58,879 nucleotides of DNA from Helicobacteraceae bacterium (lineage in GTDB: Bacteria > Campylobacterota > Campylobacteria > Campylobacterales > Sulfurimonadaceae), in NCBI GenBank assembly GCA_013138865.1, contig WTBY01000022.1, forward strand, positions 1 through 58,879, given 5' to 3'. Of the stretch, positions 1 through 58,879 are shown one piece after another. The first letter of the stretch is position 1. Every line of letters starts with the position of its first letter. The translations under genes and the position numbers were made by a program. A model generated the notes under the pieces. It was not told the origin of the DNA. It did not search any database and saw nothing but the letters and a program-made list of their open reading frames with translations.

Positions 1-86
1 CAAGATCACACAGTTACTTGGGCAATTTATCTCCTACTAGGTTTGAAGAAATAAATGATATGTTACAAATCGAAATGGTTGCTTAG
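1..86 (+). CDS. IS3-family transposase (OrfB), C-terminal end only
   Basis: The window starts inside a reading frame that ends at the TAG at 84-86. The visible tail reads RSHSYLGNLSPTRFEE followed by about ten more residues. An (R)HS-x-LG-x-LSP-x-FE tail is the characteristic end of the IS3-family OrfB integrase-type transposase (rve domain). The catalytic DDE residues lie upstream of the window, so I cannot say whether the copy is intact. The right inverted repeat should lie shortly after position 86, but I could not identify it without the other end. Confidence 0.75.
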   Translation, partial: RSHSYLGNLSPTRFEEINDMLQIEMVA

Positions 87-111
87 AAATAAGTTAGAAA
101 GTGTATGAATT

Positions 112-381
112 TCAGTTACCTCTCCAATTAGTATCAGGGTTAGCTATGGAATTGTCATAAATAATGTAGCTATTTGTATTTCCCTTTTTCGTGATAACAA
201 TATATTCTTCCATCATTATTTTTATAATTGAGAATAGCTCTTTGTTTAGGTCTGGTTGGATTTGAATTTTAAGTGTATCTATCCCAAGTGAGATTATAAT
301 ATTTAGTTGGTCTTTGAAGTCAAGACTTTTGTTTATGTTAATTAGCATTTTGTATTTCCTATAATAATTTTCTTCTACCAT
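112..381 (-). CDS. hypothetical protein, 89 aa
   Basis: An 89-codon leftward frame with no recognisable domain. The product is rich in Ile, Asn and Lys and shows an N-terminal half of mixed helix and strand pattern (FKDQLNIIISLGIDTLKIQI). There is no clear Shine-Dalgarno sequence in front of the ATG at 381, which lowers confidence. It sits directly behind the IS3 transposase tail and may be a remnant or a small accessory gene. Confidence 0.35.
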   Translation of the reverse strand: MVEENYYRKYKMLININKSLDFKDQLNIIISLGIDTLKIQIQPDLNKELFSIIKIMMEEYIVITKKGNTNSYIIYDNSIANPDTNWRGN

Positions 382-924
382 TTTTATTTATTAGTGAAAT
401 TATCTTTCTGAGTTTTAATTCATATTTTTTATGATTATTTCTATGTAAAAGATGAACTGATTGTGTGAAAGTATGAATTTATATAGGTCTTATGATTGAT
501 TGACAAATTTTGATTTTATTTCAAAGGAAAGGGTTTAAAAGATTTTCTATTAAGTTTTTTAACTCTAATAGAGTAGCTACCTTATTTGGTAGAAAAGGTA
601 GCTGGTCGTTCTAGTGGAAATGCTAATTTCATTATTATTTATACTCACTTTTCATATTTTTTGCATTTTATCTCCGTCATCGATGACGGTACTTCATTTT
701 TGTTGTTGTCAGCATAGTTTTAATATGTCAAGAACACTCATAAAGCTTCTTTGAATAGTTATACTCATTTATAGATATAAGCCTACTCAAGCCAACAGAT
801 AACACTTTCTTCCCTATCACACAAAGAATTTTCAAAAAAGCACCTATTTATCAGTAAAAATCCAAATAAAACCTCTAGGCAGTATAAATAAAAATGTAAG
901 AAAAAATATAAAGGAGTTCATAAT
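382..924. other. gene-free stretch with a strong hairpin at 575-603
   Basis: No convincing gene. The inverted repeat AGCTACCTT (575-583) / AAGGTAGCT (595-603) forms a perfect 9-bp stem with an 11-nt loop; there is no T-run directly after it, so it is not a clear terminator on the plus strand. A separate 16-bp palindrome lies at 674-689. The last 60 bases carry the leader of the HU-like gene. Confidence 0.5.
674..689. repeat. perfect 16-bp palindrome CCGTCATCGATGACGG
   Basis: The sequence CCGTCATCGATGACGG equals its own reverse complement with no spacer. It is GC-rich compared with its surroundings and lies alone in the gene-free stretch about 235 bp upstream of the HU-like gene. The form suits a site for a dimeric DNA-binding protein (operator, recombination or processing site); there is no further evidence for its role. 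Confidence 0.6.
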
Positions 925-1212
925 ATGAATAAAAATGAGTTAGTAACAGTTGTTACTTCAAAACTAAATAATGTTCTATCGAAGCAAGAGGTACTTAGTG
1001 TAATTAATGCAATGATTGAAGCCATTCAAGAGAGTGTTGTCAATAATCAAAAAGTTTCACTAAAAAGCTTTTTAACTTTTGAGCCAATTATCAGACCAGC
1101 AAAACAAGGTACGAGTTTTGGAAAAGATTGGTCAATCCCTGAGTTACATTCTGTAAAAGTAAAAATATCTAGTAGTTTTAAAAAACTGTTAGCACTTAAA
1201 ACAAAGGTATAG
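925..1212 (+). CDS. HU/IHF-family DNA-binding protein
   Basis: The 95-residue product has the length and pattern of the HU family: an N-terminal helical dimer part starting MNKNELVTVV, then VSLKSFLTFEPIIRPAKQG, which corresponds to the GF-G-TFE and arm region of HU, and a C-terminal VKVKISSSFKKLL equivalent to the usual FKAGKALK segment. Members bend or coat DNA as dimers and assist recombination and replication. The start is supported by AAGGAG at 911-916. The divergent sequence (the normally conserved GFG is KSFLTF, the arm proline region is altered) and its place in the island suggest an accessory, mobile-element-borne HU and not the housekeeping one. The three following small genes are packed behind it as one likely operon. 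Confidence 0.75.
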   Translation: MNKNELVTVVTSKLNNVLSKQEVLSVINAMIEAIQESVVNNQKVSLKSFLTFEPIIRPAKQGTSFGKDWSIPELHSVKVKISSSFKKLLALKTKV

Positions 1213-1215
1213 GTT

Positions 1216-1500
1216 ATGGAATATAGAGAATGGTATAAAAGCGATATGCTCAACATGATTGTAGAGTGTGTGGAAGAGTCCGAGGAAAGGTTCATGAGTG
1301 AGTGGGATTATATATCAACCTTGCAAACCTTATTACTGTTGATTAATAAATTTTCTATCGATGAACTGCTAGAGGAGTACCACTTTAGTGAGTACGAATA
1401 CAAGAAATTTTTCAGGGATTATACAAAACAGTATGATATTGACCTACACAAAAAAATCAAACAAGAGTTTAAAAACAAGGAGAATGATTATGAAAATTAG
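1216..1500 (+). CDS. hypothetical acidic/helical small protein, paralogue of 1707-1967
   Basis: A 94-residue protein with no family I recognise. It is predicted to be all helical and charged. Its C-terminal half (SEYEYKKFFRDYTKQYDIDL) aligns with the downstream gene at 1707-1967 (DEQEYKKFYMKTVKKYDKKS), so the two are paralogues with the pattern EYKKF-x(4-5)-KxYD-x(4)-H-x-x-I-x-x-EFK. It starts three bases after the HU-like gene stop and overlaps the next gene by 11 bases, so the genes are likely co-transcribed and translationally coupled. Confidence 0.65.
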   Translation: MEYREWYKSDMLNMIVECVEESEERFMSEWDYISTLQTLLLLINKFSIDELLEEYHFSEYEYKKFFRDYTKQYDIDLHKKIKQEFKNKENDYEN

Positions 1501-1717
1501 AGCTTTATTACAAGAGGTAGAAGAGATAAAAAATCCACAGCCAAAAGGAAAATTAAAAGACAAGTTACATATGAAGCTAAAAGACCTTTTTTCTGTCATA
1601 GAGCATTATGAAGAGAGCGGTGAAATTAAGAATGCTGACCTCGACAAGATAGACACATTCAAAAAATATGTGAAACATTTTATTGACGAAGAAAATAGAA
1701 AAAACGATGTTCAATAA
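1490..1717 (+). CDS. hypothetical small protein, 75 aa
   Basis: The start is placed at the ATG at 1490 because AAGGAG at 1477-1482 stands 7 bases in front of it; the frame is open further upstream but without a ribosome site. The 75-residue product (MKIRALLQEVEEIKNPQPKG at its start) is highly charged and predicted helical, without a domain I can name. It lies between the two EYKKF paralogues and overlaps both, so it is probably part of the same functional unit, for example a partner of the paralogues. Confidence 0.6.
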   Translation: MKIRALLQEVEEIKNPQPKGKLKDKLHMKLKDLFSVIEHYEESGEIKNADLDKIDTFKKYVKHFIDEENRKNDVQ

Positions 1718-1967
1718 AATATTTGTTGACATGATTATAGAAGCAATAAATTCATCAGATATGTACCCTGATGAATATACTCGAAAGCTGGATATAGCTT
1801 CTCTGCATTTGATTGTTGAGAAGTTTGATTTGGAGTTTTTTTCATGTACTCATGAATACGACGAACAAGAGTATAAAAAGTTTTATATGAAAACAGTTAA
1901 AAAGTATGATAAAAAAAGCCATAATGAGATTATGAGAGAATTTAAAAGAATTACTACTGATTCTTGA
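1707..1967 (+). CDS. hypothetical small protein, paralogue of 1216-1500
   Basis: An 86-residue protein starting at the ATG at 1707 (a TTG at 1683 is a possible alternative; neither has a good ribosome site, and translation may depend on coupling to the preceding gene, with which it overlaps by 11 bases). It shares the EYKKF and EFK patterns with the gene at 1216-1500. Two diverged copies flanking a third small gene is a recurring layout for immunity or antitoxin-like modules, but nothing in the sequence shows that function. Confidence 0.55.
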   Translation: MFNKIFVDMIIEAINSSDMYPDEYTRKLDIASLHLIVEKFDLEFFSCTHEYDEQEYKKFYMKTVKKYDKKSHNEIMREFKRITTDS

Positions 1968-2048
1968 ACAGTCCCCGTCCAAATCAAAATATGGAATTTC
2001 TCAGAGAAAAGAAAATACTTAACTTTAGATATTAATTATATTATTACA

Positions 2049-2309
2049 CTATATACTGTACCCATTACCAACTAAAAACCTTGTTATTTCTTTTTGAAAA
2101 CTAAAGAATAATCCTACAATTATTGTAGCTATCATTGCTAAATATATACCTCCAAAAAATCCACCTAAGAATAAAGGTATTATTAGAATCAAAATAGTTT
2201 TTTTTATTTTGTCTTTAGTCCGCTCTTTAAAGGTTACTTGTGATTTTCGAGTAGAATATACTAACCATATTGTAAGTATTGTCAATAATATTAATATCAA
2301 TATCATCAT
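2049..2309 (-). CDS. small membrane protein with two hydrophobic segments
   Basis: An 86-residue protein. It begins with a hydrophobic segment (MMILILILLTILTIWLVYST), followed by a basic loop (KERTKDKIKK) and a longer hydrophobic stretch with a GGFFGG turn that can form one or two membrane spans. A GGAG ribosome site lies in front of the ATG. It sits 185 bases downstream of the GTPase gene on the same strand and may be the last gene of that operon, though the gap also allows independent transcription. Confidence 0.55.
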   Translation of the reverse strand: MMILILILLTILTIWLVYSTRKSQVTFKERTKDKIKKTILILIIPLFLGGFFGGIYLAMIATIIVGLFFSFQKEITRFLVGNGYSI

Positions 2310-2494
2310 TTCATTTCTCCTAATAATATTATGAAATATTATTTATATCTCACCTCTCAATTATGCCTAATTAAAAATCAATAACTCCTGTCTTGTATTA
2401 AAATCTACATTTATTATTAATAAAATTACAACTTTATTGCTGAAAATACTTTAAATATGATATTACTAAAGATAAAAAATGTAAATAATATTGG

Positions 2495-3910
2495 TTAAAT
2501 AATCTTAATTTTTTTCATTATTATCTCAATATATTTTTCAGTACTTTTTTTAATATTTTTATCTTTTCTAAAGTTTACACTTATTTTAGCTAACTCTTTT
2601 TTTTCAGTATCATCAAATAAATTTTCGGCTGAATTTTCATTGGTATTTAAATTCATATTATCTCGTTTTGCATGAGATCTAGTTGATATTGCCACAGCAT
2701 GTTGAATAGCTCTCGCAGATAATATAAATATAAAGTTATAATTTTTCATAGGTCCAACTTGGAACCTTTTTTTACTGAAAATTTTACCAATTGTTGTTGA
2801 GTTAATAAATTTATTATATCCAATTGCACTAGTTGTAAATCCTACTACAGCACCCCCAACAGTTGATAATGTTGTTGTTAAAGTTGTTGTTGCACCAAAG
2901 TCCAAAAAACTTGTAGGAGCAGAGAATGCAAATCCAGTTGCACCTGCGAGAGAAGCACTGGCGACAGAACTAACTATAATAAAACTTTTCTTTATTAATC
3001 CATCTTTACTAAAATCACCTGAAAATAATTCATCTGAAAATTTAAACTTTTCCATTGAGCTATCAAGTCTATTATGACCCCATATTGTTTGAACATTTTT
3101 TTGATTGTTTTTTTCAAATCTTATTAAATCTTTTTTATATTGTTCTTCATAATTAATTTTATCTTTATCTGTAATATCAGTTTTTATAAGTGAAGAAGTT
3201 ACAGTATAAGTAATAGATTTTCTTATATTCTCTTCTATCATCTTTGCTGTATTGTAAAACATTTTATCATTATTATGAATTAGTGCTTCTTTTGCATAAT
3301 CTATGCTTGATTCCCAGTCTTGATTCATAGCTGAAAAAGCATCAAGTAGTTTTAATTTTTCATCTAACTTAGCATTCATTGGATTGAATTCACGAACAAT
3401 TTTAAAGTGCTGATTTAATGCATTTTTCCAACCATTTGTATAGTCTTTATTTCCAATCTTATTAATTATTGCCATTGATGGGTTTCCACTCCACGACAGT
3501 ATTCTCATTTCTGCTTCATACTCTTCTTTATAGGGTGTTGAACCATCAACAACATAAATTATTGCTCCTCCATCTACTATGGGATTCAATAGTTCGATTT
3601 CTTCTTTAAACTCACTACTCTTTTTATTTTCTTCAACAAATCTTTTTAAAATTTTAGAATGCTCTCTTGAGGTAGTTTCATTTTTTTCAAGCCAGGACAA
3701 AGCTCTTTTTGCATTTTCAAAACCAGGAGTGTCATATATTTTATATAATATTTTATCACCAACTTTTAATGGGTGATATTTTGTCTTTTTAGTTTCGCCC
3801 GGAATATCAGAGACTTCAACACTATCATCATAAGCAAGAGTAGAAACTATACTACTTTTCCCTTTATTTGGGTGACCCACTAAAACAAAAGATGGATAAT
3901 TATCATACAT
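2495..3910 (-). CDS. membrane-associated GTPase, DUF3482-type
   Basis: The 471-residue product starts with a TRAFAC-class GTPase domain: Walker A GHPNKGKS (residues 12-19), a switch I threonine region PGETKKT (38-43), and DTPGF (60-64). The fourth motif is NKIG (150-153) in place of NKxD, so guanine specificity may be altered. A long helical middle is followed by a glycine/alanine-rich hydrophobic segment (about 320-375) that could insert into a membrane. This architecture matches the DUF3482 GTPases, which in many proteobacteria lie next to a DUF2868 membrane protein, as here: it overlaps the upstream DUF2868-like gene by 8 bases. AGGAA precedes the ATG. The function of the family is not established to my knowledge. 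Confidence 0.7.
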   Translation of the reverse strand: MYDNYPSFVLVGHPNKGKSSIVSTLAYDDSVEVSDIPGETKKTKYHPLKVGDKILYKIYDTPGFENAKRALSWLEKNETTSREHSKILKRFVEENKKSSEFKEEIELLNPIVDGGAIIYVVDGSTPYKEEYEAEMRILSWSGNPSMAIINKIGNKDYTNGWKNALNQHFKIVREFNPMNAKLDEKLKLLDAFSAMNQDWESSIDYAKEALIHNNDKMFYNTAKMIEENIRKSITYTVTSSLIKTDITDKDKINYEEQYKKDLIRFEKNNQKNVQTIWGHNRLDSSMEKFKFSDELFSGDFSKDGLIKKSFIIVSSVASASLAGATGFAFSAPTSFLDFGATTTLTTTLSTVGGAVVGFTTSAIGYNKFINSTTIGKIFSKKRFQVGPMKNYNFIFILSARAIQHAVAISTRSHAKRDNMNLNTNENSAENLFDDTEKKELAKISVNFRKDKNIKKSTEKYIEIIMKKIKII

Positions 3911-5291
3911 TATATATTCCTATATTTGAACTATTTATTGTGCTTATTTTATTTTTCCATATTGATATATTTTTACTTTCAGGTTTGTAATTATCATCTG
4001 CCATTCCAATAGGGTAAATTGATATACTATTATCTTTATTTTTTAATATACTACTTACAAAATTAATAAAATCTTTTTGAGGTGGTTCCCAAGAATCTAC
4101 AAAAATCATTATAGAACCCTCTATAGATGCAATTAGTGCATCTTCTTTATCTATTGGAACATTTCCTCCCGCTATTTCTATATGTGAAGCTGTTATATTT
4201 TTATGTTTTAAAATCAATTCTAATATTTCTTTAGTATGACTCCATCCTATTATATAATCTAAAGAATGAGGTATTGTTTTTTTATTAGTCTCAAAAATAG
4301 AATTATTATCTTCTTTTGTTTTATGCTCTTCATTGACTAACTCTGTTGTAGTTACATGACTTATATTATCTATCAAAAGCAATATCTCATTTGCATTTTT
4401 ATCATTTAAAATATTATCCACTAGGGCATTATGATAAATTTTATTAGATAAATATAACAAAATAAATCTAGGAATGAAACCATATATAATTAAAGACATT
4501 CCTAAAAATTTCCACCAACTATCTGATAATGCTGTATTACTTTTTAAAGCTTCTAAATCAATTATATTACTTGATAAATAATAGTGGCTATCTTGAATTA
4601 CTTCAAGTGATGGAACAGCATTTGGACAACAAAAAATCCATGGAAAAGATATAAAATTAATAAAGCTTTGCAAGGATGAAGTATCAATAATCGTACTTTC
4701 CCATCCAAAAATCACATACTTTGCTAAAAGTGTCATAAACAATGCAAGTATAGTACCTGTTAATAGTGCTAATGAACCCTGCTGGAATTTAACAAAAACA
4801 ATACTTTTAACTACATCATTAGGCATTATTGTTGATGAATTTAGTAGAATTTTTGATATTGGCATAAATATATTTTCTTCTATCCATTTTGAAAGGTTAG
4901 TTTTACTTTTTATGGAGTAAAAAAATGAAACTGTTGAAAAAAGGAAAGGTATTATAATCATAATAAAAAAGAATGATGTCACATTAACTCGGGATGTATC
5001 GTCATGGCTCAATAGACTAAAACCCATTGATAATCCTATTATAAACATAAGTGACATAATTGTAATAAGAGACAAAAAAACTTTTTTTTCTAAGCTATCT
5101 ATTTTATCCATGTTAACATATTGTTTATTTTGTTCTGAGTATTGCAATAATTTATCAATATCGGTAGAATTATTATGCTTCCAATATGCCTTTATATTTT
5201 CGACACTTATTTTTTTTTCAATACTTTTATCATTTAAAAGATACTTTAATTTTAAATATTCATTCAATTGTACTTTAGGTTTATTAAACAT
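3903..5291 (-). CDS. DUF2868-like membrane protein
   Basis: A 462-residue protein with a cytosolic N-terminal part, two membrane spans near residues 70-115, a further pair of spans around 165-190 and 260-285, and a soluble C-terminal domain. The segments RVNVTSFFF and YVIFGWESTI match the conserved pattern I associate with DUF2868. The C-terminal half (residues about 340-462) has a Rossmann-like alternation (SLDYIIGWSH, AGGNVP, SIMIFVDSWEPPQ) of unknown role. DUF2868 proteins usually pair with a DUF3482 GTPase, which is the next gene and overlaps this one by 8 bases. AAGGA lies 6 bases before the ATG. Confidence 0.65.
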   Translation of the reverse strand: MFNKPKVQLNEYLKLKYLLNDKSIEKKISVENIKAYWKHNNSTDIDKLLQYSEQNKQYVNMDKIDSLEKKVFLSLITIMSLMFIIGLSMGFSLLSHDDTSRVNVTSFFFIMIIIPFLFSTVSFFYSIKSKTNLSKWIEENIFMPISKILLNSSTIMPNDVVKSIVFVKFQQGSLALLTGTILALFMTLLAKYVIFGWESTIIDTSSLQSFINFISFPWIFCCPNAVPSLEVIQDSHYYLSSNIIDLEALKSNTALSDSWWKFLGMSLIIYGFIPRFILLYLSNKIYHNALVDNILNDKNANEILLLIDNISHVTTTELVNEEHKTKEDNNSIFETNKKTIPHSLDYIIGWSHTKEILELILKHKNITASHIEIAGGNVPIDKEDALIASIEGSIMIFVDSWEPPQKDFINFVSSILKNKDNSISIYPIGMADDNYKPESKNISIWKNKISTINSSNIGIYNV

Positions 5292-5382
5292 TTACTTCCT
5301 TATTTGTCTATATTATATTCAGGTTCTAATATATGAATTAATATTGCTTCTAATGCCGAAATTAAAATAGATTGAGAGCTAG

Positions 5383-5679
5383 TTATAAATATAATTTTAT
5401 TTTTTTAATAAAACTAGCATAAGTAAGAAAGTCACAATTATTTTGTGATATATAGTTCTTTCTAAATGTTCCACCAGAATTAGATTTTGTAAAGTACTGC
5501 TGTATCCTCTCTTTTAAACTTTGTTGTTTAGCTTCACCTATATAATATACTTTACCTGATACTTTATCAATAAAAATATAAACACCATATTTATCATTTA
5601 TTATATCGAAAACTGAATAGTCATTATTTTCATCAATTGTAATTATCTTGGATAAATTATCTACTATAATTATTGACAT
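5383..5679 (-). CDS. GIY-YIG-domain protein
   Basis: The 98-residue product is nearly all one GIY-YIG domain: KYGVYIFIDKVSGKVYYIGE gives the two diagnostic strands (GVY and YIG), followed by the helix SLKERIQQYF with the conserved arginine. The family cuts DNA as a single-strand nicking domain in homing endonucleases, UvrC and some restriction enzymes. The C-terminal part is short and I do not see the metal-binding glutamate with confidence, so it may be a truncated or non-catalytic form. AAGGAA precedes the ATG. It sits inside the leftward operon between two membrane-protein genes. Confidence 0.7.
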   Translation of the reverse strand: MSIIIVDNLSKIITIDENNDYSVFDIINDKYGVYIFIDKVSGKVYYIGEAKQQSLKERIQQYFTKSNSGGTFRKNYISQNNCDFLTYASFIKKIKLYL

Positions 5680-5705
5680 TATTTTCCTTCAGTAAAAGAT
5701 AGATT

Positions 5706-6806
5706 TTAAAATTTATCTTTTACTTTTATTAATCTTTTTTCTTGTATAGCGGTATTGTTATATTCATTCCTTACATTCTTTGAGAATTCTTGAAATGATT
5801 TATAATATACTTCTTTGTAGCTATTTTTCAATCTTATTTTACTTTCATTTAGTGATTGTAATATTTCTTTTTTTAATTCATCTCTAGTAAAATACTCATC
5901 TCCTGAAACAACTACAATATCAGTAGCTACCCATAATGTGCCTGCTGCAACTGGTGAACATATCCAAAAAAATGGACCACACATAGTTCCTAATGCAGCA
6001 CCAGTACCAGCTGCAGCAGTCTTAGCTGCTACTTTTGAACTAGCTTTTGCAACTCCTTTGGCTGTAGCTTTTGCAGCTATTTTAGAAGATATTACTGCAG
6101 CTAATTTTACCCCTAACATTACTCCTACTGGAGCAGCTGCTTGAACGGATAACCGTATATTATTATTTTTTATAGATTCTTGTAGATTAGTTAAAACTTC
6201 ATTGTTGATATTTTTATCTACACCTTCGGTAGCATATTTATCTACTGTAGATAAATGACTATTAATTCTTGTACGATATTGTTCTTGCATGTAGTTTGAA
6301 GATTGATTAATTCTATTAGCAAAATCTTTACCAAATAATTTTTCTTCAATCATTTTATTAATATCTCCAAAAGCCATAGTCCCAAGTTCTGTATATTCTC
6401 CAATTACTGAATAATGAAAATCTAAAAATTTATCTATATTCTGTTCTACTGGGTAAAAAAGATTATCAATTTCTCTATCAACTGAACTATACATTTGTTG
6501 AAGCTCTAAATTTAAATTTTGATTAATTTCTTTTTCATTTTTAATAATATTATCTTTTACGATACCTGAAGGAAAAAGTTTTTCGATAAACTCTTTTGTA
6601 ACTGGTTTTTTTTGAGTTTGAGTTACAATATCTTGACTTCTACTAATAGCTATAATACTTATTATTCCGAAAACAATAAAAAAAACAACTATTGTTCCCC
6701 AAAATAATTTTTCTGCTTTAGACATATCTGAAAAAAAAGATTTCTTTTCTAATGCTTGTTCTATATCTTCATCTTTATCTCTTGATTCTCTGTCTCTAGT
6801 ATTCAA
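5706..6806 (-). CDS. membrane-anchored protein with Ala/Gly-rich hydrophobic core
   Basis: I place the start at the TTG at 6806, which has AAGGAA seven bases upstream and overlaps the previous gene by 11 bases; a longer frame from an ATG at 6872 would overlap by 77 bases and has no ribosome site. The 366-residue product has a charged N-terminus, one membrane span (LFWGTIVVFFIVFGIISII), a long helical region, then an Ala/Gly/Lys segment (VKLAAVISSKIAAKATAKGV) running into hydrophobic stretches that could form a hairpin in a membrane, and a charged helical C-terminus. The layout recalls pore-forming or membrane-remodelling proteins, but I recognise no family. Confidence 0.65.
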   Translation of the reverse strand: MNTRDRESRDKDEDIEQALEKKSFFSDMSKAEKLFWGTIVVFFIVFGIISIIAISRSQDIVTQTQKKPVTKEFIEKLFPSGIVKDNIIKNEKEINQNLNLELQQMYSSVDREIDNLFYPVEQNIDKFLDFHYSVIGEYTELGTMAFGDINKMIEEKLFGKDFANRINQSSNYMQEQYRTRINSHLSTVDKYATEGVDKNINNEVLTNLQESIKNNNIRLSVQAAAPVGVMLGVKLAAVISSKIAAKATAKGVAKASSKVAAKTAAAGTGAALGTMCGPFFWICSPVAAGTLWVATDIVVVSGDEYFTRDELKKEILQSLNESKIRLKNSYKEVYYKSFQEFSKNVRNEYNNTAIQEKRLIKVKDKF

Positions 6807-7584
6807 TATTTTTCCTTGAGAATATTTTATCCAGTAAATATACAAGTTGAACAATAAATCTGTTAATACCAAGAATGGCTAAACTATTAATAAATATAAA
6901 ACTTGCCCATATTGCAGTCTTCAAAGTTTCATTATTAAATGTTTCTGATGAGTTTGATACAATCCACCAAAAAGTACCATCTAGCTCTGTGTTTAATCTT
7001 AGTAAGTAATCTATAAATAAACAACTAGAAGATATTGAATTTGAAGCATTTTCTACTGTTTTTACCAAATCTTTTACTAAATAGTCTGGTTCATAGCCAT
7101 TATAAAAAATATATCCATACATGAAAAATAATATGATGGAAGATATATTAATAGTCCACTCTCTTGAAAATATATTTATAAATTTATCTTGAATTGTATG
7201 TTCTAATGACTTAATTATTTTTTTATAAATAAATGTCACTAGTACTATATGTACTAAAAGGTAAAGCCATATTTGATATGGAAAACTTATTACACCGTAC
7301 ATAATAGAAAATGTAAAAGCCATAGAAAGTATGAAATAAAAAGTTACAACACCTATACTTGATGTTAAAATTTTAGAAAATATGGAGTTATCTTGAAAAT
7401 AACATTTTTTAAAACATATTCTCTCATTCATTTTTATATCAATGAAACTACTGCTTACTATAGCTAATACAAGGATTGGAAATAAAAGTGAAAAACAACC
7501 TAGACTATAAAATAACTTCCAGCTAAATAGTATTAGAAATATTGTAATTATAGTTGCTATAGATAATTTAATTTTCGCAATCAT
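6796..7584 (-). CDS. polytopic membrane protein of unknown family
   Basis: A 262-residue protein with about six hydrophobic segments (for example TIITIFLILFSWKLFYSL and IWLYLLVHIVLVTFIYK), a periplasmic-type loop in the second half, and a basic C-terminal tail. Its ATG overlaps the stop of the HEPN-motif gene upstream (7581-7584, ATGA arrangement) and its stop overlaps the start of the next gene, so it is translated as part of the operon. No enzymatic motif is visible. In this context it is most likely the membrane partner of the following Ala/Gly-rich protein. Confidence 0.65.
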   Translation of the reverse strand: MIAKIKLSIATIITIFLILFSWKLFYSLGCFSLLFPILVLAIVSSSFIDIKMNERICFKKCYFQDNSIFSKILTSSIGVVTFYFILSMAFTFSIMYGVISFPYQIWLYLLVHIVLVTFIYKKIIKSLEHTIQDKFINIFSREWTINISSIILFFMYGYIFYNGYEPDYLVKDLVKTVENASNSISSSCLFIDYLLRLNTELDGTFWWIVSNSSETFNNETLKTAIWASFIFINSLAILGINRFIVQLVYLLDKIFSRKNIEY

Positions 7585-8678
7585 ATAAACTTCCTAAACC
7601 TACCAAACTCTCCAATTATACCACCCTTACCAATCCCAATAACTTCATTTCTAATCTCATCACACTCTTTAAGTGCTGTAACATCTCCATGGACTGATTC
7701 ATTTCTTACATTTTGCATAGTTCTTATAAAAGATGGAGTAGCTACAAATATGAAATGTCTTAAAGCACCATTTTGTATATGTGTATTTATGGTATTTTTT
7801 ATCTCGTGAGACTTTATAAGATATGAGTATGTTCCAAAGTTTGGTTTATGTGTTAGTATATCTTTTAGCTTATAGTCTCTACCCTGTATAGAGTACGGAA
7901 AGTTTTCTAACTCTTTGTCCACTTCTAGTAAATGAGTAAAAATCTTTTTCATAAACCTATATAATTCAAGTTCTACTGCCTTTGAGTATTTAACTATTAG
8001 AGAGCTAAAATCATAAAGTATGTTATCTCTGTTTTGCATATACTCTATCTCTGCACTTATGATGTTATCTTGTGAGTTTGGAGCAAGAGAGTAAAAGCTT
8101 TTTTTCCCAAAGTTAAAATCTATGAGGTTTTGCTTCATTTGTAGCTGTTCTTCTGATTTGAAGATATTAGTGTAAAACTTAAAGTCTTCATCATCTTTAT
8201 CAAAATAGTTTATCTCTTCTTTCATTGTTACTTGCATAGGATACACATAAGGATTTCCATATATAGCATAAGTTCTATCGTTGAAGTTTGTCGCTTTAAA
8301 GTTAGAGAGAATTTTATCTCTTATCACTTCAAAATCTTTATGAGCGATTAATCTCAAATCATCAAATACAAACCAATATTCAACTTCTAATTCTTCATAA
8401 TATTTTGGAACTTTAATAAGGTTGATAGTCTTGTTAATAGATACAACATTAGCTACATAGATACTATTGTAGTCTGTCAAAAAAAGCTGAATAGGTTCAT
8501 CTCTTGAAGTCTCTTCATAAATACCATCAAGTACATCTTGATGAGGGTGTTCATAATCTCTTAGTTTTGAGCGAACCTTACCAAATGCTACAACACCATT
8601 TTCTTTTAATAGTTGAAGATGTTGCTCTATTACATTTTTGTTGTAGTATGGGTTGTATAGGCTTAGTAAATTTTTCAT
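7581..8678 (-). CDS. large protein with C-terminal HEPN-type RNESVH motif
   Basis: A 365-residue protein. The C-terminal third is helical and contains RNESVH at residues 325-330, which fits the Rx4-6H motif (with polar residue after R) of HEPN ribonuclease domains common in toxins and antiviral systems. The N-terminal third (GVVAFGKVRSKLRDYEHP onwards) is strand-rich and may be a sensor or ligand-binding domain; I do not recognise it. There is no obvious ribosome site. The gene begins 20 bases after the 116-aa gene and overlaps the next one, so it is an operon member. A chance match to RNxxxH is possible, since the motif is short. Confidence 0.6.
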   Translation of the reverse strand: MKNLLSLYNPYYNKNVIEQHLQLLKENGVVAFGKVRSKLRDYEHPHQDVLDGIYEETSRDEPIQLFLTDYNSIYVANVVSINKTINLIKVPKYYEELEVEYWFVFDDLRLIAHKDFEVIRDKILSNFKATNFNDRTYAIYGNPYVYPMQVTMKEEINYFDKDDEDFKFYTNIFKSEEQLQMKQNLIDFNFGKKSFYSLAPNSQDNIISAEIEYMQNRDNILYDFSSLIVKYSKAVELELYRFMKKIFTHLLEVDKELENFPYSIQGRDYKLKDILTHKPNFGTYSYLIKSHEIKNTINTHIQNGALRHFIFVATPSFIRTMQNVRNESVHGDVTALKECDEIRNEVIGIGKGGIIGEFGRFRKFI

Positions 8679-8698
8679 TGAGTTATAATCGATAGACT

Positions 8699-9049
8699 TT
8701 ATTTATTTACAATAGCTTTGATTTTTTCATAATCAGCTATTTCCAATAGTGCAAGTTTGTAGTTTTCATATAATGTATTCACTAAATCATCTACTTGATT
8801 GATAATTTTTTGTCGTTGCTCTTTAGTTTTAGCATTTTCTAATTTATTCAATTTTCGTGTAATTGTAGCCTTATTACCGATGATAGACTTGCTACCCTCT
8901 TTAAATATTATTTTAGAAATAATTGCATTATTATATGTACCTTTGAAGCTTTTTTCTATATCAACAATTGTTTTACCTTTAACTACTAAATCTAATATTT
9001 TTGCTACATCTTCTTTTGGAACTTCTTCTCCATTATACATATATGCCAT
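8699..9049 (-). CDS. small basic protein, possible DNA-binding partner
   Basis: A 116-residue lysine-rich protein with an N-terminal part (YNGEEVPKEDVAKILDLVVK) and a possible helix-turn-helix around residues 20-60, followed by a long helix with many K and E residues. AAGGA lies in front of the ATG. It is the first gene of the leftward operon, 20 bases ahead of the HEPN-motif gene, a position typical of an antitoxin or autoregulator. No family recognised. Confidence 0.6.
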   Translation of the reverse strand: MAYMYNGEEVPKEDVAKILDLVVKGKTIVDIEKSFKGTYNNAIISKIIFKEGSKSIIGNKATITRKLNKLENAKTKEQRQKIINQVDDLVNTLYENYKLALLEIADYEKIKAIVNK

Positions 9050-9109
9050 TTTATTCCTTTTTGGTTTTCTTGAAATATATTATAGCTTGAAGTTGTAATA
9101 ATTAGATTG

Positions 9110-9721
9110 TTAGGATAAAAGCAAGTCTCTTTTTTGTACATATGTGTAAAGTGTTGATTGTGAACCATACCCAAGATGTTTATCAATGATTTTTTTGTAA
9201 CTAAGTCCTAGTTCCAGTAGCTCCACAATTCTCTCTTTATCTTTATCAAAAATACTTTTTTGGATTACACCAGTAGGCTTACCAAGTTTTACACCACTAG
9301 CCTTTAGACCTTTGAGTGCTTCTTTAGTTCGTTGGCTTATCATATCTCTTTCAAACTCACTAAACATAGATAACATTGTAATCATCATTTTGTTCATGGG
9401 GTCATTCTCTTTTATAAAGAGATTTTGTTTGAGTATGCGAACTTCCACACCTTTTTTCAAAATCATATCTATAAGGTTGATAACCTCGCCAGTATTTCTA
9501 CCAAGTCGTGATAACTCTGTAACGATTAAAATATCATCTTTGTTTAGCTGTTCTAGTAGCTCATCTATTTTTCTTGCTCTAGTATCTTTTCTTGAAGAAA
9601 TCTCTATCTCTATATTTGTATCTATGGTTAAGTTATTCAAGTCACAGTATCGTTGTATTTCATCTTTTTGGTGTTTGATTGTTTGAGTGTCGGTGCTGAC
9701 ACGAATGTAAGAAAATATCAT
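9110..9721 (-). CDS. serine recombinase, resolvase/invertase family
   Basis: The 203-residue product is a complete small serine recombinase. The catalytic serine is S9 in IRVSTDTQ, with R7 beside it; the conserved SRLGRNTGE and EFERDMISQRTKEALKGLK segments complete the catalytic domain and E-helix, and residues 165-203 form the C-terminal helix-turn-helix (LSYKKIIDKHLGYGSQSTLY). Such enzymes resolve or invert DNA between two res/hix-type sites. A 12-bp perfect inverted repeat lies 15 bases upstream of the start (9736-9770) and is a candidate binding site. GGAG precedes the ATG. Confidence 0.9.
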   Translation of the reverse strand: MIFSYIRVSTDTQTIKHQKDEIQRYCDLNNLTIDTNIEIEISSRKDTRARKIDELLEQLNKDDILIVTELSRLGRNTGEVINLIDMILKKGVEVRILKQNLFIKENDPMNKMMITMLSMFSEFERDMISQRTKEALKGLKASGVKLGKPTGVIQKSIFDKDKERIVELLELGLSYKKIIDKHLGYGSQSTLYTYVQKRDLLLS

Positions 9722-9735
9722 TAAAAGGTACTCCG

Positions 9736-9770
9736 TTCTGATTTAATATGATTATATCATTAAATCAGAA
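9736..9770. repeat. 12-bp perfect inverted repeat, candidate recombinase site or operator
   Basis: TTCTGATTTAAT at 9736-9747 and ATTAAATCAGAA at 9759-9770 are exact reverse complements separated by 11 bases. The element lies directly in front of the serine recombinase gene, where res site I or the autoregulatory operator of resolvases is usually found. A full res region would contain further, weaker copies; I did not see them clearly. Confidence 0.7.
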
Positions 9771-9922
9771 TAAAGTGAAGGGTTTTGTAGGAGGGTAAAC
9801 CACTATATTATTAAGGGGTTTAATGGTGGTTAAGTTAGGAGAGTGAAATTATTTAAATGCAAGGGGGAATATAATCAAATCCTCATACCCAATTGGGTTG
9901 AGGCAATTGATTATAAAATAGG

Positions 9923-10951
9923 TTAAGCATGTTCTTTTGAAAGACCATAGGGAGATTGAGTTGGAATAAACTTGTTTAATATTCCTTCTGTGATTGAGCT
10001 AGAAGCTTCGAGCTGTAGTTTTTCTTTTTCAAGAGCTTCATTACTCTGTTTGAGCTGATTAATTTGTTCTAACAGTTCAATTTCTTTATCCATTGAGGCT
10101 TGATACTTTCTAGTGATTTCATAAACACCTTGTTTAAGTAGCTCATCAAAAGTATCTGTATCCATAGTATCAGGTTTTTGTGCATATTTTTTGGTTTTTG
10201 CAATACCATCTTTTTTCTTTTTGATACCATCAATAATTTCATTATACTTTTTATCATCACCACCAATAACTGCATCAAAATCCTCATTAGATAGCGGCTT
10301 CATATCGATAAGTTTACTCATGAATGGTTTTGTAAGTTTTTCAATTTTCTTTTCAGTAAGAGAAGCAATTCTCAAATCAACAACTATTAAACTAATGTCT
10401 TCTTTTTTAGCCTTAACACTTGCATCAAAAAGTTTTTGACTAGCTGTAGTCATAAGAAACCTCAAGTATATCAATACTTGTTTGGAACTCATTACATCTT
10501 TATTAACAACACCATAAAATCTTGACCCAAGTACAAATTTTGCATCTAATATAATTCTTGCAAGTAAAATGAATTTAATCAGTTTTCTCTGATTACTCTC
10601 TTTTATTTCTTTACTGAGGTCAGCTTCATTGTCATTAATTTCTTTTATCTTATCTTGAATATTACTAATGATTTCATCATCTTGAAGTTGCATAGCCGCA
10701 GCTTCTTCTGGTGTGTAAAACAGTACATTAGTATGACCACTATTTACAAGTTCTTCTTCAGCAGAAGCACTCTTTATAGCAGATGGAATTTCTTTAGGCT
10801 CATGCCCAAATATTGTAGAAGCACCAGTTGTATCTTTTTCAGAAGACATTGGTTTAGAATCAGAAGATTCTATGTCTTCTGTTAGAATAGTTTCATCTGT
10901 AGTGTTTGTATTAAGTCCTGCGTTTGTTGCCGCCGCCATTTTTTCTAACAT
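9923..10951 (-). CDS. hypothetical protein with coiled-coil C-terminus
   Basis: A 342-residue protein. The first 100 residues are low-complexity and rich in Thr, Ser, Glu and Asp (TNAGLNTNTTDETILTEDIE), the middle is helical with a hydrophobic core (about 120-215), and residues 285-325 form a coiled coil (KEIELLEQINQLKQSNEALE). AGGAG stands in front of the ATG. I do not recognise a family; the disordered start and coiled-coil end resemble plasmid- or phage-borne structural or partition-type proteins. It is divergent from the duplicated repeat region at 11.1-11.5 kb. Confidence 0.65.
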   Translation of the reverse strand: MLEKMAAATNAGLNTNTTDETILTEDIESSDSKPMSSEKDTTGASTIFGHEPKEIPSAIKSASAEEELVNSGHTNVLFYTPEEAAAMQLQDDEIISNIQDKIKEINDNEADLSKEIKESNQRKLIKFILLARIILDAKFVLGSRFYGVVNKDVMSSKQVLIYLRFLMTTASQKLFDASVKAKKEDISLIVVDLRIASLTEKKIEKLTKPFMSKLIDMKPLSNEDFDAVIGGDDKKYNEIIDGIKKKKDGIAKTKKYAQKPDTMDTDTFDELLKQGVYEITRKYQASMDKEIELLEQINQLKQSNEALEKEKLQLEASSSITEGILNKFIPTQSPYGLSKEHA

Positions 10952-11087
10952 TTTTTCTCCTTTTAGAGAATGAATAAGAGTAGTTTATACTCTAGTTGTT
11001 TAGGTACCATACTTTTGGCGGAGTGCCAAAAATGGAGTTAGACCCTGAGTGTTAGAACCTTTTCAAATTGGGAGGAACACCCATGGA

Positions 11088-11280
11088 GAAGAAGAAAACT
11101 TGTTGTTTCTCTTTCTTGATTATGTATTATGACATTCAGTTCGTGCCATAAAAAGACACTTATGAAAGAATTTATAAACTAAAAATATAAAAGAGAAAAA
11201 TTTCTGTTTTATATTTTCATGCTGTAATTAAATCTAATTTTCAGGGCCATTAATTGACACAAAATTACGAATTTACTATA
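11088..11280 (+). repeat. long direct repeat, copy 1 (~193 bp)
   Basis: Copy 1 of an imperfect direct repeat; copy 2 starts 247 bases further on at 11335. Both begin GAAGAAGAAAACTTGTTG and end with AATTTACTATA, with scattered substitutions between. Each copy contains the stem AAAATATAAAA / TTTTATATTTT (perfect here, one mismatch in copy 2). A shorter shared block, GGGAGGAACAC, precedes each copy (11070-11080 and 11284-11294). Confidence 0.85.
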
Positions 11281-11282
11281 TT
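11254..11282 (+). promoter_or_regulatory. sigma-70-type promoter at the end of repeat copy 1
   Basis: TTGACA at 11254-11259 and TATATT at 11277-11282 with a 17-base spacer. The next gene on this strand starts 260 bases on, with repeat copy 2 in between, so it would yield a long leader or a short RNA across copy 2. Confidence 0.5.
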
Positions 11283-11334
11283 TGGGAGGAACACTATTGA
11301 GATGAATAATTAACAATGATAAGTGAAAGAACTC

Positions 11335-11526
11335 GAAGAAGAAAACTTGTTGTTTCTCTTTCTCGATGCTGTAGTATGACACTCCGTTCGTGCTATAAGA
11401 AGACACTTATTAAAGAATTTATCAACTAAAAATATAAAAGAGAAAAATTTCTGTTTCATATTTTCATGCTGTAATTAAATCTAATTTTCAGTGCTATTAC
11501 ATGACACAAAATTACAAATTTACTAT
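11335..11526 (+). repeat. long direct repeat, copy 2 (~192 bp)
   Basis: Second copy of the repeat at 11088-11280. It ends 16 bases before the regulator-like gene at 11543, so it supplies the upstream region of that gene. Most differences between the copies are single substitutions. Confidence 0.85.
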
Positions 11527-11531
11527 ATAAT
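11501..11531 (+). promoter_or_regulatory. probable promoter of the 334-aa gene
   Basis: ATGACA at 11501-11506 and TATAAT at 11526-11531, spacer 19. This is the copy-2 equivalent of the promoter at 11254-11282; its -10 is better and its -35 weaker. It stands directly in front of the gene at 11543, which would have a very short leader. Confidence 0.45.
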
Positions 11532-11542
11532 GCAAAAAAATT

Positions 11543-12547
11543 ATGGTGGGTGTGATGAAGCAGAGTTTGACAGTAATAACAAAAAGACGAGCAAATATAT
11601 TAAATTATTTTTTTGATATTAAAAGTCAAGATAATGCAAGAGATGTTAAAAGACCAGATTGGCAATGGGTAAAGCCAAAAGATATAAAGGCTCATCTTTC
11701 TATTAATGGTTCTCTTGATTATCGAACATTTATTCGTGATATAGAATTTTTTTACCGAAAATATATAATTCTTGATGAGTATGAGATAGATAAAGATGGG
11801 TATGAAAAGCTGGATAGTAAAAAAAAGTACAATACAAAATATATGCTTACTGATAATAAGAAAATAAAATTTCATATTCCTGCAGTTCCATCTAATCGCT
11901 TTTCTTATGCACAAGCTATTACATCTTTAATGATAGCTACGGATGAGACTATTTATGGAAATACGGTACTTCCAACAGTTAATACATCAAATTATCAAGG
12001 TAACTCTCAAATACAAAAAATGATTACATATCTTTTTGATGGGATAGTTAGAGATACTTTTTTATCTGTCAAAGTATACGACTGCTTCCATTACAATAAA
12101 GGCTCACTTTTATCAATATTAGTAGAGTTAGCAGAGTTTAATCAACATATAAACATTGATATAGAGATTAATGGAAGCAAGGTTTCATATAAAAATGTAA
12201 TATTAAAAAGTATCTCTCTTAATGAAGATATGTCAATAGGGTTAAATTTTGCAGACTCTAATATATTAGTTGACTCACTAGAGAATATTAAAAATATCTC
12301 AATGCTTACTAAACACTATCCAAAATCTGATACTGGTAAAACTACAATTCTTAGAGTGAATAAAAAACAAATAAAAGACGAAATGCAAAAGCATGGTAAT
12401 ATTAATAGAATGAAAGAGTGGTTTGTAACTAATGAAGAGACTGTGGAGTTAGATAAAGATTTAGATGAATGTATCAATGATATTTTAAAGAGTAAGCTTG
12501 ATGAAAAGGAATTTTTATCAAGAACTCACTTGCTTCCTGTTGAATAA
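11543..12547 (+). CDS. winged-helix protein, possibly WYL-type regulator
   Basis: A 334-residue protein. Residues about 40-70 (WVKPKDIKAHLSINGSLDYR) look like a winged-helix DNA-binding start. The section around residues 170-255 (INIDIEINGSKVSYKNVILK, then LVDSLENIKNISML) has the strand order of a WYL ligand-sensing domain, but the WYL triad itself is not present, so the assignment is tentative; a plasmid-type replication initiator is an alternative given the large direct repeats in front. An internal ATG at 11555 is an alternative start. It is convergent with the next gene. Confidence 0.55.
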   Translation: MVGVMKQSLTVITKRRANILNYFFDIKSQDNARDVKRPDWQWVKPKDIKAHLSINGSLDYRTFIRDIEFFYRKYIILDEYEIDKDGYEKLDSKKKYNTKYMLTDNKKIKFHIPAVPSNRFSYAQAITSLMIATDETIYGNTVLPTVNTSNYQGNSQIQKMITYLFDGIVRDTFLSVKVYDCFHYNKGSLLSILVELAEFNQHINIDIEINGSKVSYKNVILKSISLNEDMSIGLNFADSNILVDSLENIKNISMLTKHYPKSDTGKTTILRVNKKQIKDEMQKHGNINRMKEWFVTNEETVELDKDLDECINDILKSKLDEKEFLSRTHLLPVE

Positions 12548-12559
12548 AGGATTGATAAG

Positions 12560-13159
12560 CTATTTCTTTTTATAGTTTTCCAACCATTTACCAACTTCCT
12601 CGGGGTCATATAGGATAGTTTTACCATTGGCAATAGTATGTGGTAGTGGGTCTTGGATTTTACCTCTAAGACCCTTTTGCTGAAGTCTAGTAAGCCCAAA
12701 TCTTTCTTCAAATTGTTTAGTGTTGATATATTTTGATGGTTGTGATAATTTTTTCTTTAAAGTGCTTACATCTCTTTTGAGTTTTACTATGATTTTGTCA
12801 AAATCTACTTCATCCTCAGTTAATTCAATCTCTTGTTTTTTAAAACCGATTAATAGCTCAATAAAATTCAGAGTATTTTCACTATCTAGCTCATTAATAA
12901 ATTCACTCATACCACCATCTGTCATTTCATCATAATCTACTAAAGACTCAGAATTTAAGTACCCATAAATCATATAGAAAATTTTATCGCCTACTTGCTC
13001 ACTCAATGTTAATAAAAATATTTTGTTGTTATCAGATAGATTATTAATCATATTATCAAGATTAACATTCCAAGTTTCATACTCATTATCTATTTCATTA
13101 GTTAATTGTAAAACTTCTTCATCTGTTAAGTTGTCAATATCAAGTTCTAATTCATTCAT
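12560..13159 (-). CDS. protein with C-terminal excisionase/MerR-type helix-turn-helix
   Basis: A 199-residue protein. The first 135 residues are acidic and helical with a coiled-coil end (IIVKLKRDVSTLKKKLSQ). The last 60 (KYINTKQFEERFGLTRLQQK, ... DPLPHTIANGKTILYDPEEV) read as a winged helix of the AlpA/excisionase type: the helix-turn-helix first, then a wing with the typical YDPEEVGKWLE ending. Such proteins control integration/excision or plasmid genes. It lies next to the tRNA-Leu end of the island, a usual place for an excision factor, but no tyrosine integrase accompanies it here. Confidence 0.65.
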   Translation of the reverse strand: MNELELDIDNLTDEEVLQLTNEIDNEYETWNVNLDNMINNLSDNNKIFLLTLSEQVGDKIFYMIYGYLNSESLVDYDEMTDGGMSEFINELDSENTLNFIELLIGFKKQEIELTEDEVDFDKIIVKLKRDVSTLKKKLSQPSKYINTKQFEERFGLTRLQQKGLRGKIQDPLPHTIANGKTILYDPEEVGKWLENYKKK

Positions 13160-13327
13160 TTATTCTCGTTTTTACTGCTTTTTACATACTATTATGGCAT
13201 CAGAGACACATAACTTTATACATAACCTAATTTTAGCATAGTTTCTATGATATAAGTATTTTTAATAATTTATTTTTGATTTTTTAAAGATTGAAGATTT
13301 TCAAGAAGCTCTATAAAGCCCTTAAAA

Positions 13328-13411
13328 TGGTGCGACTGGGGGGATTTGAACCCCCACACCGTTAGGCACGAGCCCCTCAAGCCCGCGTGTCTACCGTTCC
13401 ACCACAGTCGC
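13328..13411 (-). tRNA. tRNA-Leu (anticodon GAG)
   Basis: The minus strand folds as a type II tRNA of 84 nt with an encoded CCA end (13328-13330): acceptor GCGACTG paired with CAGTCGC, D-arm with GGTAGAC, anticodon stem CGGGC/GCTCG around the loop TTGAGGG, a long variable arm, and T-arm with GGTTCAAATCC. Its 3' end faces the accessory island at 1-13.3 kb, as expected for a tRNA used as an integration site. Confidence 0.95.
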
Positions 13412-13433
13412 ATTTTATAACATTTTCACAATT

Positions 13434-13471
13434 CCCTCAAGCCCGCGCGTCTACCGTTCCGCCACAGATGC
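13434..13471 (-). pseudogene. remnant of a second tRNA-Leu (5' part only)
   Basis: 38 bases that repeat the 5' end to anticodon loop of the tRNA-Leu gene (13374-13411) at an exact offset of 60 bases, with four differences. The acceptor 3' strand, variable arm and T-arm are missing, so it cannot make a tRNA. It may be a decayed tandem copy or the product of a duplication during integration or excision. Confidence 0.8.
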
Positions 13472-13553
13472 ATATAAATTAGGACTTGAATTATAACGTT
13501 TTTAACTTAATTGTTAGCAATCCATAAATGATGGACTGCTTTTGAACTAGAGT

Positions 13554-14363
13554 TTAAAGTAGCTTGCCCATTAGTTCAATGTGGTAGCTCTCTTGATAGT
13601 TTATAAAGTCAAAGAATTTAGACAGCTCTTCGTCTTTGATCGCTTCGCTTAACTCTCTACACATCTCTTTGGCAGCTTCTTCTTCTGCTATGCCGTCTTT
13701 TACAAATTTTTCTAAATCTTTGATCACGTAAGTTAGCTCATGTAGTTCGCGTGGTAGTGCTAAAATACCCATCTTAGCCATCATGTTTCCAAATGATTTT
13801 AAGTGAAAATGTGACTCATCTATAAGGTCTTGAAAAACATTAAACTGAATTACACTATCGGTTCTTGCTTGCATAAAAGCGTAAACTAAAATAAGTTCAT
13901 ACTCTTTGTAAGACTCTTCAAATAGAAAAAGTGTCAAAGCATCGATCTGATCTTGAGCTAAGTTTTTGTCCAACCATTTACGCTCCATGTTAAATGAAGT
14001 TATAGGAGTGTTATTTTCACTATTAGCAGTTACTTGCGAGAGGTACTCTAAAAGGTATTCATCATCAGTTTTTACTCTATTTCCTAGAACAGTGTTAGCA
14101 TATTTAGTTTGTATAGTTTTGATCGCAACTACAAGGTCTTCGATCACTTCAAAGGTAGTCTCTTTTTTGTATAGAGTCATATCTCTATTATAGTTGTAGT
14201 CATTACCACTACTTAAAACATCATCGCCTATCCACTTCATATGACGAAAGGCTATAAGCGAAAACTCATAAAGTCTTGTCTTTATCTCTTCATCGTTTAT
14301 ACTAAAAGAGGCAAATGTTATCTTTAACCACAGTTCATGTTTTTCTTGATATAGTTTATTCAT
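13554..14363 (-). CDS. ferritin-like protein coupled to an IscU/NifU-type scaffold
   Basis: A 269-residue, all-helical protein. Ferritin-like metal-ligand patterns are visible: E33 and H41 in the first long helix, DESHFH at 182-187 and ExxH at 258-261 (QESYHIE). These suggest a four-helix di-iron fold, but I cannot assign a family with certainty. Its ATG overlaps the stop of the IscU/NifU-type gene (TAATG), so the two are translated together; iron delivery to or storage near the scaffold is a reasonable inference. Confidence 0.6.
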   Translation of the reverse strand: MNKLYQEKHELWLKITFASFSINDEEIKTRLYEFSLIAFRHMKWIGDDVLSSGNDYNYNRDMTLYKKETTFEVIEDLVVAIKTIQTKYANTVLGNRVKTDDEYLLEYLSQVTANSENNTPITSFNMERKWLDKNLAQDQIDALTLFLFEESYKEYELILVYAFMQARTDSVIQFNVFQDLIDESHFHLKSFGNMMAKMGILALPRELHELTYVIKDLEKFVKDGIAEEEAAKEMCRELSEAIKDEELSKFFDFINYQESYHIELMGKLL

Positions 14364-14806
14364 TATTTATCTCCACAACTTTCATTCATTTTTAAAACGT
14401 GCATTTCCTCTTTTTTACCATTAGAAATATTTTCATAATTATACATAGAAGCTGTAAAAGCAACTAAAACCATATCTGCGCAGATCTGCTGTTTTGGGCT
14501 TAGTCCACCTAACTTGTCGTGCATTTTTTTCATAGCACCCTCAGCGTACTGAATACTATTCCCTTTTATCATTTCACTAAACATAGATCCAACTACTACT
14601 GTATCTTGACAACCATTAGTTGCATATTTAACATCTGTAATTGTTTCACCTTCAAGTTTAGTATAAAAAATAACGTACTCCCCAGTTTTCTCGTCACTAC
14701 CAACACCAACACAACTAGCATCATTAAGTTTGCCATAGTTTTTTGGATTCATAAGGTGTTCTAGTGTCTCTTTGTTCATACCCTCTGGTAATGTTATATT
14801 TTCCAT
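14363..14806 (-). CDS. iron-sulfur cluster scaffold, NifU/IscU N-terminal type
   Basis: A 147-residue protein of the IscU fold. It opens with LEHLMNPKNYGKLNDASCVG, the typical HxxNPxNxG-like entrance, and keeps the three cysteines of the scaffold: C32, C66 (NGCQDT) and C109 (QQICADM). The usual aspartate next to the first cysteine and the LPPVK chaperone motif of IscU are not evident, so it is a divergent member. It transiently builds Fe-S clusters from cysteine-derived sulfur and iron in the cytosol. It is followed directly by the ferritin-like gene. Confidence 0.8.
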   Translation of the reverse strand: MENITLPEGMNKETLEHLMNPKNYGKLNDASCVGVGSDEKTGEYVIFYTKLEGETITDVKYATNGCQDTVVVGSMFSEMIKGNSIQYAEGAMKKMHDKLGGLSPKQQICADMVLVAFTASMYNYENISNGKKEEMHVLKMNESCGDK

Positions 14807-14907
14807 CGTCTTCTTTCATTACTTTAGTAGAGTAAGTATATCTTAAATAAATAATTTTTTAAGAATTGGTAGATATAATTTGTTTATTAATTATTAAGGA
14901 AATCAAA

Positions 14908-15228
14908 ATGGGTAAATATTTAGAATTAAACGGATCAAACTTCGAAGCAACTGTAAAAGAGGGTGTATCTCTTGTAGACTTTTGGGCACCTTGGTGTGGT
15001 CCTTGTCGTATGATCGCTCCAGTAATTGAAGAGTTAGCTGAAGCTTTTGAAGGTAAAGCTAACATTTGTAAAGTAAATACAGATGATGAGCAAGATATTG
15101 CTGTTAAATATGGAATTAGATCAATTCCAACTATTCTTTTCTTTAAAGATGGCGAAATGGTAGATCAAATGGTTGGTGCTGCTTCAAAACAAGCTTTTGA
15201 AGACAAAATCAACTCTCTGCTAGCTTAA
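14908..15228 (+). CDS. trxA: thioredoxin
   Basis: The 106-residue product is a standard thioredoxin: VDFWAPWCGPCRM with the redox pair C30/C33, the cis-proline segment IRSIPTILFF, and a length typical of TrxA. The ATG at 14908 is chosen over an upstream in-frame start because AAGGA lies at 14896-14900. It reduces disulfides of cytosolic proteins, receiving electrons from the thioredoxin reductase encoded two genes downstream. The genes trxA, the membrane thioredoxin-fold gene, trxB, dapB, purF and the radical SAM gene follow each other closely on one strand. Confidence 0.97.
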   Translation: MGKYLELNGSNFEATVKEGVSLVDFWAPWCGPCRMIAPVIEELAEAFEGKANICKVNTDDEQDIAVKYGIRSIPTILFFKDGEMVDQMVGAASKQAFEDKINSLLA

Positions 15229-15235
15229 TACTTAC

Positions 15236-15739
15236 ATGGCAAAAAAGGGTTCACTTTTTACAGTTGGTACCCTTTTAAGCTCTTTCTTTGGTGCCGCTAT
15301 GATAGCTGGTGCATTTGCTTACTACAACCATAAATTTACAGAATACAAGTTTGTAAACTTTAAAGATTTTACTTTTTATGAAGAAAAAGTTAAATTCATA
15401 CCTACAAAAGAGAAATATTTAGTTGTTTTTTACAGTTCTAAAACAAATAATATAGTAGAGCAGATTAAAAAATTAGACAACCCTTTACCTATTCTAGCAG
15501 TGGATTATTCACAAAAAAGAATACCATCAACATCAGATGCTACTTTTATACGTTCTGGAACAGGTACAACCTTAAAGTTTATACAGCGCTTTAATATTTA
15601 TAATATACCAACCATTTTTATTATAAAAAAATTCAAAGACAACCTTTATAAACAAGATAGTATGATACACATAATAAAAGATTTAGATGCTTTACCGGTA
15701 ATAACAAAAGCTTTAGAAGAAGACAAGGAAATAGAATGA
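15236..15739 (+). CDS. membrane-anchored thioredoxin-fold protein without CxxC
   Basis: A 167-residue protein with one N-terminal membrane span (LLSSFFGAAMIAGAFAYY). The rest follows a thioredoxin fold: a strand and loop YLVVFYSSKTNNIV where CxxC would be expected, and NIYNIPTIFII with the cis-proline. Both cysteines are absent, so redox chemistry is unlikely and a binding or sensing role is more plausible. It lies between trxA and trxB, seven bases after the former and overlapping the latter by four. No clear ribosome site. Confidence 0.7.
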   Translation: MAKKGSLFTVGTLLSSFFGAAMIAGAFAYYNHKFTEYKFVNFKDFTFYEEKVKFIPTKEKYLVVFYSSKTNNIVEQIKKLDNPLPILAVDYSQKRIPSTSDATFIRSGTGTTLKFIQRFNIYNIPTIFIIKKFKDNLYKQDSMIHIIKDLDALPVITKALEEDKEIE

Positions 15740-16680
15740 TATTAGATTGTGCAATTATAGGTGGTGGACCTGCTGGACTTACCGCTGGACTATATACAAC
15801 ACGTGGTGGATTACAAAACGTTACAATGTTTGAAAAAGGTATGCCAGGTGGTCAAATTACTCTTAGTTCAGAGATAGAAAATTACCCAGGAGTAACTGGT
15901 GACATAACTGGTATGGATCTAATGGATCCATGGCCAGAACAGTGTAAAAAATTTGGTTTAGTTCACGATATGAGCGAAGTTGTAAATGTATCAAAAGTTG
16001 ATAATATATTTCATGTTACAAAAGAGGGTTCAGAAGTTGTTGAAGCACATAGTGTTATAGTAGCTACTGGTTCAGTACCAAGACGTGCTGGTTTTAAAGG
16101 CGAAGACGAATTTTTTGGACGAGGTGTTAGTACTTGTGCAACTTGTGATGGATTTTTCTATAAAGGTAAAGAGGTAGCTGTTTTAGGTGGCGGTGATACT
16201 GCTTTAGAAGAGGCACTACATTTAACAAAACTATGTTCTAGAGTTTATATTATTCATAGAAACGGAAGTTTTCGAGCTTCACCAAATACTATAGCAAGAG
16301 TAGAAAAAGCTGAAAATGTAGAGATTATATACAACGCTACAGTTGATGAAGTTTATGGTGATAACATGGGTGTAACAGGTGTTAAGATTAACTTAGAAAA
16401 TGATGAAAAAAGAGACTTGTCTGTACCTGGGATATTCGTTTTTGTAGGACGTAACGTAAATAATGGTGTTTTAAAGCAAGAAAATGGTACTTTTCTATGT
16501 GAATTAGCAGATGGTGGACAAGTTCAAGTTGATATTAATATGAATACTTCTTGCGATGGACTATATGCTGTTGGAGATCTAAGAATTGATGCAGCTAAAC
16601 AAGTTGTTTGTGCCGCAGCAGATGGAGCTGTAGCAGCTCTTCAAGCTATGAAATATGTAGATGAAAAATTACACTCTTAA
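15736..16680 (+). CDS. trxB: thioredoxin reductase
   Basis: A 314-residue flavoprotein of the low-molecular-weight reductase type. The FAD site AIIGGGPAGLTAGLY is at residues 7-21, the active disulfide CATC at 134-137, the NADPH site VLGGGDTALEEAL follows, and YAVGDLR near the C-terminus is the second FAD motif. It passes electrons from NADPH to thioredoxin. AAGGA precedes the ATG, which overlaps the previous gene by four bases. The length and motifs match the standard family closely. Confidence 0.96.
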   Translation: MILDCAIIGGGPAGLTAGLYTTRGGLQNVTMFEKGMPGGQITLSSEIENYPGVTGDITGMDLMDPWPEQCKKFGLVHDMSEVVNVSKVDNIFHVTKEGSEVVEAHSVIVATGSVPRRAGFKGEDEFFGRGVSTCATCDGFFYKGKEVAVLGGGDTALEEALHLTKLCSRVYIIHRNGSFRASPNTIARVEKAENVEIIYNATVDEVYGDNMGVTGVKINLENDEKRDLSVPGIFVFVGRNVNNGVLKQENGTFLCELADGGQVQVDINMNTSCDGLYAVGDLRIDAAKQVVCAAADGAVAALQAMKYVDEKLHS

Positions 16681-16689
16681 GGGTTAAAA

Positions 16690-17466
16690 ATGAGCGATAA
16701 AATTAAAGTTGGTGTTTTTGGTGGAAGTGGACGAGTTGGAAAACTTTTAATAGAGGATTTGCACTCACAAGATAATTTAGCTCTTTCAACAATTTATGTT
16801 AGAAATGAGCTTAATTTTGCAGTTGACCCATCAGTTTTAATAACAGCTGACCTAGCTATCTTTTTACGTGCTTGTGATGTTGTGATCGACTTTTCACTTC
16901 CTGATGCCGCAACAGCTCTTTTAGAAGCTTCACTGAAAAATCCTAAACCATTAGTGATTGGGACTACTGGTTTTGATGATCATCAGTTTAACCTTCTTCG
17001 AACAGCAAGTGAAAGCATGCCTGTACTTTATGCTACGAATATGTCTTTAGGTGTAGCACTTTTAAATAAATTAGTAAAACAAGCTTCTGCAACACTTGAT
17101 GGTTTTGATATAGAGATCGTAGAGATGCATCATCGTCATAAAAAAGATGCACCAAGTGGTACAGCTTTAACATTGGCTGAGTCAGCTGCTGATGGTCGTG
17201 GACTTGATATTAATAGTGTTCGTGTTAGTGGACGTGATGGCAATATAGGTGAGAGAACTTCTGATGAAATTTCAGTTATGGCACTTCGTGGCGGTGATAT
17301 AGTTGGTCGTCACACAGTTGGTTTTTACAATGATGGTGAGTTTATAGAACTTAACCATACTGCAACTAGTAGAAATACTTTCTCAAAAGGTGCTATAAGA
17401 GCAGCTTCATGGTTAGTAAAACAAGACTCAGGTATGTATAGCATAGCTGACTGTTTAGAACTTTAA
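16690..17466 (+). CDS. dapB: 4-hydroxy-tetrahydrodipicolinate reductase
   Basis: A 258-residue protein with the N-terminal Rossmann motif [13 protein letters not shown] and the catalytic/substrate signature [15 protein letters not shown]. The enzyme reduces hydroxy-tetrahydrodipicolinate with NAD(P)H in the diaminopimelate/lysine pathway, supplying peptidoglycan and lysine. AAGGG stands in front of the ATG, ten bases after trxB. Family assignment is clear. Confidence 0.96.
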
Positions 17467-17480
17467 TAAGGGATTTATAA

Positions 17481-18836
17481 GTGTTAGATGACTTAAATGA
17501 AAAATGTGCAGTAGTCGGTGTTTTTGGAAATGATGAAGCTTCAAAAATGGCATTTCTTGCGCTTCATGCTCAGCAACATCGTGGACAAGAAGCAGCTGGT
17601 ATTAGTTCAGCCGATGGAGTAAAACTTCACCTTATTAAAAATAGGGGATTGGTTACTAAAGTTTTTAATGAAGATGATCTAGAAAATACCTTAGTTGGAA
17701 GAAGTGCGATCGGACATACTCGTTATTCAACTGCGGGTGATGACTCTATTTTAGATGCACAACCAGTGTTTGCTCGTTATAATCGTGGTGAAATGGCAAT
17801 TGTACATAATGGTAACTTAACTAATGCGGCTGAAGTTAGAGCTGACCTTATAGAAAAAGGTGCAATTTTTCAGACATATATGGATACAGAAAATCTTATT
17901 CATCTTATTGCTAAAAATAAGCAAGCTAAACTTCTTGATCGTATTATTGAGAGTGTAAAGACTATTCAAGGAGCATTCTCACTTGTATTTTTAAGTCGTA
18001 AAAAGATGTTTGCTATGCGTGATGCACATGGTTTTCGTCCACTAAGTCTTGGTAAGTTAGGTGATGGTTATATAGTAGCCTCGGAAACTTGTGCATTTGA
18101 TATAGTTGGTGCTGAGTTTATTCGTGATGTAGAACCAGGTGAACTTCTTATTTTTGAAGATGGAAAAGAACCTCAGTCTATAAAAGTTTTAGAACCAACT
18201 CCTAAGCACTGTATATTTGAGTACGTCTACTTCGCTAGACCTGACTCAAATGTATTTGGTCAGAATGTTTACGAAATGCGTAAAAATATGGGTAAAGCAC
18301 TAGCTCATGAGAAACCTGTTGAAGGCGACCTTGTTATTCCTGTTCCAGATGGTGGTGTACCTGCTGCGATCGGTTATGCACAAGAGAGTGGTATACCTTT
18401 TGAGATGGGTATTATGAGAAATCATTATATAGGACGTACTTTTATTGAGCCAACTCAAGAGATACGCGATCTTAAAGTTAAAATGAAACTCTCACCTGTT
18501 ACGTCTATGATCAAAGGTAAACGTGTGATCGTGATTGATGACTCAATAGTTCGTGGAACTACTTCAATGAGAATTATTAGAATGCTAAAAGAGGCTGGTG
18601 CTGCTGAAGTTCACATGAGAATTTCATCACCTCCAACAACTGACCCTTGTTACTATGGTGTAGATACTCCTGATAAAGATAAGCTTATAGCTTCTAGCAG
18701 AACATGTGATGAGATCTGTGAATATATCGGAGCTGACTCTTTATCATTTTTAAGTAATGATGCGCTATTAAAAAGTGTTAATTCTGACTCTGATAAATAC
18801 TGTACAGCTTGTTTTACTGGTGAGTATATAGTTTAA
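17481..18836 (+). CDS. purF: amidophosphoribosyltransferase
   Basis: A 451-residue glutamine PRPP amidotransferase, the first step of purine synthesis. The start is the GTG at 17481 with AAGGG upstream. The nucleophile is C9 after a short propeptide (MLDDLNEK), followed by the Ntn-hydrolase domain; the PRPP loop VIVIDDSIVRGTTS lies in the second half. The cysteines CIFEYVYF, near DPC, and the C-terminal YCTACF agree with the Fe-S-containing Bacillus-type enzyme and not the E. coli type. It sits in the trxA-trxB-dapB cluster. Confidence 0.95.
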   Translation: MLDDLNEKCAVVGVFGNDEASKMAFLALHAQQHRGQEAAGISSADGVKLHLIKNRGLVTKVFNEDDLENTLVGRSAIGHTRYSTAGDDSILDAQPVFARYNRGEMAIVHNGNLTNAAEVRADLIEKGAIFQTYMDTENLIHLIAKNKQAKLLDRIIESVKTIQGAFSLVFLSRKKMFAMRDAHGFRPLSLGKLGDGYIVASETCAFDIVGAEFIRDVEPGELLIFEDGKEPQSIKVLEPTPKHCIFEYVYFARPDSNVFGQNVYEMRKNMGKALAHEKPVEGDLVIPVPDGGVPAAIGYAQESGIPFEMGIMRNHYIGRTFIEPTQEIRDLKVKMKLSPVTSMIKGKRVIVIDDSIVRGTTSMRIIRMLKEAGAAEVHMRISSPPTTDPCYYGVDTPDKDKLIASSRTCDEICEYIGADSLSFLSNDALLKSVNSDSDKYCTACFTGEYIV

Positions 18837-18838
18837 TT

Positions 18839-19798
18839 GTGAAGCAGATATATACATTTGGGACTTATCTTAAAGATAAGTTTGGTGAAAGAGTTTATAA
18901 AGTTCCACTCTCTATAATGGGTTTTACTTGCCCTAATATAGATGGAACAGTAGCAAAAGGTGGTTGTACTTTTTGTGAAAATGACTCTTTCTCTCCTAGT
19001 TTAGACAAAGTAAAACCTTTAAAGGGCTTTTTTTTAAATCTTGATTCAAGTGAAAATCCATATTTAGAGAAACAGCTTTTACAAATTGAAGAGCAGTTTA
19101 ATACTATCTCTAAACATGCTACTTCAGAATATGGTTATAAAAAATTTATAGTCTATTTTCAATCTTTTACAAATACTTATGCGCCACTTGAAACTCTAAA
19201 AAAATTATACTTAAAAGCACTATCATTTCCTAATGTTGTAGGTCTTAGTATAGGTACACGCTCTGACAGTATTACTGATGAGACACTAGAGTATTTAGCT
19301 GAGCTTTCAAAAGATAAAGAAATTTGGCTAGAATTTGGTATACAGTCTATTTACGATGAAACACTTGTGCGTATAAATCGTGGTCATGATAGTGCTAATG
19401 TAGAAAAATGGATATTAAAAGCTAAAGAGAAAAATATTAAAGTTTGTGCACACCTTATTTTTGGTCTGCCAAATGAGAACAGAGAGATGATGATAGAGAC
19501 AACTAAAAAGTCATATAAGCTCGGAATTGACTCTATTAAATACCACCCTCTATATGTTGTCAAGCGTACTGCATTAGCAAATGAGTATGCAAGAGGTGAA
19601 TTTACTCCTATTAGTGAGAGTGAATATCTAGAAGTTTTAAGTGAAGCTATAAGACTTAAACCAGAAAATATTTCAGTTCAAAGAGTTACTGCTGGTATAG
19701 ACGATGATAGTCTAATTGCACCTGCATGGTGCATAAGCAAAAATGACCAAATACGTGCTATCAACTCTAAGTTGAAAAAGATAGGTTTAAAGTATTAG
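18839..19798 (+). CDS. TIGR01212-family radical SAM protein (YhcC-like)
   Basis: A 319-residue radical SAM protein. The cluster-binding region CPNIDGTVAKGGCTFC holds the variant cysteine spacing of this family, and EFGIQSIYDETLVRINRGH with VCAHLIFGLPNE are the SAM-domain segments. Related YhcC proteins are oxygen-independent coproporphyrinogen-III-oxidase/Elp3-like in fold, with a role I do not consider established. The start is a GTG at 18839, two bases after purF, so it is translated with the operon. Confidence 0.85.
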   Translation: MKQIYTFGTYLKDKFGERVYKVPLSIMGFTCPNIDGTVAKGGCTFCENDSFSPSLDKVKPLKGFFLNLDSSENPYLEKQLLQIEEQFNTISKHATSEYGYKKFIVYFQSFTNTYAPLETLKKLYLKALSFPNVVGLSIGTRSDSITDETLEYLAELSKDKEIWLEFGIQSIYDETLVRINRGHDSANVEKWILKAKEKNIKVCAHLIFGLPNENREMMIETTKKSYKLGIDSIKYHPLYVVKRTALANEYARGEFTPISESEYLEVLSEAIRLKPENISVQRVTAGIDDDSLIAPAWCISKNDQIRAINSKLKKIGLKY

Positions 19799-20322
19799 TG
19801 AGCTATAACATCATGTTCTATTGATGTTTTTGTAAAGTACGGAGGAAAAGGAACATTGACTTGAAATGAAGTCATATTCTTAGGTTTTAAATTTTCAGCT
19901 ATTAAAACTTTTGTTGTAGTTGTAGTTGGTCTGTAGTTCTCTTTCTTAAAAAAGCCACTTGGGGAAAAAAAAGTTTTTGAAGCTAAAGTACCCATTCCCT
20001 CATTTCTTAATCTTACTTCTAAGTAGACCTCTTTTACCTCGTATCTACCAACATTCTTAGCAAACCCACTAAAAACTATAGTCTCATTTAAGAGATTTCT
20101 TTTGTTCTTAAATTTTACTAACTCAACCTGTTTTGTATAACCATCTAATATATGAAATGACATATATGTGAGTGTTAAAATAGATAAGAATGTAATTGTA
20201 TAGAGTGTTATTTTGCTCTTTTGTTCAGCCTTTAAATATACAAGATATATTAAAAATAAGATTATTACTAAAGATATACAAAGAATTAACCAATGTAAAA
20301 TAGTGTAGTGTATACCAATCAT
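19795..20322 (-). CDS. DUF2393-like membrane protein (second of pair)
   Basis: A 175-residue protein with two N-terminal membrane spans (LHWLILCISLVIILFLIYLV and ITFLSILTLTYMSFHIL) and a beta-rich C-terminal part that would lie outside the membrane (VFSGFAKNVGRYEVKEVYLE). The upstream gene has the same plan and similar strands, so they are paralogues; this tandem is typical of Campylobacterota DUF2393 proteins. The FAKNVGRY/LKNTSKLSF segments resemble the FxxxLF domain of extracellular binding proteins. Function unknown. Its ATG overlaps the upstream stop by four bases and its stop overlaps the end of the radical SAM gene. Confidence 0.6.
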   Translation of the reverse strand: MIGIHYTILHWLILCISLVIILFLIYLVYLKAEQKSKITLYTITFLSILTLTYMSFHILDGYTKQVELVKFKNKRNLLNETIVFSGFAKNVGRYEVKEVYLEVRLRNEGMGTLASKTFFSPSGFFKKENYRPTTTTTKVLIAENLKPKNMTSFQVNVPFPPYFTKTSIEHDVIAH

Positions 20323-20852
20323 TTACAACTCGCTTTTACTGAAAGGTTATACTCTTTTGAGTAAGTAAATGGCTCCATTAATATACGATAGTTTATACTC
20401 TCTTTTTTTGCAATTATTGTATCTTTAAGTAATGTAGAAGAGTGTTTAAATGGTTTATATGGATATATAAGATCTTTTATAGCATTACCTGTCACTTTAA
20501 AAGCATTAACAGTTACACGACATCTTTTAAACGAGAGTTTAGAAGTGTTCTTTAGAGTACCTTTTATTAGTAGTGCTTGAGAGTATTCTAGTTTTTTTAC
20601 ACTATCTATTGTAACAGTGTTGGAGTATAAAAATTTATGAAAAACTAAAATTCCGGCTGTTGGCGTAACTATAAAAAGTGAGACTGCTAGAGTCATTATT
20701 AAAATTGAAAGAATAATCTTGCGGTAAAGCATAGCAGAAATTAATACTAAAAGAATAAAAAGAACAAATGCCACACCAAAAAATAGGTAATCGTATATAA
20801 TAAGATCAGCTATGTACTCATTAATTATTTTGACATATAGCTTTACGTCCAT
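20319..20852 (-). CDS. DUF2393-like membrane protein (first of pair)
   Basis: A 177-residue paralogue of the next gene: two hydrophobic spans (FFGVAFVLFILLVLISAMLY and ILIMTLAVSLFIVTPTAGIL) followed by a beta-rich domain with LIKGTLKNTSKLSFKRCRV. It starts 17 bases after the hisIE stop on the same strand, so it may share a transcript with hisIE and the SPFH-protein gene. I see no enzymatic motif. Confidence 0.6.
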   Translation of the reverse strand: MDVKLYVKIINEYIADLIIYDYLFFGVAFVLFILLVLISAMLYRKIILSILIMTLAVSLFIVTPTAGILVFHKFLYSNTVTIDSVKKLEYSQALLIKGTLKNTSKLSFKRCRVTVNAFKVTGNAIKDLIYPYKPFKHSSTLLKDTIIAKKESINYRILMEPFTYSKEYNLSVKASCK

Positions 20853-20869
20853 AACTACCTACTTATTTA

Positions 20870-21550
20870 TTACTTTATTCTAGCGTTTTTCTCTGCAATT
20901 CCACTTATATTAAAACGACGTTTCAACTCTTGTTTAATGCGATCAGGAGATATATTTTTAGATCCCAATGCTACAAGAACATGATAAACCAAATCGGCAC
21001 ATTCATAAATAATTTCATCTTCATCATTATCTTTAAAAGCGAAGCTAAATTCGCCAGCCTCTTCAACAACTTTTTTTAAGATTGCATTGTCACCACTTTG
21101 AAGAAGTTTTGCAGTCCAAGAAGTTGAAGGATCTGCATTTTTTCGCTCTTGTATAACGTGATAAAGAGTATCTATAACACCATACATTTGTGTTGTGTCT
21201 ACTTCAACTTCGCTAACGCTGCTACCAGCTTTTAGATCAGTAAAGAAGCACGATTTTCTACCCGTATGACAAGCAACACCATCTTGTTCTATTTTAATAA
21301 GTAGAGTGTCATTATCACAATCAATAAGAAACTCTTTAATATGTTGTAAGTGGTTTGAACTTTCACCTTTTTTCCAAAGGCGTTTTTTACTTCTTGAGTA
21401 GTAGTGAGCTAGGTTTGTTTTGAGTGAAAATTCTAATGCTTCTTTATTCATATAAGCCATCATTAGAACTTCGTTTGTTTTATGATCTTGAGCGATCACA
21501 GGGATCAGCTCGTGATTTGCCCAGTCAACTCTATTTAGAATTTCTTGCAT
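20870..21550 (-). CDS. hisI: bifunctional phosphoribosyl-AMP cyclohydrolase / phosphoribosyl-ATP pyrophosphatase
   Basis: A 226-residue HisIE fusion for steps 2 and 3 of histidine synthesis. The N-terminal cyclohydrolase shows HYYSRSKKRLWKKGESS, the metal-binding DCDNDT and ACHTGRKSC. The C-terminal pyrophosphatase begins near residue 120 with NADPSTSWTAKLLQSG and has the nucleotide-binding KKVVEEAGEF (EExxE-type) and ECADLVYH. The stop of the SPFH gene and the start here abut, so translation is coupled. Confidence 0.95.
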   Translation of the reverse strand: MQEILNRVDWANHELIPVIAQDHKTNEVLMMAYMNKEALEFSLKTNLAHYYSRSKKRLWKKGESSNHLQHIKEFLIDCDNDTLLIKIEQDGVACHTGRKSCFFTDLKAGSSVSEVEVDTTQMYGVIDTLYHVIQERKNADPSTSWTAKLLQSGDNAILKKVVEEAGEFSFAFKDNDEDEIIYECADLVYHVLVALGSKNISPDRIKQELKRRFNISGIAEKNARIK

Positions 21551-22626
21551 TATTTAGCAGTAGTTCTTTGTTTCGCATCTTTTGTATCAACCCAAATATT
21601 TGGAGTTGAACCACCAGGTGTTAAGAATATTTTAGCATCTTTGTTTACACTAAGTGCTTCATTAAACTTAGCTTGTACTTTAAGTTGTTCTAGCTGTAAA
21701 AGTTTACTTGTTAAAGATTTAGCAATTAGATAGTTAGCTTTTGAGTTTGCATCAGCTTCGATCGTAATAGCTTGTGCAATACCCTCCGCCTCAATTCTCT
21801 TAGCATTAGCAGTACCTTGTGCTTGTGCTGCGCGTTTAAGAGCATCTTGTTTAGCTTTTTGTACTTGTTGTTCTGCACGTTGTACTTCTTGTTTAGCGAT
21901 CTGAACTGCTTCTATTTGCTCTTTTACTTTTGTAGGTAAAACTATTTCACGAAGTTGTATTGACTGAACTACAACAGGTGTATTTTTAAGACCATCAACA
22001 CTTTTTCTCACACCAATTTCAATTTGTTCTGCGATCGTATTTCTTTTAGTAGGAAGTGACTCAGCATCATACTGACCAACAACATTTCTTACAACATCTC
22101 GAACAACAGGGTTAATAATCTTGTCTTCCCAGCTAAAGCCCCAGTTAGAGATAGTTTGTGCAGCAAATTGTGCATTTAGACGAAACTGAACAGTAAGTTC
22201 AATCGAAACAGGAAGACCACGCTTGTCAAGAACTGTGATCGCATCTTTTGTTGTAATACCTGAAGTTGTACTCATCGTAGAGCGATCTATCTTTGCAGCA
22301 TAGTTAACAATACGAACTTTAGTATCAACAAGGTAAACTTTTTGAATAACAGGTACTATAAAGTGAAGACCTGGAAGAAGTGCTTTAGACTCATACTTAC
22401 CATTAGTTGCTAAAATACCACGTTCACCCTCAGTAATAATAGTAAATGGTTTAGCTAAAACTAAAAGCACTACTACACCTATAATGAATGTAATAATTCC
22501 ACCACTTTTACCACCAAAATTAAAATTAAGTTCAGGCATTTTTGGAGTTTTTCCTCCACCACTGTTGTTTGAGCTACCGCTCTCTTTTTTCTTTTTGTTA
22601 AAATAATCATTCATATCTGTTGCCAT
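21550..22626 (-). CDS. prohibitin-type SPFH membrane protein
   Basis: A 358-residue protein. A charged, glycine-rich cytosolic start (residues 1-45) precedes one membrane span (GGIITFIIGVVVLLVLAKPF), then the SPFH domain begins with ITEGERGIL and runs to a long alanine/glutamate coiled coil (IAKQEVQRAEQQVQKAKQDA) that mediates ring assembly. Members scaffold FtsH-type proteases or lipid domains in the inner membrane. AGGAG lies six bases before the ATG. HflK/HflC-type and prohibitin-type cannot be fully separated by eye, but the single copy and length favour prohibitin. Confidence 0.85.
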   Translation of the reverse strand: MATDMNDYFNKKKKESGSSNNSGGGKTPKMPELNFNFGGKSGGIITFIIGVVVLLVLAKPFTIITEGERGILATNGKYESKALLPGLHFIVPVIQKVYLVDTKVRIVNYAAKIDRSTMSTTSGITTKDAITVLDKRGLPVSIELTVQFRLNAQFAAQTISNWGFSWEDKIINPVVRDVVRNVVGQYDAESLPTKRNTIAEQIEIGVRKSVDGLKNTPVVVQSIQLREIVLPTKVKEQIEAVQIAKQEVQRAEQQVQKAKQDALKRAAQAQGTANAKRIEAEGIAQAITIEADANSKANYLIAKSLTSKLLQLEQLKVQAKFNEALSVNKDAKIFLTPGGSTPNIWVDTKDAKQRTTAK

Positions 22627-22713
22627 TTCTTCTCCTAGTGCTATTGCACAAATTTAGTTTGTTATTATATGGTTATAAGTTTAGCATTTATTGAAGATTA
22701 TTAAGTAAGATAG

Positions 22714-23925
22714 TTATTGAGTAAACTTTTCATCTAGCCAGTCATAAATCACACAGTTAGAAAAATTGAGATTTCCTAGTTGACAGTGAGAATCAGCTCC
22801 TTCATATTCGCTAAATATGTAACTATCACAATTTTTTACACTATCACAAAAAATATTAAATTGTCTTTTTGGCTCTTCTCCTTCACCACTTCCAACAAGA
22901 GCTAATGTTGGTATAGATATATCTGATAAATTATTTTCAATTTGAAACTTATTCATATATTTAAATGTCTCTCTAAATGAGTTTTTATTAAATCTTATCA
23001 TAAGTGCTTCTGCTGATTCTTTGTAGCTTGACGGAAATTCTTCGTCACTAAAGTTTGGCAAATCTTCAATACGAAAATCTTGACTATCATCAACTTTAGC
23101 TGGATCGTACCCAATAAAACCGACCATATAATCATGTAGATTTATTATAGGAGAATTTGCTATAAACGCTTTAATACGAGGTTCAAAGCAGACTGTTCTT
23201 AAAGCAAAATAGCCACCAAAACTAATACCATAAAGAGCAAGTTGTTCTTCATCAATATTATGTTTTATTAGTACTCTGTCTAAAAGTGCTTTAATAGGAT
23301 TTTCATAATCATATTCAAAGTGAGTTGTGTTAAAACGTAGTGTATCCATCTGGCCAGGTCCAGCGAATAATACTACATTGTAGCCACGCTCTAAAGCCGA
23401 TTTTCCACTTTGTAAATAGCTCTCTTCTAAAGTACCATCAAAGCCATTAATAATTATGATTGTTTTTCGTTTTTTATTATCAGTTGAAATAAAATAATAT
23501 GGTAGTTTTAAATTTTTATAATCTATGAAACTTTCTTCAAAAGTATAAGAAGATAACTTCATCGCTTTTATAAAGCACTCACGAGAGTTTAAGCCAAACT
23601 CTTTATGCTTTGGATTATCTATTTTCTCATAATACTCTGCTGCACGATAAGAATTTGATGCTTTTAAGTATTGTTCATGAGCACTAAGCTTATGTGAATT
23701 TAGCGCTCTTTTTTGAGCATCTTCTTTTAAAGATAGAGCTTTTTTACTAAATGCATCAACCCATTGAGTTGAAGTTTCATTTTTGATGGATGAAGCAATA
23801 TTTAATGTTTCACCTATAGAAGAGCCACCAGAATAGGTAGAGCCAAGCTGTCTTAAAAGTTGAAAATCCATCTCTGCATCTTTAAATCCAGCTACTCTTG
23901 TGTTGCTACGTTTAGTTTCACTCAT
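22714..23925 (-). CDS. alpha/beta hydrolase, FrsA/peptidase S9-like
   Basis: A 403-residue protein. The N-terminal 140 residues are helical (cap-like); the hydrolase core follows with IIINGFDGTLEES, the nucleophile elbow GISFGGYFAL (catalytic serine in GxSxGG), and a C-terminal GADSHCQLGN with the likely catalytic histidine. The acid should lie near PTLALVGSGEGEE. The order and length match FrsA-like esterases or dipeptidyl aminopeptidase-like hydrolases; the substrate is unknown. AAGGAG precedes the ATG. Confidence 0.75.
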   Translation of the reverse strand: MSETKRSNTRVAGFKDAEMDFQLLRQLGSTYSGGSSIGETLNIASSIKNETSTQWVDAFSKKALSLKEDAQKRALNSHKLSAHEQYLKASNSYRAAEYYEKIDNPKHKEFGLNSRECFIKAMKLSSYTFEESFIDYKNLKLPYYFISTDNKKRKTIIIINGFDGTLEESYLQSGKSALERGYNVVLFAGPGQMDTLRFNTTHFEYDYENPIKALLDRVLIKHNIDEEQLALYGISFGGYFALRTVCFEPRIKAFIANSPIINLHDYMVGFIGYDPAKVDDSQDFRIEDLPNFSDEEFPSSYKESAEALMIRFNKNSFRETFKYMNKFQIENNLSDISIPTLALVGSGEGEEPKRQFNIFCDSVKNCDSYIFSEYEGADSHCQLGNLNFSNCVIYDWLDEKFTQ

Positions 23926-23956
23926 AAATACTCCTTAAAAGTATAATTTTACAATA

Positions 23957-25165
23957 TTATTTCAATTTACGAATAAAAATAACTTTCAGATAATTTGCCT
24001 CTTCAAAATTAGAGTTAACTCGAAAGTCTTTTGGTAAGCTAAAACGTTCTTCTATTTTAAATTTAAATTTCAACTCTTTAAATGCTTGTGTTATAAAGCC
24101 TCTAAAAGTCATCATACCAAAGTTCGCTGAGTTCGTTGAAGCTACGATCACACCATTCTCGTTTGTAATTTGAATAGCCTCTTTTAAAAGTTTTACATAA
24201 TCTTTTGAAGCACTAAAAGTGATCTTTTTTGATCGCGCAAATGATGGCGGATCTAAAACTACTACATCAAATAGAAATTTATTACGTACTGCATATTTAA
24301 AATAGTTAAAGACATCATCTACAACTATCTCCTGTTCATCTATATTTATACTGTTTATTTTAAACTGTTCAGTTGTTTTAGGTAAGCTTCTTTTAGCCAA
24401 GTCTACACTTGTCGTTTTTTTAGCTCCACCAAGGGAAGCAAAAACTGAAAAAGCACCAGTGTATGAGAAGGTATTTAAAATGGTTTTATCCTTTGAATAC
24501 TTATCACGAAGAGTCTGCCTTACACAACGTTGATCTAAAAATACTCCAACCATGGCACCATCATCTAAATAGATAGCAAAATTTACACCGTTCTCTTTGA
24601 CTAGAATAGGTTTAGGTGCCTCTTCTCCACAGATGAAATCGGCTTCGTCATCAAGGTACTTTCCTTTAGCATCAAAGCGTTTTTTTTGATATATACCTTT
24701 GTACTCAACACTATTTTTAAGAGCTTCTAAAATATAATTTTTAAGCTCATAAATACCAACACTATACCAAGTGATCATATAATAACCATCAAAATAGTCT
24801 ATACTTAGACCACCTATACCATCACCCTCACCATTAAAGACTCTAAAAGCAGTAGTCTCTTTATTTGTAAAAAAGTTCTCTCTATATTTGAGCGCTTCTT
24901 TAATTTTGGTAGTAAAAAAAGTAAGATCTATACTCTCACTCTTTTTAGTAGTTAAGATCCACCCATAGCCTCTGTTTTGAATACCATAGTAAGCTTTAGC
25001 AATAAACTGTTTTTTTTCATCAATAAGGTTTACGATCGTACCCTCATTAGGAGTGCTTTGTAAGTCTAGTATACTCTCTCTTGTAAGAAGAGGATATCCA
25101 TCTTTGTATTCTTGTGCATATTTTGTTTTAATAATTAAATTTGCGTTATCGTTCATGATTAGCAT
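23957..25165 (-). CDS. class I rRNA (cytosine) methyltransferase, RlmI-like
   Basis: A 402-residue protein with an N-terminal PUA domain (residues about 8-80) and a SAM-dependent Rossmann domain: NTFSYTGAFSVFASLGGAKK is the SAM loop, VVVLDPPSFARSK is the catalytic segment of 5-methylcytosine-type enzymes of the RlmI/YccW group. It methylates 23S rRNA in the E. coli relative. The ATG at 25165 and one three codons on (25156) are both possible; neither has a clear ribosome site. Confidence 0.85.
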   Translation of the reverse strand: MLIMNDNANLIIKTKYAQEYKDGYPLLTRESILDLQSTPNEGTIVNLIDEKKQFIAKAYYGIQNRGYGWILTTKKSESIDLTFFTTKIKEALKYRENFFTNKETTAFRVFNGEGDGIGGLSIDYFDGYYMITWYSVGIYELKNYILEALKNSVEYKGIYQKKRFDAKGKYLDDEADFICGEEAPKPILVKENGVNFAIYLDDGAMVGVFLDQRCVRQTLRDKYSKDKTILNTFSYTGAFSVFASLGGAKKTTSVDLAKRSLPKTTEQFKINSINIDEQEIVVDDVFNYFKYAVRNKFLFDVVVLDPPSFARSKKITFSASKDYVKLLKEAIQITNENGVIVASTNSANFGMMTFRGFITQAFKELKFKFKIEERFSLPKDFRVNSNFEEANYLKVIFIRKLK

Positions 25166-25292
25166 TGTATCAAATAATTAATTGTCGAACTTTTTCTAGC
25201 ATAAATTTTATTAAATATGACAAAATGCAATATATTTAAGTAAAGAAAAATATTTTAAATATACTACTACCATAAATAATTAAGGAGTACTT

Positions 25293-25418
25293 ATGACAGA
25301 GTTACTACTACTTGGAACAATAACTGTTAGTGTTTATATAATTGGAAAATGGTATATGAGGTATTATAAAAATAAGCGTCGCTACAGAGATGACCTCATA
25401 ACTAATTTATTTTACTAA
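25293..25418 (+). CDS. 41-residue single-span membrane peptide
   Basis: A short frame of 41 codons (MTELLLLGTITVSVYIIGKW at its start, then a basic, tyrosine-rich tail). AAGGAG at 25282-25287 stands five bases before the ATG, a good translation signal. The product would be one N-terminal membrane span with a positively charged cytosolic tail. It lies between the methyltransferase (divergent) and the HAD gene (27 bases on, same strand), so it may be co-transcribed with the latter. Function unknown. Confidence 0.65.
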   Translation: MTELLLLGTITVSVYIIGKWYMRYYKNKRRYRDDLITNLFY

Positions 25419-25444
25419 AATAAATATAAGGCTCAAGGAGCATA

Positions 25445-26083
25445 GTGTTTAAAAAATTTAAATCAATAATATTTGATATGGATGGTACACTAATAGATAG
25501 TGGTGATATTATATCAAATAGTATAAACTATGTTAGGCAGAAGCAAGGCTTAGAAGTAATAGATAAGTTAACTATTTTAAACAAAGTTAACGATCCTCAT
25601 ATAAACCCTGCGCACTATTTTTATGAAACAGAACAGTTTACTGATCGACAGAGTAAATATTTTGAAGAGTATTACACTAAAAATTATGCAAATCAAATTA
25701 AACTTTATGATGGTATTACTAATCTTCTTGAATCTTTGAAAGATCACTATAGTTTTTCAATTGCTACTAACGCTGCAACTAAATATGGAGTGATGATGGT
25801 AGAGCATTTAAATATTGCTCACTATTTTGATGAAGTAATTGGAGCTGATAAAGTTACACAAGGTAAACCAAACCCTGAAATGATATTAAAGCTTATGCAA
25901 ACTCAAAACTATAAAAAAGAGTCCACACTATTAATAGGTGATAGTCAAAAAGATATAATGGCTGCTAAAAGTGCTGATCTAGAATACATAGTCGTAAACT
26001 GGGGATTTAGTAACCATGATAATGCATTAACTGATGTAAATGAGTTGTTAAAACTATTAATTTCAACAAAAGAGTTAGAATGA
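25445..26083 (+). CDS. HAD-superfamily phosphatase, phosphoglycolate-phosphatase-like
   Basis: A 212-residue protein of HAD subfamily I: motif I FDMDGTLIDSG with the nucleophilic and acid/base aspartates, motif II SIATNAATKYG, motif III lysine in TQGKPNPEMI, motif IV LLIGDSQKD. A helical cap sits between motifs I and II. The start is the GTG at 25445 with AAGGAG at 25435-25440. Substrate not defined; phosphoglycolate or another small sugar phosphate is likely for this type. Confidence 0.85.
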   Translation: MFKKFKSIIFDMDGTLIDSGDIISNSINYVRQKQGLEVIDKLTILNKVNDPHINPAHYFYETEQFTDRQSKYFEEYYTKNYANQIKLYDGITNLLESLKDHYSFSIATNAATKYGVMMVEHLNIAHYFDEVIGADKVTQGKPNPEMILKLMQTQNYKKESTLLIGDSQKDIMAAKSADLEYIVVNWGFSNHDNALTDVNELLKLLISTKELE

Positions 26084-26186
26084 AAAAGTCAAAATATTAC
26101 TATTGATAAAATATTTTCAAGTTCGGCTAAAAGATTACAAAATAAGTAGTTTGATGATAGACTCTCATGTAACTAAGGAGCTTTTT

Positions 26187-26606
26187 ATGAATAAACTAAA
26201 CAATTTACCACAAGTTTCTCTCAATACTATGAACGAAGTTCATGAAGAAGAAGTATCTATAATTAATAAACTATTTTATTCACTTGATAATGAAGATGAC
26301 TTTAATACTATCTCCGAATGTTTAGCAACTCTGCTAATGCATGTACAAGAGCATTTTTCAAGCGAAGAGAAGCTTATGAAAGAGAGTAGATACCCTTCAT
26401 TTAGAATGCATAAAGCTAACCATGATAAAGTACTTAATGAATTGCGATACGCCCAAATGCAGTTCAGAAACAAAAAAGATAAAGATTTACTTCGTGAGTA
26501 TTTAGAAGATAATATTGTAGCTTGGTTAGATCAACATATTAAAGCTATGGATGTACCAATGGCTGATTTTATCCTACATATTCAAAACGTTTCTAACAAC
26601 AAATGA
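26187..26606 (+). CDS. bacteriohemerythrin
   Basis: A 139-residue single-domain hemerythrin. All seven di-iron ligands can be read: H19, H56 and E60 (HFSSE), H75 and H79 (HKANH), H117 and D122 (HIKAMD). It binds oxygen at a carboxylate-bridged di-iron centre, used for storage or sensing in microaerophiles. The ATG at 26187 is chosen over an upstream in-frame TTG at 26103 because AAGGAG stands at 26175-26180. Its stop overlaps the start of the FliG-like gene by four bases (ATGA), so the two are co-translated. Confidence 0.92.
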   Translation: MNKLNNLPQVSLNTMNEVHEEEVSIINKLFYSLDNEDDFNTISECLATLLMHVQEHFSSEEKLMKESRYPSFRMHKANHDKVLNELRYAQMQFRNKKDKDLLREYLEDNIVAWLDQHIKAMDVPMADFILHIQNVSNNK

Positions 26607-26911
26607 ACTATTTTAGCTATCTAAATAATGTAGAAGCTGAGCGTATCTATGAAGTTATGTCAATGGAACAGACTCAAACAATAGCAATAGTGCTCACTTA
26701 TATAAATGCTGATTTGTCTGCTCAAGTATTAGACTTATATCCGCAAGAGACTAAAGCAGATATAGCTATTAAGATGTCACAAGTAATTAACTTACCAGAG
26801 TCAGTATTAAAAAATATTGCTGATACACTTGAGACTAAGTTACTACCTAGTGGTATAAAGCTTGGTGGTGTTAAAGCTGTTGCTGATATATTAAAGTTGT
26901 TAGATAAGTAG
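26603..26911 (+). CDS. stand-alone FliG middle-domain-like protein
   Basis: A 102-residue protein that reads as one FliG middle (FliGM) domain: MEQTQTIAIVLTYINADLSA is the EHPQTIA-type segment, DLYPQETKADIAIKMSQV the following helices, and GGVKAVADILKLLD the conserved GG and C-terminal helix. Full FliG (about 330-340 aa) would have N- and C-terminal domains in addition; here they are absent. FliGM binds FliM and FliG neighbours in the flagellar rotor. Its overlap with the hemerythrin gene suggests a linked role. Confidence 0.75.
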   Translation: MNYFSYLNNVEAERIYEVMSMEQTQTIAIVLTYINADLSAQVLDLYPQETKADIAIKMSQVINLPESVLKNIADTLETKLLPSGIKLGGVKAVADILKLLDK

Positions 26912-26985
26912 TAATTATTTGAATTGATATATTGTAATCATAAATAGCAATAAAGTTTAGGAAGTTTTTTATAAAAGATATAAGT

Positions 26986-27001
26986 GGTAACCCCAAGGAG
27001 A
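26986..27001 (+). repeat. att-like direct repeat: copy of tRNA-Glu 3' end
   Basis: GGTAACCCCAAGGAGA at 26986-27001 matches the tRNA-Glu 3' end GGTGACCCCAAGGAGA at 30911-30926 in 15 of 16 bases and in the same orientation. It would be the outer attachment site of an island integrated at tRNA-Glu. The same bases are part of a hairpin (26984-27011, GTGGT-CCCC / GGGG-ACCAC) that could also act as a terminator for the hemerythrin operon, so the match could have a different cause. Confidence 0.65.
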
Positions 27002-27083
27002 GGGGCACCACCTTTTCAATTAGCCCCTATACATAGGCCTTAATTGAGTATCTAACCATTTGTGTACCAAATTTTATGCCATA

Positions 27084-27191
27084 ATATTAGCATTTCCAGA
27101 GAGCAAAAGTCAAGATGGTTTTTTTAGATGTTCAAATAATGTTTGACTTCAGCGACGCTCTCTTTGCGCTCGTTGCAGGGTTTTGTTATAT
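27084..27191 (-). repeat. attC-like site 4 (degenerate, end of cassette array)
   Basis: The right core is clear (GTTATAT at 27185-27191, complementary to the start of the last cassette). The other core is decayed (ATATTAGC at 27084-27091). Between them lie paired arms AGAGAGC / GCTCTCT (27098-27104 and 27157-27163) and AAGTCAA / TTGACTT (27107-27113 and 27143-27149), giving an imperfect hairpin of about 108 bp. Confidence 0.6.
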
Positions 27192-27193
27192 TA

Positions 27194-27804
27194 TTATTTA
27201 AGTGAATTATGGTTTTCATCTATATATCTTGGAAGAAATATTCCTTTAATACAATTTGGATTTAAAATAGCTAGTTGAATATGATTTTCAGTTTTAAAAC
27301 TAGCTCCTTTGTAAAGAGGTTTTCCTTCCCAAAATGCAGCTCTTACTGAATCAAACTCCATACCTTCATTTTTGCTAATTTATGTGCATATCGAATTACT
27401 GCACAGTCAAGTTCACGTTTTTTAAAGTCAAAGTCATTATTTGTGAAAGGTGTATTTTTAGGAAGTTCTTCACCATTTTCTATTAATGATTGTTCAAATT
27501 CATCATATGCCCAAGCTAAAAATTCTAAATTTTGTTGTTCTAATAAATCAAAACAATTTCCTAAATCAATAACAGCTCCAAGAGTAAATGGTTCTTTTAT
27601 TCTAGTTTCTCTTCTGTTGGAGTCTTCAATTGCATACTTTTCTGCACGTTTAAAGTTGTTTTCCCAAAAATATATGCCATTTCCAAGCCAATCATATTCA
27701 TTATGACTAGTTTTAAAATCTATTTATTTATTTAATATTTTGAGGGCGACTTCTTTATCGAGTCCATGAAAACCATATACAAAAGATGGCTTTTTAGTAT
27801 ACAT
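27194..27804 (-). pseudogene. broken toxin-like gene, ART-like signature
   Basis: On the minus strand the frame starts MYTKKPSFVYGFHGLDKEVA, then reaches a stop after LKILNK, continues in the same frame through DWLGNGIYFWENNFKRAEKY, and shifts by one base at a run of five A (HKLAK) before MEFDSVRAAFWEGKPLYKGA to the final stop at 27194. The order FHG ... DWLGNGIYFWE ... A-x-YA resembles small ADP-ribosyltransferase-like toxins. It starts on the last base of the small upstream gene (TAATG). It is therefore a decayed partner of a two-gene module. Confidence 0.65.
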
Positions 27805-27980
27805 TACGCAGTTATTTTTATAGCTTTACTTCTTTGAACAGTACTTTTTGAAAAATATGCTGAGTCATAATTTCCATTAGTATCAAGGATATGAGCATCT
27901 AATAATAATATTTTTCTATCTTGTCTAGTACGTTTGCTTGCTGATTTTTTTGCTTTTCGCATTAATTCAATTATTGACAT
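27804..27980 (-). CDS. small partner (antitoxin-like) of the broken toxin gene
   Basis: A 58-residue frame, MSIIELMRKAKKSASKRTRQ at its start, basic at the N-terminus and helical. AGGGG stands nine bases in front of the ATG. It overlaps the broken gene by one base, a coupling usual in toxin-antitoxin pairs, where the antitoxin gene comes first. It seems intact while the partner is not, as expected if the toxin was lost. No family recognised. Confidence 0.6.
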   Translation of the reverse strand: MSIIELMRKAKKSASKRTRQDRKILLLDAHILDTNGNYDSAYFSKSTVQRSKAIKITA

Positions 27981-28060
27981 AATAATAACCCCTAGATAAA
28001 TATAGGTTGATTATAGCATAACTATTTATTCAAACACATATGAAAGATATCTCATATGTA

Positions 28061-28129
28061 ATATAACGGTCGTCGTGAGCGATAATTTTCCCGCTAGGGA
28101 AATTATTGGTCTCCTCGTTTTTGTTATAT
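28061..28129 (-). repeat. attC-like site 3
   Basis: ATATAAC (28061-28067) and GTTATAT (28123-28129) are exact complements and form the outer cores of a 69-bp site. Inside, ATAATTTTCCC and GGGAAATTATT pair around a short loop with one unpaired base, as in integron attC sites. The orientation (AACAAAAACG on the minus strand, ACCGTTATAT at its end) fits attC behind a minus-strand gene. Confidence 0.8.
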
Positions 28130-28130
28130 T

Positions 28131-29000
28131 TTACCAGTTTTGTGTTTCACTAATTTTGTTCATTACAGATAAATAATTTTCTTCAATTTTTGTAATTTCA
28201 TCATCTTCTTTCGAACTATATTTTAAAATAAATTTATCCACTATCTTAGTATAAAATAATAGTGAATATATCAACATAAATTCACTGAAAGCTATATGCT
28301 CTAATCCAATTTGTAGTTGTTGTTCATCCCCATATATTTTAGCCATCATATAACTAATAGTATCTTCTGCATTAAGATGAGTTGTAGCACTTAGTCTTGA
28401 ATAAACTGTATGATATGTTATTTCCTCATCCACTTCTTGAAAACGTTTTAAATACTTTCTTGGAAGTGTATATGTTTCATCAATTTCTAAGACTTCTTTT
28501 ACTTGTTCAATATAAGTATTAACAAACTCTTTTTTTAATGTATGTAATTCTCGCCTAGTAGTTATTCTGGGTAAATGTATTCTTTTTTCTTCATCATTTT
28601 TTAATGAATCTTCCCAATTTTGGATATGATTAATATCATCAGATATATATTTTTTTAGCCATGAAAAGGTTTTGCTTTCGGTATCCCCTTTTAACATCAA
28701 TAAAATATTAACAGATGATTCAATAGCTGTCCGCGATAAAACTTCTGAAGAAGAATGATTTTTTGTACATACACAAGATATACTACCAGTAATTTGTTCA
28801 TATATACGTTCTGTCAGTTGTAATATAATTCCTACTGTTGGGTATTTATGAAAATCATCATTTTTTAAGTTAGACATTATTAGTTGAATTTTAGCACGCA
28901 GTTTTATGAGATTTAATACACAATCTTCTCCATCATTCCAATTTTCTTTAATTTTAATATTATGATGATTTTCAAATTCTTTTATTTGAGTCTTTGGCAT
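28131..29000 (-). CDS. cassette protein, DUF5677-like
   Basis: A 289-residue helical protein. The segment SRTAIESSVNILLMLKGDTE with the later YSRLSATTHLNAED gives the pattern of DUF5677-type proteins (a conserved helical RxxxE region followed by an H-rich helix); the match is by pattern only. AAGGAAG precedes the ATG. It fills a cassette bounded by matching core sites (29028 and 28123) with almost no free space, as expected for an integron cassette. Function unknown; related proteins are found in mobile DNA. Confidence 0.6.
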   Translation of the reverse strand: MPKTQIKEFENHHNIKIKENWNDGEDCVLNLIKLRAKIQLIMSNLKNDDFHKYPTVGIILQLTERIYEQITGSISCVCTKNHSSSEVLSRTAIESSVNILLMLKGDTESKTFSWLKKYISDDINHIQNWEDSLKNDEEKRIHLPRITTRRELHTLKKEFVNTYIEQVKEVLEIDETYTLPRKYLKRFQEVDEEITYHTVYSRLSATTHLNAEDTISYMMAKIYGDEQQLQIGLEHIAFSEFMLIYSLLFYTKIVDKFILKYSSKEDDEITKIEENYLSVMNKISETQNW

Positions 29001-29021
29001 ATGTGTAACTTCCTTTTACTA

Positions 29022-29092
29022 ATATAACGGCTGTCTTGAGAAATATGAAGCCGCACTTTGGCTTCATATTTCTCTCCAAGTACTTGTTAGCT
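29022..29092 (-). repeat. attC-like site 2
   Basis: A 71-bp site with cores ATATAAC (29022-29028) and GTTAGCT (29086-29092). The centre is a perfect 15-bp stem, GAGAAATATGAAGCC and GGCTTCATATTTCTC. The two outer cores differ because each belongs to a different cassette end, as expected after integron recombination. Confidence 0.82.
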
Positions 29093-29095
29093 TCT

Positions 29096-29551
29096 TTATG
29101 CATCATCCCTTGTCCCATGTTTTGGTTTTAACCCACTTGGCCAAGCTCCATTAGCAACGGGAATTGAACCATATGTATCATAAAAGCTTGTGATTAAATC
29201 AGCTTCTAGCTTATTGGGATTTTGTGTACCTCTTACTGAATACCAAGCTAAGCTTGTACCAAAAGATGCTCCATATTGGTAACGAGGCCACCAATATAAA
29301 TCATCATGATTTTCTATTGCAGAAGATATATTTTTTTTATGTGTTAATAATCTTTTTTTTAGATTTTTAGATTGTCCTATATAGAAAATAGGACTTGAAC
29401 CCCAAGGATAAATGAAATTTGTACCATCACTAGAACCTAAAACATATGTTCCTGATGTTTCAGGCAATTCATCTTCAGCTATTTGAAGTAAATCATCTAG
29501 TTTATCTGGCCATCTTCTTTCACTAAAAAAACGCAAGTTAAATTCTTTCAT
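29096..29551 (-). CDS. cassette GIY-YIG-domain protein
   Basis: A 151-residue protein. SGTYVLGSS gives the first GIY-type strand and SPIFYIGQSKNLKKRLLTHK the YIG strand with the conserved arginine-bearing helix. A tail of about 70 residues (WPRYQYGASFGTSLAWYSVR) with a glutamate in NKLEADLI that could be the metal ligand follows. AAGGAA lies upstream of the ATG. It is the only gene of a cassette with matching cores at 29578 and 29086. It is unrelated in detail to the GIY-YIG protein at 5383-5679 apart from the domain. Confidence 0.75.
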   Translation of the reverse strand: MKEFNLRFFSERRWPDKLDDLLQIAEDELPETSGTYVLGSSDGTNFIYPWGSSPIFYIGQSKNLKKRLLTHKKNISSAIENHDDLYWWPRYQYGASFGTSLAWYSVRGTQNPNKLEADLITSFYDTYGSIPVANGAWPSGLKPKHGTRDDA

Positions 29552-29571
29552 TTACATATATTCCTTTTGTA

Positions 29572-29639
29572 AGCTAACGGTTGTCGTGAGCGATAATTTT
29601 CCCGCAGGGAAAATTATTCGTTCCAAGATTTTGTTAGAT
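29572..29639 (-). repeat. attC-like site 1
   Basis: A 68-bp site with cores AGCTAAC (29572-29578) and GTTAGAT (29633-29639). The inner stem ATAATTTTCCC / GGGAAAATTAT is perfect. It resembles site 3 over most of its length (TGAGCGATAATTTTCCCGC is shared), so the two sites come from one family of attC sequences. Confidence 0.82.
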
Positions 29640-29843
29640 TTAACCTCTTGTAAGTTCAATAAGCTCTTTATCTTTAAATAGTAGATTATTTACAACTTGG
29701 GTAATGGTTGTATTCTTTTCAGTAGCAATTTTAGATATAAAATCTTCTAGTTTTGAATCTAAGTAAATTGGTAAATGAAAATTTGCATTTTTTTTGTAGA
29801 ATTTCCCTCGTTCACCTTTTGAAAAGTCATATTCATCTTGCAT
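29640..29843 (-). CDS. BrnA-type antitoxin
   Basis: A 67-residue protein with a charged N-terminus and a ribbon-helix-helix-like body (FHLPIYLDSKLEDFISKIAT, TITQVVNNLLFKDK). It follows the BrnT gene by three bases, the toxin-first order of brnTA. AAGGA stands before the ATG. It would bind and neutralise BrnT and repress the operon. It ends right at the attC site. I cannot exclude that it is a different RHH family that has replaced BrnA. Confidence 0.7.
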   Translation of the reverse strand: MQDEYDFSKGERGKFYKKNANFHLPIYLDSKLEDFISKIATEKNTTITQVVNNLLFKDKELIELTRG

Positions 29844-29846
29844 TTT

Positions 29847-30140
29847 TTATCCTTGATTATAAAATTTTATTTCGTTTTTTGTTGCTTTTCTGGCACTTAT
29901 CATTCGTATATTATACGTATCTTTGTCTAATGAAATATATGTATGAATTACAACGAGTGTTCTTGTTTTAGCATCTAAACCAATTGTAGCCCATCGTTCT
30001 TCATCTTCACTATGGCTTTCATCAAATATAGAAATAGAATTTTTGTCTTTAAAAATTGAAGCCGCATCTTCAAAGCTAATTTTATGTTTAGATAAATTTT
30101 TCTTTGCTTTTGTGGGATCCCATTCAAAGTTATAGTTCAT
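29847..30140 (-). CDS. brnT: BrnT-family ribonuclease toxin
   Basis: A 97-residue protein with the family layout: FEWDPTKAKKNLSKHKISFE, FKDKN, EERWATIGLDA, LVVIHTYIS and IRMISARKATKNEIKFY. The catalytic-type histidine and arginine residues (KHK, ARKAT) are in place. BrnT is a RelE-like RNase that halts translation when free. It is the first gene of the first cassette and AAGG lies in front of the ATG. The cassette spans 30223 to 29633. Confidence 0.88.
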   Translation of the reverse strand: MNYNFEWDPTKAKKNLSKHKISFEDAASIFKDKNSISIFDESHSEDEERWATIGLDAKTRTLVVIHTYISLDKDTYNIRMISARKATKNEIKFYNQG

Positions 30141-30216
30141 TAAAAGCCTTAGTATATTTTATATATTGTATCTAAAATAAAAAGTATAATTAAATTGAGT
30201 GTTTGCCTGTAGTGTA

Positions 30217-30223
30217 ATCTAAC
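30217..30223 (-). repeat. cassette boundary core (start of first cassette)
   Basis: ATCTAAC on the plus strand, GTTAGAT on the minus strand. It matches the core at the other end of the BrnT/BrnA cassette (29633-29639) exactly. The sequence to its right does not form a clear attC hairpin, so it is where an attI or a decayed attC would be. Confidence 0.6.
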
Positions 30224-30274
30224 TCTTTATTATCAGACATTATATACCATATTCACATAAATATCGTTATTAAT

Positions 30275-30467
30275 GGACATAAAAAATGTCCTATCTAAAA
30301 GTGGTTAAATCCCTATATTTAGGAAGGTAGTATCATTATTACATTAATATTTATATTTTGGATGGTCTAAACTTAAAGATAAAGTGTCCTTTTATCAAGG
30401 TATGTACCGTTATTAGGACAAAGTGTCTGCTATTTGTTAAATATTGGGGTAAAAGGACATTATGTCC
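30275..30467. repeat. cluster of GGACAT/ATGTCC motifs
   Basis: GGACAT-5 bases-ATGTCC at 30275-30291 and GGACATTATGTCC at 30455-30467 are palindromic; GTGTCC at 30384-30389 and AGGACAAAGTGTC at 30415-30427 are related half-sites. Four such sites in 200 bases look like a binding region for one protein, perhaps the decayed integrase next door. Confidence 0.5.
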
Positions 30468-30559
30468 CTTAAATGATATCCCCAAAGTTAAGGGTCTTTA
30501 TTCCTTCATACAGTTCTTTAATCCCATAGCCTTGCGAATAGGTGACAGAGGTGGTATCA

Positions 30560-30811
30560 CTATTGCTTCATCTGTGACAGGTAGTCCATTATGATGGCAT
30601 CTTTGTCATTGTTTCGGTCTAAATATATCATAGTTAAAAGCTCCTCAAATAAGTTATTTAAAGTTTCAATTACCATAATACCCTGGAACTTAGAGGTTTG
30701 AGACACTTGAATGCGGATTTCTAGTATATTTTCAAAATATTTAAGACATGGTTTTGGAATGCGGCGTCGAAAGTATAGTTTTTCGTTTCTTTCTATGAAG
30801 TATTTACTCAT
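30560..30811 (-). pseudogene. tyrosine-recombinase (phage integrase) N-terminal remnant
   Basis: The frame gives 83 residues starting MSKYFIERNEKLYFRRRIPK, with EIRIQVSQTSKFQG after it. That is the start of phage-type integrases (arm/core-binding part); a full enzyme has about 350-400 residues with an R-H-R-Y core, which is absent here. It begins 98 bases from the tRNA-Glu gene and points away from it, the usual place for the integrase of a tRNA-inserted island. It therefore looks like a dead integrase. Confidence 0.7.
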
Positions 30812-30909
30812 AATTGAGTCCTCTTGTGGACCAAAATGTGTACCAAATAGTTATCACTCAAAAAAGTATTTTATGAAAGTGTTTAAAATAGGGGGTTGTG
30901 GAGAAAAGT

Positions 30910-30984
30910 TGGTGACCCCAAGGAGATTCGAACTCCTATGACATGGATGAAAACCATGGATCCTAACCATTAGACGATGGGGCC
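30910..30984 (-). tRNA. tRNA-Glu (anticodon TTC)
   Basis: 75 nt on the minus strand with encoded CCA (30910-30912): acceptor GGCCCCA / TGGGGTC, anticodon stem CCATG around the loop GTTTTCATC with TTC, T-arm AGGAG-TTCGAAT-CTCCT. Its last 16 bases recur at 26986-27001, marking it as the integration site of the 27.0-30.9 kb island. Confidence 0.95.
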
Positions 30985-31026
30985 ACTTTAAAGTTTATTA
31001 ATTTGAAGGGTTAGGCTTCAAATAAA

Positions 31027-31102
31027 TGGTGTCCTGTGATGGATTCGAACCATCGGCATCCTCATTAAAAGTGAGATGCTCTACCAGCTGAGCTAACAAG
31101 AC
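31027..31102 (-). tRNA. tRNA-Lys (anticodon TTT)
   Basis: 76 nt on the minus strand with encoded CCA at 31027-31029: acceptor GTCTTGT / ACAGGAC, D-arm GCTCAGCTGGTAGAGC, anticodon stem CTCA-CTTTTAA-TGAG with TTT, T-arm GATGG-TTCGAAT-CCATC. It precedes tRNA-Glu by 42 bases in the direction of transcription; both are likely cut from one transcript. Confidence 0.95.
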
Positions 31103-31181
31103 ATTTACAGTCACAACTTGTTGTGGACGCGAATTATGCCCATTTCTTTTATTAATGTCAAGAAAATGCTAAAATTCTTTT

Positions 31182-32072
31182 ATGATTAATTTAGAGTATC
31201 CCTTTTTATTGTTGATACTTGCACCTATTTTTTACTGTTTATACAAGTGTAAGCCTCAAATTCAAGAGCTAATTTTCCCTCATTTACATCTGTTCTCTAT
31301 GAAAAAACAGTGGCTAAAGTTAGATCTGCTTATAAAAATTTTAATTTTAACACTTCTTGTAATCTCTTTAGCCTCCCCTATATATATAGACAAGTTTGAT
31401 CCGCAAAATAGAAAAGGGATTGACATAGTCCTTGCACTTGATGGCAGTGGAAGTATGAACTCCTCTGGTTTTGAAAAAAACTCTCGTAAAAGTCGTTTTG
31501 AAATAGCTCAAAGTAGAGCACAAAGTTTTATAATGGATCGTGATCGTGACAATATAGGTGTTGTTATTTTTGGAGACTACGCTTTTATAGCTTCACCTAT
31601 AACTTATGAAAAAGAGATTGTAAGTGAGATGATAGGTTACCTAAACTCAGGTATGGCTGGACAAAATACTGCGATCGCTGATGGTATTATGATGAGTCTT
31701 CGTGCTTTTAAACACTCAAAGGCAAGCTCTAAGGTAGTTATACTGCTTAGTGATGGTGAACATAATAGTGGTGACTTTTCACCGCAAGAGGCAGTACAAA
31801 GAGCAAAAGAAGAGGGTGCAAAGATCTATACGATCGCTATTACTTCTGAGGCTGACAATACACTTTTAAAAAAAATAGCAGATGAGACAGGTGGAGAGTT
31901 CTTTTTAGCTAAAGACTCCGAGGAGCTTCAATCTACTTATGAAAAGATAGACTCTCTTGAGCGAAGTAGTATAAAGTCACGTGAATACCTCTCAAAAGAG
32001 TACTACTACGCTTATCCTTTAATGTTAGCCTTTGCTTTTTTACTAATATTTTTAAATAGGGAGCTAAGATAG
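31182..32072 (+). CDS. BatA-like von Willebrand factor A protein
   Basis: A 296-residue membrane protein: a short N-terminal span pair, a VWA domain with the MIDAS motif LDGSGSMNSSG and the later threonine/aspartate residues (SDGEHNSG), and a C-terminal membrane span (AYPLMLAFAFLLIFLNRELR). Bat proteins (aerotolerance) act with MoxR-type ATPases in the envelope. It is the first of three genes (BatA, BatB-TPR and BatD-like) packed head to tail. The MoxR ATPase that normally leads the cluster is not in this window. Confidence 0.85.
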   Translation: MINLEYPFLLLILAPIFYCLYKCKPQIQELIFPHLHLFSMKKQWLKLDLLIKILILTLLVISLASPIYIDKFDPQNRKGIDIVLALDGSGSMNSSGFEKNSRKSRFEIAQSRAQSFIMDRDRDNIGVVIFGDYAFIASPITYEKEIVSEMIGYLNSGMAGQNTAIADGIMMSLRAFKHSKASSKVVILLSDGEHNSGDFSPQEAVQRAKEEGAKIYTIAITSEADNTLLKKIADETGGEFFLAKDSEELQSTYEKIDSLERSSIKSREYLSKEYYYAYPLMLAFAFLLIFLNRELR

Positions 32073-33526
32073 TGAGTATTTTGTACCCTGAATATCTTAT
32101 TTTTATTTTAGTGATCGTGGCTGTAATATTTGAGAGAAAAACAAAAATTACTTTAACCGCACGCCACTACTTTCTTATAGCTTCTTTAGTTGCTATCTCT
32201 ATAGCACTAGCACGTCCCGTTTTGCCAAAAGAGGCTGTTGAGGTTGATAGTGCAGGAAGTGACATAATCTTTGCCGTTGATCTGTCTTACTCAATGAGTG
32301 CTACAGATATAAAACCAACTCGCCTAAAAAAAGCTAAAGAGATCTTAGCTGATGTAGTCCGTAGTAACACTTCAGACCGCTTTGGAGTTTTAGGTTTTAG
32401 CTCAAATGCGATCGTGCTTTCACCTTTAACAGTTGACAGAACACTTCTGCTTCATCTTTTTAGTGGACTAAATGAAAAGATGGTGATCACAAAATCAACT
32501 TCAATTATGCCAGCACTAAAGTTAGCTAGAAAAATGAGTAGATCAAAGAGCCTTAGACTTATTATTTTAAGTGATGGCGGAGATGAGGACTCATATACAA
32601 AAGAGGCTCTATATGCGAAAGAAAATAACTTAATAGTAGATATTGTTATGATCGCAACTGCTAGTGGAAGTACACTTTTAGACTCTAAAGAGAAGCTTCT
32701 AAAAGATGAAAAGGGCAATATTGTTATAAGTTCAAGGAATGATGCTTTAAAAGAGTTGTCAAGTGAAAGTGGAGGAGAGTTTATAACTACTCTTAATGCT
32801 TCAAAAATTGCAGACCTTATACAAGAACAGACAAAAGTAGATCACAGATCAAAAACCAAAATTATGCAATATACAGAACTATTTTATTACTTTATAATTT
32901 TAGCCATTGTTACTTTTATGATCGCAGTTACAACACTTTTAGAAAAATCAAAAGCACTTTTGATAGTTGTTCTTGCTCTTATAGGACTTAATGCAAATGC
33001 AAATGATTCATTAACAAACTATAATAGTGCTATTTTACTCTATAAAAGTGGAGAGTATGAAAAGTCACTTAATAGGTTTAAAACTCTGAAATCCTCAGAC
33101 CCAACATTTAAAGCAGATATTTTTTACAATATGGCGTCATGTTATATACGTCTTAGTGAGTTTAAAAAAGCTAGAGAGTATTTAGAAAAATCATTAACAC
33201 TTAAGTATGAACTTCAAACTTATGAGAATTTAGATCATATTAAAAATGCTGAAGAGCAAGACTTTATGATAACCGGTAGGCAAAAGGGCAAAAAAAGAGT
33301 TGAGAGTGGTGAGAGAGAAGAGTCACAAACAAATAAAAATAGAAAAAGTGGTGGAGGATCTAATATGAGTGTAGATACATCGGGGAAAAGTGGTGCAAGT
33401 GATAGTGATGCGAAAGAGACTAAAGGTGACGCTATGATTGACCTTAGAAAAAACAGTGCACAACTTAGCTCAAGACAGTACGAACTAATTAATAAAAGGA
33501 GCGTAAATGAGACAAACCCTTGGTAA
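32072..33526 (+). CDS. BatB-like VWA protein fused to a TPR (BatC-like) domain
   Basis: A 484-residue protein. Two N-terminal spans precede a VWA domain with the MIDAS FAVDLSYSMSATDIK; another span at about 265-285 and 290-310 follows, then TPR-type repeats (SAILLYKSGEYEKSLNRFKT, DIFYNMASCYIRLSEFKKAR) and a low-complexity tail (about 410-484). In many genomes BatB and the TPR protein BatC are separate genes; here they are joined. The GTG start shares one base with the previous stop. Confidence 0.8.
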   Translation: MSILYPEYLIFILVIVAVIFERKTKITLTARHYFLIASLVAISIALARPVLPKEAVEVDSAGSDIIFAVDLSYSMSATDIKPTRLKKAKEILADVVRSNTSDRFGVLGFSSNAIVLSPLTVDRTLLLHLFSGLNEKMVITKSTSIMPALKLARKMSRSKSLRLIILSDGGDEDSYTKEALYAKENNLIVDIVMIATASGSTLLDSKEKLLKDEKGNIVISSRNDALKELSSESGGEFITTLNASKIADLIQEQTKVDHRSKTKIMQYTELFYYFIILAIVTFMIAVTTLLEKSKALLIVVLALIGLNANANDSLTNYNSAILLYKSGEYEKSLNRFKTLKSSDPTFKADIFYNMASCYIRLSEFKKAREYLEKSLTLKYELQTYENLDHIKNAEEQDFMITGRQKGKKRVESGEREESQTNKNRKSGGGSNMSVDTSGKSGASDSDAKETKGDAMIDLRKNSAQLSSRQYELINKRSVNETNPW

Positions 33527-34613
33527 AATATTTTTAATAATAACTCTTTTTAGTGCTACACTTAACGCTTTAGATGATTATAAATGGAGTGTAAATTATA
33601 AGAAAAGTTCACTCTACCAAAATGAAGCACTATTAATAACCTATACATGTAAGTTCAAAGATGATGGTTACCAATATGTAATAGACTTTATGGCTGAAAA
33701 AGAGACAAGTGAATACAAACTTTATATACTTACTGAAAGAGATAGCAAGAGAGATGGAGCACGTATTAGTGAGTTTAAATTTGTTTTATTTGCTAAAAAT
33801 AGAGGAGTTCTAGAGTTACAACTAAATGCAACTATGCGAGAGACTACTAGAGATTCTATAGAGAACTCTGTGATCGGACGTGACAACGTAGAAGAGGGAT
33901 CATTTTTTGATACTAAAGTAATGCTTCCATTAGTTAGTTTAACTATTAAAGAGAGTAAGAATTCTATAGTAGGAAATTTAAAGTTAACAAGTACTATAAA
34001 CTCTACAAGTGTAAAAGCATATGAACCAGTACAGTTTTCTATTAAATTGGAGGGAGAAGGAAACTTAGAAGATATAGTACCTTTTAGTTTTGCGATCGAT
34101 GGAGTAAATGTTTTTGGTGGAAGTGTAGAAAAAAACTATAAGTTAACTCCATCTGGTTTTAAAGGTGAAGTAACTCAAAAAGTTGCTTTAGTATCATCAA
34201 AAGATTTTATGATTAATCCTTTTGTATTAGAGTACTTTAATCTGATTTCTCAAACAAGTAAAGCACTTGCTACAAAAAAAGAGTTTATTAAAGTAACACA
34301 AATATATAAAAAAGAGGATCTACTTGATGAAGTTCAAGAGAGATCAATAGAGTTTAAAAGAGTCTATCTGTATTATTTAATTATATTTGTAGCTGGTCTT
34401 ATTCTTGGTAGACTAAGTTATAAACTCTCTTTTAAAAAGAGAAAACCTACTACTTTCGAAGAAGAAATTCAAAATGCTAAAACTGTAGAAGAAGTCCATT
34501 TTATACTTGCCTTAAAGGCAGATATTCGCTTTAGTGAGCTCATTCTGAAGATAGAAAAAAATAGCAAAAATTTGAATTTATCTAAGTTGAAAAAAGAGAT
34601 TAAACACTTATAA
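33507..34613 (+). CDS. BatD-like envelope protein
   Basis: A 368-residue protein with a signal peptide (IFLIITLFSATLNA), a large beta-rich periplasmic region (YKKSSLYQNEALLITYTCKF and onwards) and a C-terminal membrane span (VYLYYLIIFVAGLILGRLSY) with a cytosolic helical tail. This matches BatD (oxygen tolerance) proteins in layout. AAGGAG lies before the ATG, which overlaps the previous gene by 20 bases. It is likely the third component of the BatAB complex. Confidence 0.7.
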   Translation: MRQTLGKIFLIITLFSATLNALDDYKWSVNYKKSSLYQNEALLITYTCKFKDDGYQYVIDFMAEKETSEYKLYILTERDSKRDGARISEFKFVLFAKNRGVLELQLNATMRETTRDSIENSVIGRDNVEEGSFFDTKVMLPLVSLTIKESKNSIVGNLKLTSTINSTSVKAYEPVQFSIKLEGEGNLEDIVPFSFAIDGVNVFGGSVEKNYKLTPSGFKGEVTQKVALVSSKDFMINPFVLEYFNLISQTSKALATKKEFIKVTQIYKKEDLLDEVQERSIEFKRVYLYYLIIFVAGLILGRLSYKLSFKKRKPTTFEEEIQNAKTVEEVHFILALKADIRFSELILKIEKNSKNLNLSKLKKEIKHL

Positions 34614-34624
34614 AGAGAACTTAA

Positions 34625-35374
<750 letters not shown>

Positions 35375-35376
35375 AG

Positions 35377-35470
35377 TCTCCCCTCGGGGATAATATGACT
35401 TCAAATTCTTTTAGAATTATGAAGTACTAAAACTCTACTAATAGCTTTGGCTAAAGAGTGAATTTAAGCA
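35377..35470 (+). promoter_or_regulatory. structured leader upstream of rpoZ (copy 1 of a shared element)
   Basis: Between pyrH and rpoZ lie three hairpins: CCCCTCGGGG at 35380-35389; a stem ACTTC/GAAGT with AATTCT/AGAATT at 35398-35425; and CTCT-TAGC/GCTA-AGAG at 35433-35458. The same order of hairpins and about four fifths of the bases recur in front of fabG (46103-46191, minus strand). The shared part ends GAGTGAATTTAAGC, directly before the rpoZ ribosome site. Confidence 0.75.
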
Positions 35471-35481
35471 AAAGGGAAAAA

Positions 35482-35697
35482 ATGAGACCAGAACAATTAA
35501 ATGCAAAAGCACTAGAAGCTACAGGTGTTGATCGTTACCGTTTAGCAATAGCCGTATCATCACGTGCGAACGAATTACAAAATGGTGCACCAACAAAACT
35601 TAACATAGATCTTAAAGAGTATAAATTTGCAGATGTTGCTTTAATGGAACTAGCTGAAGGTTTTGTAACTATTAAAGGTTTTGAAGACATCGAATAG
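35482..35697 (+). CDS. rpoZ: RNA polymerase omega subunit
   Basis: A 71-residue protein, MRPEQLNAKALEATGVDRYR at its start, with the RLAIAVSSRANEL segment conserved in omega subunits. It assists RNA polymerase assembly and in some bacteria binds ppGpp. The ATG at 35482 has AAAAGGG in front of it; an earlier in-frame GTG lies inside the leader hairpin and is unlikely. The stop abuts the spoT start (TAGATG), so both are translated together, joining the ppGpp synthesis gene with a ppGpp target. Confidence 0.93.
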   Translation: MRPEQLNAKALEATGVDRYRLAIAVSSRANELQNGAPTKLNIDLKEYKFADVALMELAEGFVTIKGFEDIE

Positions 35698-37854
35698 ATG
35701 TTAAATGGACTAAATATAGAAGAGATTAAATCTCTTCGTGATACAACTACTGCAAAAGAGTTTTTATTCTCACATATAGAATTTAATGAAACTCTTTGTC
35801 ATGCGCTAGACTTTGCAACTGATGCACACTCGCTTCAGCAACGCAAAAGTGGCGAAGCTTACATAATACACCCTATTTTAGTTGCCTCTATTGTTGCATA
35901 TATCTCTAATGATGAATCTATGGTTATAGCAGCACTTCTGCATGATGTTGTTGAAGACACTGAACATACTATAGAAAATGTTGAGAGTATGTATGGAAAA
36001 GATGTTGCTCACTTAGTAGAGGGTCTTACTAAAATTGATACTATACGTGATGTTGAGTTAGTAAGTGCCAATAGTAATGAAAAACTCATAACATCAGCAC
36101 TTACTTTTAGAAAAATGCTTTTAGCCTCTGTTGAAGATGTACGTGTATTAGTTATAAAACTTTGTGATAGACTTCATAATATGCTTACACTTGATGCTCT
36201 CTCGCCTGAAAAGCAGTTGCGTATTTCTGAAGAGACACTAGTTGTTTACTCTCCGATCGCACACCGTTTAGGTATCTCATTTTTAAAGAATTTACTTGAA
36301 GATCTTAGTTTTAAATATCTATTTAGCAAAGAAAAAACATATATAGAGAGTGAATTAAAAGAGAATTATCAGGCTATAGAGATTAGACTAAATACATTTA
36401 GAGCTGAAGTTGAAAAATTGTTGCTTAGAAATGGTTTTAGTGAAGATGAGTTTAAAATAGTATCTCGTGTAAAACATCTCTACTCAATTTATCTGAAAAT
36501 GCAAAGAAAAGGTGTTAGTTTAGATGAAGTTTTAGATCTTTTAGCGGTAAGAATTTTACTTAAAGATGAGCTTCAATGTTATAAAGTTTTAGGACTTATA
36601 CACACTCATTTTAGACCACTTGCTTCTCGTTTTAAAGACTATATAGCTGTAGCAAAAGAGAATGGTTACCAGACTCTTCATACAACAATTTTTGCTTCAA
36701 AGTCTGTTTTTGAAGTTCAAATAAGAACTTTTGAAATGCATGAAACAGCAGAATTAGGTGTAGCTGCTCACTGGAAATACAAAGGTGATGCAGATCGCAA
36801 TGTAAATTTAGACTGGTTACATAATTTACAATACCAAAATGAGTCAGTAGAAAATTTTTATGAGTTAGTTAAAAATGACTTATATAGCGAAGATATATCT
36901 ATATTTTCACCTAAAGGTAATGTCTATACTCTTCCTCGTGGAGCAGTTGTTTTAGACTTTGCATACGCTGTTCATACCGAGGTTGGAAACTGTGCAAAAG
37001 GTGCTTTAGTAAACAAAGAGAAAAGATCTCTTTTAGATCAGCTTCATGATGGTGATATTGTTAATATTGAAACCTCAAAAGAGCTTATTACTAGATGTAG
37101 CTGGATTGATGCAGTAAAAACATCACGTGCTAAAACAAATATGAAATTAAATTGTAATCAGAGATTAAAATCAATAGACACCACAACAGCTAAAAATATA
37201 ATAAGCACAATTATGGATCTAAAACAAAGTCGTATTGAAGAGTGGTGTGAGTTACAGCAGTGTAAAGATCTATCTAAAACAGCAGTTGAGTTAGCTAATT
37301 TAAAAGAGCTTATTCATAGGTATGTAGCAGATATTAAACAAAATAGCCGTTTTGAACGTTTTTTAGCAAACCATAAGTTTAAAGTTAAAACATACACTTT
37401 TAATAATTTACAAATAAGTTCTAATAGAAATGTATCGAATGCTGTTTTTGACTACTGTTGTCACCCTAAAGGTGGAGATGAGATAGTCTCATTTTTAGAG
37501 AAAAATGTGGCACATGTTCATCATAAAATGTGTACTACTGCACTGAAAATGATGGATGATAATTTACCTATGTTATTTGTTAACTGGTTACGAGTGAAGA
37601 AGTTCCATTACAATCTTATAATCTCTTTACAGAATTCTAAAGGTGCACTAGCAAAGCTTTTGACACACTTAGCAAAAATTGATCTTGACATTATAAGTAT
37701 AGAGTTAGGAAAAGATAAAACAGACTATATTCACTACTGTGAGATAGAGTTTGAAAGCGTAGAAGCAGACCTTAACAAAATTAAGGGTAAAATTGAGAAA
37801 AATTTTAAAATTATTGAACTTATTCGCAGTGATGACGCGTATAAAACATTATAA
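35698..37854 (+). CDS. spoT: bifunctional (p)ppGpp synthetase/hydrolase
   Basis: A 718-residue RelA/SpoT protein. The hydrolase domain shows HSLQQRKSGEAYIIHP and LLHDVVEDTEHT (HD motif); the synthetase follows with RVKHLYSIYLKMQRKG and AKENGYQTLHTTIF; then a TGS domain (FSPKGNVYTLPRGAVVLDFA) and a C-terminal ACT-like part (LIISLQNSKGALAKLLTHLA). Both activities seem intact, as usual for the single Rsh enzyme of Campylobacterota. It regulates the stringent response. Confidence 0.95.
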   Translation: MLNGLNIEEIKSLRDTTTAKEFLFSHIEFNETLCHALDFATDAHSLQQRKSGEAYIIHPILVASIVAYISNDESMVIAALLHDVVEDTEHTIENVESMYGKDVAHLVEGLTKIDTIRDVELVSANSNEKLITSALTFRKMLLASVEDVRVLVIKLCDRLHNMLTLDALSPEKQLRISEETLVVYSPIAHRLGISFLKNLLEDLSFKYLFSKEKTYIESELKENYQAIEIRLNTFRAEVEKLLLRNGFSEDEFKIVSRVKHLYSIYLKMQRKGVSLDEVLDLLAVRILLKDELQCYKVLGLIHTHFRPLASRFKDYIAVAKENGYQTLHTTIFASKSVFEVQIRTFEMHETAELGVAAHWKYKGDADRNVNLDWLHNLQYQNESVENFYELVKNDLYSEDISIFSPKGNVYTLPRGAVVLDFAYAVHTEVGNCAKGALVNKEKRSLLDQLHDGDIVNIETSKELITRCSWIDAVKTSRAKTNMKLNCNQRLKSIDTTTAKNIISTIMDLKQSRIEEWCELQQCKDLSKTAVELANLKELIHRYVADIKQNSRFERFLANHKFKVKTYTFNNLQISSNRNVSNAVFDYCCHPKGGDEIVSFLEKNVAHVHHKMCTTALKMMDDNLPMLFVNWLRVKKFHYNLIISLQNSKGALAKLLTHLAKIDLDIISIELGKDKTDYIHYCEIEFESVEADLNKIKGKIEKNFKIIELIRSDDAYKTL

Positions 37855-37866
37855 ACAGGAAACTTT

Positions 37867-39069
37867 ATGATTAAAGAAGCACTTAGTGAGATCCAAAGAG
37901 GATGCGCTGAAATTATAGATATTGAACGAATAGAAAAACTCTTAAAAGCTTACTTTGAAGAGGGAAAAACTTACACTGTAAAAGCTGGTTTTGATCCAAC
38001 AGCACCTGACTTGCATTTAGGTCACACAGTTTTACTGCAAAAACTAGCTACATTTCAAAAATATGGAGCTACTATTCAGTTTTTGATCGGTGACTTTACT
38101 GCAATGATAGGTGATCCTACTGGTAAGAATCAAACAAGAAAAGTTTTAAGTGCTGAAGATGTTAAAAAAAATATAGAGTCATATCAAACACAAGCATTTA
38201 AAATTTTAGATAAGGAAAAAACTGAAACTGTTTACAACAGTATTTGGTTAGAAGAGTTAGGAACAGTTGGACTTTTACAACTATCATCTCACTTAACAGT
38301 TGCAAGAATGTTGGAGCGAGATGACTTTTCAAAAAGGTTTGCATCAAATCAACCGATCGCAACTAGTGAGTTTATGTACCCACTTTTACAAGGCTATGAT
38401 AGCGTACACCTTCTAAGTGATGTAGAATTAGGTGGAACTGATCAGAAGTTCAACCTATTAATGGGTCGTCAACTTCAAAAAGTTTACGAGACTAAAAAAC
38501 AACAAGCAGTACTTATGATGCCTATTCTAGAAGGTCTTGATGGTGTTCAAAAAATGAGTAAGTCGCTTAATAACTATATAGGTGTAAGTGATGAACCTAA
38601 TGACATGTTTGGAAAAGTTTTAAGTATTTCAGATGTCTTAATGTGGCGTTATTATGAACTTCTAAGTGAGAAAAGTTTAGCTGAGATCGAAGAGTTAAAA
38701 GAGGGTGTTCAGAGTAAAAAATTGCATCCTAAAAAGGTGAAAGAGGAGTTAGCTATGGAGATAGTTACTCGTTTTCATGATGAATTTAAAGCTATAATAG
38801 CAAAAGAGGCATTTAGTGCAGTTCACACAAAAAATGAAATACCTACAGATATACCACTGTTCGAAGCTAGTGAGTCACCTATTTGGATTGCTAAAGCTTT
38901 AGTTGAGTGCAAGCTAGAGCCTTCAACTTCACAAGCACGTCGTGATATAAAACAAAATGCAGTAAGTGTAGAAAAGAAAAAAATTGCAGATGAGCAGTTG
39001 CAACTTAAAAGTGGTGAGTATATATTACAAGTTGGTAAAAGAAAATTCGCAAGATTAAAGGTTAAATAA
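37867..39069 (+). CDS. tyrS: tyrosyl-tRNA synthetase
   Basis: A 400-residue class I synthetase of the TyrRS type with the HLGH signature in DPTAPDLHLGHTVLLQ and KMSKSLNN, and a C-terminal S4-like RNA-binding region (TSQARRDIKQNAVSVEKKKI). It charges tRNA-Tyr in the cytosol. AGGA lies shortly upstream of the ATG. The length is slightly under that of the E. coli enzyme, as in other Campylobacterota. Confidence 0.96.
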   Translation: MIKEALSEIQRGCAEIIDIERIEKLLKAYFEEGKTYTVKAGFDPTAPDLHLGHTVLLQKLATFQKYGATIQFLIGDFTAMIGDPTGKNQTRKVLSAEDVKKNIESYQTQAFKILDKEKTETVYNSIWLEELGTVGLLQLSSHLTVARMLERDDFSKRFASNQPIATSEFMYPLLQGYDSVHLLSDVELGGTDQKFNLLMGRQLQKVYETKKQQAVLMMPILEGLDGVQKMSKSLNNYIGVSDEPNDMFGKVLSISDVLMWRYYELLSEKSLAEIEELKEGVQSKKLHPKKVKEELAMEIVTRFHDEFKAIIAKEAFSAVHTKNEIPTDIPLFEASESPIWIAKALVECKLEPSTSQARRDIKQNAVSVEKKKIADEQLQLKSGEYILQVGKRKFARLKVK

Positions 39070-40157
39070 TGAGTTTCAAATCAATTAAAATTGGAAAACA
39101 TGAGATTAAAATACCTATAGTTCAAGGTGGTATGGGTGTTGGGATCAGCTGGGATCAACTAGCTGGAAGTGTATCTAATGAGGGTGCGTTAGGTGTTATA
39201 AGTGCTGTTGGAACTGGTTATTATCAAGATAAAAAGTTTGCTGCAAAATTAGCACTTGATCGTCCTGCTAAAGAGACAAGTTTTTACTCTAAAGAGGCAC
39301 TAGCTGAGATCTTTAAAAATGCAAGAAAAATTTGTGGTGATGCTCCACTTGCTGCAAATATTCTTTATGCTATGAGTGGTTATGGGCAAGTTGTTAAAGA
39401 TGCTTGTGCGGCTGGTGCTAACATAATTATAACTGGTGCTGGTTTACCTACAAATATGCCAGAGTTTACGGAAGGGTATCCTGATGTTGCTTTAGTACCT
39501 ATCGTTTCAAGTGCAAAAGCTCTAAAGGTTATCTGTAAAAGATGGAAACGTTATGATCGTATTCCTGATGCAGTGATCGTTGAGGGACCTAAAAGTGGTG
39601 GACACCAAGGTTTCTCATATGAGAAGTGTGCTTTAGAAGAGAACCAACTTGAAAATATTGTTGCACCTGTTGTTGAAGAAGCTGCAAAATGGGGAGATAT
39701 TCCTGTGATCGCAGCTGGTGGTGTTTGGGACAAAAAAGATATTGAACAGATGATGAATCTTGGTGCGCGTGCTGTTCAGATGGGAACACGTTTTATCGCA
39801 ACACACGAGTGCGATGCACATGAAAACTTAAAGCAAGTTCTTCTAAATGCTAAAAAAGAGGATATTAAACTTATGGCTTCACCTGTTGGTTATCCTGCAC
39901 AAGGTGTAGTTACTAACTTAACAGGACTTGTAGAGCGTCGTGAAGGTCCAGAAATTCAATGTATTAGTAATTGTGTAGCACCATGTAACAGAGGTGTTGA
40001 AGCAAAAGAGGTTGGTTTTTGTATAGCAGATAGACTCTCAGATGCTTTCTTAGGTAAGTTGGATACAGGACTTTTCTTCTCCGGTACAAATGGGTATAGA
40101 GTAAATGAGATAATTTCAGTGAAAGAGTTGATCCAAAAGTTAACACAAGGCGAATAG
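39069..40157 (+). CDS. nitronate monooxygenase / FabK-like flavoprotein
   Basis: A 362-residue TIM-barrel flavoprotein. QGGMGVGISWDQLAGSVSNE is the N-terminal FMN region, GAGLPTNMPEF and VEGPKSGGHQG follow, and AAGGVWDKKDIEQMMNLGAR is the phosphate-binding region. Both nitronate monooxygenase (2-nitropropane dioxygenase) and enoyl-ACP reductase FabK have this fold; the cysteine-rich segment CISNCVAPCN near residue 300 is typical of the former-like group in Campylobacterota. It overlaps the tyrS stop by one base. Confidence 0.8.
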   Translation: MSFKSIKIGKHEIKIPIVQGGMGVGISWDQLAGSVSNEGALGVISAVGTGYYQDKKFAAKLALDRPAKETSFYSKEALAEIFKNARKICGDAPLAANILYAMSGYGQVVKDACAAGANIIITGAGLPTNMPEFTEGYPDVALVPIVSSAKALKVICKRWKRYDRIPDAVIVEGPKSGGHQGFSYEKCALEENQLENIVAPVVEEAAKWGDIPVIAAGGVWDKKDIEQMMNLGARAVQMGTRFIATHECDAHENLKQVLLNAKKEDIKLMASPVGYPAQGVVTNLTGLVERREGPEIQCISNCVAPCNRGVEAKEVGFCIADRLSDAFLGKLDTGLFFSGTNGYRVNEIISVKELIQKLTQGE

Positions 40158-40163
40158 ATTTAT

Positions 40164-41534
40164 ATGAAACACCTTTTAATCTTTTTACTTTTAATAGCAT
40201 CACTTTGCTATGCAAATGATGAATCTATTATTAAGAGTGCAGATAAAATGGCACAAAGTACAGACCAAGGTAAACTATTTCGTGCATATAACTCTTATAA
40301 AAATGTATATTTACGTGCACTTATGAGTGATAACTATGATCTAAAAAAGAGCGCTTTAAAAGGTATAGTAAAAAGTGGAAAAAAGCTTCATATAGAGATC
40401 TCAAAATATGAGATAAAATTAAAGAAATTAAAAAAACCAGCATATAAAAAAATTAGGCCGAAAGTTAAAACAAATACAAATAAAGTTTTAATTACTCATA
40501 GTAATAGACTTAAGAGTGTTAACTGGAGTGGTTCAAACTTAGTACTTACGTTTAAAGACAAACTTACAAAAAAAGATATTAACTACTTTAAACTTTTAGA
40601 TAAAAAGAAGAAAAGTTATCGTTACGTATTTGATATACATGGATCACTTAATCAAAGTAAAATTATAAAACATAATGAAATAGATAAAATTCAAGTCTCT
40701 CAATACAACTCAAACACACTTCGTTTAGTTATTAAAAACAGTTCGAAATTAAAAATAAACTATTACATGAAAAACAATAAATTAATTGTGAAATTAAATG
40801 TTAAAAAGGTTAAAGCACCTGATACTATTGCACCTAGAGTTATATCAAAAGATTTTGTTGTTGTTATTGACCCTGGTCATGGTGGGAAAGATGGTGGAGC
40901 AACTGGTTATAAGCGTTATTTAGAAAAAAATGTTGTTTATGCTGTCTCTGTTGAGCTTAAAAAACTACTAGTTAAAGCCGGTTATAAAGTGCATATGACT
41001 AGAAGCAAAAATAAGTTTATAAAACTTCGCTATAGAACTAAATATGCAAATAGAAAAAAAGCTGATCTATTTATATCAATTCATGCAAATGCAGTTGGTG
41101 GTTCAGCTTCGAAAAAAGCTAAAGTTTATGGTATGGAGACATATTTTCTTTCGCGTTCAAAATCAAAACGTTCTGGTAAAGTTGCATCTATTGAAAATTC
41201 TGGAGATATGGAAGATATGAAATATTATCAAAAACAGAACTTTTTACACTTCTTAAATAGAGAAAAAACTTTAGCATCAAATAAGTTAGCTATTGATATT
41301 CAGCGAAATTTACTCGGACAACTTAGACAACATTACTCTAAAATAAAAGATGGGGGAGTAAGAGAAGGACCATTCTGGGTTCTTGTGGGTGCTCAAATGC
41401 CGGCTGTTTTAGTAGAAATAGGATTTATTTCAAACCCAATGGAAGCTAAAAGACTAGTAAATAAAACTTATCAAAAAAGAGTAGCTAAGGGCATTTTTAA
41501 AGGCATAGACAGCTATTTTCAAAAAAATCCATAA
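40164..41534 (+). CDS. N-acetylmuramoyl-L-alanine amidase (AmiC type)
   Basis: A 456-residue exported enzyme: signal peptide LLIFLLLIASLCYA, a coiled or repeat-like region, an AMIN-like domain at about 110-215 (SVNWSGSNLVLTFKDKLTKK), and the amidase 3 domain from about 230 with the zinc ligands in VIDPGHGGKDGGAT, a glutamate and the histidine in FISIHANAV and the catalytic glutamate in VLVEIGFISNP. It cuts the peptide from muramic acid in the cell wall during cell separation. The family is clear; the choice between AmiA and AmiC is not. Confidence 0.9.
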   Translation: MKHLLIFLLLIASLCYANDESIIKSADKMAQSTDQGKLFRAYNSYKNVYLRALMSDNYDLKKSALKGIVKSGKKLHIEISKYEIKLKKLKKPAYKKIRPKVKTNTNKVLITHSNRLKSVNWSGSNLVLTFKDKLTKKDINYFKLLDKKKKSYRYVFDIHGSLNQSKIIKHNEIDKIQVSQYNSNTLRLVIKNSSKLKINYYMKNNKLIVKLNVKKVKAPDTIAPRVISKDFVVVIDPGHGGKDGGATGYKRYLEKNVVYAVSVELKKLLVKAGYKVHMTRSKNKFIKLRYRTKYANRKKADLFISIHANAVGGSASKKAKVYGMETYFLSRSKSKRSGKVASIENSGDMEDMKYYQKQNFLHFLNREKTLASNKLAIDIQRNLLGQLRQHYSKIKDGGVREGPFWVLVGAQMPAVLVEIGFISNPMEAKRLVNKTYQKRVAKGIFKGIDSYFQKNP

Positions 41535-41577
41535 ATAGCCGATTTACATTTATTAATACTATAGATCGAGGAACTTT

Positions 41578-43293
41578 TTGGATTTACTAACAGATGGGCT
41601 TTTTTATGCTGGTCATATAACTCAAGAACAGTTAAATGAGCATGAAACACTAGAACACTTAATTGACAACAATGTAATAACTATTGAATTTGTAATTAAG
41701 TTTGTAGTGGATGAAATTCGGCTGGGTAAGTATGAAATAAGTTTTTTAAAAGCTTATCCATTTTTAAGTGAAGAAGCAATTTTAGAAAAATTAGCTGAAG
41801 TTATGAAAGTCCAATTTATGGATCTTGACTCTTTTGATGTTGATTTTAGAACAGCTGAAAAACTTCCTTTTGTACAACTTCAAAAATTTCGTGCACTTCC
41901 TCTTTTTCAAGATGAGTTGAGTGTTACAGTAGTATTTGCAGATCCTCTCGATATAGAAGCAACAGAGTCTATTCAAAGACTTTTTCCTAGAAAACCTATT
42001 CAAATAGCGATAGCAACTCCTAAGCAGATCAATATTTATCTTCAAAAAATGGAGTTAAAAGATAGTGTTAAAGAGTTAGTTACAAACATTAGAAATGAGC
42101 TAAACTCTATAGGAACATTAGAAGAACAACAAGAAGCTTCTTCTGTTTTAAAGCTTATTGAAGTACTTTTAAAAAGCTGTATAAAATCACGTGGATCAGA
42201 TATTCATATAGAACCAACAGAGAAAAATTGTGTTGTTAGAACTAGAATTGATGGTAAACTTAGTGAAATGTTCTTGTTTGATAAAGATATTTATCCACCA
42301 CTCGCTTCACGCTTAAAACTACTTGCTAACTTAGATATTGCAGAGAAGAGAAAGCCACAAGATGGACGTTTCTCTTATGAGGTAGCAGAAGCTGAGTTTG
42401 ATTTTCGTATTTCAACTCTACCTATTCTTTATGGTGAGTCTATCGTTATGCGTGTTCTTGATAAAGAGAGAGCATTAATACGCCTTGATGAAGCTGGAAT
42501 GGATAAGGTTAACTATAAAAAACTTCATAAATCGCTTCAAGCTCCTTTTGGAATTATTTTAGTTACTGGACCTACTGGTAGTGGTAAAACTACAACACTT
42601 TATGGTGCACTAAATGAGCTTAGAAATGTTGCAGAAAAAGTGATCACAGTTGAAGATCCTGTTGAGTATAGAATGAATCTAATTCAACAAGTTCAAGTAA
42701 ATACTAAAGTAGGTTTAACATTTGCTGCAGCACTCAGATCTATTTTACGTCAAGATCCAGACAAAATAATGATAGGTGAAATTCGTGATAAAGAGACACT
42801 TGAGATCGCCATTAAGTCAGCTTTAACTGGTCACTTAGTTATTTCAACACTTCATACAAATGACTCTGTAAGTGCAATTACAAGAATGAGTGATATGGGA
42901 ATAGCACCATATCTTATTAGTGGTGCAGTTGTCGCAATTCAAGCACAAAGACTTCTTAGAAAAATATGTCTTTCATGTAAAAAAGAGGCAGTTCTTCCGC
43001 AACTTATTTTAAACGATTATAAAAAGTATATTCCAGAGGGAACAGTTTTTTATGAGGGTGAGGGTTGTCGAGAGTGTAACAATAGTGGCTTCTTTGGTAG
43101 AGAGATGATTTGTGAAGTTTTAGAAATTTCAGAAACCATATCGAGTATGATCGCACGTGGTTCGAATAAAGAAGAGATACTAACAAAAGCTATAGAAGAG
43201 GGCTTTATAGGTATGTTTAGTAATGCTATGGATAAAGCAATAGCAGGTATAACTACTCTTGAAGAAGTTATAAGTGTGGCAAAAGAGTCATGA
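41578..43293 (+). CDS. GspE/PilB-type secretion or pilus assembly ATPase
   Basis: A 571-residue ATPase. N-terminal MshEN-like domains (residues 1-150) precede the motor: GPTGSGKTTTLYGAL is Walker A, EDPVEY the Asp box, QDPDKIMIGEIRD Walker B and HLVISTLHTNDS the His box; CLSCKKE ... CRECNNSGF is the tetracysteine zinc site. The start is a TTG at 41578 with GAGG upstream. It powers a type II secretion system or type IV pilus with GspF in the next gene; secretin and pseudopilin genes are not seen here. Confidence 0.92.
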   Translation: MDLLTDGLFYAGHITQEQLNEHETLEHLIDNNVITIEFVIKFVVDEIRLGKYEISFLKAYPFLSEEAILEKLAEVMKVQFMDLDSFDVDFRTAEKLPFVQLQKFRALPLFQDELSVTVVFADPLDIEATESIQRLFPRKPIQIAIATPKQINIYLQKMELKDSVKELVTNIRNELNSIGTLEEQQEASSVLKLIEVLLKSCIKSRGSDIHIEPTEKNCVVRTRIDGKLSEMFLFDKDIYPPLASRLKLLANLDIAEKRKPQDGRFSYEVAEAEFDFRISTLPILYGESIVMRVLDKERALIRLDEAGMDKVNYKKLHKSLQAPFGIILVTGPTGSGKTTTLYGALNELRNVAEKVITVEDPVEYRMNLIQQVQVNTKVGLTFAAALRSILRQDPDKIMIGEIRDKETLEIAIKSALTGHLVISTLHTNDSVSAITRMSDMGIAPYLISGAVVAIQAQRLLRKICLSCKKEAVLPQLILNDYKKYIPEGTVFYEGEGCRECNNSGFFGREMICEVLEISETISSMIARGSNKEEILTKAIEEGFIGMFSNAMDKAIAGITTLEEVISVAKES

Positions 43294-44537
43294 GTTATTA
43301 TGAAGTAGTCATGATACAGCGTGGTAAAAAAGTAAAATATGGTGTATATGCAGAATCGAAAAAAGATGCAACATCAAAAGCAAAGCTAAAACATCATGGA
43401 ATAGTCCTCAAAGCAGTTCCTGCTGCCGCACCATTAGAAGATGTTTTTAAAAAATATAAAGATACTCTTGTAAAGAGTTTAAAAAGATCTAAAATAGATC
43501 AAGATGCACTTATAGCTGCGATCAGACAACTAGCCGTTATGAGTAATGCAGGTATATCTATACACGATGCACTAAAAGAGATATCTTCGTCATCGCAAGA
43601 TGAGAATTTAAAAACTATACTAAACAAAATAGCTGATGATATAAACTCAGGTCACTCACTTTCAGGAGCTATGGAGCACTTTCGCTTTGAGCTAGGTAAT
43701 TTAACATTAGCTATGATCGAGCTTGGCGAAAGAACAGGTAATATGGCTGAAGCTCTATACTCTTTAGCTGATATGTTAGAAGAGATTAGAAGAAATATAA
43801 TTAAATTTAAAAAAGCTATGGCATACCCTAGAAATGTTATGATCGCTATGGCTGTCGCTTTTACAGTACTTATATCTTATGTTGTTCCACAATTTAAAAC
43901 TATTTTCGAAGAGCTTGGTGCTAACTTACCACTACCAACCATTATACTTTTAAAGTTGGAGTTTCTTTTTAATAACTATGGTCCTTATGTATTAGCTACT
44001 CTTTTTGTCACTTTTATGACTATTAGGTATTTTATAGAGAACTTTTATGATGTTAAACGTAAATTTCATGCACTTTTACTAAAAACATATCTGATTAAAA
44101 ATATTATTATGTACTCTACTTTAAATAGGTTTACTCTAGTATTTAGTGAACTTGTAGGTGCTGGTATCTCTATAGCAGATGCACTAGATAGTGCTACTTC
44201 CATGATAGACAATGTAGTTTTAAAAGAGAAACTTTCAACTGTTCGAGCATCAGTAGAGAAGGGTAGTGCATTAAACCAAGGTTTAAAAGATACTGGACTT
44301 TTTGAAAATATGATTATTCAGATGATTACAGCAGGTGAGTCAAGTGGACAACTTGACGCTATGCTTAAAAATGTAACTGATTATTATAAAATGCGTTTTG
44401 ACGCGATTATAGATAACCTAAGTGAAGCAGTAGAGCCTATTATGTTATTTTTAATAGCAGGAATGGTTATTTTGTTAGCACTTGGTATTTTTATGCCAAT
44501 GTGGGATATGGGTAATGCAGTTCAAGGTAGAACTTAG
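43290..44537 (+). CDS. GspF/PilC-type inner-membrane platform protein
   Basis: A 415-residue membrane protein with two T2SSF domains: QLAVMSNAGISIHDALKEIS and FSELVGAGISIADALDSATS are the paired helical repeats, with three membrane spans (about residue 185-205, 225-250 and 385-405). It is the platform that couples the GspE motor to the growing pilus. Its ATG overlaps the GspE stop by four bases. Confidence 0.92.
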   Translation: MSYYEVVMIQRGKKVKYGVYAESKKDATSKAKLKHHGIVLKAVPAAAPLEDVFKKYKDTLVKSLKRSKIDQDALIAAIRQLAVMSNAGISIHDALKEISSSSQDENLKTILNKIADDINSGHSLSGAMEHFRFELGNLTLAMIELGERTGNMAEALYSLADMLEEIRRNIIKFKKAMAYPRNVMIAMAVAFTVLISYVVPQFKTIFEELGANLPLPTIILLKLEFLFNNYGPYVLATLFVTFMTIRYFIENFYDVKRKFHALLLKTYLIKNIIMYSTLNRFTLVFSELVGAGISIADALDSATSMIDNVVLKEKLSTVRASVEKGSALNQGLKDTGLFENMIIQMITAGESSGQLDAMLKNVTDYYKMRFDAIIDNLSEAVEPIMLFLIAGMVILLALGIFMPMWDMGNAVQGRT

Positions 44538-44554
44538 CATTAGCCACACTATTT

Positions 44555-45316
44555 TTAAAAGTTGTACTTAACACCAACTTTTAAGTAGTGGTTTTGTGTT
44601 GTACTTCTTGGCTCGTAAAAACCTTGAACAACATTAGACTCAGTTATTTTTTGAGTTTCAAATACATTATCTATATAGAATTCATAAGATTTAGAAAATT
44701 TATATGTAATAGGTATACCAAAAGAGTATGTATTAACTCCACCTAGTTTAAATGTCCCACTTATTCCAGTTGCAATCATTTGAGGCTCATAAGCGTAAGC
44801 ATATTTAAGGTCTAAACCTATAGTTACTTTTTCAAATGCTTTATACTCAACACCTAAGTTTATTAAACCATACATCCAACTGTAGTCTTCAACTTGTGCA
44901 GCTGATAGCTCTCTTTTCCAATACTTATACCCAATACCTGCACCTATGTAAATAGTGGCGTCATCTATTTTATTATAATTTTTAAGTATTGCACCAGTGT
45001 CAATAATGCTATTAGCAGTTGAGCCTACATATGATCCATAACCTGCGTTAGAGTTCAGTAAAGAGCCAATATATTGACTGTTTCCTGATATGTAACTTCC
45101 ATAAATTTCATAGCTTAAATAATCATTTATTTCACTATCAAACTTTAACTCCATACCTTTTAGATCACTTAATGAAGTTGTTTCACTATCTAAAATTTGA
45201 TCTGTAGTTTTAGAGTACTCTCTGTAGTCCATTGCTACACCCAAAACACCTACTTTTAAACTTGATGCCAATAGTGCACTTGATAAAAGTGCTGTTGTTA
45301 ATAATATTTTTTTCAT
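44555..45316 (-). CDS. outer-membrane beta-barrel-like protein
   Basis: A 253-residue secreted protein. I start it at the internal ATG at 45316, which gives a signal peptide MKKILLTTALLSSALLASSL; the longer frame to 45364 would overlap fabG and lacks a signal. Alternating hydrophobic/aromatic strands (YLSYEIYGSYISGN, EYKAFEKVTIGLDLKYAYAY) end in a terminal phenylalanine strand (HYLKVGVKYNF), which is the beta-barrel assembly mark. It likely sits in the outer membrane; its ligand is not evident. Confidence 0.75.
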   Translation of the reverse strand: MKKILLTTALLSSALLASSLKVGVLGVAMDYREYSKTTDQILDSETTSLSDLKGMELKFDSEINDYLSYEIYGSYISGNSQYIGSLLNSNAGYGSYVGSTANSIIDTGAILKNYNKIDDATIYIGAGIGYKYWKRELSAAQVEDYSWMYGLINLGVEYKAFEKVTIGLDLKYAYAYEPQMIATGISGTFKLGGVNTYSFGIPITYKFSKSYEFYIDNVFETQKITESNVVQGFYEPRSTTQNHYLKVGVKYNF

Positions 45317-45344
45317 TTTGTAGTTCTTTGTAATTCCGAAGGAA

Positions 45345-46088
45345 TTACATGAACATCCCCCCATTAACTTTTAAAGTTTCACCAGTTATGTAACTAGAGT
45401 GATCTGATAGTAAAAATGCAGTAGCTTCTGCAATCTCACTTGGATTACCAAAACGAGCCATAGGTATTTTTGAAGTAAAACTAGCTTTTACTTCATCATT
45501 TAGCTCATCAGTCATATCAGTAGCGATAAAACCGGGAGTTACAGTGTTGAAACGTATACCACTTGTTGCCGCTTCGATCGCAAAGCTTTTGTTCATAGCT
45601 ATTAAACCACCTTTAGAAGCGGCGTAGTTTGTTTGACCTGCATTTCCAGTCTCACCTACGATCGAAGCAACATTAACAACTGATCCAAACTTTTTCTTTC
45701 TCATAGCTTTAAAAGCTTCACGACAGCCTGTAAATGCAGAAGTTAGGTTTGCATTAATTACGCTCATAAAGTCTTCATTTTTCATACGAAGTGCAAGTTT
45801 GTCATTTGTAATACCTGCATTATTTACAAGGTAACTTAACTCACCATCTGTTGTTACAATAGTTTTTATAGCATTAGTGAATGCACTATCATCACTAACA
45901 TCAAAACCGATCACTTCAGCTTCACCACCAGCTTCTAAGATCGCATTTTTTACAGCCTCTGCTTCAGTTGCACCTGATCTATAATTAACCCATACCTTAA
46001 GACCATAACCAGCCAAAACTTTTGCTATCTGAGCACCGATACCTCTACTTGAACCTGTTACTAATACATTTTTTCCACTAAATTTCAT
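45345..46088 (-). CDS. fabG: 3-oxoacyl-ACP reductase
   Basis: A 247-residue short-chain dehydrogenase: TGSSRGIGAQIA for NADP, LVNNAGITND, and the catalytic S142/Y155/K159 (YAASK). The match to FabG of fatty acid elongation is close in length and signature. AAGG stands before the ATG in a context shared with rpoZ (AAGCAAAGGAAAAAAATG), and the structured element lies just upstream. acpP is not in this window on the same side. Confidence 0.92.
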   Translation of the reverse strand: MKFSGKNVLVTGSSRGIGAQIAKVLAGYGLKVWVNYRSGATEAEAVKNAILEAGGEAEVIGFDVSDDSAFTNAIKTIVTTDGELSYLVNNAGITNDKLALRMKNEDFMSVINANLTSAFTGCREAFKAMRKKKFGSVVNVASIVGETGNAGQTNYAASKGGLIAMNKSFAIEAATSGIRFNTVTPGFIATDMTDELNDEVKASFTSKIPMARFGNPSEIAEATAFLLSDHSSYITGETLKVNGGMFM

Positions 46089-46102
46089 TTTTTTCCTTTG
46101 CT

Positions 46103-46191
46103 TAAACTCACTCTTTAGCCATAGGCTATGAGTAGAGTTTGAGTACTTCTAATTCTTTAGAATTATGAAGTCACATTATCCCCGAAGGGTA
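46103..46191 (-). promoter_or_regulatory. structured leader upstream of fabG (copy 2 of a shared element)
   Basis: Reading the minus strand: CCCTTCGGGG, then a hairpin ACTTC/GAAGT with AATTCT/AGAATT, then CTCT-TAGCC/GGCTA-AGAG, then GAGTGAGTTTAAGC before the fabG ribosome site. It aligns end to end with the rpoZ leader in the same orientation to the downstream gene. Confidence 0.75.
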
Positions 46192-46199
46192 CATTTACA

Positions 46200-47675
46200 C
46201 TATATTAAACTATGATCCATCTCGGAAGGTTTTTCAATGCCCATAAGTTGTAATATTGTTGGTGCTACATTATTTAGGCCACCATTTTCAACTTTACTAA
46301 CTCCTTCAGCTTCAACAAAACACCAAACTTGACCTACTGTATGGTTTGTTAAAATATTTCCAGAACTATCTCTCATCTGTTCGCAGTTTCCATGATCAGC
46401 TGTGATCATAACTGCGTAGTCTCTCTCTTTTGCTTTTTGCAAAATACGACCTAGTTGAGTGTCAACACACTCAACAGCTTTTAGACCTGCTTCATAGTTC
46501 CCAGTGTGTCCAACCATGTCGCCATTTGCAAAGTTTACAACTATAAAATCATACTTATTCTCCATCCCCTTAAGTACACCATCACAAACTTCGATCGCAC
46601 TCATTTCAGGTTTTTCATCGTAAGTTCTAACATCTGGTGAAGGTACTAAAACTCTTGTCTCATTCTCATACGGCTCATCTATGCCACCATTTAAAAAGAA
46701 TGTCACATGTGCGTATTTCTCAGTCTCTGCTGTATGAAGTTGAGATAGTCCTTTGTTACTAATAACTTCTGCTAAAGTATTTTTTGGGCTCTCTTTAGTG
46801 AAGAGAATAGGGTAGTTGAAACTGTTATCATAGTTAGTCATAGTTGCAATATTTACACCTTTAAACTCTCTATTAAAGCTTTCAAAGTTTTCATCTGCGA
46901 TCGCAGTTACGATCTCTCTCATTCTATCGCTTCTAAAGTTTATAAATATAACACTATCACCTTTTTTCATACCGTTATAACCATCAAAAGCAGTAGGAAC
47001 TATAAACTCATCTAACTCATCTTTAGCGTATGAATTTTCTATGTAGTCATCAACACTAGAATCATTCTTAGGTTCTGCATCTACTATAGCTTCATAACCT
47101 TTTTGAACTCTTTCCCACCTGTTGTCACGATCCATGCTATAAAAACGTCCACCGATCGTAGCTATTTTTATTTTATCATTTAAGTGAACTTGAATTTGGT
47201 GTAGGTAGTGAGCAGCAGATCTAGGTGAAACGTCTCTTCCATCACTTATTAAGTGAAGCCAAACTTCTTTACCTGACTCTTCAGCTATCTGTGCTACTGC
47301 ATCTAAGTGACTTATGTGCGAATGAACACCACCATCACTCATAAGACCAACAACATGGAGAGTGTCACTTTTTTTAAGTAGATCTACAAAAACTTCATTT
47401 TTTTGAAGACTCTTTTCTTGAATTGCTAACGATATTTTTACAAGGTCTTGGTAGAGTACACGACCACTACCTATTGACATATGCCCAACTTCTGAGTTGC
47501 CCATTTGTCCCTCAGGAAGACCAACACTTAGCCCATGTGTGCTTATAAGTGAATGAGGTGTATTAGAGAACAGCTTGTCATATGTTGGTGTCGTTGCATT
47601 ATAAAATGCATTGTATTCAGTTTTTTCATTAAAACCGATACCATCCGTAATAACTAAAATTGCTTTTTTACTCAA
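46200..47675 (-). CDS. gpmI: 2,3-bisphosphoglycerate-independent phosphoglycerate mutase
   Basis: A 491-residue manganese enzyme: ITDGIGFNE with D11, MGNSEVGHMSIGSG with the phosphoserine S61, and the substrate and metal regions HLISDGRDV, GGRFYSMDRDNRWER and MITADHGNCEQM. It interconverts 3- and 2-phosphoglycerate and links gluconeogenesis/glycolysis with the divergent PEP carboxykinase gene. The promoter region in between is occupied by the MITE at 47717-47986. Confidence 0.96.
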   Translation of the reverse strand: MSKKAILVITDGIGFNEKTEYNAFYNATTPTYDKLFSNTPHSLISTHGLSVGLPEGQMGNSEVGHMSIGSGRVLYQDLVKISLAIQEKSLQKNEVFVDLLKKSDTLHVVGLMSDGGVHSHISHLDAVAQIAEESGKEVWLHLISDGRDVSPRSAAHYLHQIQVHLNDKIKIATIGGRFYSMDRDNRWERVQKGYEAIVDAEPKNDSSVDDYIENSYAKDELDEFIVPTAFDGYNGMKKGDSVIFINFRSDRMREIVTAIADENFESFNREFKGVNIATMTNYDNSFNYPILFTKESPKNTLAEVISNKGLSQLHTAETEKYAHVTFFLNGGIDEPYENETRVLVPSPDVRTYDEKPEMSAIEVCDGVLKGMENKYDFIVVNFANGDMVGHTGNYEAGLKAVECVDTQLGRILQKAKERDYAVMITADHGNCEQMRDSSGNILTNHTVGQVWCFVEAEGVSKVENGGLNNVAPTILQLMGIEKPSEMDHSLI

Positions 47676-48081
47676 ATAGCATCCTTAAATTTTTTTATTA
47701 TTATAACAAAAAAATTATTGAACCCTCTGAACAATTAACATGTTCTCAGCAAAAGAAGAGATGTGCTATTACAAGGCGAAAACAGGCAGAAGCTACTAGT
47801 AGCTTCAAGTGTTTTTAACGAAGTAAGAGCGTGTCTCTTCTTTTGCCCTACGGGAGAGTTTTTAAAAAGCAATCTTGAACAAATTTTTTCATCGCCGTAA
47901 CTTTGGTTATGACTCAAAAAAAGATTTGCACAATCTTACTTTTTAAAAGCTCTCTGAGAACGTGTTAATTGTTCAGAGGGTTCAATTGTAAACATTTAGT
48001 AACCTTTTTAAGCTAAAACAAACAATAAGAAGTTTATTATTAGACTATTATTTATTAAAACAAAAAAAGGTACATAAACTT
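47676..48081. other. divergent intergenic region with MITE
   Basis: Between gpmI (leftward) and pckA (rightward). The centre 47717-47986 is the MITE-like element listed separately. The remaining 95 bases before pckA and 41 before gpmI must hold the promoters, unless these come from the element. Confidence 0.6.
47717..47986. mobile_element. 270-bp MITE with 33-bp terminal inverted repeats
   Basis: The left end ATTGAACCCTCTGAACAA, continuing to 47749, is the reverse complement of the right end (47954-47986) with one mismatch in 33. There is no intact gene inside, but two further inverted repeats (GCAAAAGAAGAGA / TCTCTTCTTTTGC and a TTTTTAAAAAG pair) give it high self-complementarity. No certain target duplication could be made out. 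The first 18 bases recur exactly at 58756-58773. Confidence 0.85.
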
Positions 48082-49668
48082 ATGAAACCAAGTGACATAG
48101 AAAAGTTAGGTATAAACAACATTGGAAAGATTTTCCACAACCTAAGTTATGATGATTTAATTAAGCATGAGCTTGATAATGGTGAGTGTAAGTTAGCAGA
48201 CAGTGGTGCAACTATGGTTGACACTGGAATATTTACAGGTCGTTCTCCAAAAGATAAGTTTTTTGTAGAAGACGAAAGCGCTAAAAAATATGTTGCATGG
48301 GGTGATGTTAATAAGCCTGTATCTAAAGAGATCTTCAATGAGCTTCTAGAAGTTGCACGTGAGCAACTAAGCAGTAAAGACTTATATATAACAGATGTAC
48401 ATTGTGGTGCTAGTGAAGCAAGTAAAAAAGAGGTGCGTTTTGTATCTGAAATAGCTTGGCAGTCACATTTTGTAAAAAATATGTTTATTCGTCCCACAGA
48501 AGATGAATTAGAGAACTTTCAACCTGACTTTACTGTTTTAAACGCTTGTAAAGCTGTAAATGACAAGTGGAAAGAGCATGATCTTCACTCTGAAGTATTT
48601 GTACTTTTCAATATAGAAGAGAATATAGCAATTATTGGTGGTACTTGGTATGGTGGTGAGATGAAAAAAGGAATTTTTTCAATGATGAACTACTGGTTAC
48701 CACTTCAAGGTAAACTTTCTATGCACTGTTCTGCAAATGTAGGTAAAGATGGTGATACAGCGCTATTCTTTGGACTAAGTGGAACAGGTAAAACTACACT
48801 TTCAACTGATCCTAAACGTGCACTTATAGGTGATGACGAACATGGTTGGGATGATGATGGAGTTTTTAACTTTGAGGGCGGTTGTTACGCTAAAGTTATT
48901 AACCTTGATCCTAATAGTGAACCTGAAATTTATGGTGCTATATCAAAAGACGCTCTTTTAGAGAATGTTGTATATGATGAAAATGGAAAAGTCGACTACG
49001 AAGATGGATCTAAAACAGAAAATACTCGTGTGTCATATCCGATCGAGCATATAAAAAACCATGAGCCAACACTTCATGCCGGTCATCCTAAAAATATAAT
49101 TTTCCTAACTGCGGATGCTTTTGGTGTTTTACCTCCTGTCTCGAAACTTACAAAAGAGCAAGCAATGTACTACTTTTTAAGTGGTTATACAGCAAAAGTT
49201 GCAGGAACTGAACGTGGTATTACTGAACCAGTTGCTACATTTAGTGCATGTTTTGGTGAAGCATTTTTACCACTTCATCCAACTACATATGCTAAGCTTT
49301 TAGGTAAGAAAATGGATAAGCACAATGTTAATGTATTTCTAGTAAACACAGGTTGGAGCGGTGGTGCCTATGGCGTTGGAAAACGTATGAGTATTAAAGC
49401 AACTCGTGCTTGTATTAATGCTGTTCTTGATGGTTCTATTAATAAGTGTGAGTTTGATACAACTAAAACATTTAGACTTAATGTTCCAAAAACTTTAGAT
49501 GGTGTTGAAGATAGAGTACTTAACCCTAGAAATGCTTGGGAAGATAAAGATGAGTTTGATGCTACTCGTGATAACCTAGCTCAAATGTTTATAGATAACT
49601 TCAAAAAATACCAGAGTGAAAACAGTGAGTTTGACTACGCTGAAGCTGGTCCTAAAATAGAGTCATAG
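48082..49668 (+). CDS. pckA: phosphoenolpyruvate carboxykinase (ATP)
   Basis: A 528-residue ATP-type [25 protein letters not shown], the P-loop [13 protein letters not shown], the metal-binding [20 protein letters not shown] and the later LVNTGWSGG. It converts oxaloacetate to PEP with ATP (gluconeogenesis) or the reverse. Together with the downstream OadGAB genes it forms an oxaloacetate node. The ATG at 48082 lies behind an AAAGG stretch. Confidence 0.96.
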
Positions 49669-49693
49669 ACTCTATTTTAATACTCAAAATAAG

Positions 49694-50233
49694 CTACTTT
49701 TTAATAGTAGCTTTTATAATCTTTTCAGTTTTTACAGGTTTACTTCTACGATCAACTCTTACATTTTCTAGATCATCAACAACATCCATACCTTTGATAA
49801 CTTGACCAAAAATAGTGTGATGACCATTTAAATGAGAAGTTGGAACTGTTGTTATGAAAAACTGACTTCCATTTGTGTTAGGTCCTGCATTTGCCATTGC
49901 AAGTACACCTTTATTGTCAAAATCAAGTGAAGGGTTAAACTCATCGTTGAATTTTCCACCTTTAGCAGACTCTCCACCACGACCAGTTCCGCTCGGATCA
50001 CCACCTTGGATCATAAAGTTTTTTATGATACGGTGAAAAATAATACCGTTGTAGTAACCTCTTTTTACAAGTGTTACAAAATTTTCAACTGTTTTTGGAG
50101 CTTTGTCCTCAAAAAGTTGAATCTCAATATTTCCTTTTGTTGTCTCTAAAACAACTATAGGACCTTTCCCATTATTTGCTTGCGCTGAAGCTGAAAAGAG
50201 TGTAAATATCGCTAAAACTAAAAGTTTATACAT
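49694..50233 (-). CDS. cyclophilin-type peptidyl-prolyl isomerase, exported
   Basis: A 179-residue protein starting at the ATG at 50233 (AAGG about ten bases upstream); a start seven codons earlier has no ribosome site. It has a signal peptide MYKLLVLAIFTLFSASAQA and a compact bacterial cyclophilin domain: FHRIIKNFMIQGGDPSGTGR and MANAGPNTNGSQFFIT are the active-site loops. It speeds proline isomerisation of proteins in the periplasm, possibly with a role in outer-membrane folding. Confidence 0.9.
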   Translation of the reverse strand: MYKLLVLAIFTLFSASAQANNGKGPIVVLETTKGNIEIQLFEDKAPKTVENFVTLVKRGYYNGIIFHRIIKNFMIQGGDPSGTGRGGESAKGGKFNDEFNPSLDFDNKGVLAMANAGPNTNGSQFFITTVPTSHLNGHHTIFGQVIKGMDVVDDLENVRVDRRSKPVKTEKIIKATIKK

Positions 50234-50234
50234 G

Positions 50235-50633
50235 TTAGGTAGCCTTATGTTCATTTGTTAAATATATCCAAAACTCTTTGTGAGTAAACCCTCTATTTAA
50301 AAAATAGATCTGTAATATTGTTACACGATAAAGTGTGATGATCATTTTAGCATACGGAATCAAAATAGCGAGCTGAATTAAAATAGACTGCTCTTTTTCA
50401 CCTTTAGAACTCATCATCTCTTGAAGACCAATATTTTTACTTAAATATAGACCAAAAGCTAATGAGAAACCAAAGTTTAAAATAATTCCAAATAGCACGT
50501 ATGCATAAACATCTTGGCTACTTAATGTATCGAACATAATATATCCTATTAGTTGCGTTAGTATGAGTATAATCGTCAAAATTGTTAAGTATTGTAACAA
50601 ATTGTTCAGTAAATAAAATATATTTAATCTCAT
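50235..50633 (-). CDS. membrane protein of unknown function
   Basis: A 132-residue protein with two clear spans (YLTILTIILILTQLIGYIMF and YVLFGIILNFGFSLAFGLYL) and a third hydrophobic segment (LIQLAILIPYAKMIITLYRV). The stop lies one base before the cyclophilin start. No recognised family; it is conserved in appearance with small Campylobacterota membrane proteins but I cannot confirm this. Confidence 0.6.
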   Translation of the reverse strand: MRLNIFYLLNNLLQYLTILTIILILTQLIGYIMFDTLSSQDVYAYVLFGIILNFGFSLAFGLYLSKNIGLQEMMSSKGEKEQSILIQLAILIPYAKMIITLYRVTILQIYFLNRGFTHKEFWIYLTNEHKAT

Positions 50634-50674
50634 TTATTATAGAATATGCGTAATTATTTTACAAAGGTAAAAAA

Positions 50675-50905
50675 ATGACAGAAAATTTGGTAGCTGAAAG
50701 CTTAAAATTTATGGTACTTGGTATGGGTACTGTATTTATGTTTTTAATCATAATGATCATTGTTATGAACTTACAAGCAAAAATTGTACATAGGTTTTTC
50801 CCTGAACCTGAACCAGTGGAACCTACTCCTACATTAGATACATCTGCGCAAGCAAAAAAAGTAGCTGCTGCTACTGCTGCTATTATGCATCATAGAAACT
50901 CATAA
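50675..50905 (+). CDS. oadG: oxaloacetate decarboxylase gamma chain
   Basis: A 76-residue protein with one N-terminal span (FMVLGMGTVFMFLIIMIIVM) and a proline/alanine-rich tail (PEPEPVEPTPTLD). That is the standard OadG layout, which anchors the alpha chain to the beta chain and carries a metal-binding C-terminus. It stands twelve bases before oadA; AAAGG precedes the ATG. This is the first gene of the oadGAB operon. Confidence 0.85.
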   Translation: MTENLVAESLKFMVLGMGTVFMFLIIMIIVMNLQAKIVHRFFPEPEPVEPTPTLDTSAQAKKVAAATAAIMHHRNS

Positions 50906-50917
50906 GGAACCTATAAT

Positions 50918-52699
50918 ATGGCTAAAAAATTTATTGATATAATGGACACAACTTTCAGAGATGGTTTTCAGTCTGTCTTTGGTGGTCGTGTTTTAATGAA
51001 CGACTTTTTCCCGGCGGTAGAAGCTGCAAAGCACGCTGGTATTACTCACTATGAATTTGGTGGTGGAGCTAGATTTCAGTCACTTTTCTTTTACTTAAAT
51101 GAGAATGCTTTTGAGATGATGGATCGTTTTCGCGCTATTGTAGGACCTGACGCAAACTTACAGACACTTGCACGTGGTGTAAATACTGTAATGCTTGATA
51201 CTGGTTCACGTGAATTAGTTGATCTTCATGCAAAAATGTTCAAAAAACATGGAACCACTACGATCAGAAACTTTGATGCTCTTAATGATGTTGAAAACTT
51301 AAAATATTCTGGTGAAAGAATTGCTCATCATGGACTTAATCATGAAGTAGTTGTAACAATGATGGACCTTCCTCCAGGGTGCCATGGTGCACATGATGTA
51401 GCTTTTTATGAAAAAACTTTACGCGATATTTTAGACAGTGGTATTCCTTATAGTAGTATCTGTTTTAAAGATGCTTCAGGAACTTCTAACCCTAAAAAAG
51501 TTTATGACACTATAAAAATGGCACGTTCTTTAGTACCTGAAGGAACTCATTTACGTCTTCATACACATGAAACTGCTGGTGTTTCAGTTGCTGCATATTT
51601 GGCTGCACTTGACGCTGGTATAGATGGTATTGACTTAGCAGCTGCACCTGTAAGTGGTGGAACTTCTCAGCCTGATATTTTAACTATGCTTCATGCAACT
51701 AAAGGTATGGATTATGATCTTGGTGGTTTAGAGATTGAGAAAATTTTAACTTATGAGAAAGAGGTTCAAGCTTCTTTGTCTGATTATTTTATGCCTCCTG
51801 AAGCTACTATGGTTTCTCCTCTTATTCCTTTTTCTCCAATGCCAGGTGGTGCATTAACTGCAAATACTCAAATGATGAGAGATAACAACATTTTAGATAG
51901 ATTCCCTGATGTTATTGATGCTATGAGAGAAGTTGTAGAGAAGGGTGGTTATGGTACTTCTGTAACTCCAGTTTCACAGTTTTACTTTCAACAAGCACTT
52001 AATAACGTAATGCAAGGACCATGGAAAGCAATCGCTCCTGGTTATGGAAAAATGGTTTTAGGTTATTTTGGAAAAACTCCAACTGCTCCTGATGCTGAAA
52101 TTGTTAAAATAGCTTCTGAAAAATTAGGTTTAGAACCAACAACTAAAAATGCTATTGATTTAGCTGACGCTGATCCTGAGAAGTCTTTAGCACATTGGAA
52201 GAAAAAACTAGAAGATGAAAATTTAGAGACAACTGATGAGAACATATTTATAGCAGCAGCTTGTCAAGAAAAAGGTATCACATTTTTAAAAGGTGACGCC
52301 GAAGTAAATGTTAGAAAAAATTCAGATATTCAAGAAGGAAGTTCAAATATGAGTAGTGGAAATTATACAGTAGTAGTAGATGGTCAAAAATTTAGTGTTC
52401 AAGTTGCTGAGGGTGATGCAGATATTCAAGTAACAGCAGTTAATGGTGAGTCAGCTCAAACTTCAGTTCCTGCTTCAAGTGGAACAGATACAACTATTAA
52501 AGCACTGCTTCCAGGCTCAGTTTGGAAAATTGTTGCAAATCCAGGCCAATCAGTAGCAGAGGGTGAAGTTATTATGATCTTAGAGTCTATGAAAATGGAA
52601 ATTGATGTAGTGGCTCCTCGTGGTGGTGTAGTTAAAACTATTAATGTTGCAACTAACGACAAAGTAGTCGAAGGTCAAGTAGTAGCAGTAATAGGATAG
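50918..52699 (+). CDS. oadA: oxaloacetate/pyruvate decarboxylase alpha chain with biotinyl domain
   Basis: A 593-residue protein. The N-terminal carboxyltransferase (HMGL-like TIM barrel) shows DTTFRDGFQSVFGGRV, CFKDASGTSNPKK and LRLHTHETAGV; a middle PYC/OADA-type domain follows, then a linker and a C-terminal biotinyl domain with ESMKME, the biotin lysine being K559. It takes CO2 from oxaloacetate on the biotin for release by OadB with Na+ export. AAGGA lies upstream of the ATG. Some homologues act as pyruvate carboxylase B chains. Confidence 0.94.
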   Translation: MAKKFIDIMDTTFRDGFQSVFGGRVLMNDFFPAVEAAKHAGITHYEFGGGARFQSLFFYLNENAFEMMDRFRAIVGPDANLQTLARGVNTVMLDTGSRELVDLHAKMFKKHGTTTIRNFDALNDVENLKYSGERIAHHGLNHEVVVTMMDLPPGCHGAHDVAFYEKTLRDILDSGIPYSSICFKDASGTSNPKKVYDTIKMARSLVPEGTHLRLHTHETAGVSVAAYLAALDAGIDGIDLAAAPVSGGTSQPDILTMLHATKGMDYDLGGLEIEKILTYEKEVQASLSDYFMPPEATMVSPLIPFSPMPGGALTANTQMMRDNNILDRFPDVIDAMREVVEKGGYGTSVTPVSQFYFQQALNNVMQGPWKAIAPGYGKMVLGYFGKTPTAPDAEIVKIASEKLGLEPTTKNAIDLADADPEKSLAHWKKKLEDENLETTDENIFIAAACQEKGITFLKGDAEVNVRKNSDIQEGSSNMSSGNYTVVVDGQKFSVQVAEGDADIQVTAVNGESAQTSVPASSGTDTTIKALLPGSVWKIVANPGQSVAEGEVIMILESMKMEIDVVAPRGGVVKTINVATNDKVVEGQVVAVIG

Positions 52700-52702
52700 T
52701 AA

Positions 52703-54028
52703 ATGAAATTATTTATAGTTAAATTTCTTACACTTTTTGCTATAGCTTTTAGTACTACAGCGGTTGCTTCTGCACCTGCTGGACATCCTGAAGCTGATAG
52801 ATCAGAGGTAAAACCATATGTATCAAAAGGTCTTGGTGAAATGGTTGTTGGTTTTGTACAATCAACTGGTATTTATGCACTAATGAATCCAGATCCAGAT
52901 GAGTTAAATAATCATGGTGAGCCAATGAGTGACTTTCACAAGTCATGGGGTCGTGTAGTGATGATTTTAATCACTTTTTTCCTTTTTTGGTTAGCGATCG
53001 CTAAAGGCTTTGAACCTCTACTTTTACTGCCTATTGGATTTGGTGGACTCTTAGCAAATATACCTGTTGCAGGAATTGCTGGACCTGATGGTTTCTTAGG
53101 AATAGTTTATGAAATGGGACTTGCTAACCAGCTCTTTCCAATCATAATTTTTATGGGTGTTGGAGCTATGACTGATTTTGGTCCACTTCTATCAAACCCT
53201 AAAACAGCGCTCCTTGGAGCTGCTGCTCAGTTTGGTATTTTTGGAACACTGATTGGTGCAGTTGCACTTTCACAATATACTGATATTTTTTCATTTACAC
53301 TTCAACAAGCAAGTGCTATTAGTATTATTGGTGGGGCAGATGGTCCAACCTCGATCTTTATAGCCTCCGAGTTAGCACCTGAACTTTTAGGTGCGATCGC
53401 AGTTGCTTCGTACTCTTATATGGCGATGGTTCCTATTATTCAACCTCCTATTATGAGAGCTTTAACAACTGTTGAAGAGAGAAAAATTAAAATGACGACA
53501 CTTCGTTATGTTACTCGTTTAGAGAAACTAATTTTCCCTATAGTTGTTTTAACTCTCTCTATTTTAGTTTTACCAGAATCAACACCACTTATTGGTGCGT
53601 TTATGTTTGGTAACTTCTTAAAAGAGAGTGGTGTTGTTGAGCGTCTGAACGATACTCTTCAAAATGCACTTATAAACATAGTAACTATATTCTTAGGTCT
53701 TGCGGTTGGTTCTAAACTTTCAGCCGATCAGTTCCTAGTTGCTGATACTTTAGCTATTTTAGCTCTTGGTATTATCGCTTTTTCAGCTGGTACTGCCGCT
53801 GGTGTTATAATGGCAAAAATTATGAATATGTTCCCTGGAACTAAGGTTAATCCACTAATAGGTTCAGCAGGTGTAAGTGCTGTTCCTATGGCTGCTCGTG
53901 TATCAAATAAAGTTGGTATGGAGTACGATCGAACAAATATGTTACTAATGCATGCAATGGGTCCAAATGTTGCAGGTGTTATCGGATCAGCTGTTGCAGC
54001 TGGTGTTCTACTTTCAATTTTCAAATAA
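52703..54028 (+). CDS. oadB: oxaloacetate decarboxylase beta chain (sodium pump)
   Basis: A 441-residue polytopic membrane protein: a signal-like start ([19 protein letters not shown]), about nine spans, and the conserved [37 protein letters not shown] and [10 protein letters not shown] motifs, the last two holding the sodium/proton-binding residues. It couples decarboxylation of carboxybiotin to Na+ transport across the inner membrane. It begins three bases after the oadA stop. The 90-residue start is longer than in short OadB forms. Confidence 0.94.
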
Positions 54029-54032
54029 CAAT

Positions 54033-54051
54033 TTTCCCTTCTACAGGGAAA
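54033..54051 (+). terminator. possible weak terminator after oadB
   Basis: Hairpin TTTCCCT / AGGGAAA (54033-54039 and 54045-54051) with a 5-base loop five bases after the oadB stop. There is no T-run behind it on the plus strand, so termination is not certain; it may protect or process the mRNA. Confidence 0.4.
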
Positions 54052-54081
54052 GTAAATAATCTAAATAATTAATGGGTATAA

Positions 54082-55101
54082 ATGAGTAAACGTAAGACAA
54101 CTACAAAAAAGAGTGTAAAAAAAGCTCCTTCATCTAAAATAGTAGGCTTTATTAAATATACATTAGTTATTTTAATAGCTTCTATTAGTGCTATTTCAGT
54201 TGGTTACTTTATAGGGGCTACTGCAATAGAAGAGCCTAAATGTGAGCCTATAAAAATACCAAAAATAACTACAAAAGATAAAAAAGAGGTTATTAGTACA
54301 CCTGCGTTAACTAAAAAGTTAAAAAATATCTTAAATCGTGATCGTGAAAAGTTTCCAGTAAGTGCTGTTCATGAATATGCTGCTAATATTCCTCTGCCTC
54401 CAAAAGGTCCAACTCTTGAAGAGAAGAATAAAAATGAAGTTATTAAAGAGCCTAAAAGTGATAAGCCAAAGTTAGCGATTATTATTGATGATGTCTCTTT
54501 TTCATGGGATGTAAAGGCTATTAAAAAAGTAGGTATTCCACTTACTATGTCTTTTTTACCACCAAATAAGATCCATCCTGACTCTGCTAAATTAGCAAGG
54601 GCTGAAAAATTCTATATGGTACATCTTCCAATGGAAGCTATGAAGTTTAATACTCCTGAGCCACTTACACTAAAAGTTTCAAACACTAGGAGTGAGATAA
54701 AAGAGCATATAACGGATATTAAAAAACTTTTTCCAGAAGTTAGGTTTATAAATAACCATACAGGTAGTCGTTTCACATCAGATGAGTCTTCTATGAAAAG
54801 TCTTATCTCTATTTTAAGAAATGAAAATATTAACTTTATAGATAGTCGTACAACTGCGAAAACAAAAGCACCTATGATTATGAAACAGTTTAATCTTCCT
54901 TATGTTGGACGTGACGTATTTTTGGATCATTATCCGGATATTAAATCTATAAAAAAAGAGATTAAACGTGCTATAAAAATTGCTAAAAAGCATGGTAGTG
55001 CGATCGCTATTGGACACCCACATAAAAACACTTTAGAAGCTCTCTCTGAGTCTAAAGAGATCTTAAAAGAAGTGCAACTAGTACGCATAGATCAGCTGTA
55101 A
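54082..55101 (+). CDS. divergent polysaccharide deacetylase family protein
   Basis: A 339-residue protein: one N-terminal span (FIKYTLVILIASISAISVGYF), a linker of about 90 residues, then a domain from about 130 on (KLAIIIDDVSFSWDVK, FYMVHLPMEAM, INNHTGSRFTSD, AIAIGHPHKNTLEAL). These match the divergent polysaccharide deacetylase (YibQ) family, a NodB-like TIM-type fold with a DD / H(x)H metal site. It probably acts on cell-wall or surface sugars outside the inner membrane; substrate unknown. Confidence 0.82.
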   Translation: MSKRKTTTKKSVKKAPSSKIVGFIKYTLVILIASISAISVGYFIGATAIEEPKCEPIKIPKITTKDKKEVISTPALTKKLKNILNRDREKFPVSAVHEYAANIPLPPKGPTLEEKNKNEVIKEPKSDKPKLAIIIDDVSFSWDVKAIKKVGIPLTMSFLPPNKIHPDSAKLARAEKFYMVHLPMEAMKFNTPEPLTLKVSNTRSEIKEHITDIKKLFPEVRFINNHTGSRFTSDESSMKSLISILRNENINFIDSRTTAKTKAPMIMKQFNLPYVGRDVFLDHYPDIKSIKKEIKRAIKIAKKHGSAIAIGHPHKNTLEALSESKEILKEVQLVRIDQL

Positions 55102-55102
55102 A

Positions 55103-55873
55103 ATGTTAGAGATGCCAGAAGAGTTAGATAGGTTAAAAAATCCACCTAAACAACTCTTTAGTAGTGGCGACTTAGAACTTTTAAAAAGAAAAAAAGTTGC
55201 TATTGTCGGATCAAGGAAATGTTATACTCATACACAAGCAACTATTTTTTCCCTCTCTTCTGCTTTAAGTCGTGCAGGTGTTGTTGTAGTTAGTGGTGCA
55301 GCTCTTGGAGTTGATACTATTGCACATAAAGGTGCTTTTCCAAATACGATCGCAGTTCTTCCAAACTCATTAGAGATAATTTACCCTAAAACTAACAGAG
55401 CTTTAATAGAGCAACTCCACTCAAGCTCTTTGGTTTTAAGTGAATACAACGTAGGAACTAAGGCGTTCAAACAAAACTTTATAGCAAGAAATAGGGTTGT
55501 TGTAGGTCTATGTGACGCGGTTGTGATCGCACAAGCTGATCTTAATAGTGGAACTATGCACTCAGCAAAATTTGCTATAGAGTCTAACATACCACTTTAT
55601 GTTTTAGGTCACCGCCTTGGTGAGAGCGAGGGAAGTGATAAGCTTCTTGTTGATGGTGATGCTAAACTAATTAATTCTATTGATGAGTTTGTAAAGCTTT
55701 TTAGCGATGTAACTAAAGAGAGTGAAGAGTTTAAAATAGAAGATGAACTTTTAGAATTTTGTAAAAAATCTCCAACTTTTGATGAAACACTACAGAAGTT
55801 CGGTGATAAAGTTTATGAGTATGAATTAGATGGTAAAATTACTATTTTAAATGGTTTAGTAGTAAATAGTTAA
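55103..55873 (+). CDS. dprA: DNA-processing protein DprA, short form
   Basis: A 256-residue protein with the DprA/Smf Rossmann core: KKVAIVGSRKCYTH, VVVSGAALGVDTIAHKGAF, TIAVLPNSLEIIYP, and LSEY ... FIARNRVVVGLCDAVVIAQA. DprA binds single-stranded DNA and loads RecA in natural transformation. The core SAM-like N-terminal domain of longer forms is not present. A C-terminal stretch of about 60 residues with LEFCKKSPTFDETLQKF may be the winged helix. It begins one base after the deacetylase stop. Confidence 0.85.
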   Translation: MLEMPEELDRLKNPPKQLFSSGDLELLKRKKVAIVGSRKCYTHTQATIFSLSSALSRAGVVVVSGAALGVDTIAHKGAFPNTIAVLPNSLEIIYPKTNRALIEQLHSSSLVLSEYNVGTKAFKQNFIARNRVVVGLCDAVVIAQADLNSGTMHSAKFAIESNIPLYVLGHRLGESEGSDKLLVDGDAKLINSIDEFVKLFSDVTKESEEFKIEDELLEFCKKSPTFDETLQKFGDKVYEYELDGKITILNGLVVNS

Positions 55874-55901
55874 ATTTGAAATAACAATACGAGGTATAAA
55901 G

Positions 55902-57317
55902 ATGAAAGCAAATATATTTTTTGGCTCAAATGAAGTCAGTTCTGAGAGTTATGTAGATCGTAAAAGTCCATTTAGTAGTGAAGTTGTATCTCAAAGTGCT
56001 TTATGTAGTGTCAGTGATGTCGAAAAAGCTCTATCTATTGCATCACATGCAACTAAAGAAGCCGCAAAATCTACTATTTCACAAAGATGTAGTTGGCTTT
56101 TAGATGTAGCTTCTAAATTAAGAGAGCAAAAAGAGGAGTTCGCAAGAACGATCACAGATGAAGTAGCAAAGCCGATCTCTGCTGCTCGTATTGAAGTTGA
56201 TCGAGCGATCGAGACTATTACTCTCTCTGCTGAGACTATGAGGACTATGAGTGGTGAGACTATCAACACAGATGCAATGCCTAGTGGAAGAAAAACAACA
56301 GCTTTTTTTAAGAGAGTTCCATGTGGAGTTGTAGTTGCGATCACACCTTTTAACTTTCCACTAAATTTAACAGCTCATAAATTAGCACCAGCTCTTGTTG
56401 CTGGAAATTGTGTTGTTTTAAAACCAACACCAGAGGCACCTTTAACATCTTATAAATTTGCAAAACTGTTTATACAGAGTGAGTACGCGATCAAAGATGC
56501 TCTCTCAGTTGTTTATGGTGACGCTGAAGTTGGTGGAGCATTAGTTAGTTCTATAATTCCTAGAGTTATAAGCTTTACTGGTAGCGTACCAGTTGGAAAT
56601 ATCATAACAAAAAGTGCAGGTATAAAAAAAATAGCACTAGAACTTGGTGGAAATGCGGCTACATTTATAGATAGTTCAGCAGATCTTGAACTTGCAAGTG
56701 ATAGATGTGCGATCGGAGCTTTTGCTAACTCTGGACAAGTATGTATTTCACTTCAACGTATTTATGTTCATGAAGATATTTATGATACTTTCGCACAAAA
56801 ACTAGTAGAAAAAGCAGAAAAATTAAAAGTAGGGTCACCTTATGAAGATGATACTTTTATGAGCTCTTTGATCGATGATGAGGCTATTAATAGAGCAAGC
56901 AGTTGGGTTACGAGCGCGATCAAAGAGGGTGCAAGAGCTTTAACACCTATAAAAAGTGAGGGAAGAATTTTTAACCCTTGTGTTATGGCTGATGTAACTG
57001 ATGATATGAATATAATTTGTGAAGAGGCTTTTGCTCCGATCGTATCTTTAGTAAAAGTAAAAACTTTTGATGATGCAATAATTAAAATGAATAACTCTCC
57101 TTATGGTCTTCAGTTCTCTATATTTACAAACTCACTTAAAAATACACAAATTGCTATCGATGAACTTGATGCAGGTGGAGTAGTTGTAAATGATATGCCG
57201 ACACTTCGTTTTGATATAGCTCCTTATGGCGGTATGAAGCTCAGTGGGGTAGGGCGTGAAGGTCCTCGTTTTGCGATCGAAGAGATGAGTGAAATTAAAT
57301 CTATTGTGATCGTATAG
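55902..57317 (+). CDS. aldehyde dehydrogenase family protein
   Basis: A 471-residue NAD(P)-dependent aldehyde dehydrogenase: GVVVAITPFNFPLNLTAHKL, SFTGSVPVG, the general-base glutamate in LELGGNAATF and the catalytic cysteine in NSGQVCISLQRIYVH. The closest types by pattern are lactaldehyde/succinate-semialdehyde or non-phosphorylating G3P dehydrogenases; the substrate cannot be decided. It lies behind dprA by 28 bases and one base before the DUF523 gene. Confidence 0.88.
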   Translation: MKANIFFGSNEVSSESYVDRKSPFSSEVVSQSALCSVSDVEKALSIASHATKEAAKSTISQRCSWLLDVASKLREQKEEFARTITDEVAKPISAARIEVDRAIETITLSAETMRTMSGETINTDAMPSGRKTTAFFKRVPCGVVVAITPFNFPLNLTAHKLAPALVAGNCVVLKPTPEAPLTSYKFAKLFIQSEYAIKDALSVVYGDAEVGGALVSSIIPRVISFTGSVPVGNIITKSAGIKKIALELGGNAATFIDSSADLELASDRCAIGAFANSGQVCISLQRIYVHEDIYDTFAQKLVEKAEKLKVGSPYEDDTFMSSLIDDEAINRASSWVTSAIKEGARALTPIKSEGRIFNPCVMADVTDDMNIICEEAFAPIVSLVKVKTFDDAIIKMNNSPYGLQFSIFTNSLKNTQIAIDELDAGGVVVNDMPTLRFDIAPYGGMKLSGVGREGPRFAIEEMSEIKSIVIV

Positions 57318-57749
57318 ATGAAGGTTTTAATTTCAGCATGTCTTCTTGGACAAAAATGTCGTTATGATGGTGATACAAAAGAGAACGCGAATGTATTAAA
57401 AAAGTTTGAAAACGATGAAGTAATTCCTTTTTGCCCAGAAGATCCGCTCTTTGGAACACCACGAGAGAGAATAAGTATGATCCTCAAAAAAGGTAAATAT
57501 AGAGTTATTAAAGATGAGAGCAAAGAGGATGTTACAAAACTTTTAGAAGATGAGAGTTTAAAAGCGATCGAAAAACATGATAGTTTTGATATGATAGTTT
57601 TAAAAACTAAATCGCCATCGTGTGGACTTGGTACAACACCTATTTTAAATGAGAATAGAGTTCACCTAAAATATGGTGATGGTGTAAGTATTAAAGTTTT
57701 AAAAGAAAAATATAAAGATGCAATCTTTGTAGATGAAAAAAATCTATAA
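57318..57749 (+). CDS. DUF523-family protein
   Basis: A 143-residue protein with the DUF523 signature: LISACLLGQKCRYDGDTKEN, FCPEDPLFGTPRERI and LKTKSPSCGLG, which contain conserved cysteines. The cysteines may bind a metal or an Fe-S cluster; the function is not established. Its ATG follows directly the stop of the aldehyde dehydrogenase gene. Confidence 0.85.
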   Translation: MKVLISACLLGQKCRYDGDTKENANVLKKFENDEVIPFCPEDPLFGTPRERISMILKKGKYRVIKDESKEDVTKLLEDESLKAIEKHDSFDMIVLKTKSPSCGLGTTPILNENRVHLKYGDGVSIKVLKEKYKDAIFVDEKNL

Positions 57750-58051
57750 TTTAAATAATTAACATAGCGTAGCCATATTTTAATGGGTATATAAAAAAGT
57801 TATACACCTTGCAATCTCTTAACGAGAGTACAAATTTTTAGCATCATAGTGACACCTGCACAGAGGAACTTAAAAATATGTTTTATTGGATTTATTCAAT
57901 ATGAGTGTATTTTAGGGTTTATTTTTGCTTTTTGTGAAACAAAAATAAGTATCAAAACTTAAAGGTATTAGAGAAAAAGATTTAACAGCCTTGTTTATAG
58001 GTATTTTGTAAAATTAAGCATCCAGTGCAATCTCTTTTCAAGGTTATATTA
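57750..58051. other. gene-free stretch
   Basis: Nothing supported as a gene. Two near-repeats of TGCAATCTCTT occur at about 57811 and 58026 and mark the border between the core operon and the DNA ending in an insertion element. Confidence 0.5.
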
Positions 58052-58755
58052 TTAATTATTTATACCTATCCATGAAGATGAGATACTTTTAATATTATCT
58101 AAGTTAATCCCCTCTGAATAATCATCAGCATAATCTTTTGACGGAGCATAAACAAGAGCTGTTTCTGGATGCATTTTATGAAACTTATATATAGCTATAG
58201 CTTCTATTTTTGGTCCTAAAGAACATAATAATATGTTATATTCCTCAAGTAAGGGAAGGACCTCACTATTAAGTTTATTTAGAACATCTTCATGCGAGAA
58301 TGAATTAATTTTAAATATTTCTTTATTATTTATATCTTCAAACGTTGTATCATAGTCTTCAGGAAGTGCTGTATGATGTTTAGAACCTAATCCAATAAAT
58401 ATTTTAAAAGGCTCAAAAAAATTATTAAGTTGATGAACTCTTTTAATATCATGTCCCAAAATAATAACTAAAATAGTTTTTTTCTCTGGGTATATTATTC
58501 CACCATGCTGTAAAATCAGTTGGGGCTTTGATGGATTTCTTGTTAAATCCTTACCATGTTTATATGGTGAATAGTATTTAATATCGTAAGAAAAACCTAC
58601 TTTGTCTAAAAAATGCAATACAGAAAAAATCATATTTCTTGGCATAGTAGATATATTCAATATGGCATTATGCTGATTATCTAAGCTATTAAAAACTTTA
58701 GTCATTTCTTTCCATGAAGATATGTAATCATCAAAAGCTAATCCAACTTTAACTA
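58052..58755 (-). pseudogene. gene of unknown function cut at its 5' end by an insertion element
   Basis: A leftward frame of 217 codons from an ATG at 58705, but the frame stays open to the left of that ATG (QLVKVGLAFDDYISSWKEMT) up to the inserted element at 58756. The true start is therefore lost or lies beyond it. The product has segments ILNISTMPRNMIFSVLHF, YYSPYKHGKDL and TILVIILGHDIKRVHQ, a Rossmann-like alternation without a motif I can name. Similar plans occur in proteins from mobile and defence DNA, but this is only an impression. Confidence 0.6.
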
Positions 58756-58879
58756 ATTGAACCCTCTGAACAAGTCCAATTATTTTTCACGATTTAGGTA
58801 TTCTAGCATTTTAAAAATTCACTTTCAATTTTGAAGTATATTTTTCTCTAATTTTTTATATTTTTACCATTTTTTAGAG
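58756..58879. mobile_element. left end of an insertion element, running out of the window
   Basis: It begins ATTGAACCCTCTGAACAA, identical over 18 bases to the ends of the MITE at 47717-47986, and continues GTCCAATTATTTTTCAC. The frame on its minus strand (LKNGKNIKN then stop, near 58840-58870) could be the end of its transposase, but the evidence is short. The rest of the element is outside the window. Confidence 0.6.

Follow-up and report, generated by a model that had tools for sequence, protein, structure and literature searches.

A stand-alone FliG middle domain with an altered FliM-docking motif, encoded in overlap with a bacteriohemerythrin gene

The window (the whole stretch of 58,879 nt analysed here) encodes a stand-alone FliG middle domain of 102 aa (26603..26911, + strand; hereafter the orphan FliGM), whose gene overlaps the end of a gene for a 139-aa bacteriohemerythrin with seven di-iron ligands (26187..26606, +). 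The most likely explanation of the data is that the orphan is old, moves horizontally and is selectively maintained, that its partner surface has been altered, and that it is co-expressed with an ordinary hemerythrin. An earlier note on this DNA had identified the pair correctly as a bacteriohemerythrin and a stand-alone FliGM that are co-translated, in agreement with the Pfam and PDB matches and the ATGA overlap. Its further proposal, an oxygen-dependent motor switch operating through FliGM, did not fare as well: the docking motif is altered in both known orphans, the orphan's ortholog and the relatives of the hemerythrin are unpaired, and two of the latter's hosts are flagellum-less.

Fold, docking motif and descent of the orphan domain

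The orphan matches the Pfam family FliG_M (PF14841) with 56.5 bits (cut-off 25; E 3.3e-15), and its residues 3-100 align with H. pylori FliG from the PDB (E 4e-13). Neither this family match nor that of the hemerythrin is a chance one. The N domain of FliG, which binds FliF, and the C domain, which contacts the stator, are absent from the 102-aa protein, leaving the M domain alone; against TIGR00207 it scores 55 bits and does not reach the cut-off of 226.7. A structure model built from a two-row alignment had a pLDDT of 81.7 overall and above 90 at residues 11-60 (the single-sequence model had a pLDDT of 55). The best PDB matches of this model are FliG, and it superimposes on H. pylori FliGM (4fq0_C) with a target-normalised TM score of 0.92 and an rmsd of 1.0 Å. 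Both the original description of a FliGM-like gene of 102 aa and the structure comparison suggested along with it are thereby borne out; as modelled, the orphan is a genuine FliGM and no look-alike.

The surface of the domain presents a different picture from the one first drawn. The segment reported as EHPQTIA actually reads EQTQTIA, the codons of E22-Q-T-Q occupying positions 26666..26677 (+), and K57 (26771..26773, +) stands where the EHPQR motif has its invariant R. The GG-type segment is indeed there, as a conserved Gly-Gly pair kept at residues 88-89, before helix E (26864..26869, +). When 52 FliG-length proteins (frames longer than 200 aa; Campylobacterota relatives supplied nearly all of them) were aligned over their middle domains, each of the E, H, P, Q and R residues of EHPQ...R proved invariant (52/52). 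The window orphan has EQTQ..K and its ortholog in genome G263 EQLQ..K, so that H, P and R are replaced in both. The two orphans also share a deletion of three residues (consensus LES) in the D-E loop before helix E, and their helix A differs from the FliG consensus; helix A and the loop before helix E are reported to lie close together between neighbouring FliG subunits (PMC3091841). EHPQR is described as the FliM-binding site, and FliG mutants at H and R, as well as most of those at E, lose motility or flagella (PMC6290876). With EHPQ..R altered in both orphans, it is thus doubtful, judging from sequence, that the orphan docks on FliM in the canonical way.

Both orphan hosts carry fliF-fliG-fliH between hisC and dxs, recognised by sequence and position, plus FliM; a motor target therefore exists in each. 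In the window host, FliG, FliM and FlhA were all found. The full FlhA of this genome (G000) lies on contig 45; two more partial FlhA-family (PF00771) matches at 42518-46030 of contig 36 are possibly a second export gene, broken or split.

Relatives of the orphan were sought with the PF14841 profile in 228 genomes of the same family, 209 of which have a FliG_M match; where a genome had more than one match or a weak one, it was looked at again, or both matches lay in long frames. A single ortholog came to light, the 102-aa G263:C60 of a second genome in this family, which is 59% identical and has the same start and end. A two-row profile was then run against the order (399 genomes) and the phylum (397 genomes). 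The matches listed contained no third orphan, and all the others sit in FliG-length frames (the family, order and phylum samples overlap, and the latter two were subsampled). Further FliG_M matches in frames of 169-196 aa (L065-L068) were rejected as orphans, since they are proteins of a fliJ-like locus, which we read as MotE-like. Searching wider genome contigs with the orphan protein returned as sole match the ordinary FliG of a gammaproteobacterium; viral contigs and phages gave none, and among plasmids there were six weak matches, one unannotated and the other five annotated as FliG. Occurrence of the orphan is thus sporadic. The contig of the G263 copy is plasmid-like, with ParA, ParB and an IS200-type transposase, and a tRNA island adjoins the window copy (see below), which places both copies in or beside accessory DNA.

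Comparison of the two orphans by the NG86 method gave a dN of 0.35, a dS of 1.36 and a dN/dS of 0.26, a rough value since dS is near saturation. However rough, dN stayed lower than dS in each of the 286 usable codon bootstraps (300 run): the orphan and its ortholog are under purifying selection. In the tree, the window orphan and its G263 ortholog (L063) form one clade (100/99), separate from the FliG of either host. The position of this clade inside the FliG tree was left unused on account of its long branch. Identity between the orphan and its host's own FliG is 28%.

The hemerythrin gene and its overlap with the orphan

The hemerythrin reading frame runs from an ATG at 26187 to a stop at 26604-26606 and is preceded by a Shine-Dalgarno sequence, AAGGAG (26175..26180, +). 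The claim of a complete seven-ligand protein holds, all seven residues being found (H19, H56, E60, H75, H79, H117 and D122) with the canonical spacing H-HxxxE-HxxxH-HxxxxD. The protein passes TIGR02481 (75.6 bits; cut-off 51.75) and Pfam PF01814. According to the literature on this phylum, such proteins handle oxygen and give protection, sensing being left open (PMC10066037).

Stop and start codons of the two genes overlap as ATGA (26603..26606, +), just as the earlier note had it. Since the FliGM start (AACGTTTCTAACAACAAATGA) lacks a visible Shine-Dalgarno sequence, translation of FliGM probably depends on, or is coupled to, that of the hemerythrin. Upstream on the same strand, a gene for a HAD-family hydrolase (25445..26083, +) is a possible operon partner that is not specifically linked to the pair; a synteny comparison of this gene gave nothing useful.

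On the other side, the FliGM stop codon falls 74 bp outside a small island (26985..30926) of about 3.9 kb, lying between a tRNA-Glu and a near-repeat of its 3' end (17 nt with one mismatch, at 26985-27001 and 30910-30926). The island encodes a BrnT-type toxin (29847-30140), a DUF5677 protein and a GIY-YIG-like ORF under the Pfam cut-off. It also contains a 64-nt direct repeat (28047-28110 and 29558-29621, 83% identical), which lies upstream of the far ends of two minus-strand ORFs and includes a short palindrome-like stretch. An Rfam scan of positions 25000-31300 found two tRNAs and nothing else.

The association between the two genes was followed from both ends. A tblastn search of the 9 kb around the G263 orphan detected no meaningful hemerythrin; the best hemerythrin matches in that entire genome are weak (E 1.1e-7), the top one lying inside a 721-aa frame. 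Conversely, the nearest relatives of the window hemerythrin (in G034, G230, G048, G012 and G145) are 58-66% identical to it and the six closest full-length ones 48-66%, and neither these six nor any of the closest eleven listed have a FliGM next to them. With the ortholog lacking a hemerythrin and the relatives lacking a FliGM, the pair is known from one genome, and conservation of the pair together with flagella was not found. Moreover, two of the three closest hemerythrins belong to genomes (G034 and G048) in which no FliG_M match, FliM or FlhA was detected, indicating that the hemerythrin subfamily is not tied to flagella. Equal presence in non-flagellated relatives, the condition raised earlier, holds for the hemerythrin and not for the orphan FliGM; both hosts of the latter are flagellar, which with two genomes says little.

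FliG-derived reading frames in flagellum-less relatives

The site between hisC and dxs, where flagellated relatives have fliF-fliG-fliH, is occupied in flagellum-less relatives by one FliG-domain ORF of 288-548 aa. Six of these relics were delimited: L050 (694-2340), L052 (1045-2007), L054 (1060-2007), L055 (531-1409), L058 (1327-2193) and L064 (979-1848). Their FliG domains vary from N-M-C down to M only, and two of the six have a FliF-like stretch as well. All keep (E/Q)HPQ, and FliM and FlhA are absent from the relic-bearing genomes (four of them single-contig), G055 excepted. Persistence of the motif in genomes without FliM means that its conservation alone is no proof of FliM binding. Over eight pairs of relics, dN/dS is about 0.2-0.3, and dN was below dS in every usable bootstrap (the pair L055-L058 is saturated). 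These values suggest that a FliF/FliG-derived membrane protein is maintained without a flagellum, and that a FliG_M domain can serve outside it. Relics under selection raise the question of what purpose rotor domains have where there is no rotor.

The exception, G055, has FliM, FlhA and a second, full-length FliG. In G055 contig 18 (L051) and L064, the relic ORF is accompanied by a divergent full FliG, FliM and FlhA on another contig. For an otherwise flagellum-less genus, this suggests either that a flagellum was regained by transfer or that the draft assembly is contaminated. The available part of a study of flagellar evolution in the phylum (PMC9321776) describes Sulfurovum/Nitratifractor and some Campylobacter as having lost their flagellar genes completely, and makes no mention of relics of the FliF/FliG type.

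Possible roles and relation to known systems

Our preferred reading, which we hold tentatively, is that the orphan represents a rare clade of accessory rotor-domain mimics and that its expression is coupled to that of a bacteriohemerythrin which is solo and belongs to a widespread subfamily. The orphan would be a soluble protein with a changed partner surface, which may join the C-ring through the armadillo stacking of FliG or through a weakened FliM contact and so tune or cap the ring. The link with the hemerythrin would be recent and couple expression only, the hemerythrin presumably retaining its usual role in oxygen binding, delivery or detoxification. Two observations pull the other way: an ATGA overlap without Shine-Dalgarno could signal a true functional unit, and the FliM-less relatives that keep (E/Q)HPQ make the state of EHPQ a poor guide to FliM binding. 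With two orphan copies known, distribution and context are thin. If correct, the preferred reading would point to a new kind of accessory C-ring modulator on mobile DNA, and an orphan with a rewired motif that is nevertheless selected would be a natural test of the role of the EHPQR surface.

That the orphan has been repurposed for work outside the flagellum, together with a partner that is not FliM, is somewhat unlikely. The alteration of FliM motif and D-E loop around a conserved core would suit such a change of partner, and relatives without FliM and FlhA do maintain FliG_M domains under selection. Yet the gene content of both orphan hosts is that of flagellated bacteria, and the relics keep the (E/Q)HPQ that the orphans have lost, so the use is not obviously the same.

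The oxygen switch, were it true, would matter more. In this model the hemerythrin is an oxygen sensor that uses FliGM to act on FliM/FliG, giving motor control independent of CheY. The overlapping, probably coupled genes would suit it, as would the FliG, FliM and FlhA of the host and the precedent of CheO, which in C. jejuni acts on FliM/FliY independently of CheY (PMC9665402). Against it stand the changes in a motif whose mutation abolishes motility or FliM binding (PMC6290876), an ortholog without hemerythrin, and closest hemerythrins without FliGM, some of them in flagellum-less relatives. As the docking motif is mostly lost and the pair has been seen once, these data do not support a motor switch controlled by oxygen; an oxygen-gated switch of some kind is possible but weakly supported, and on balance we consider this mechanism improbable. 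A variant in which hemerythrin and orphan form a two-protein module that responds to oxygen and attaches to the rotor via the rewired FliGM surface, again for switching without CheY, appears a shade less probable still. Finally, that the FliGM frame arose by duplication of fliG and is now a fragment in decay, as a lone middle domain abutting a tRNA island might suggest, is the least credible of all, given two copies that agree in start, length and end, the low dN/dS, the distance from the host FliG and the separate clade.

Set beside known systems, the window hemerythrin resembles the bacteriohemerythrins of NF033749 and TIGR02481 in being a single-domain, soluble protein with seven di-iron ligands, although its 76 bits fall under the 84-bit cut-off of NF033749; it is unlike the others in its translational overlap with FliGM, which occurs in the window genome only. 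HerA and HerB of C. jejuni are examples of bacteriohemerythrins. CheO, compared here by description, offers the precedent for an oxygen-responsive, CheY-independent action on the switch, and differs in having neither a hemerythrin nor another known sensory domain (PMC9665402). With H. pylori FliGM (3usy/4fq0), the orphan shares the fold, domain length, core residues, GG pair and start of helix E; unlike that FliG, it is free-standing, has EQxQ..K for EHPQ..R and a D-E loop shortened by three residues, and forms a group of two known members.
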